Assembly (NCBI GenBank): GCA_020846875.1
Contig: JADLDB010000001.1
Span: forward strand, 1 to 38,134
DNA from: Myxococcales bacterium
GTDB lineage: Bacteria; Myxococcota; Myxococcia; Myxococcales; Myxococcaceae
Length of the DNA: 38,134 nucleotides
Reading direction: 5' to 3'
The notes beneath the pieces were generated by a model, which was not told the origin of the DNA, ran no database searches, and saw only the letters and a program-made list of their open reading frames with translations. The position numbers were made by a program, and so were the translations under genes. Below are positions 1 to 38,134 of the stretch, piece by piece (position 1 is the stretch's first letter; every line of letters begins with the position of its first letter).

Positions 1-1
1 G

Positions 2-127
2 CTGGCCCTCACCATCTACGGCGCCTTCGGCGGCTCGATCGTCGAGACGGTGCTGATCTTCCCCCTGGCCGCCGTCTTCGCGATGAGCACCCTGGCGGTG
101 TGGCTGCACCACCGCCTGGCGGACTGA
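2..127 (+). CDS. C-terminal end of a membrane protein (partial)
   Basis: The reading frame enters from the left edge and gives 41 residues before TGA at 125-127. The tail is hydrophobic: two likely membrane-spanning stretches (one around IYGAFGG to VLIFPLAAVF, running into STLAVWL) ending in a short basic and acidic tail, HHRLAD. The protein is therefore probably an integral membrane protein with its C-terminus just past the last helix. Too little is present to name a family. It converges on metH with only two bases between the stop codons. Confidence 0.55.
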   Translation: MALTIYGAFGGSIVETVLIFPLAAVFAMSTLAVWLHHRLAD

Positions 128-129
128 GC

Positions 130-3100
130 TCACTGCACCGCGAAGTAGGTGGCCTGCGGGTGGTGGAAGACGAGCGCAGAGACGGACGCCTCCGGCTCCA
201 TCATGCAGCCGTCGGTGAGGCGCACCCCCAACGGCTCGGGCTTCAGGATCTGGAACAGCTTCTCCTGATCCTCGAGGCGCGGGCAGGCCGGGTAGCCGAA
301 GGAGTAGCGCTTGCCCTCGTACTCGGCGCGGAAGCGCTCCAGCATGGTCAGCCCCGGCGCGTCCGGGAAGCCCCACATGCTGCGCAGCTGGGCGTGGAGC
401 AGCTCGGCGTAGGCCTCGGCTGTCTCCAGCGCCAGCGCCTGCACGCCGTGCATCTTCACGAAGTCGCCCTTCGCCTTGAGCCCGTCGGCCAGCGCGCGAA
501 TCCCTTCTCCGGCGGTGGTGACGAAGAGCGCGAGGTGATCGACGGGGGCTCCGTTCTTCAGGGGCGCCACGAAGTCGGCCAGGCACAGCTTCGACTCCTT
601 CTCGGAGCGCTGGAAGTCGAAGGTGGTGAGGCGCGCACCGCCCGCGTCGTAGAGGTGGATGGAGTTGGCTTCGCCCGCGGCCCGGAAGAACTGGAACACC
701 GCGCGGGGCTTCATCACCCCGCCCTTGAAGAGCGCCTTCACCTCGTCCAACTGCCGCTTCAGCTCCAGCGCCTTCCTGCCGGCCTCGGTGTCGGCCAGGC
801 GTCGCTCGTCGGGCGTGCCCAGCGCGCGCGCAGCCGAGCCCTTCACCCCGAAATGGCGGGTGTAGAGCATCAGCGGGTTGACGAAGCGCCAGAGGTGCTC
901 CAGCGGCGTGTTGGTGATCACGTGCCGCTCGAGATCCGGTGGCGGCGGCAAGACGTCCAGCACGCGGATCTCCTTCGAGCGCGCTGTGCTGGGGGCGGCG
1001 GTGGGCGCGGGGCGGGCGGCGACCTCGGCCTTGAGGCGCTCGCGACGCTCTGCCAGCTCCACCTTGAGCCGCGCCAACGCCTTCGGATCGACGAGGGACT
1101 TGGCCAGCTCCAGCCCCGCCATCGCGTCCTGCGCGTAGGCCACGGTGCCCGCCGGGTAGGCCGGCGCGATGTTCTTGTCCACGAAGTTGCGGGACAGCGC
1201 CGCCCCGCCCACCAGGATGGGCGTGCTGAGGCCGGCGCGGTGCAGATCCTCCGCGGTCGCCACCATCTGGTGCGCGCTCTTCACCAGGAGGCCGGACAGG
1301 CCCACCATGTCCGGCTGGTGCTCCTTCACCGCAGCGATCAGCTGCTCGGGCGGCACCTTGATCCCCAGGTTGACCACCTGGAAGCCGTTGTTGGCGAAGA
1401 TGATCTCCACCAGGTTCTTCCCGATGTCGTGCACGTCACCCTTCACCGTGGCCAGCACCACCTTGCCGCGCATGGCGGTGGCCGACTTGTCCATCTTCGG
1501 CTCGAGGTAGGCGACCGCGGCCTTCATCACCTCGGCGCTCTGCAGCACCTCGGCGACGATCAGCTCGTTGGCGCCGAACAGCCGCCCCACCTCGTCCATG
1601 CCCGCCATCAGCGGGCCGTTGATGATCGCCAGCGGCAGCGTGTCCTTGAGCTTCTCGTCCAGGTCGGCGATGAGGCCGTCCCGGCTGCCTTCGATTACGT
1701 AGCGCTTGAGCCGCTCGTCCAGCGGCAGATCGGCGGCGGCCACCTTCGCCACGGGCTTCTTCTCGCGGAAGTGCGCGGCGAACGGCGTCACCGGATCACC
1801 CCCGCGGTGGTACAGCAGGTCCTCGCAGAGCTGCTTCTCACGCTCGGCGATCTGCGGGTAGCGCTCGAGCTTCTCGGAGTTGACCAGCGCCAGATCGAGC
1901 CCGGCCTGCACGCAGTGGTGCAGGAAGACGGAGTTGAGCACCTCCCGCCCCGCGGTAGGCAGGCCGAAGGACACGTTGCTGATCCCCAGCACCGTCTTGC
2001 ACTGCGGGAAGCGCTGCTTGATCAGCCGCACCCCCTCGATCGTCTCCACCGCGCTGCCGACGTACTGCCGGTCGCCCGAGGCGCAGGGGAAGACGAGGGG
2101 ATCAAAGTAGAGATCTTCGGGGCGCACGCCGAAGTCCTGCGTGAGGATCTGAAAGCTGCGCTCGGCCACCTCCAGCTTGCGCTGGCGCGTCACGGCCATG
2201 CCCGTCTCGTCGATGCAGCCCACCACCAGCGCCGCGCCGAAGCGCCGGGCCAGCGGCACCACGTGCCCGAAGCGCTCCAGGCCGTCTTCCAGGTTGACCG
2301 AGTTGATGATCGCCTTGCCCTGCGAGTAGGTGAGCGCCAGCTCGATCACGCGGTGATCCGTCGAGTCGATCATCAGCGGCGCGCGCACCTTCTTCACCAC
2401 CACCTCGAGGAAGCGGCGCATGTCCTGCAGTTCGTCGCGATCGGGGTTGGCGAGGCACACGTCGATGATCGCCGCGCCCTTCTTCACCTGGCCCCGGGCG
2501 ACCTCGGAGGCGTCCTCGAACTGCTCGGCGACGATCAGCTCCTTGAACTTCTTCGAGCCGATCACGTTGCTGCGCTCGCCGACGATCACCGGGCGCACGT
2601 CTTCGATCTCCACGCAGTCCACGCCCGACAGCCGCGACTTCGCCGGGGGATCCGCCACGCGGGGCTTGAGGCCCTGCACCGCCTTCGCGATCACCTCGAT
2701 GTGCCCGGCGTGAGTGCCGCAGCAGCCGCCCACCACGTTGAGCCACCCGTGCTCGACGAAGCGCTTGAGCGATCGAGCCAGCATCTCCGGCGTCTCGAGG
2801 TAGCGGCCGTTCTCGTCGGGCAGCCCGGCGTTGGGCACGCAGGACACGGGGAAGCGGGACATGCCGGCCAGGGTGCGGAGGTGATCGGTCATGAACTCCG
2901 GGCCGGTGGCGCAGTTGAGGCCCAGGTAGAGCAGCTCGAGGTGCTCGAGCGAGGTGGCCAGCGCGTCCACCGTCTGGCCGGCCAGCATGGTACCCATGGG
3001 CTCGATGGTGCCGGACACGGCCAGCGGCACCTGATCTCCCGCGCGCGCGAAGGCCTGCTGACAGCCGAGGATCGCGGCCTTCACGTTGCGCGTGTCCTGA

Positions 3101-3648
3101 GAGGTCTCGATCAGCAGGTAGTCCACGCCGCCTTCCAGGAGCGCGAAGGCCTGCGCCTCGAAGTTCTGCACCAGCTCTTCGAAGGTGATCCCGCCGGTGA
3201 CGGAGATGGCGCGCGTCGTCGGGCCCATCGCGCCAGCCACCCAGCGGGGCCGATCAGGCGTGGAGAACTTCTGCGCGGCCTCGCGGGCCAATTCGGCGGC
3301 GCGGCGGTTCACCTCGTGCGCCTTCTCGGCCAGCTCGAACTCCCCCAGCACCAGCGGCGTGCCTCCGAAGGTGTCCGTCTCGGTGATGTCGGCGCCGGCC
3401 GCGAAGTACGCCTCGTGCATGGAGCGGATCAGCTCCGGGCGGGTCAGCACCAGCGCCTCGTTGCAGCCTTCATACTGGGCGCCACCGAAGTCAGCCGCCT
3501 TGAGGTGCTGGTTCTGCAGCCAGGTGCCGGTGGCGCCGTCCAGCACCAGTACGCGTTGCTTCAGCGCGGCCTTGAGCGCCTCCACCCGGCGCGCGCGGGC
3601 GGCCTTGAGGTCGGGCCCCAGGGAATAGATGCGAGGAGTGGCGGTCAT
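130..3648 (-). CDS. metH: Cobalamin-dependent methionine synthase
   Basis: This enzyme moves a methyl group from methyltetrahydrofolate to homocysteine through cobalamin, making methionine and tetrahydrofolate in the cytoplasm. All four modules of the family are present in 1172 residues (E. coli MetH is about 1227). They are a homocysteine-binding domain at about 15-330 with zinc ligands C246, C309 and C310; a pterin-binding domain at about 355-610; a cobalamin cap and binding domain with DVHDIGKN, whose H740 is the lower cobalt ligand; and a reactivation domain from about 895 with RYSFGYPACP near 1113-1122. The ATG at 3646-3648 overlaps the TGA of sahR as ATGA, so the two genes form an operon and are probably translationally coupled. 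A longer in-frame start at 3807 lies inside sahR and adds 53 unconserved, basic residues, so it was not used. Confidence 0.97.
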   Translation of the reverse strand: MTATPRIYSLGPDLKAARARRVEALKAALKQRVLVLDGATGTWLQNQHLKAADFGGAQYEGCNEALVLTRPELIRSMHEAYFAAGADITETDTFGGTPLVLGEFELAEKAHEVNRRAAELAREAAQKFSTPDRPRWVAGAMGPTTRAISVTGGITFEELVQNFEAQAFALLEGGVDYLLIETSQDTRNVKAAILGCQQAFARAGDQVPLAVSGTIEPMGTMLAGQTVDALATSLEHLELLYLGLNCATGPEFMTDHLRTLAGMSRFPVSCVPNAGLPDENGRYLETPEMLARSLKRFVEHGWLNVVGGCCGTHAGHIEVIAKAVQGLKPRVADPPAKSRLSGVDCVEIEDVRPVIVGERSNVIGSKKFKELIVAEQFEDASEVARGQVKKGAAIIDVCLANPDRDELQDMRRFLEVVVKKVRAPLMIDSTDHRVIELALTYSQGKAIINSVNLEDGLERFGHVVPLARRFGAALVVGCIDETGMAVTRQRKLEVAERSFQILTQDFGVRPEDLYFDPLVFPCASGDRQYVGSAVETIEGVRLIKQRFPQCKTVLGISNVSFGLPTAGREVLNSVFLHHCVQAGLDLALVNSEKLERYPQIAEREKQLCEDLLYHRGGDPVTPFAAHFREKKPVAKVAAADLPLDERLKRYVIEGSRDGLIADLDEKLKDTLPLAIINGPLMAGMDEVGRLFGANELIVAEVLQSAEVMKAAVAYLEPKMDKSATAMRGKVVLATVKGDVHDIGKNLVEIIFANNGFQVVNLGIKVPPEQLIAAVKEHQPDMVGLSGLLVKSAHQMVATAEDLHRAGLSTPILVGGAALSRNFVDKNIAPAYPAGTVAYAQDAMAGLELAKSLVDPKALARLKVELAERRERLKAEVAARPAPTAAPSTARSKEIRVLDVLPPPPDLERHVITNTPLEHLWRFVNPLMLYTRHFGVKGSAARALGTPDERRLADTEAGRKALELKRQLDEVKALFKGGVMKPRAVFQFFRAAGEANSIHLYDAGGARLTTFDFQRSEKESKLCLADFVAPLKNGAPVDHLALFVTTAGEGIRALADGLKAKGDFVKMHGVQALALETAEAYAELLHAQLRSMWGFPDAPGLTMLERFRAEYEGKRYSFGYPACPRLEDQEKLFQILKPEPLGVRLTDGCMMEPEASVSALVFHHPQATYFAVQ

Positions 3649-4538
3649 TTTTGGACTCCGGTGAGGAGGAAGACGCGGAAGGGATCTCCCCCGTCGCGCC
3701 CGTACGGCGTAATCGACACGGCCTTGAACCCGGCCTTCGCCAACTGCTGCTTGAGCGCCTCGGGCTCGAAGCCGAGGTGGACGTGGCCCAGGCGCTCCTT
3801 CACCCACTTCTCCTGGTGGGGCATCAGCTCCAGGACGATCGCCCGCCCGCCGGGTTTCAGGATCCGCGCCGCCTCGGCCAGCACCGCCTCGGGGTGCTCG
3901 ACGTGGTGCAGGCTCTGGCTCACCACCACCAGGTCCTTCTTGCCGGCGCCCAGGGGCAGCTCGTGCAGATCGGCCTCGAGGAACGTGACATTGGACAGGC
4001 CTTCACGCTCGGCGCGCGCCTGTGCCTGGCCCAGGGCCGAAGCGCTGCAATCGATGGCGGTGACGCGGCGGGCCCAGCGCGCCAGCTCCACCGTCAGCAC
4101 GCCGGTGCCACAGCCGAAGTCCACCACGTCCAACGGAGGCAAGAGGGTGGAGAGCGCGGTGGCCCACAACATCCACGACTGGCCGGGCTCGAGCAGCTTC
4201 TCGTTCAAGCTGGCCCGGTCCTCGCGGCGGCGGAGCAGCTCGGTCAGACGCGCGCGATCGCCGTGGGCGTCTTCCGCGTCGTGGGCGAGGCGGATCAACG
4301 GCCAGCGCGGATCGGTCGGCGGCACGGCCAGCGAGTAGTAGGTGAAGCCCGCCTGGCGCTCCTCGCGAATCAGCTCCAGCCCCTTCAGCTTCGCCAGGTG
4401 GTGCGACACCGACGACTGGGCCACGCCCACCAGCGACACCAGCTCGGACACGTTCAGCGGGGCCTGCCCCACCAGCCGCAGGATCCGCAGGCGGGTCGGG
4501 TCGCCCAGGGCGCGGAAGGCGTCAGAGAGGGCTTCCAT
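3645..4538 (-). CDS. sahR: ArsR-family regulator fused to a SAM-methyltransferase domain, SahR-like
   Basis: The protein has 297 residues. An ArsR-type winged helix occupies about 1-75, with the opening DAFRALGDPTRLRIL and a recognition helix around QSSVSHHLAKLK. A class I methyltransferase fold follows at about 115-260, with motif I VDFGCGTG (139-146) and a later LKPGG. This two-domain form is known for SahR, which senses S-adenosylhomocysteine and represses methionine-cycle genes in Proteobacteria. The assignment is supported by its position directly upstream of metH with an ATGA overlap. The methyltransferase domain probably serves as the ligand sensor (inference); catalysis cannot be excluded. 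No ribosome-binding site precedes the ATG at 4536-4538, and a palindrome starts four bases upstream of it, so the mRNA probably has a very short leader and the gene is probably autoregulated. Confidence 0.85.
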   Translation of the reverse strand: MEALSDAFRALGDPTRLRILRLVGQAPLNVSELVSLVGVAQSSVSHHLAKLKGLELIREERQAGFTYYSLAVPPTDPRWPLIRLAHDAEDAHGDRARLTELLRRREDRASLNEKLLEPGQSWMLWATALSTLLPPLDVVDFGCGTGVLTVELARWARRVTAIDCSASALGQAQARAEREGLSNVTFLEADLHELPLGAGKKDLVVVSQSLHHVEHPEAVLAEAARILKPGGRAIVLELMPHQEKWVKERLGHVHLGFEPEALKQQLAKAGFKAVSITPYGRDGGDPFRVFLLTGVQK

Positions 4539-4541
4539 ATC

Positions 4542-4567
4542 GGCGCATCTACATATATCGATGCGCC
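4542..4567. promoter_or_regulatory. Palindromic candidate SahR operator over the sahR promoter
   Basis: GGCGCATC at 4542-4549 and GATGCGCC at 4560-4567 are perfect inverted repeats around an AT-rich core containing ATATAT. In this GC-rich window the core stands out. Read leftward, TTGCGT lies 15 bases before TATATG, a possible -35/-10 pair whose -10 falls inside the palindrome. Binding here would block sahR-metH transcription and could also affect the patatin gene on the other side. That SahR binds here is inferred from position and symmetry only. Confidence 0.6.
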
Positions 4568-4595
4568 AATGGACGCAAGCGCGAGGTCCTCACGC

Positions 4596-5465
4596 ATGAC
4601 GCTCAGGCAGCGGCTCACCGGACGGCGGGTGGGGGTGGTGCTGTCCGCCGGGTACTTCGGCTTCTACGGGCACGCGGGCTTCGTTGACGGGCTGTCGCAG
4701 GCGGGGGTGAAGGCGGCAGCGTGGGCGGGCACCTCGGCGGGCGGCATGGTGGCGGCCTTCGCGGCGGCGGGGCTGCCTCCGTCGCGCATCGCCGAGCTGA
4801 TCCTCGCGCAGCGCCGCGAGCACTTCTGGGATCCGGACTACCTGGGCATCGCGGTGGACGCGGTGCGCAGCGGCCACCGCCCCAGCGGGCTGCTCAAGGG
4901 CGCGCGCTTCCACAAGCTGCTGGAGGGCTTCCTGCCGGTGGCCGACTTCTCGCGGCTCGACGCGCCGCTGGTGCTGGTTGCCACCTGCCTGTCGAAGCAG
5001 GCGCCCCACGTGATGACGCAGGGGCCGCTGGCGTCCGCCGTCCACGCCACCTGCGCCTACCCGGGCCTCTTCCAGGCGGTGCGCCGCGACGGGGTGCTGC
5101 TGTGGGACGGGGGCATCGTGGACAAGGCGCCGGCGCTGGCGCTCAAGGACTCGGAGCCGGGCGCCGCGCTGGACGTGCTGCTGGTGCACTACCTGCCCAG
5201 CCGCGACGGCGCGAAAGAGCCTTCGGGGGCGCTGGCCTACCCGGCGGGCATGGCGGCGGGCTTCGCGGCGATCCGGCGCGATCACTTCCGCCTGCAGCTT
5301 CAGGTGCTCAGCGCCCGCGGCGTGGAGGTGCACGTCGTCACCTCCCGCCTCCCGCCCGTGTCCCCCGGAACGATGCGGCACGGCCCAAAGGCGGTGGAGG
5401 CCGGAAGGCAGGCCGCCCTCGACGCCCTCGGCTCCCCTCCCCGCGCGTGGGCCGGCGAGGACTGA
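4596..5465 (+). CDS. Patatin-like phospholipase
   Basis: Patatin-family enzymes are serine lipid acyl hydrolases with a Ser-Asp dyad. The nucleophile lies in GTSAGG (S47) and the aspartate in WDGGIVDK (D171), at the usual spacing for a protein of 289 residues. The glycine-rich oxyanion segment near the N-terminus reads VLSAGYFGFYGHAGF rather than the usual GGGxR/KG, so this is a divergent member. No signal peptide or membrane helix is seen, which points to a cytoplasmic protein. The ATG at 4596 was chosen because GAGG at 4583-4586 lies nine bases upstream. An in-frame ATG at 4569 would add nine residues but touches the palindrome and has no ribosome-binding site. The substrate is unknown. The gene diverges from sahR and converges on the next gene with a four-base gap. 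Confidence 0.82.
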   Translation: MTLRQRLTGRRVGVVLSAGYFGFYGHAGFVDGLSQAGVKAAAWAGTSAGGMVAAFAAAGLPPSRIAELILAQRREHFWDPDYLGIAVDAVRSGHRPSGLLKGARFHKLLEGFLPVADFSRLDAPLVLVATCLSKQAPHVMTQGPLASAVHATCAYPGLFQAVRRDGVLLWDGGIVDKAPALALKDSEPGAALDVLLVHYLPSRDGAKEPSGALAYPAGMAAGFAAIRRDHFRLQLQVLSARGVEVHVVTSRLPPVSPGTMRHGPKAVEAGRQAALDALGSPPRAWAGED

Positions 5466-5469
5466 CCTT

Positions 5470-5904
5470 TCAGCGTCCGACGAAGTGCTTGTGGTCGACC
5501 AGCAGGCAGCGGTCCTGCACCACGTCGATGCCCGCGGCCAGCAACCGCTTCGCCGCCTCGTCGTTGCGGATCCCCAGCTGAAACCACACCGCCTTCGGCC
5601 GCTTGGCGATGAGGTCGTCGACGTGCGGGGGGATGTCCTGCGGCCGGCGGAACACGCTCACCAGGTCCACCACGCCCGGTACGTCCACCACCTTGCGGAA
5701 CACAGGCTGGCCGAGGATCCGCGTCACTGACGGGAAGTACACCGGCACCGGCACCACCTCGATCCCCACGCCCTGCAGGTACTCCGGCACGTAGAAGGCA
5801 GCCTGATCGCGCTGGGCCTCCGTCTTGATCCCCAGCACCGCCACGCGCTTGAGGGATCGGACCAGCGCCGCCACGTCCTCGTCCGTCTCCAGCAACCTCG
5901 ACAT
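5470..5904 (-). CDS. CoA-binding-domain protein (YccU-like)
   Basis: This is a stand-alone CoA-binding Rossmann domain of 144 residues, the usual size for the COG1832 group. Visible features are VAVLGIK near the N-terminus, a PEYLQGVGIEVVPVPV strand-helix unit, VDLVSVFRRPQDIP in the middle and KAVWFQLGIRNDEAAKRLLAAGIDVV near the C-terminus. Family members resemble the nucleotide-binding part of succinyl-CoA synthetase alpha subunits and lack a catalytic domain. Their role is not settled. The ATG at 5902-5904 was chosen because homology begins directly after it. Codons further upstream fall into the promoter and gene of the rightward neighbour. Confidence 0.85.
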   Translation of the reverse strand: MSRLLETDEDVAALVRSLKRVAVLGIKTEAQRDQAAFYVPEYLQGVGIEVVPVPVYFPSVTRILGQPVFRKVVDVPGVVDLVSVFRRPQDIPPHVDDLIAKRPKAVWFQLGIRNDEAAKRLLAAGIDVVQDRCLLVDHKHFVGR

Positions 5905-5906
5905 GA

Positions 5907-5934
5907 TTGGCACAGCGTAACCGCGAGCTACACT
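5907..5934 (+). promoter_or_regulatory. Sigma-70-type promoter of the YiiX-like gene
   Basis: TTGGCA at 5907-5912 and TACACT at 5929-5934 are separated by 16 bases, matching the consensus at 5 of 6 and 4 of 6 positions. The -10 box ends ten bases before the ATG at 5945, so the transcript would start about four bases before the start codon. No ribosome-binding site is present, which fits a near-leaderless mRNA. Confidence 0.6.
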
Positions 5935-5944
5935 CCGCGCCTCT

Positions 5945-7498
5945 ATGAGCTTCCTCGCCCTCGCGCTCCTCCTCTCCGCGGCCCCCAGCGGCTCCGCCGA
6001 CGTGTACGCGCTGTCCCAGCCGGCCTTCGCCGAGACGGCCCAGCGCGATCTCACCCAACTGCAGCGGTACATCGGCGGCATGGATGCGGTGATGGGCCGC
6101 GTGCGCCAGAACCGCGCGCTCTTCACCTTCAAGCAGGGCGTGGTGCTCTCTCCGGAGCAGAAGCAGACGCTCCTGTCCACCTGGGGCTCGCTCTTCGCCT
6201 ACTTCAGCGCCACCGAGGGCCTGCGCCAGAAGTACTGGGGCTTCGTGAAGCTGGCGCCCACCGATGGGCGGCACGCCTGGGGCTTCGTCCTCACCCACAC
6301 CGCCCTCACCGCGCTGCTGGCCCGCGGCCTGGAGTTCACCGCCCTCACCTTGAACAACCCGCAACTGGAGACGCTCTTCGACGAGGCCAACGACGAGTAC
6401 GGCGTGCCGAAGGGCGCCTTCATGAAGTTCAAGCTGACGAGCGTGCACGTCGCGACCTCCACCCAGTTGATGACGGGTGACAGCTGGGCCCCGGCGGCGA
6501 AGCTGGTGCTCAAGTCGGCGATCGCCGCGGACAAGACGATGGCCTGGGCCTTCCGCGAGATGCAGAAGGGCTCGAAGGCCGCGAAGGACGCGCTGCTCAA
6601 ACAGGGCCTCAAGCTGTTCGCCGGCAACGCCGCGGATCTGGTGAAAGACAGCTCCGCCCACGCGATCTTCCCGGTGCAGAAGGACTTCGCCGAGTGGGCG
6701 GGCGACACCCGGGTGGCGCGCATCGGCAAGCCGCTGGTGACGGCCGACGACATCACCAGGCTGGTGCTGCCGAAGCTGCAGCCGGGCGACATCATCGTCA
6801 CCCGGCAGAACTGGTTCCTGTCCAACCTGGGCCTGCCCGGCTTCTGGCCGCACGCCGAGCTCTTCGTGGGCACCGCGAAGGATCTCTCTCAGGCCTTCGA
6901 TCTCGATCCGTTGGTCAGCGCCTGGACGAAGGCGCAGAAAGAGCAGGCCGCCACCTTCAGCGAGCTGCTCCAGAAGCGCTACCCGGCCAAGTGGAAGGCG
7001 TACGCCGAAGGGCAGGACTTCCAGGGGCACGGGCCGATCCGGGTGATCGAGTCGATCAGCGAAGGCGTCAGCTTCACCGCCGTCGAGCACGCCTTCGGGG
7101 TGGACTACCTGGGCGCCATGCGGCCACGACGCCCGCAGGTGGAGAAGGCGAAGGCCATCGAGCGCGCCTTCCACTACCAGGGCCGCCCCTACGACTTCGA
7201 CTTCGACTTCTTCTCCGACGCCTCGCTGGTGTGCACTGAGTTGGTCTACAAGGCGTACCAGCCGTCGGCGGAGCTCAAGGGCCTGAGCATCGAGCTGGTC
7301 GACGTGGCCGGCCGGCGCACGCTGCCCGCCAATGAGCTCGTCAAGCGCTTCGACGCCGAGGCGGAGCTGCCCGTCCGCCAGTTGGACTTCGTGCTCTTCC
7401 TCGACGCGCGCGAGAAGGACAAGAAGGCCTTCGCCAACGACGAGAAGGCCTTCCGCGACAGCTTCCGGCGGCTCAAGTGGGACATCGCGCAGCAGTGA
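5945..7498 (+). CDS. Secreted YiiX-type permuted papain-fold (NlpC/P60-related) protein
   Basis: The protein has 517 residues. It begins with a short hydrophobic signal peptide (MSFLALALLLSAAPSGSA), implying export. The C-terminal part carries the circularly permuted NlpC/P60 layout of YiiX/YebB-like proteins, in which the histidine precedes the cysteine. PGDIIV is followed by WPHAELFVG with H303, and SLVCTELVYKAY carries C430 with an acidic residue two positions later. These enzymes are thought to act on amide or ester bonds in peptides or lipids. The N-terminal 270 residues are mostly helical and not recognised. The substrate is unknown. The gene converges on the kinase gene with four bases between them. 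Confidence 0.78.
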   Translation: MSFLALALLLSAAPSGSADVYALSQPAFAETAQRDLTQLQRYIGGMDAVMGRVRQNRALFTFKQGVVLSPEQKQTLLSTWGSLFAYFSATEGLRQKYWGFVKLAPTDGRHAWGFVLTHTALTALLARGLEFTALTLNNPQLETLFDEANDEYGVPKGAFMKFKLTSVHVATSTQLMTGDSWAPAAKLVLKSAIAADKTMAWAFREMQKGSKAAKDALLKQGLKLFAGNAADLVKDSSAHAIFPVQKDFAEWAGDTRVARIGKPLVTADDITRLVLPKLQPGDIIVTRQNWFLSNLGLPGFWPHAELFVGTAKDLSQAFDLDPLVSAWTKAQKEQAATFSELLQKRYPAKWKAYAEGQDFQGHGPIRVIESISEGVSFTAVEHAFGVDYLGAMRPRRPQVEKAKAIERAFHYQGRPYDFDFDFFSDASLVCTELVYKAYQPSAELKGLSIELVDVAGRRTLPANELVKRFDAEAELPVRQLDFVLFLDAREKDKKAFANDEKAFRDSFRRLKWDIAQQ

Positions 7499-7502
7499 CG
7501 CG

Positions 7503-9794
7503 CTACTGCCGCTGATCCATCAGCTTCAGGAAGCCGGTGCCCTCGTTGCAGAACAGCGGCGCCCAGCCTTTCTCGAACTGCGCGTCGGAGACGTGCGCGG
7601 GAGACGCCCGGAAGGCCGCCATCGGCACGTCCGCGGGCGCGCCTGAGTAGATCTCCTTGGTGAAGCTGTACATGACCGGCCCCGGGAGGCGCAGGCGGCA
7701 GCCGGTGAGGCTGAAGGCGCTCCGGTTGGTCAGCCGCACCATCGCCTGCGCCCGCAAGCCGATGAGCTGCACGGTGCCCGTCACCTGGTGGGTGCCCGCC
7801 GCCGCTGGAGCCACCTGCGCGGGCTGCGCCGCGGTCGACTGCTCGACCTTCGGGCCCTCGGCCTTCGGCGCTTCGGCCTTCGTCGGCGTGCCCTTCCTGT
7901 CGAAGGGGTTGTCGGGCTCCATCGCCGGGACGATGGGCTCCTCCGCGGCCACCTTCGGCTCCCCTTTGCCTTCGGCCTTCGTCGCGGCCGGCCGCTCAGC
8001 CTCGCTCGCGCCGGCCACTGCCACCACCGCCTTCTTCGGCTTGCCCACCGTGCGCTGCGCGGTGGCGGGCTTGGAGGCCTTCATCGCGAACACCCGTGCG
8101 GGCAGCCGCGGCTCGTCGTACACGCCGAGCTCCGCCATGCCGTCCACCACGCTCATCACCACGCCCTCACCGTAGAGCGGCGCCGTCTTCTCCCCTGCGG
8201 GATCGCCGATCAGATCGAGCTGGTCGCCCTTCTTGAGCGCCCTCTTGTCCTTGAGCAGCACCAGCAGCTTGTCGCCGCTCTGCTGCACCTTGAAGATCGG
8301 CCCGGCCACCGCGAGGGTGCCGATCGGCTTGGCGGCGTCCTCGGCAGGCTTCTCTTCCGCGGGCTTCTCTTCACCGGGCTGCGGCTTCTGGTCCTCCCCG
8401 GCGGGGGGCTCGGCAGGTTCGACCGGCGCCTCCACCACCGGCGCGGGCTGGGGCTCGGGCGGCTGCCGGCTCTTCAAGAACGCGGCGGTCAAGACGCCCG
8501 CCGCCGCCACGCCAAGCACCCCGACGACGATCCACGGGGTCTTGCTCCGGGGGATCGCCACCGGCGCAGAAGGCTCCTCGGCCTCGACGGGCTTCGGGGC
8601 CACCAGCGTGCGCCCGCGCCCGCTCTGGGAACGCGGGGCCTCGTGTTGAGAGATCGCCTTGTGCTGGCCACGGGCGGGCGCCTCCGAGACCGAGAGCGCG
8701 CGCTGGGCCGGGGTCAGCTCCGCCGCTGGAGCGCCCGGACTGGACGGCCGCAGGAGCGTCCCTTCGATCTCCGGCTCCGGGAGGGGCGTGGCCAGCGCCT
8801 GCCCGCGCTTGCGCATCACCGACAGCTTCGACTGGAGCGCCCGCTCGGCGGCGAACTCCTCCGAGCACATGGCGCGCACGTAGTTGCCCACGTCCTCGGC
8901 GCCGATGGTGAGCGCTTCCCGCACCGCCAGCTCATTGAGCGATCTCGCGAACTCGTCGGCGCGGCCGTAGCGAGCCGCGGGATCCACAGCCAGGGCGCGC
9001 ATCACCACCCGGTCCAGGTTGGCGCTCACCTCGGGGCGGACCGAGCGCAGAGTGGGAATGCTGGGCTGGGCCATCTTCACCACCATCTCGGCCATGGTGG
9101 CGCCCTCGAAGAGCGGTCGACCGGCGATCAACTCCCACACCACGATCCCTGCCGAGTAGATGTCGCTGCGGTGATCGACCGGCTGCGCCATCGCCTGCTC
9201 CGGCGACATGTAGCCCAGCTTCCCCATCACCGTGGACGGGAGGGTGTGCTTCGACCGGACGGCGCTCTTGGCCAGCCCGAAGTCGATCACCTTCACCTCG
9301 CCCTCGTACGACACCATCACGTTCTGCGGAGACACGTCGCGGTGGACGATCCCCAGCGGCGCGCCGTCCGGCCCCGTCTTCCGGTGCGCGTAGCCCAGCG
9401 CGTCGGCCACCCGCTGCCCCAGGAAGAGCGCGATCGGCACCGGCACCTGGGCGCCCGCGTGCACGGTCCGCGACTGCACCCGCGCCAGATCCACGCCCGG
9501 CACGTACTCGATCGCCATGTACAGCGTGCCCTCGACGTCGCCCATGTCGTAGACCTGCGCGATGTTCGAGTGGTTCAGGTGCACCAGCACCCGCGCCTCG
9601 TGGTGGAAGCGATCGACGAACTGCGGATCCGCCTGCATCTGCGGGAGGATCGTCTTGACGATGCACAGCTTCTCGAAGCCGGCCGCGCCGGACAGCTTGG
9701 CCAGGTGCACTTCGCCCATGCCGCCCTGCCCCAGCATGAACAACAACTGGTAGCGACCCAAGGCCCTGGGGCTGTCGGACGGGCTCGTCGTCAT
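7503..9794 (-). CDS. Membrane-anchored Ser/Thr protein kinase (Pkn family)
   Basis: A eukaryotic-type kinase domain spans about residues 14-285. It shows the glycine loop GQGGMGEV (22-29), the ATP-anchoring lysine K47 in IVKTILP, the catalytic loop HRDVSPQN (151-158) and DFG (171-173), followed by GYMSPEQ. The lysine usual after HRD is serine here, a form common in myxobacterial kinases. A proline- and serine-rich linker leads to one membrane helix at about 417-437. Beyond it lie a Pro/Glu/Lys-rich stretch and a folded C-terminal domain with two cysteines, predicted to be periplasmic and perhaps sensory. The start was set at the ATG at 9792-9794. A GTG at 9803 is in frame but overlaps the likely -10 box. 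Partner and signal are unknown. Confidence 0.9.
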   Translation of the reverse strand: MTTSPSDSPRALGRYQLLFMLGQGGMGEVHLAKLSGAAGFEKLCIVKTILPQMQADPQFVDRFHHEARVLVHLNHSNIAQVYDMGDVEGTLYMAIEYVPGVDLARVQSRTVHAGAQVPVPIALFLGQRVADALGYAHRKTGPDGAPLGIVHRDVSPQNVMVSYEGEVKVIDFGLAKSAVRSKHTLPSTVMGKLGYMSPEQAMAQPVDHRSDIYSAGIVVWELIAGRPLFEGATMAEMVVKMAQPSIPTLRSVRPEVSANLDRVVMRALAVDPAARYGRADEFARSLNELAVREALTIGAEDVGNYVRAMCSEEFAAERALQSKLSVMRKRGQALATPLPEPEIEGTLLRPSSPGAPAAELTPAQRALSVSEAPARGQHKAISQHEAPRSQSGRGRTLVAPKPVEAEEPSAPVAIPRSKTPWIVVGVLGVAAAGVLTAAFLKSRQPPEPQPAPVVEAPVEPAEPPAGEDQKPQPGEEKPAEEKPAEDAAKPIGTLAVAGPIFKVQQSGDKLLVLLKDKRALKKGDQLDLIGDPAGEKTAPLYGEGVVMSVVDGMAELGVYDEPRLPARVFAMKASKPATAQRTVGKPKKAVVAVAGASEAERPAATKAEGKGEPKVAAEEPIVPAMEPDNPFDRKGTPTKAEAPKAEGPKVEQSTAAQPAQVAPAAAGTHQVTGTVQLIGLRAQAMVRLTNRSAFSLTGCRLRLPGPVMYSFTKEIYSGAPADVPMAAFRASPAHVSDAQFEKGWAPLFCNEGTGFLKLMDQRQ

Positions 9795-9801
9795 CGGTGC
9801 C

Positions 9802-9807
9802 ACTCTA
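9802..9807 (-). promoter_or_regulatory. Likely -10 box of the kinase gene
   Basis: Read leftward, TAGAGT lies seven bases before the ATG at 9794 and matches the -10 consensus at four of six positions. No good -35 box was found at normal spacing. If real, it makes the kinase mRNA essentially leaderless and rules out the GTG start at 9803. Confidence 0.35.
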
Positions 9808-9887
9808 GTCCCCGGGCCTTCGAATTCACGTCTTTGTCAGGACACGGACGAGGAGCCGTCCCGTTCCATCGGCGGGCGAGAAATCAC

Positions 9888-9917
9888 AAGACAGCCCCGC
9901 GCGCGCGGTTGTATACG
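9888..9917 (+). promoter_or_regulatory. Possible promoter of tRNA-Arg
   Basis: AAGACA at 9888-9893 and TATACG at 9912-9917 are 18 bases apart, each matching the consensus at four of six positions. Transcription would begin about ten bases before the mature tRNA. The TATA-like box stands out in a GC-rich stretch, but the match is moderate. Confidence 0.4.
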
Positions 9918-9932
9918 CGCACTCGTCACACT

Positions 9933-10006
9933 GGTCCCGTAGCTCAGCTGGATAGAGTACTGGCCTCCGAAGCCAGGGGTCGCGCGTTCGAATCGCGCCG
10001 GGACCG
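9933..10006 (+). tRNA. tRNA-Arg (anticodon CCG)
   Basis: The 74 bases fold into a full cloverleaf. The acceptor stem pairs GGTCCCG with CGGGACC, the D stem pairs GCTC with GAGT, and the anticodon stem pairs CTGGC with GCCAG around the loop CTCCGAA. The T stem pairs GCGCG with CGCGC around TTCGAAT. The anticodon CCG reads the arginine codon CGG. The discriminator base is G, and the 3' CCA is not encoded, so it must be added after transcription. The variable loop is short. No integrase or duplicated tRNA end is seen nearby. Confidence 0.97.
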
Positions 10007-10314
10007 CAAGCGCTTGCTTCATCCCTCACGCCCTCTCCGTTGCTCGGGGGCGGCGTCTTCGTTCCGCTCCCACCCGCGGCACCACCCCATCGGGCAGGGA
10101 CAACCATGTCGTCAGGGACTTTGACACGCTCGTCCCGTGTCACGGCCGCCGCGACAACGTGTCCCAGGCCGCGCAGCTTCCCGCGCAAGCTCACCTGATT
10201 CCGGGAAGTTGCGCCTCGACGAAATCGGCCCGCCGCCTGCACGTGTCAGTGGCAACTGGCGGCTTGTCCCAGGCGCCTTACACGTGTCCTGACGACTCAA
10301 GAGGGAGGAGACAC
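10007..10314. other. Intergenic region between tRNA-Arg and the ECF sigma gene
   Basis: These 308 bases hold no convincing gene. Near 10022-10053 lies a C-rich then G-rich stretch (ccctc...ctctcc...cgggggcgg) resembling a decayed version of the stem-loop repeats found between myxobacterial genes. The rest presumably contains the sigma-factor promoter and carries four CGTGTC motifs (listed separately). AGGAG at 10306-10310 is the ribosome-binding site of the sigma gene. TTGACA at 10121-10126 has no -10 partner at normal spacing. Confidence 0.5.
10136..10288 (+). repeat. Four CGTGTC motifs upstream of the ECF sigma gene
   Basis: CGTGTC occurs at 10136-10141, 10158-10163, 10242-10247 and 10283-10288. 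The last two share a longer core, CACGTGTC, and lie 41 bases apart (about four helical turns). The first two lie 22 bases apart (about two turns). Such phasing would suit binding sites for a regulator, but the motif is short and its function is unknown. Confidence 0.35.
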
Positions 10315-10941
10315 ATGCTGGGGTTTTCGCGCACCAACCAGAGCCGGGCGGACTTCGAGGCGCTGGTGTCGCCGTGGCTCGACGGGCTGTACGCCGCCGC
10401 GCTGCGCCTCACCCGCAACGAGCGCAACGCTGAAGATCTGGTGCAGGACACCGTGATGCGCGCCTGGCGCTTCTTCGAGAAGTTCGAGAAGGGCACCAAC
10501 TTCCGCGCGTGGCTCTTCAAGATCCTCACCAACACCTTCATCAACTCGTACCGCCGCAACACCCGCGAGAAGTCGCTGCAGGACGAGTCCGAGCGCCAGT
10601 CCGTGGAGGCCCAGTTCTTCAGCCCCGACACCACCGAGCAGGCCGCCAACCCGGAGGAGTACCTCCTCGACCGCGTCATGCGTGAGGACGTACTCAAGGC
10701 CATCGACGGCCTGCCCATCGACTTCCGCATGGTGGTGATCCTCGCTGACCTCCAGGAGTTCTCGTACAAAGAGATCGCCGAAGTCCTCGACATTCCAGTG
10801 GGAACGGTGATGTCGCGCCTCTTCCGAGGCCGCAAGGCGCTGCAGAAGACGCTCGTCGACGCAGAGCGGCAGGGCTGCGCGGCGCAGGCCGCCGAGGCGA
10901 TCGACTTGAACGCCTGGCGGGAGCGGAAGAAGCTGGGGTAA
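10315..10941 (+). CDS. ECF-type RNA polymerase sigma factor
   Basis: The protein has 208 residues, the usual ECF size. Region 2 spans about 11-80, with AEDLVQDTVMRAWRFFEKFEKGTNFRAWLFKI typical of regions 2.2-2.4. Region 4 spans about 125-180, with LPIDFRMVVILADLQEFSYKEIAEVLDIPVGTVMSRLFRGRK containing the -35-recognition helix-turn-helix. It directs RNA polymerase to a specific set of promoters. The ATG at 10315 follows AGGAG by four bases. The next gene, 42 bases downstream, is an anti-sigma factor, so this is the common sigma/anti-sigma pair that is held inactive until a signal releases it. It resembles myxobacterial RpoE-type factors, but the exact orthologue was not identified. Confidence 0.93.
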   Translation: MLGFSRTNQSRADFEALVSPWLDGLYAAALRLTRNERNAEDLVQDTVMRAWRFFEKFEKGTNFRAWLFKILTNTFINSYRRNTREKSLQDESERQSVEAQFFSPDTTEQAANPEEYLLDRVMREDVLKAIDGLPIDFRMVVILADLQEFSYKEIAEVLDIPVGTVMSRLFRGRKALQKTLVDAERQGCAAQAAEAIDLNAWRERKKLG

Positions 10942-10983
10942 CCCGGCGTTTGACGTGCCGGAGTGGTCGAACCGCACGCCAAC

Positions 10984-11754
10984 ATGAACTGTCGCGAACT
11001 CAAGACCGCGCAGACGCCCTACCTCGACGGCGAGTTGATCGCCGAGGCCCGCCAGGACGTGGAGGCCCACCTGGCCACCTGCCCTGCCTGCGCGAAGCGC
11101 GTCGAGATCGAGCGCCACAACCTCACGGTGATCAAACAGGCCTCGCAGGACGGCAGCCCGAAGGCGCCGCAGACCCTGCGGTCGCGGGTGTTCGACTCGG
11201 TCCGCCAGGACGACACGCGGCGGCGACGAGTCCGCGCCATCAAGCTGTCCGCGGCGGCGGCGGGCCTCACGCTGGCGGTGGTGGCCGCCAACCACCAGTA
11301 CCGGGCCTTCCAGCGCAGCCTCTTCGAGCGCGACGCGGCGCTGCGCCACGCCCGCCAGTTCCCCCTGGAAATCCAGAAGCCCCACGCCCAGGACATCGAG
11401 CGCTGGTTCGGCGGCAAGCTGGACTACCCGGTGAACGTGCCCCGCTTCGTCAACGCCACGGCCGCCGGCGCGCGGCTGCTCCAGGTGCGCGACAAGCCGG
11501 CCGCCTACATCCGCTACGACGCGCCCCGCCCCATGGGCCTGTTCGTCTACGGCGACGATCACGAGGTGGACGTGGGCGCCGAGCCCGCGGTCGGCTCCAG
11601 CAACGGCTTCAACGTGGTCAGCTGGCGCAACGGCGACGTGGTGTACCAGTTGGTCACCGATCTCGAGGAGCAGGACATTCGCGAGCTGCTCCCGCCTCCG
11701 CCCGGTGCCACCACCCCGGTGCTGGACGTGCGGCCCGCCGCGCTCCAACGCTAG
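10984..11754 (+). CDS. Zinc-type anti-sigma factor, membrane-anchored
   Basis: The protein has 256 residues. It opens with a zinc-binding anti-sigma (zf-HC2) domain having C3, H29, C33 and C36 (the H-x3-C-x2-C pattern in AHLATCPAC), followed by a basic linker and one membrane helix at about 86-103. The C-terminal 150 residues would lie outside the membrane and end in a proline-rich tail. It most likely binds and silences the upstream ECF sigma factor. The zinc motif is complete, which in this family can respond to thiol oxidation, but the C-terminal domain may be the real sensor. The ATG at 10984 was chosen because homology starts at once. A GTG at 10963 is in frame and adds seven residues. 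Neither has a strong ribosome-binding site. Confidence 0.85.
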   Translation: MNCRELKTAQTPYLDGELIAEARQDVEAHLATCPACAKRVEIERHNLTVIKQASQDGSPKAPQTLRSRVFDSVRQDDTRRRRVRAIKLSAAAAGLTLAVVAANHQYRAFQRSLFERDAALRHARQFPLEIQKPHAQDIERWFGGKLDYPVNVPRFVNATAAGARLLQVRDKPAAYIRYDAPRPMGLFVYGDDHEVDVGAEPAVGSSNGFNVVSWRNGDVVYQLVTDLEEQDIRELLPPPPGATTPVLDVRPAALQR

Positions 11755-11775
11755 AGCAGGTGGGCCCACCATTCG

Positions 11776-11804
11776 TTGACCCCCTCGGAGGGCGTCAGTA
11801 GCCT
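11776..11804 (+). promoter_or_regulatory. Sigma-70-type promoter of frzS
   Basis: TTGACC at 11776-11781 (5 of 6) and TAGCCT at 11799-11804 (3 of 6) are 17 bases apart. Transcription would start about five bases before the ATG at 11816. No ribosome-binding site lies in that interval, again pointing to a near-leaderless mRNA. Confidence 0.5.
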
Positions 11805-11815
11805 CTGCCTCTGGA

Positions 11816-13516
11816 ATGTCCAAAACAGTACTGATCGTCGAGAGGGACCAGGCCCTGATGCGGTCGATCCGCGAGGCCCTGGAGGGCCGGGGCTTCGGAG
11901 TCGAAGAGAGCAACGACGGCAAGGGTGCCCCGGAGCTGATCCGCCGCGCGCGCCCCGACTGCGTGGTGCTGGCGGTGGATCTCGACGCGGGGCAGAACGG
12001 CTACATCATCTGCAAGAAGCTCAAGAGCGACGACGACCTCAAGGCCGTGCCGATCGTGATCATCGGCGACCCCAAGGGCTTCGGGCAGCACCAGAAGCTG
12101 AAGACCCGCGCCGAGGAGTACGTGGGCAAGCCCCTGGAGACGCCGGAGCTCGTGGACCGGGTGGGCGCCCTGATCGGCTTCCCGCCCGCCCCCGAGGCCT
12201 CCGAGTCGGCCGCCTCCGACGACTTCGATCCCGGCTCGCTGCTGGACGAGGAAGGCACCAGCACTTCGGCCGACGACCTGCCGCTGGAGTCCGCCACCGG
12301 CGAAGAGACCGTCGGCAGCGCCGATCCGGACTTCGAGATGGTCGACTCGATGTTCGAGGACAAGGGCTCCGCCCCACCGGTGGAGGAGATCCCCCTCTCC
12401 TCGGACAGCGGGCTCCACGTAGAGGAAGAGGTGTCGCTGTCGTCCACGGGTGACGACGACGCGTTGGCCGCCGAAAAGACGGTGATCGGCTTCATGCCGC
12501 CGGCGCCGCCCGTGAAGCGCTCCGAGTCCGCCCCGCCGCCCTTCACCTCCGGCGCCTCCATCGCCGGCCACGACGCCGACAGCCGCGAACTGCGCGCCAA
12601 GGTGGCCGAGCTGACCGCGTCCCTGGACGACGCCAACCAGCGGGCCGGCGAGCTGGACAACCGGGTGCGCGAGCTTGAGAGCGAGCTCGAGACCAGGAGC
12701 ACCGAGCTGGAGACGGCCCGCGCCGCCGGCGGGAAGAGCGACAACAAGGAAGTCTTCGCCCTCAAGGACTCCATCAACAAGAAGGACAAGGAGGTCCTCC
12801 GCCTCAAGAACGAGCTCAACGCCCGCGAGCAGGAGCTGGTCGAGCTGCGCGACAAAGAGAACAGCCTGGAGCAGCAGGCGTCCGAGTCGTCAGGCGAGCT
12901 GGCGCGCAAGGACGCGCAGGTCAAGACGCTGCAGGCCAAGGCCGATCAGCTGGCCGGAGAGCGCAAGAAGGTCGATCAGCAGCTCCTGCAGGCCAAGGAA
13001 GAAGCCCGCTCCGCCTCCGCGAAGCTCACCACCCTGCAGAGTGACTTCGACAGCCTGCAGGCCCGCCTGTCCGAGGTGGAAGGTCAGTTCGAGTCGCTGA
13101 GCAACGCCCAGTCCGAGGCCGAGAGCGCCAGGTCCCAGGCGGAGTCGGAGCTTTCTGAGGCGCGGGGCGAGCTGGAGGCGGTGAAGGGGCAACTCGACGA
13201 GCGCAGCCGCGAAGCCGACGACGTGCGCAGCCAGTTGGAGCAGGCCCAGATCGATCTGGACTCGGCGCGCAACCAGCTCACCACCCAGGCCACCACCTTC
13301 GCCGACGAGATCTCCGGCTTGAGGCAGCGGCTCGCCGACGCCGAGGCCGACACCGCCCGCCAGGAAGAGCGCGCCAACCGCCACCAGGCCCGGCTCAAGG
13401 CCCAGCAGGAGCAGCTCGAGCGGCTCAAGGAGAGCCTGCAGCAGGCCCTCTCTTCCGTGGAGGCCGCCTCCTCGGAGGCCGACGAGCTGGACATCGACGA
13501 GCTGGCCGAGGCCTGA
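11816..13516 (+). CDS. frzS: FrzS, pseudo-receiver and coiled-coil gliding motility protein
   Basis: FrzS is a social-motility protein of Myxococcus that localises to cell poles and switches pole on reversal. It acts with type IV pili and exopolysaccharide. This protein has 566 residues: a receiver domain (1-120), an acidic Ser/Glu/Asp-rich linker (about 120-260) and a long coiled coil (about 265-545). The receiver keeps D55 (LAVDLDAGQNGY) and K105, lacks the switch Thr/Ser after beta-4 (VIIGDP instead), and has H92 and Y102. That combination was reported for the atypical M. xanthus FrzS receiver, which does not work by normal phosphorylation. No other frz gene is present in this window, which begins with the tRNA/sigma region on the left and has coaX-birA on the right. 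Confidence 0.92.
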   Translation: MSKTVLIVERDQALMRSIREALEGRGFGVEESNDGKGAPELIRRARPDCVVLAVDLDAGQNGYIICKKLKSDDDLKAVPIVIIGDPKGFGQHQKLKTRAEEYVGKPLETPELVDRVGALIGFPPAPEASESAASDDFDPGSLLDEEGTSTSADDLPLESATGEETVGSADPDFEMVDSMFEDKGSAPPVEEIPLSSDSGLHVEEEVSLSSTGDDDALAAEKTVIGFMPPAPPVKRSESAPPPFTSGASIAGHDADSRELRAKVAELTASLDDANQRAGELDNRVRELESELETRSTELETARAAGGKSDNKEVFALKDSINKKDKEVLRLKNELNAREQELVELRDKENSLEQQASESSGELARKDAQVKTLQAKADQLAGERKKVDQQLLQAKEEARSASAKLTTLQSDFDSLQARLSEVEGQFESLSNAQSEAESARSQAESELSEARGELEAVKGQLDERSREADDVRSQLEQAQIDLDSARNQLTTQATTFADEISGLRQRLADAEADTARQEERANRHQARLKAQQEQLERLKESLQQALSSVEAASSEADELDIDELAEA

Positions 13517-13527
13517 CGCGCGCTGAT

Positions 13528-14703
13528 TCAGTCCTTCTTCGGCGCCGTCTTCTTGTCGATCTGCTTCTTGGCCAGCATCTGGATGTTGTTGGACACGTTC
13601 TTGTCCTTGGCCAGCGTCTTCACGTCGGACTCGTGCAGCTGGTTCATCAGCCGCATCGACACGCCCTGCGGCACCTTGGGGTTCTTCACCAGCGCCAGCT
13701 TGATCGCGTACTTCCGCAGCCACTCGCGATTCGAATAGATGACGCGCAGCACGTCTTCGCTGGCCACCTTGTTCTGCGACTGGGCCAGGATCTCCCCGTC
13801 GGTGATGCGCGGGCTGCGGATCACCGCCACCGACACCAGCTTGTTGGAGTCGCGGATCAGGATCCCGCGGGCCTCCTTGTTCCCCTTGGTGGCCAGCTTG
13901 ATCTTCTCCGCCACGTTCATCTTCATGATCCGCTGCGAGAGGGTCAGCTTCTTGCCTTCCTCCATCGGCGTCGACGCCTGGCCGGCCTCCGCTTCCGCGT
14001 CCATGCCGAACTCCTGCATCACGTCGTCGGCGGTGGGCCCTTCCTGCGGCGGGGGCTGCTCGATCGCCTGCGGCCCGTAGAGGCGGACGCGCGCCTGCTG
14101 CATGTGCTGCACGTCGGCCATCACCAGCCCGTTGCGCACCGCGAAGTCGCACACGCCGTCGATCAGCGCGCCCTGGGCCTCGGGGTTCTTCGCCAGCTCG
14201 CGGATGATCGCCTCGTGCCGCAGCAGGCGCAGCTGGTTCTGCCCGATGATCTCAGCGGTGCGCTTGCTGCAGGTGGCGGCGACCGACTCCACGCCGCCGT
14301 CGGGCGTGTTGCCGTTCAAGATCAACATCTCCGCGTAGGCGTCGTTGGCGCCGTACAGCGTCATGTACCAACCCAGCACCGGCGGCGGCACCAGCTCGTC
14401 TCGGAAGGCCGAGGCCGCGATGCGATCGGGCAGCGTCGACGCCGTCTTCCCGGCGGCCTCCCGCACCTTCTCGTCCCCGTCGTACATCAGCATGAACAGC
14501 ACGGTGGTCATGTCGGACGGCGACAGGGGCACCAGTCCCTTGGCGGCCATCATGCGGATCGGCAGGGGCGCCTTCGGATCCACGTGCTTCTTCATGTTGG
14601 GCGGCAGGAAGTCGTCCTTCACCGGGCAGGCGTAGATCACCTGCTCCGCGGGCGGCGCTTCGGCGGGCGCGGCCTCGATTGGGGGCGCTTGCTCGTCGCT
14701 CAT
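13528..14703 (-). CDS. Conserved-type hypothetical protein of the coaX operon
   Basis: The family was not recognised. The 391 residues start with an Ala/Pro/Glu-rich segment (1-20), then a helical part with alternating hydrophobic and charged turns (for example [18 protein letters not shown]) that looks like HEAT-type helical repeats. A glutamine/proline-rich linker lies near 215-250, and the C-terminus is strongly basic ([13 protein letters not shown]). No signal peptide or membrane helix is seen. Its ATG overlaps the TGA of coaX as ATGA, so it is probably translated together with coaX. It converges on frzS with 11 bases between them. A role in CoA metabolism is not implied by anything in the sequence. 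Confidence 0.8.
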
Positions 14704-15467
14704 GCTCGGTTCCTCTCGTGGATGATCCGCAGGCCTTCGAGGGTGAGGAACTCGTCGACCTCTTCGATTGACTTCGACTCCGAGGCGATCAGCGGGGCCA
14801 GCCCGCCGGTGGCGATCACCTTCGGCGAGCCGCTCAGCTCCTTCTTCATCCGCTCGCTGATCCCGTCCACCAGGGCCACGTACCCGAACACCAGGCCGGC
14901 CTGCATGGCGTGCACGGTGTTCTTGCCGATCACGTGGGGCGGGCGGGCGAACTCCACCCGCGGCAGCTTGGATGCATTGCGGAACAGCGCCTCCATGGCG
15001 ATGGTGATGCCCGGGCAGATCGCCCCGCCCAGGTACTCGCCCTTCGCGCTCACCGCGTCGAAGGTGGTGGCGGTGCCGAAGTCCACCACCACCAGGGCCG
15101 TCTTGTGCTTCTCCCAGCCGGCCACCGCGTTGACGATCCGATCGGCCCCCACCTCGCGGGGGTTGTCGTAGACGATCGGCATGCCCGTCTTCACCCCCGG
15201 CCCGACGAACATCGGCTTCTGGTGGAAGTAGCGCTCGGCCATCTTCTCCAGGTTGAGCTGCAGGGGCGGCACCACGCTGGACACGGCGACCGCGTCGATT
15301 CCCTTCGCGTCGAGGCCGGCGTGCTCGAGGAGCTGGAGGAGGAGGATCCCGTACTCGTCGAAGGTGCGCCGGCCCGTCGTCTCCACCCGCCAGTGGGCGG
15401 CCAGCTTCGGGCCGTCGTATACCCCCAGCACGGTGTTGGTGTTGCCTACGTCGATGGCGAGCAACAT
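14700..15467 (-). CDS. coaX: Type III pantothenate kinase
   Basis: CoaX phosphorylates pantothenate with ATP in the first step of coenzyme A synthesis. It belongs to the ASKHA fold and is typically insensitive to CoA feedback. The 255 residues show the phosphate-binding [14 protein letters not shown] at the N-terminus, [11 protein letters not shown], the catalytic-loop region [21 protein letters not shown] and IATGGLA near the C-terminus, all standard for the family at full length. Starting at the ATG at 15465-15467, it lies 20 bases downstream of birA and overlaps the next gene by four bases. birA and coaX occur together in many bacteria. Confidence 0.96.
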
Positions 15468-15487
15468 GTCGCGCGCAGCATAGCCCG

Positions 15488-16519
15488 TCAGGCCTTGCGG
15501 GCGCGGACCTGTTCTACGTCGCCGGCCAGCACCCGCTCCGTCGAGCCACCCACCCGGACGACCAGCGCCCCCGTCTCGTCGAGGTCCTCGGCCACGCCCC
15601 GCAGCTCCTTCTGCTCGCTGCGCACCAGCACCTCCTGGCCGAGGATCGTCGACAGCTTCTTCCACGCGAGGCGCACCGGCCCGAAGCCCTCTTCGGTCCA
15701 GGTGTCCAGCCACTGCTCGAGCCGGGTGAAGAGCGCCGCGGTGAAGAGCGCCCTCGGCACGGGCGTGCCGCGCTCCTGCTCGAGGCTGGTGGCCACCTCC
15801 GCCACCTCGGGCGGAAAGTCCTCTCTCGCCGCGTTCAGGTTCACGCCCACGCCGACGATCACGAACTGCACCCGCTCCACGTCCGCGGAAAGCTCGGTGA
15901 GGATGCCCGCCACCTTCCGCCCGCCGATGGTGACGTCGTTGGGCCACTTGATCCCCGCCTCGCCGCCGGCCTCCTGGATCGTCTGGGCCACCGCCACCGC
16001 CGCCACCAGGGTCAGCTCCGGCGCGCGCGCAGGGGGAATGTCCGGCCGCAAGATGATCGAGCAGTACAGGCTCTTCCCGACGGGCGACGCCCAGCTCCGC
16101 CCCCGCCGCCCCTTGCCCGCCGTCTGTCCCTCGGCGATCACCACCTCGCCGTGGAAGGCCCCGTCCTGCGCCAGCTCGAAGGCCACGCGGTTGGTGCTGT
16201 CGGTGGACTCGAAGTGGTGAATGGTGCGGCCCAGCTCCCGCGTGCCCAGCAGCGGCAACAGCTCCAGCGCCGTCAGCCGATCAGGGACCGCCACCAGCCG
16301 GTACCCACGGGCCGGCTGCGCCTCGATCTGGTAGCCCAGCCTGCGCAGCTGCTCCACGTGCTTCCACACCGCGGTGCGCGACAGGCCCAGCTTGTCCGAC
16401 AGCGCCGCCCCCGAGACGAACTCGTCCCCTCCCTCCACGAGGAAGGAGAGGATCAGCTCCTCGTTGGAGGACTCGGACGGCTCCACGAGGGGAACGCTAA
16501 TGGGCCGGCCGCCTCCCAT
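15488..16519 (-). CDS. birA: Biotin-protein ligase with N-terminal helix-turn-helix (BirA)
   Basis: BirA joins biotin to ATP and then to a lysine of biotin-dependent carboxylases. The 343 residues form a class II enzyme. A winged helix spans about 20-70 ([27 protein letters not shown]), which in E. coli lets it repress biotin genes. The catalytic domain carries ESTDSTN, the biotinyl-AMP loop GKGRRGRSW (135-143) and KWPNDV. A small C-terminal domain with GALVVRVGG follows. The ATG at 16517-16519 has AAGGTGG upstream. A TTG at 16522 is in frame but less likely. It heads the birA-coaX-hypothetical operon. Whether it regulates biotin genes here cannot be judged, as none are in the window. Confidence 0.95.
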
Positions 16520-16540
16520 CAAGCCACCTTGCGACGGGCT

Positions 16541-17119
16541 TTATGGGGCTTTGGGCGCCTCGAAGCGGCTCAAGGCCAGGGTGGACTGGGGGATCTTCTG
16601 GCCCTTCGCCTCCAGCACCGTGGACAGCCGGACGATCCCGACCCCGGGCGCGAAGGTCATCTCGTTGACCAGGATCTTCCCTTCCTCCACCTTGTTGCGG
16701 CTCTCCACCACCACGCAGCCCTTCCAGGCGCCGGCGGGCGCGTCGCAGGGCTGATCGGCGGCGAGGATCTCGTAGTGCTCGACAGAGGACACGGACACCA
16801 CGTTGGTCCACTTCGTGCCGGCCTCGATCGGGTTGCGCAGGAGGTAGCGCTTCTGATCGCGCACCCCGTAGGAGTCCACCAGCAGCTGCGCGCCGGTGGA
16901 GTCGAGCGCGTAGCCGTCGGGGGTCAGCTTCTGGATCGCCACGTCGATGGAGCGCTTCTCGCCCAGCAGGTTGACCTCGTAGCTCCACTTCGTACCGACG
17001 GTGAGCGGGTAGAAGTCGCGGGCGCTGGGGCCCAGGCTGGCCGACTCCTTCTTCACCTCCGGGGCGGTGGTGCACGAGAGCAGCACAGCCGCCAAGAGAA
17101 ACATCGCCTGCCGGATCAT
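16541..17119 (-). CDS. Small putative lipoprotein
   Basis: The 192 residues begin with a lipoprotein signal (MIRQAMFLLAAVLLSC, modified cysteine C16). The mature part begins with a charged segment and FYPLTVGTKWSYEV, a phrase seen in many myxobacterial secreted proteins of unknown role. A beta-rich domain follows, with two cysteines (CDAPAGAWKGC) that may form a disulphide. It is the last gene of a three-gene leftward operon, and its ATG overlaps the stop of the preceding HEAT-repeat gene as ATGA. Function is unknown; the envelope location is inferred from the signal. Confidence 0.75.
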   Translation of the reverse strand: MIRQAMFLLAAVLLSCTTAPEVKKESASLGPSARDFYPLTVGTKWSYEVNLLGEKRSIDVAIQKLTPDGYALDSTGAQLLVDSYGVRDQKRYLLRNPIEAGTKWTNVVSVSSVEHYEILAADQPCDAPAGAWKGCVVVESRNKVEEGKILVNEMTFAPGVGIVRLSTVLEAKGQKIPQSTLALSRFEAPKAP

Positions 17120-17994
17120 TTCCTGGCTCCTTCCCGGCTGCGCCGGTCCTTGAGTTCGCCAAGCGCTTGCTCCGCGGAGGCGCGGACGAGGGGATCGTCG
17201 TGCCCGGTGGCCACCGCGTCGAGGTAGGCCTCCGCCTCGTCCCCGCCGATCGCCCCCAGGGCGAAGACGATCTCTCGCTGCACCACGTTGTCCTTCGCGC
17301 GCGAGGCGTTGATCAACGCCGGCACCGCGTCGGGGTTGCCCAGCTCGATGAGCAGCCCCATCGTCTCGCGGATCTGCGTCAGATCGTCCGTCTCCAGCCG
17401 GCCGAGCAGCGGCGCCAGCGCCCGCGCGTCGTGCCTGCGAGCCAAGAGCCGCACCGCGGCGCTCTTCACCGCGTCGTCGCTGGAGGTGAGCTGCTGGGCC
17501 ACCTGCTCGTCCTTGAGCGCCGTCAGATCGATGAGCGCGCGCGCCTCGCGCACCGCCTGGCCGAGGGCCGCGTCGAGCGCCTCACGGGCGGAGGACTGAA
17601 TGGCCTCCACGTCGTTGCCCACCGGGGCGGTGGTGCGCCGGGTGCGGAGCTCGAAGCTCTCCAGGGTGCCCTTCTGCCGGACCTGGAGCAGCACCTCGAC
17701 GGTGGAGGCAGGCTCCCCGTCCACCTCGGGCTCGGTGAGACCCGCGGCGAGGGTGATCGTCCACGGCGAGACGCCTTCGGGCAGGGGCTTGCCCGCCTCG
17801 CGCAGGGTGAAGTGGGACGCCTCGAGGCGCGCGGTGAGGCGCTCCTTGAGCTGGGCCTGGGTCATCGACACCACGTCGGTGCCTTCGAAGGCGTCGACGC
17901 TGATCTTCTCCACCACCGGGTGCGAGCGCTTCGAGCACGAGCAGGAGCCCGCCACCAACGCCAGGGCGATGAGGCCGAGGCGGCGCACCGTCAC
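17116..17994 (-). CDS. HEAT-repeat lipoprotein
   Basis: The 292 residues start with a short signal and a lipobox-like VAGSC (C18). Residues 30-150 form a beta-rich domain without a clear match, and about 160-285 carry HEAT-type helical repeats (ALAPLLGRLETDDLTQIRETMGLLIELGNPDAVPALINASRAKDNVVQREIVFALGAIGG). Such repeats usually form protein-binding scaffolds. The start is a GTG at 17992-17994 that overlaps the stop of the upstream HARE gene as GTGA. The ATGA overlap at its other end ties it to the small lipoprotein. The partner is unknown. Confidence 0.78.
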   Translation of the reverse strand: MTVRRLGLIALALVAGSCSCSKRSHPVVEKISVDAFEGTDVVSMTQAQLKERLTARLEASHFTLREAGKPLPEGVSPWTITLAAGLTEPEVDGEPASTVEVLLQVRQKGTLESFELRTRRTTAPVGNDVEAIQSSAREALDAALGQAVREARALIDLTALKDEQVAQQLTSSDDAVKSAAVRLLARRHDARALAPLLGRLETDDLTQIRETMGLLIELGNPDAVPALINASRAKDNVVQREIVFALGAIGGDEAEAYLDAVATGHDDPLVRASAEQALGELKDRRSREGARK

Positions 17995-19724
17995 CCCGCG
18001 CCGGGAGTCGATGGAGCAGGCGGAGGGGGCGAAGGCGCGTCGCCGGCGGCGGGCGCCGCGGGGGGAGCGGACTCGCCAGCGGCACCCGGCTCGGCGGCCT
18101 GGGCTTCACCGGGAGGTCCACCCTCCGGGCGCTGACCTCCACGGCGGCGGCGGCGGCGGCGACGGCGGCGGCGGCGGCCCTCGCCGGCCGCGCCCTCCGG
18201 ACCGGCGGCGCCTTCCGCCTCGGGGCCCTCGTCGCCCTCCCCGCCCTCGTCGTCGTCCCCGTCCTCGTCGGACTCGCCTCCCTCGGCTGCGGCGCCGGCA
18301 GCAGCGGCGGCAGGCGCGGCGCCTTCGCTCGCGGGGGCGCTCTCGGGCGCGGCCTGACCTTCGGAGGCGGCCGCTTCCGGCCGGCCCTGATCGCGCTGCC
18401 GCTCCTCGCGCCGCAGCCGCGCTTCCTCGGCGTCCTTCGAGGCCTGGGCGAAGAAGGCGTCGTCCACCTCGTACAGCTCGACGGTGGCCACCTTCACGCC
18501 GACGTGGGCCTCGAGGAACTTCTCGGCCAGCCCGTCGCCGCACCAGAGCAGCGCCAGGTTGGAGCCGGCCACCGCTTCCCCGCGGGCCTCGCCGCGCGCC
18601 TCGCCGGGCGACAGCACCAGGCCGATGTTCGCGCCGAGGTGGGACAGGTCGCGCTTGAGCTCCTGCACGTGGCGGCGCTCGATCGGCTGGTTGCCCTTGA
18701 GCAGCTTCACCGCGTAGCGCAGCTCGAGGCTGCCGTCTTTCTTCCGGGCGGTGAGCAGCGGGCCTTCCTTCGAGCGTCGGGCCACCTTGAGCTCGCGGAA
18801 GTGCAGCGCGTGCAGCATGCGCACGCAGGACTTCTCGAAGGTGCCCAGCTCGAAGTCGGCCAGCCTGCGCCGCAGCAGGCGCGCGATGGCCTTCTTCGCG
18901 TCCCGGGTGGCGTGGCGGGCCGCCTGCAGCAGCGCCGCTTCGTCACCGGAAGGCGCCTCGGCCTCGACGACGCGGGCGCGGGCGCGATCGGCGCGCAGCA
19001 CCACCCGGCCGTTCTCGAACTTCAGGTTCGCCGCCGAGCAGAACGTCTGCATCAGCTCGGCTGGGGACGGGCCACCCTCGGCCGGCGGCGACAGCTCGAT
19101 GGACACCTGCAGCTCGCCACCCTCGGCGCGCGCGGCGGCAAAGGCGGGCCGTCGGTTCTCGTCGAGGCGCTTCTGGTTGTCCTCGGCCAGGGCGTCGAGC
19201 AGCGCGCCCACCGAAAGATCGTCGTCCGCCAGCTCCGCCGTGCGGGCGCGGGCGATCAGCTCGCCGGGGGTGAGCGCCCCCTTGCACTCCTCGAGCAGCT
19301 GGAAGGCCACCTCGGGGAGCGGGGGGAACTTCTTCTTGCGATCGTCGTCGCGGCGCTTGCGATCCGCCTGGCGGCCGATGCTGCGCAGGTACTCGGCGTG
19401 CGGCTCCGGGTGGCGCTCGCTGGGCCGGTAGGGCGGCAGCTCCTCCTCGGGGTTGGTCCCCGCCACGCCCGTCTGGGCCAGCGCGGCGGCGTCCTCCGGC
19501 AGCATCCAATCGGTGAGGGCGAAGGTGTCCCGCGCGGTCACCATCACCCGCCGGCCCACCGTCCGCCGCGCCATCGCGGCCAGCCGCGACAGCATGGTCA
19601 CCTCGGGCGTCTTCCCCACGTGCGACAACAGCCCCTTGTCGATCGCCCGCTTCGTGATCTCTTCCGAGTGCAGGGGCGCCGTGGCCTCCTCCAGCACCCG
19701 GAGCGCAGCTTCGTAGAACGTCAT
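17991..19724 (-). CDS. HARE-HTH protein with Mrr-like nuclease region and polyarginine tail
   Basis: The 577 residues show an N-terminal HARE-HTH domain (about 1-70, with AALRVLEEATAPLHSEEITKRA), which links restriction enzymes and chromatin proteins to DNA. A middle region is followed by a restriction-endonuclease-like domain (about 296-420, from FEKSCVRMLHALHFREL). The Mrr pattern is only partly kept: KKDGSLELRYAVKLLKG replaces the usual D...ExK/QxKR core, so nuclease activity is uncertain. A 150-residue low-complexity tail has an acidic Glu/Asp run (about 485-500), then twelve arginines in a row (about 516-527), then Pro/Ala/Gly. The ATG at 19722-19724 has AGGA upstream. It heads an operon with two lipoproteins. 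Function is unknown; nucleic-acid binding is likely. Confidence 0.78.
   Translation of the reverse strand: MTFYEAALRVLEEATAPLHSEEITKRAIDKGLLSHVGKTPEVTMLSRLAAMARRTVGRRVMVTARDTFALTDWMLPEDAAALAQTGVAGTNPEEELPPYRPSERHPEPHAEYLRSIGRQADRKRRDDDRKKKFPPLPEVAFQLLEECKGALTPGELIARARTAELADDDLSVGALLDALAEDNQKRLDENRRPAFAAARAEGGELQVSIELSPPAEGGPSPAELMQTFCSAANLKFENGRVVLRADRARARVVEAEAPSGDEAALLQAARHATRDAKKAIARLLRRRLADFELGTFEKSCVRMLHALHFRELKVARRSKEGPLLTARKKDGSLELRYAVKLLKGNQPIERRHVQELKRDLSHLGANIGLVLSPGEARGEARGEAVAGSNLALLWCGDGLAEKFLEAHVGVKVATVELYEVDDAFFAQASKDAEEARLRREERQRDQGRPEAAASEGQAAPESAPASEGAAPAAAAAGAAAEGGESDEDGDDDEGGEGDEGPEAEGAAGPEGAAGEGRRRRRRRRRRRRGGQRPEGGPPGEAQAAEPGAAGESAPPAAPAAGDAPSPPPPAPSTPGAG
18142..18177 (-). 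repeat. CGG trinucleotide tract encoding polyarginine
   Basis: On the plus strand the 36 bases are twelve CGG/CGA-type triplets with a single interrupting base change (GGCGACGG near 18160). On the coding strand they encode the R12 run. The repeat unit is three, so slippage would change the number of arginines and not the frame. Confidence 0.8.
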
Positions 19725-19790
19725 GCTCTTTCCTGGGAAATTTAACAGTAATTTCATGGGCTTGACAGATAGCCCACGGAGAGACGGCGG

Positions 19791-19819
19791 ATGGTACGCA
19801 TGGGTACACTGGGTGTCAA
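19791..19819 (-). promoter_or_regulatory. Promoter of the HARE-HTH operon
   Basis: Read leftward, TTGACA (complement of 19814-19819) is followed after 17 bases by TACCAT (complement of 19791-19796), matching the -35 perfectly and the -10 at four of six positions. It would give a 5' leader of about 60 bases to the ATG at 19724, with an AGGA ribosome-binding site. Confidence 0.6.
19805..19810 (+). promoter_or_regulatory. Likely -10 box of the propeller gene
   Basis: TACACT ends 12 bases before the GTG start at 19823. No clear -35 box is found at normal spacing. It lies inside the divergent promoter of the HARE operon, so the two transcripts would compete for polymerase binding. Confidence 0.4.
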
Positions 19820-19822
19820 CGT

Positions 19823-21889
19823 GTGAGGATTCGGTTTCGGGTGGGACACAGTTGGAAGCGGGAGGCGGCGGGGCCGGCGGGGCCGCGGGACGCGTTCACC
19901 TTCGAGCTGGACGGGGTGAACCTGGTGCCCGGCGCGACGGACGAGCCGTTGGTGCACGTGGTGTCGGGGCTGCTCGATGCGGTGGCGGGGCTGGTGGTGG
20001 ACGGGGAGCCGGCGGGCGAGTTGTCGCTGGAGGACGTGGCCCTGGAGCTGTGCTTCTGGCGGCTGCCGGGGCTGGAGGTGGAGGTGGCGATCGTCGATCT
20101 CGCCGAGGGCAGGCTGAAGCGGGGCCGGCCGGTGCTGGTGGAGCTGCCTTCGTTATTGGAAGCCGCGGTGCAGTGCGCTCGGGCGCTGGCGCGCGATCTG
20201 TCCTCGCAGGAGCGCACCGCCGAGGTGCTGGCGATCGAGAAGAAGCTGTCGGCGTTGTCGGGCGCGGTGATCGAGCCGGCGCCCGCGCGCCCAGGTCAGG
20301 CCTTCACGGCTTCACGCGGGGACGAGGCGGGCCTGGGGTACTCCTTCGAGGACACGGAGGGGCGCGCGCGGCGGTGGGCCCGCCGATCGCGCGCAGGCTT
20401 GGCCTGCCTGTTGGCGCCGGGGCACCTCCAGGCGGCGGGGGGCGCGCAGGAGCCGGGCTGGCCGGTGCTGCGGTTGATGGCGCTGGCGCGGGCGGCGTCG
20501 GACGGCGCGCAGGAGGTGGGAGGCGCGCCGGTGGGGCCGGAGGCGATCTTCGCGGCCGGGCTGGAGCTGTGCCTGGCGCTGCGGGCGCACAACCCGGCGC
20601 TCTCGTCGAACCCCTGGCTGGAGGCGCTGCAGCTGCGCTGCGCGGACGGGCTCAAGGCGCTCCAGCAGCCGCTGCCGGATCTGTCTGCGGCGGTGCTTCC
20701 GGCGGAGCGGACGGCGTCGGCCGAAGCGCCCCTGGCCACGCAGGGCGCGGTGCGGCGGGTCGCCGTGAGCCACGTGTGGACACGGCCGGTGGCGCTGGGC
20801 GAGGAGAGCGGCCGGGTGACGCTGGGGAAGGGGCTGGTGGTGGTGCACAGCCCGCACGCAGCCCACGCCTTCGATGCGAAGGGCGCGACGAAGTTCCGCC
20901 GCATGGCCCCGCGGGGAGTGGCGGTGGCGGCGACCGGTGCGACGGTGCTGGTGACCAGCGACAAGGTGCTGCACTTCCCCCGCAGGGGGCGGTCCGCGAC
21001 CTGGGTCCGGGATCACGACGGCGTCGCCCTCGGTCCCTCGCTGAGCGCGATCGACGGGGTGCTGGTGACGCCGCTGGGCCGGCACGGCGCGAGCGGCCTG
21101 GACGCGCTGACCGGCCGCGAGCGCTGGCGCTTCGATCCCCCGCGCACGCAGAAGAGCTGGCTGTCGTGCCTGGGCCCGCGCGTCTTCGTGGGGACGGACT
21201 CCGGTTCGCTCTACGCGCTGGACGCGGCGGACGGGCACGTGCGCTTCCGGGTGCGCGCCTCCCTGCCCTGCGCCGGTCCGTCGGTGTTGCTCGGCCCGGT
21301 GGTGGTGACGGCGCTCAACCGGGGCGAGCACACCGCCGTCTTCGCCTGCACGCCGACCGCGAAGGGCGACACCACCCCGGCCGGGACCATCCGCTGGACG
21401 AAGGAGCTGCTGCTCGCCACACCCTCGAAGCTGGCGGTGGCCCGGGGCAAGCTCTTCCTCGCGGGCGCGCGCGAGGGCCGCACCTGGGTGGTGTGCCTGG
21501 GGACGCGGGGCCAGCTCTTGTGGGAGCGCAGCATCCCTTGCGACGCGCGGACGGTGACGCTGCTGCCCTTCGAGTCGGGGGTGCTGGCGGGGGACGCGCG
21601 CGGCGTGTGCACGCGGCTGCGGCCCGACGGCCAGGTGGACTGGGTGCTGGGCGGCTTCGACGACGAGCTGTCGCGGGCGATCCCCCTGCAGCTCGCGCGG
21701 CACGTGCTGGTGGTGCCGGGGCCAACCGCTCGCCTGGTGCACCCGCAGGACGGCCGCGTGCTGGGCGAATTGGACACCGGCCCGCGCCTCACCGATCTCG
21801 CGGTGGACAAGCAGCTACGCCTCTACGCCTTCAGCGAGCCGGGCACGCTGACCGCCTTCGCGCCGGGGACGGTGCTGGCGGTGGTTTGA
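19823..21889 (+). CDS. PQQ-type beta-propeller protein
   Basis: The protein has 688 residues and no signal peptide or membrane helix. The first 300 residues are not recognised (Ala/Leu/Glu-rich, with two tryptophan-containing segments). From about 310 to the C-terminus, repeated phrases mark BamB/PQQ-type propeller blades, for example GLDALTGRERWRFDPP, GSLYALDAADGHVRFR, GTIRWTKELL, GQLLWERSIP, GQVDWVLGG and RLVHPQDGRVLGELDT. Such folds bind other proteins and need not bind PQQ. The start is a GTG at 19823. The propeller is likely cytoplasmic, unlike BamB. It diverges from the HARE operon and converges on aspC with a one-base gap. Confidence 0.75.
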   Translation: MRIRFRVGHSWKREAAGPAGPRDAFTFELDGVNLVPGATDEPLVHVVSGLLDAVAGLVVDGEPAGELSLEDVALELCFWRLPGLEVEVAIVDLAEGRLKRGRPVLVELPSLLEAAVQCARALARDLSSQERTAEVLAIEKKLSALSGAVIEPAPARPGQAFTASRGDEAGLGYSFEDTEGRARRWARRSRAGLACLLAPGHLQAAGGAQEPGWPVLRLMALARAASDGAQEVGGAPVGPEAIFAAGLELCLALRAHNPALSSNPWLEALQLRCADGLKALQQPLPDLSAAVLPAERTASAEAPLATQGAVRRVAVSHVWTRPVALGEESGRVTLGKGLVVVHSPHAAHAFDAKGATKFRRMAPRGVAVAATGATVLVTSDKVLHFPRRGRSATWVRDHDGVALGPSLSAIDGVLVTPLGRHGASGLDALTGRERWRFDPPRTQKSWLSCLGPRVFVGTDSGSLYALDAADGHVRFRVRASLPCAGPSVLLGPVVVTALNRGEHTAVFACTPTAKGDTTPAGTIRWTKELLLATPSKLAVARGKLFLAGAREGRTWVVCLGTRGQLLWERSIPCDARTVTLLPFESGVLAGDARGVCTRLRPDGQVDWVLGGFDDELSRAIPLQLARHVLVVPGPTARLVHPQDGRVLGELDTGPRLTDLAVDKQLRLYAFSEPGTLTAFAPGTVLAVV

Positions 21890-21890
21890 A

Positions 21891-23090
21891 TCACTGCAGC
21901 TTCGAGACGAAGTCCGAAAGCCGCCCGAGGCCCTTGTCGATCTTCTCGTCGCTGGTGGCGAAGGACAGCCGCAGGAAGCCCTCGGCGCCGAACGGCTCAC
22001 CGGGGACGGCGGCGAGCAGGAAGTCGTCGATCAGGATCTCCGAGAGCTGCACGGAGCCGGTGATCGGCTGGCCCTGGTAGCGCTTGCCGATCAACTGCCC
22101 CACGTCGGGGAAGCAGTAGAAGGCCCCGTCGGGTTCGAGGCAGGACACCCCGGGGATGGCGTTCAAGCCCTTCACCATGCGATCGCGCCGGGCGTGGAAG
22201 GCCTTCACCATCTTCTGCACCGGCTCGTCGGGGCCGCTGAGCGCGGCGATCGCCGCCTTCTGGACGATCGACGCCGCGTTGGAGGTGGACTGGTCCTGCA
22301 CCGTCTGCATCCCGGCGATCAGCTCCTTCGGCCCCGCCGCGTAGCCCAGCCGCCAGCCGGTCATCGAGTACGCCTTGGACAGCCCGTTGACGACCAACGT
22401 TCGCGCCGCGAGGTCCGGGCCCAGGTTGGCCACGTTGACGAACGGCTCGTTGACGTAGCGAAGCCGCTCGTAGATGTCGTCGGAGATGAGCAGGCAGTCG
22501 TGGTGGCGCAGCACCTCCGCCAGCCCCTCCAGCGCCTTCCGAGGCATGACGCTGCCGGTGGGGTTCGACGGCGAGTTGAAGATCACCGCCCTGGTCCGGG
22601 AAGACAGCGCCCTGCGCAGCTCCTTCGGATCCGGCGTCCAGCGATCGGCCGCGCTGGTCTCGATGATCACCGGCTCGCCGTCGGCCAGGCGCACCATGTC
22701 CGGGTAGCTGACCCAGTACGGCGCGAAGATCACCACCTCGTCGCCCGGCGAGAGCAGCGCCTGGAAGCAGTTGAACAGCGCGTGCTTGCCGCCCACCGAG
22801 ACGATCACCTGCTCGGGGGCGAAGGCGAGGCGGTTTTCCCGCTTGAACTTCTCGACGATCGCGCTCTTGAGCTCGGGGATCCCCCCGGTCGCGGTGTACT
22901 TGGTGAAGCCGGCGTCGAGCGCGGCCTTGGCGGCGTCCTTGATGTGCTCGGGCGTGTCGAAGTCGGGCTCGCCGGCGGCGAAGGACAACACGTCGGCGCC
23001 CTTCGCCGAGAGCGCCCGGGCCTTGGCGTTGAGCGACAGCGTGGCAGACGGCTTGACCGCCTTGAGGCGCCTGGCGAGCTGCAGCGTCAT
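21891..23090 (-). CDS. aspC: Class I aminotransferase, probably aspartate aminotransferase
   Basis: The 399 residues form a PLP-dependent fold type I aminotransferase of the AspC/AatA type, interconverting aspartate and 2-oxoglutarate with oxaloacetate and glutamate. The PLP Schiff-base lysine is K239 in [16 protein letters not shown]. Also visible are [10 protein letters not shown] at the N-terminus, [18 protein letters not shown] and the C-terminal [11 protein letters not shown]. Substrate preference within the subgroup (aspartate, prephenate or others) cannot be fixed from sequence alone. The ATG at 23088-23090 overlaps the coaD stop as ATGA, so it is translated after coaD. Confidence 0.92.
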
Positions 23091-23599
23091 TTCTTCTTTC
23101 CCGGCCGGGGTGGAGCCTTGAGCGACGCGTACTTCACGCGCAGCGCTTCGAGCACGTTGGGCGGGACGACCCCCTCGACGTTCCCCCCGAAGGACGCCAC
23201 CTCCCGCACCAGGTTGGAGGAGACGTAGAAGTAGTCCTCACCCGTCATCATGAAGACGGTCTCGAGCTCGCTGGACAGCCGGCGGTTCATGTTCGCCAGT
23301 TGGAACTCGAACTCGAAGTCGCTCACCGCGCGCAGGCCGCGCAGCACCACCGGCGCCTTCTTCCGCTTGGCGTAGTCGACCAACAGCCCTTCAAAGGCGT
23401 CGACCTCCACCCGCTTGTCCGCGTTCACCGCGTCGCTGATGAGCTGCTTGCGCTCGTCCACCGAGAAGAGCGGCGTCTTCTTGGGGTTGACCGCGATGGC
23501 GACGATCAGCTTGTCGAACATCTTCAGCCCGCGCTGGATCAGCGAGAGGTGCCCGTTGGTCAGCGGATCGAAGGAGCCGGGGTAGATCGCGGTGCGCAT
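23087..23599 (-). CDS. coaD: Phosphopantetheine adenylyltransferase
   Basis: CoaD converts 4'-phosphopantetheine and ATP to dephospho-CoA, the fourth step of coenzyme A synthesis. The 170 residues are the normal size and carry the nucleotidyltransferase TxGH motif (TNGH, H17) in [10 protein letters not shown], then [22 protein letters not shown] and the C-terminal [15 protein letters not shown]. It lies 54 bases downstream of rsmD. The rsmD-coaD adjacency is widespread in bacteria, while aspC as the third gene is less usual. Together with coaX the window holds two CoA biosynthesis genes. Confidence 0.97.
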
Positions 23600-23653
23600 G
23601 GTGCGGTGCGCCGCAAAGCGTCGGTCAACGCGCCAGTCAGGTCAATCGGAAGA

Positions 23654-24232
23654 TCAAGAGGCAGGCGGCGGCTCGCCGAAGTGGAACCGGTACATCGACA
23701 CCACGGTGCCCCCGAAGGCGCGCTCGTCGATGCGGGTGAGGCGGCCCACCTTCTCGGGCAGCGCCTCCTGCTTCGCGTGCTCCAGCACCAGGACGCCGCC
23801 CTCGCTGAGCAGCTCGTGCTCGTCGAGGGCGGTGAGCACCTCGAGGCCTGCCTCCTGCTTGTACGGGGGATCGGAGAAGACCAGCTCGAAGCGCTCGCGG
23901 CGCCGGGCCAGCGTCTGGAGCGCGCGCGCCGCCGGCTCTTTGATGAGCTCGAGCTGCTGGGACATGTCCAGCGCCTCGGCGTTCTTTCGGATCAGGTGGT
24001 GCGCTTCCCTGCCCGTGTCCACCAGCACCGCCCGGCTCGCGCCGCGGGACAGCGCCTCGAAGGCCAGCGCGCCGGTCCCCGCGTACAGATCGAGCACGTT
24101 GTACCCGTCACAGGTCTGCCCCAGCACGTTGAAGATCGTCTCCCGCACCCGATCGGCCGTGGGGCGGATCACCTCGTCCCGTTCTGGGGCAGCGAGGACT
24201 CGTCCGCGTGCAGTTCCGGCGACGATTCGCAT
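23654..24232 (-). CDS. rsmD: 16S rRNA (guanine966-N2)-methyltransferase
   Basis: RsmD methylates N2 of G966 in 16S rRNA using SAM during 30S assembly. The 192 residues start with MRIVAGTARGR, the family signature, and RPTADRVRETIFNVL. SAM-binding motif I is DLYAGTGALAFEALSRGA, and the catalytic motif is FSDPPY, matching the usual N/DPPY. The start at 24230-24232 is the only ATG before the conserved beginning. It is first in the rsmD-coaD-aspC operon and diverges from the sigma-54 activator. Confidence 0.96.
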   Translation of the reverse strand: MRIVAGTARGRVLAAPERDEVIRPTADRVRETIFNVLGQTCDGYNVLDLYAGTGALAFEALSRGASRAVLVDTGREAHHLIRKNAEALDMSQQLELIKEPAARALQTLARRRERFELVFSDPPYKQEAGLEVLTALDEHELLSEGGVLVLEHAKQEALPEKVGRLTRIDERAFGGTVVSMYRFHFGEPPPAS

Positions 24233-24308
24233 GGTGAGGCAGGTTTTTCCCCACCCGCGCCGACATTTCCACTCATGAAATCGTCGGAAAAGCGGACAGC
24301 CTTGGGGC

Positions 24309-24314
24309 TACACT
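24309..24314 (+). promoter_or_regulatory. Possible -10 box of the sigma-54 activator gene
   Basis: TACACT lies 35 bases before the ATG at 24350, the same hexamer seen at 5929, 19805 and 28765. No good -35 box is seen. GAAGGGG around 24334-24340 could serve as the ribosome-binding site. The 117-base gap is shared with rsmD. Confidence 0.35.
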
Positions 24315-24349
24315 GTCCGGGTTCAAGACGAGCGAAGGGGCGAGCGGCG

Positions 24350-25962
<1,613 letters not shown>

Positions 25963-25966
<4 letters not shown>

Positions 25967-26877
25967 CGGCCCTGCCGCAGGCCTACTTCCACCAGGGCTT
26001 CCACACCACGCCCGACGGCGCGCCGCTCTGGTACGAGCTGCGCGGCGAAGCGCACGCCACCCCCGCGGTCCTCTGCGACGGCCTGGGCTGCGACGGCTTC
26101 ATCTGGCGCTACCTGTGGGAGCCCCTCACCGCGCGCCGGCGCGTGCTGCACTGGAACTACCGCGGCCACGGCAGAAGCGGCGTGCCCCCCGACGACACGC
26201 GGATCGGTGTCGAGTACATCTGCGACGATCTGGCGCGGCTGATGGATCACGTGAAGCTGGACGCGGCGGTGATCTTCGGCCACTCGATGGGCGTGCAGGT
26301 GGCGCTGGAGTTCCACCGGCGCTTCCGCGCGCGCGTCAAAGGCATGGTGCTGCTGTGCGGCAGCTACGGCACGCCGCTGGACACCTGGCACGATCACACC
26401 CTGATGCGGGTGGCGTTCCCATACCTGCGCCGGCTGGTGGAGCGCGCCCCGGACGTAGCGAGGACCTTCACCTCCACCCTGCTCAACACCCAGCTCGCGG
26501 TGGAGATGGGGATCCGCGCCGAGCTCAACCCCGAGTTGATGAAGCGCAACGACTTCGCCCCCTACATGGAGCACCTGGCGAAGATGCACCCGCTGTACTT
26601 CGTGCGGACCCTGGACTCGCTCAAAGATCACAGCGCGTGGGATCACCTCCCCTACGTCGACGTGCCGACGGTGGTGGTGGGCGGTGAAGGCGACAAGTTC
26701 ACCCCGGTGTGGCTCAGCCAGCGCATGGCCGAACACATCCCCCAGTGTGAATACGTCTTCGTCCCCGGCGGCACCCACACCGCCCCCCTGGAGCGCCCGG
26801 GCCTGGTCAACGCCGCGGTGGAGCGCTTCCTGCGCGAGCGGATCCGCGAGGCCGCCCCCGTCACCGCGCTGCCGTGA
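25963..26877 (+). CDS. Alpha/beta hydrolase coupled to the sigma-54 activator
   Basis: The 304 residues show the alpha/beta-hydrolase fold with nucleophile S108 in GHSMG, aspartate D244 in GEGDKFTP and histidine H272 in GGTHTAPLE, a complete Ser-Asp-His triad. An RGHGRSG turn before the nucleophile is typical. No signal peptide is seen. Similarity is to lipase- or esterase-like and haloperoxidase-like members, and the substrate cannot be fixed. The GTG start at 25963-25965 overlaps the stop of the activator gene, so the two are translated together. The link suggests that the regulator senses a lipid- or ester-derived compound, but this is inference. Confidence 0.87.
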
Positions 26878-26883
26878 CAACCG

Positions 26884-26913
26884 TTGTATTCGCTGGGGGA
26901 ACCTGCGTAGAAG
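26884..26913 (+). promoter_or_regulatory. Possible promoter of typA
   Basis: TTGTAT at 26884-26889 and TAGAAG at 26908-26913 are 18 bases apart, matching at three and four of six positions. The -10 box ends nine bases before the ATG at 26923, and no ribosome-binding site is seen close to it, fitting a near-leaderless start. The match is weak on its own. Confidence 0.35.
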
Positions 26914-26922
26914 CCGCGCGCG

Positions 26923-28764
<1,842 letters not shown>

Positions 28765-28770
28765 TACACT
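28765..28770 (+). promoter_or_regulatory. Possible -10 box of the first FHA gene
   Basis: TACACT directly follows the typA stop codon and ends nine bases before the GTG start at 28780. No -35 box is seen at normal spacing inside typA. It could allow the FHA pair to be transcribed separately from typA. Confidence 0.3.
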
Positions 28771-28779
28771 CCGGGGCCA

Positions 28780-29955
28780 GTGAGGGCCTGGCTCGAGCGC
28801 GTGGAACCGTCCGGTGCGGCGATCACCCTGCCTGAGGGCTCGGGATCGCTGGTGCTGGGCCGCTCCCCGAAGGCCACCATCGTCTTCGACGACACCACGC
28901 TGTCCGCGCGGCACTGCGAGATCGCCTGGGATCAAGGCTTCTGGCGGGTGCGCGACCTGGGCACCGAAGCCGGAACGCGGGTCAACGGAGTCGAGCTGAC
29001 CACCGTGCGCGCGCTCTTCCCGGGCGACGTGGTGCAGCTGGGATCGACCCGCCTGCGCTTCCAGAATGACGCGCCGCCGGACGATCCGCTCCTCCTCGAG
29101 GCGATCGCCGCGCGGCCCGAAGAGACGGCGCCCTGGCTGGTCTACGCCGATCAACTGCAGGAGCTCGGGGATCCGCTGGGCGAGCGGATCGCGCGGGCGA
29201 AGGCGGGCGATCGCCTCGATCACCTGCCGTGGCTGGGGCCGCTGTGGGACGCCTTCGTCTCCGGCGCCCTGGAGGTGGACTGGCACCTGGGCTTCGTGCG
29301 GCGGGCCACGCTGCGCACGGTGGCGGGCCGGCTGCCTCTTGACTGGCGCGCCGCGGTGACAGGGCTGTTCAACCTGCGGGTGGGGCGCTTCGTGCGCGAG
29401 CTGACGGTGGACGTGCCGCGGCTGGACTCGGTACCGGGCCCGCGGGTAGCCGAGGCGATCATCGAAGCCCAGCGCTTCCTCGCGTCGCTGCCCTCGCTGC
29501 CGTCTTCGCTGGAGCGCGTCTCGCTCGGGTACCAGATCGAGCAGCCCTCCGGTCCGTCGATCCCCGTGGTGGACGAGCTGGCCCAGCGGGTGCCCCGGCT
29601 GTTGGGCGGCGAGGTGTACCGGCGCGCGGGCCTGGGGCGGCTCGCGCTGGTGTGGCAGGCGGAGGGCACGCGGCTGAGTGGCCTCAACGACGGGCGGCGC
29701 CTGTTGTCGGGGGTGCTGCGGCTGCGGAAGGGGCTGCGCGGCCAACTGCACCTCGAGAGCCCGCCCGGCATTCCCTTCACCGACGGCGAGCCCTGCTACG
29801 TGACCTTCACCGACGGGCGGGTGCGGCTGGTGGCGGGCCGCCTGCGCGGCGAGCTGCGCGTCAACCACCGCATCGACGCGCAGCATGAGCTGCTGCCGGG
29901 CGATCTGATCGAGCTGCAGGGCATGGCGCGCTTCCGCTTCGAGGTGGCGGGATGA
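28780..29955 (+). CDS. FHA protein with TIGR02996 domain (first of tandem pair)
   Basis: FHA domains bind phosphothreonine. The 391 residues start with an FHA domain (about 1-95), with the phosphopeptide-binding residues in LGRS (R28), LSARHCEI (S42, H45) and RVNG (N69). A TIGR02996 repeat-companion domain follows (about 104-146: LLEAIAARPEETAPWLVYADQLQELGDPLGE), mostly known in signalling proteins of myxobacteria and planctomycetes. A middle region includes DWHLGFVRRATLR and SLPSSLERVSLGYQIEQ, shared with the next gene. The last 60 residues (ELLPGDLIELQGMARFRFEV) resemble the end of a second FHA fold. No signal peptide. The start is a GTG. Partner kinase unknown; the Ser/Thr kinase of this window is one candidate by theme only. 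Confidence 0.85.
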   Translation: MRAWLERVEPSGAAITLPEGSGSLVLGRSPKATIVFDDTTLSARHCEIAWDQGFWRVRDLGTEAGTRVNGVELTTVRALFPGDVVQLGSTRLRFQNDAPPDDPLLLEAIAARPEETAPWLVYADQLQELGDPLGERIARAKAGDRLDHLPWLGPLWDAFVSGALEVDWHLGFVRRATLRTVAGRLPLDWRAAVTGLFNLRVGRFVRELTVDVPRLDSVPGPRVAEAIIEAQRFLASLPSLPSSLERVSLGYQIEQPSGPSIPVVDELAQRVPRLLGGEVYRRAGLGRLALVWQAEGTRLSGLNDGRRLLSGVLRLRKGLRGQLHLESPPGIPFTDGEPCYVTFTDGRVRLVAGRLRGELRVNHRIDAQHELLPGDLIELQGMARFRFEVAG

Positions 29956-29968
29956 CGCGCCAACCTCT

Positions 29969-29988
29969 CCTCTCCCGGTGGGGAGAGG
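29969..29988. repeat. REP-like stem-loop between the two FHA genes
   Basis: CCTCTCCC at 29969-29976 pairs perfectly with GGGAGAGG at 29981-29988 around the loop GGTG, followed by more GA-rich sequence. C-rich/GA-rich stem-loops like this are scattered between myxobacterial genes. It has no T run, so it is not a standard terminator. It could stabilise or trim the mRNA between the two genes. Confidence 0.6.
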
Positions 29989-30010
29989 GCCAGAGAGAGA
30001 GGCTGCAACG

Positions 30011-31189
30011 GTGCTGACCTCGCCCCGCCTCAAGCGCATCGATCTCGACGGCTTCCGGGTCGAAGAGGTTGCGCTGCCTGACGGCGCCGGCACCGTCACC
30101 GTCGGTCGCCTCGCGCCGGCGGATCTCCTCATCACGAGCGCGGCCGTGAGCCGGCTGCATTGCCGCTTCGCGAGCGACGGCGGCCGCTGGCGGCTGGAGG
30201 ACGTGGCCTCGGCGGGAGGCACGTGGCTGAACGGCCGGCGCGTCACCTCCCAGGTGCTCTCCCACGGCGACGCGGTCTGGCTGGGCGAGACGATCCTGGT
30301 CTTCCTCGATCGCCCGGAGGTGAAGAACGCGGACCTGGAGGCGGCGATCGCCGAGCGGCCCGACGACTCGGCGCGGGTGCGGGTGTGGGCTGACTGGCTG
30401 CTCGATCACGGCGACCCCTTCGGCGAGCACCTGCTGGCGCCGGCGCCGTCGGACTTCGTGCTGGAAGGCCTCGCGCCGCTGGTGAAGGACGGCCGGCTGG
30501 AGCTCGACTGGCAGCACGGGCTCATCCGCGTGGCGCGGCTGCGGTGCATCAACGACGCGACCTACTCCAACGTGGAGCTGCTGGCCCGGCTGCTGTCGCT
30601 GCGGGCGGCGCGGTGGATGAGCGAGCTGGTGGTGGATCTCTCCACCTGGGTGATGCCGTCGGCCACCCGGCTGCAGCTCGACGCGGCGGCGGTGCTGCGC
30701 GGCCTGGTGAGCGGCCCCGCGCTGCCGGCCCTGCGGCGCCTCTCCCTGGGCTACGTGGTGGAGCAGCTCCCCCACTCTCCCTTCATCGACGCGCTGTGGG
30801 GGCGCCTCGAGCGCCGCTACCCGCTGCTGGAGACGGCGCGCGAGGCGCTCTTGCCCCTGGCGCGGCACGCCTGGCTGGAGGTGGAGGCGGTGCCCGACGG
30901 CATCGACTTCCACCACGCCGGCCCGTCGGAGGATCGCATTCCCCTGGACGCCGGCGTGTGGGTGGGATCGTCGGCGCAGGGCAGCCTGCGGGCGGTGCCT
31001 CCGGGGGTGCACCGGCAGGGGCTCGCCGAGAGCTTCCTGGTGCGGCAGGAGGCCCCGGTGTGGTGTCTTTTGCCCATCGAGAACGGCGTGACGCTGAACG
31101 GGCGGCCGGCGGTGGCCACGCGGTTGTTGCCTGGCGATCGCGTCGAGGATCCGCGGGGCGTGCGGTTCCGCTTCGAGGTGGGACGCTGA
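30011..31189 (+). CDS. FHA protein with TIGR02996 domain (second of tandem pair)
   Basis: The 392 residues share the plan of the upstream gene. An N-terminal FHA domain (about 1-100) has VGR (R33), SRLHCRF (S47, H50) and WLNG (N74). A TIGR02996 domain covers about 106-142 (ADLEAAIAERPDDSARVRVWADWLLDHGDPFGE). The matching middle part has DWQHGLIRVARLR and LRRLSLGYVVEQL. The C-terminal end is more FHA-like than in the first copy: VWVGSS, then SFLVRQEAPVWCLLPIENGVTLNGRPA and LLPGDRVE before FRFEV. The pair is best read as an old tandem duplication. The GTG start at 30011 has GAGAGG upstream. A GTG at 29978 is less likely because it lies in the stem-loop. Confidence 0.85.
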   Translation: MLTSPRLKRIDLDGFRVEEVALPDGAGTVTVGRLAPADLLITSAAVSRLHCRFASDGGRWRLEDVASAGGTWLNGRRVTSQVLSHGDAVWLGETILVFLDRPEVKNADLEAAIAERPDDSARVRVWADWLLDHGDPFGEHLLAPAPSDFVLEGLAPLVKDGRLELDWQHGLIRVARLRCINDATYSNVELLARLLSLRAARWMSELVVDLSTWVMPSATRLQLDAAAVLRGLVSGPALPALRRLSLGYVVEQLPHSPFIDALWGRLERRYPLLETAREALLPLARHAWLEVEAVPDGIDFHHAGPSEDRIPLDAGVWVGSSAQGSLRAVPPGVHRQGLAESFLVRQEAPVWCLLPIENGVTLNGRPAVATRLLPGDRVEDPRGVRFRFEVGR

Positions 31190-31372
31190 GTCAGAAGGTG
31201 ATGATCGGCGGCGGTGGATCGGCCGGGGGTGACCCAGGCGAGGCGCATGGAAGAGCGCTCTGCAAGCAGCGCGCCCGGCGCAAAGCCCACCTACCCTCGA
31301 AGCGCTGTGCGTGGAACCGTGCACGACGCTGCACAGTCCGGGCGCGTGTGTCACGTTTTCCCTGGTACGCCC
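31190..31372. other. Gap between the FHA pair and gltD
   Basis: These 183 bases separate two convergent transcription units. No gene, clear terminator or repeat was recognised. A 47-codon leftward frame ending at 31191 has no support. Confidence 0.4.
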
Positions 31373-32782
<1,410 letters not shown>

Positions 32783-32786
32783 GACC

Positions 32787-37271
<4,485 letters not shown>

Positions 37272-37318
37272 GTCGGGACCGCCTTTGACGCATTGTGCCG
37301 CGGTGCGTCGAGACGAGC

Positions 37319-38134
37319 CTAATGCAGTGCGTCAGGCGAGACACCACGGATCTTCGCCCGTTCGGTGAGGCCGGCGAACAGGTCGACCAGCACGGGCACA
37401 GCCACCTCGACGGCCATGGTGTCGGCGGCCGGAGCGCCGTTCGAGTTCCCGGCCCACACGCCCACGGTGTAGTTTGCAGAAGAGCCCAGAGCCCAGAAGT
37501 CACGGGCGAACGAAGACGTCCCGGTCTTGAGCGCGACGGGGAACGGCAACCCGAGGTGGGCGAACCTGCCGAAGCCCGGTTCGCGAGCGCGTTCGTCCGA
37601 GAGGATGTCCAGGATGGTCTGGGCCGTTGGTGCGCTGAAAACTCGCACCTCGGGAGCTGGCGACTCATCCAGGCGAACTCGGGGCGGACACCAGAGGCCC
37701 CGGCGGGAGAACACGGTGAACGCGGTCGTCAGGTCGAGGAGACGAACATCTGCGACGCCGAGTGCGAGCCCGAGCCCGTACGTGGCGGTCGGTCGATCGA
37801 GGCGGAGCCCCACGGAGTCGAGCGTGAACCGAAGCCGATGCGGGCCGACCCATTCCGCGGTCGCAACGGCCGGCGCGTTGAAGCTGCTGGCGAGCGCGAC
37901 GCGCAGAGCCACCGAGCCTCGAAACAGGTCGTCGTTGTTCCGCGGGACGAAGACGGACTCACCCTCGCGGTACCCGCGAAGGTAATCGGGCACCGGCGTC
38001 CCGGGCTCCAGAGTTCGTGCGGCGGATGAACTGACGCGAAAGAGCTGATCGAGTTTCAGGGGGTTGGCGCCGCCGGGCGGTCCAACTAGAACTGGCGAAA
38101 TATTCATGCTCGCCGCGCGTTGAGAGCCGCATGA
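37319..38134 (-). CDS. C-terminal part of a penicillin-binding transpeptidase (PBP1C-like), partial
   Basis: The frame runs open to the right edge of the window, so the N-terminal part, including the SxxK motif and any transglycosylase domain, lies outside or is missing. What is present is the second half of a transpeptidase domain: SFN in ASSFNAPAVA (the SxN motif), GLGLALGVADVRLLDLTTAF and the KTGTS motif. The phrases are closest to PBP1C-type enzymes that cross-link peptidoglycan. An ATG at 38105-38107 is in frame but is not a likely true start, because the domain is already under way. Codon choice differs from the neighbours (TTT, CGA, CGT and GTT appear), suggesting a different history. 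It is upstream of gltB, on the same strand. Confidence 0.7.
   Translation of the reverse strand, partial: SCGSQRAASMNISPVLVGPPGGANPLKLDQLFRVSSSAARTLEPGTPVPDYLRGYREGESVFVPRNNDDLFRGSVALRVALASSFNAPAVATAEWVGPHRLRFTLDSVGLRLDRPTATYGLGLALGVADVRLLDLTTAFTVFSRRGLWCPPRVRLDESPAPEVRVFSAPTAQTILDILSDERAREPGFGRFAHLGLPFPVALKTGTSSFARDFWALGSSANYTVGVWAGNSNGAPAADTMAVEVAVPVLVDLFAGLTERAKIRGVSPDALH

Follow-up and report, generated by a model that had tools for sequence, protein, structure and literature searches.

A HARE-HTH/Mrr-like protein of the class Myxococcia as a probable domesticated restriction enzyme, and the lipoprotein genes of its operon

In Myxococcales bacterium GCA_020846875.1, genes for a protein of nucleic-acid-binding type (hereafter the HARE protein) and for two envelope lipoproteins (LP1 and LP2) lie in one operon. 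We analyzed the 38,134-nt stretch of DNA that contains it (contig JADLDB010000001.1, positions 1-38,134, forward strand), which is referred to below as the window. A sequence-only reading of this DNA had raised the question of whether the three genes encode an undescribed system that ties DNA or RNA to the envelope or whether they are a case of simple operon packing. No paper mentioning both 'HARE-HTH' and 'Myxococcus' was found in the literature library searched.

Organization of the operon

As had been proposed, the window contains three minus-strand genes with overlapping ends (Table 1). The stop codon of the HARE gene overlaps the GTG start codon of LP1 as GTGA at 17991-17994, while the stop codon of LP1 overlaps the ATG start codon of LP2 as ATGA at 17116-17119, and these overlaps bear out the suggested translational coupling of a HARE-type protein to two codirectional lipoproteins. 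The hexamers and spacing of the promoter upstream of the HARE gene are also readable in relatives when the aligned spacers are inspected by eye.

Table 1. Features of the HARE operon and its surroundings in the window
Feature	Position (nt)	Strand	Basis
Conserved 391-residue protein, without Pfam family	13528..14703	-	After CoaX, kept across home family
CoaX, type III pantothenate kinase	14700..15455	-	Same-direction run, beyond BirA
BirA	15488..16522	-	Next gene in run, same direction as LP2
LP2, 192-residue lipoprotein, YmcC-like all-beta fold (predicted)	16541..17119	-	AF2 pLDDT 92; 3fzx Z 13.8
LP1, 292-residue lipoprotein, C-terminal HEAT repeats	17116..17994	-	Pfam HEAT_2 E 2e-14; invariant Cys
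HARE gene, 577 aa	17991..19724	-	ATG start at 19724; orthologues begin at same MTFYEAAL motif
Run of 12 arginines, residues 517-528, CGC/CGT codons	18141..18176	-	Translation
Most acidic 40 residues, about 476-515, net charge -16	18180..18299	-	Charge count
Inactive Mrr-type PD-(D/E)XK core, residues 291-401	18522..18854	-	Pfam PF04471, hhalign, catalytic residues absent
Second winged-helix domain, about residues 134-213	19086..19325	-	AF2 model; Zur/PerR-type matches
HARE-HTH winged helix, residues 1-73	19506..19724	-	Pfam PF05066, structure match
Sigma-70-type promoter TTGACA-17-TACCAT	19791..19819	-	Upstream of HARE gene
PQQ_2 beta-propeller protein, 688 aa	19823..21889	+	Divergent from HARE gene

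Both lipoproteins carry a signal peptide with a lipobox, the cysteine of which is invariant among the 25 LP1 and the 31 LP2 sequences aligned, so their description as envelope lipoproteins stands. LP2 matched no Pfam family. Its AlphaFold2 (AF2) model matches 3fzx most strongly, followed by RseB (Z 8.6) and LolA/LolB (about Z 6-7), and the predicted all-beta fold is common to LP2 and the half-barrel lipoproteins of the YmcC-like, LolA/LolB, and RseB types, although LP2, unlike these, is assigned to no sequence family. The shape of the model suggests a possible role for LP2 in lipid or lipoprotein handling. On the opposite strand, no signal peptide was seen on the propeller protein, including its orthologues with a placeable start (the annotated start was used in the window and in a few loci), and judging from its sequence the protein is apparently cytosolic. 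The propeller N-terminus carries a motif like MIRFRIGxxWKRE.

Domain anatomy and loss of the catalytic residues

The HARE protein had been described as a HARE-HTH/Mrr-like protein of nucleic-acid-binding type, and both Pfam domains indeed score above their cut-offs, HARE-HTH (PF05066) with 57.7 bits versus 25.9 (E 1.5e-15) and Mrr_cat (PF04471) with 33.2 bits versus 21 (E 6e-8). This earlier domain list was right for both, but it made no mention of the second winged helix, which in the AF2 model of the protein (mean pLDDT 85) resembles Zur/PerR-type regulators with Z values of 7.4-8.3. The same model predicts a PD-(D/E)XK fold at residues 292-412, where AF1548 is matched with Z 12.0 over 108 residues and AspBHI with Z 11.3 over 134 residues. 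When the full-length protein was searched by profile against solved structures, only chance matches to coiled coils came back.

We compared the core by hhalign with two intact Mrr and two further Mrr_cat proteins from other Myxococcia genomes, and the comparison with intact Mrr gave a probability of 97.9. The catalytic D ... Q/E-x-K triad is absent in all 68 orthologue sequences, a set in which some rows repeat a record of the same genome. The D column never shows an acidic residue, its occupants being L, Y, M, F, I, or C; the Q column is R or K in 67 of the 68 rows and Q in the other; and the K column is never K, being occupied by L, V, or I. By contrast, L154 (VDGGID ... AIQVK), an intact HARE-Mrr protein of a different class within the phylum, has all three residues. 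The degenerate nuclease core recognized in the sequence-only reading is therefore borne out, both by the alignment and by a modeled PD-(D/E)XK fold that lacks the triad, and the absence of the triad from every orthologue, together with its presence in L154, points to a domesticated, inactive HARE-Mrr protein. The intact protein (L154:583-1884) also carries an extra C-terminal region and is a candidate modification-dependent restriction enzyme.

Column 343, next to the catalytic K column, is often K or R, and a shift of the lysine to this position is conceivable from the alignment; even with such a shift, a metal site would be unlikely because the aspartate is missing. The core is basic in 99-100% of rows at positions 313, 316, 317, 327, 329, 336, 340, 350, 357, and 381. 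It also has invariant acidic residues at 311, 334, 379, and 397, so it might still perform some other chemistry.

Mrr-type restriction endonucleases, including HARE-Mrr fusions (PF05066 + PF04471), share the N-terminal HARE-HTH and the Mrr-type core with the HARE protein by direct homology, whereas the HARE protein has lost the D, Q, and K, has gained the second winged helix and a charged tail, and is inherited vertically as a single copy. The inactive restriction-endonuclease domains (iREase), such as NA-iREase1 and those of BREX/RapA-type helicases, similarly have a degenerate PD-(D/E)XK fold without catalytic residues, but the HARE protein, unlike these domains, is joined to no NTPase or helicase and lies in no defense locus.

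The charged tail

By composition, the tail of the HARE protein is disordered and consists of an acidic stretch, 12 arginines, and 49 more residues. The acidic run and exactly twelve arginines had been seen previously, and both are confirmed. The accompanying term 'R12 tail' is correct as to the arginines but not as to their place, as further residues follow the run here and still more do so in relatives. In the home family, the arginine run is RKRRRRRRRGRRGRG or, at its longest, R12; as protein it takes the form KRRRRRRRGRRGRG, or a 17-letter form in family f3, and its codons are mixed. The acidic-then-arginine tail is retained as protein in two families, while the arginine run is absent from family f2. 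Because of this retention across two families, and because the 7.06-Mb genome has only three places where ten consecutive CGN codons can be read, the arginine run is not a product of chance. A mere trinucleotide repeat was also considered and rejected: the lysine and glycine interruptions are common to relatives and the codons are mixed, both of which point to selection acting on the protein.

Compared with arginine codons elsewhere in these genes, those of the run are rich in CGT (32% versus 11%) and poor in CGG (9% versus 20%). The CGT share is higher in the run in 46 of 47 sequences, which are not independent of each other, and this excess could reflect fast codons or the avoidance of a perfect repeat. 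In one distant HARE member (L054:5950-7587), repeated tracts, both acidic and of the RRSRR/RGGRGRGR type, are inserted between the first and second domains.

In the tail of Myxococcus xanthus CarD, basic RGRP repeats come after an acidic segment (PMC4374960), and the HARE protein has the same succession of acidic and basic segments as CarD/HMGA-like tails. However, the RGRP AT-hook repeats of CarD are absent, their place being taken by the arginine run and then by RGRG in relatives. Likewise, no Pfam match was found in the HARE protein to the CarD_CdnL_TRCF polymerase-binding domain of CarD, and it has HARE and Mrr domains instead.

Three alternatives to a domesticated nucleic-acid binder were weighed, and their fit declines from a delta-like polymerase factor to a defense sensor to a three-part envelope system. 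As an RNA polymerase accessory factor similar to the Firmicutes delta subunit (RpoE), the protein would dock through its HARE domain, its dead core would be jaw-like as in Rpb5, and its tail would displace or hold nucleic acid. The HARE family includes delta, in which a folded N-terminal domain is joined to a disordered, acidic tail by which nucleic acid is displaced (PMC7749165). The HARE protein shares this succession of an N-terminal HARE domain and an acidic disordered C-terminal region, the net charge of its tail ranging from -14 to -38 among the measured sequences. In addition, residues 1-81 of the model match chain E of 8x6g, an S. aureus polymerase complex (Z 7.3), and the core matches Rpb5 chains (Z 7-9). 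These Z values nevertheless lie within the range of common arrangements, the best matches of the core are nucleases, and a profile search of the HARE domain against solved structures found nothing of worth and matched no solved delta chain. Delta is moreover a small two-part protein (about 173 residues in B. subtilis) without a nuclease core or an arginine run, whereas the HARE protein is far longer and has extra folded domains. Delta binds polymerase between the beta' shelf and jaw. Overall, we consider a delta-like function unlikely.

Distribution and inheritance

Of 195 genomes of the phylum, 138 gave a match to the HARE protein, almost all of them belonging to one class, and the protein is near-universal in the class Myxococcia. 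Among 21 sampled relatives, 19 have HARE-HTH, each with one copy in its genome. The distant members L054-L056 share the layout of HARE domain, middle domain, and dead core. No homologue was found in the 72,556 plasmid records or the 50,697 phage records searched.

This distribution bears upon the second alternative, namely that the HARE protein is a restriction or anti-phage protein that senses modified or foreign DNA and does not itself cut. HARE-HTH domains are fused to restriction nucleases and have been proposed to read modified bases (PMC11037411), there is precedent for inactive nucleases interpreted as sensors in defense systems (PMC12839542), and a weak PADLOC match (PDC-S02, E 2.6e-9) covers the core. 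Yet the patchy, mobile occurrence and defense-gene neighborhood of an anti-phage gene are not what we found. The gene is single-copy, class-wide, missing from the plasmid and phage records, and stably sited by the housekeeping genes birA and coaX, and no effector gene adjoins it, all of which make a role as a defense sensor quite improbable.

Neighbors of the HARE gene across families

Whether the HARE gene and the lipoprotein genes are always together depends upon the level of comparison. Separation of the three genes, which the sequence-only reading had named as evidence against a system, is seen between families but not among the closest relatives. The order HARE-LP1-LP2 is found in 41 home-family loci, and three termite-gut genomes are without LP2. 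Outside the home family, where each of 21 sampled genomes was counted once, the full order is present in eight (families f2 and f3), and a single lipoprotein gene follows the HARE gene in one f3 genome and in f5, f9, and f10. By family, then, HARE-LP1-LP2 occurs in three and HARE with one lipoprotein in three more. Four families of the same order (f4, f6, f7, and f8) have the HARE gene away from LP1-LP2. A separation was counted only when the sequence continued to either side or when LP1 had a different gene immediately before it (L086, L131, L132, L081, and L084/L135); this stricter rule was adopted because some separations onto different contigs (e.g., G057 and G111) are probably assembly breaks at the arginine-rich tail. 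The HARE gene is followed by mutS in gut Myxococcales, overlapping or abutting in the same direction (L048:7344-10052, L050:8049-10817, and L085), and by lipB in L054-L056. Conversely, LP1 and LP2 are adjacent in other classes without the HARE gene, next to a lipoate ligase gene (L141) or others. The neighbors of this phylum-wide pair vary and include BirA, homoserine dehydrogenase, and lipoate ligase.

Linkage of the three genes is thus not obligate, which counts against the proposed connection of DNA or RNA with the envelope and makes operon packing, the other option offered in the sequence-only reading, the better fit to the neighbor changes. A three-gene system was at first favored by the conservation of the operon among close relatives and was overturned by wider sampling. 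A cytoplasmic HARE protein cooperating with both lipoproteins across the envelope would agree with the gene order kept in the home family and beyond, the overlapping starts, and the single conserved promoter upstream of the HARE gene, but it is very unlikely given the pair without the HARE gene, the HARE gene without the pair or with one lipoprotein missing, and the lack in the three genes of any visible part that crosses the inner membrane. The age of the operon, on the other hand, is a point against packing, since the association outlasts what packing alone requires.

The divergent propeller gene accompanies the HARE gene in most families of the class, adjoining it in 43 of 48 home-family loci and in 18 of the 21 genomes outside. 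From the neighbor comparison, the lipoproteins appear to be an older pair and the propeller gene the steadier partner of the HARE gene. A class-wide myxobacterial transcription or nucleoid factor derived from a restriction enzyme, partnered with the propeller protein, and made up of a delta-like HARE domain, an Rpb5-like dead core, and a CarD-like tail, seems rather doubtful.

Discussion

We favor, with a probability of roughly 0.6, the explanation that the HARE protein is a domesticated, restriction-derived nucleic-acid binder with a role in the chromosome or transcription, and that the lipoproteins share its operon by packing. It would descend from a HARE-Mrr restriction enzyme in which the catalytic residues were lost, and would be inherited vertically as a housekeeping protein in the class Myxococcia. 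With two winged helices and a dead core rich in invariant arginine and lysine residues, the present protein would bind DNA or RNA without cutting it. The disordered tail, acidic and then arginine-rich, may tune or add to this binding, as might be compared with the tail of Myxococcus CarD, and the protein would probably serve as a nucleoid- or transcription-associated factor. LP1 and LP2 would be an older, phylum-wide pair whose place in an operon with the HARE gene reflects packing, and they would form no complex with the HARE protein.

The locus also offers a caution, as a conserved operon with overlapping starts may reflect packing, which here was seen only through more distant families. If the favored explanation is true, domestication would have turned a modification-dependent restriction enzyme into a chromosomal protein with a housekeeping role throughout a bacterial class, and the intact HARE-Mrr protein in another class of the phylum would provide a comparison for the domesticated form.
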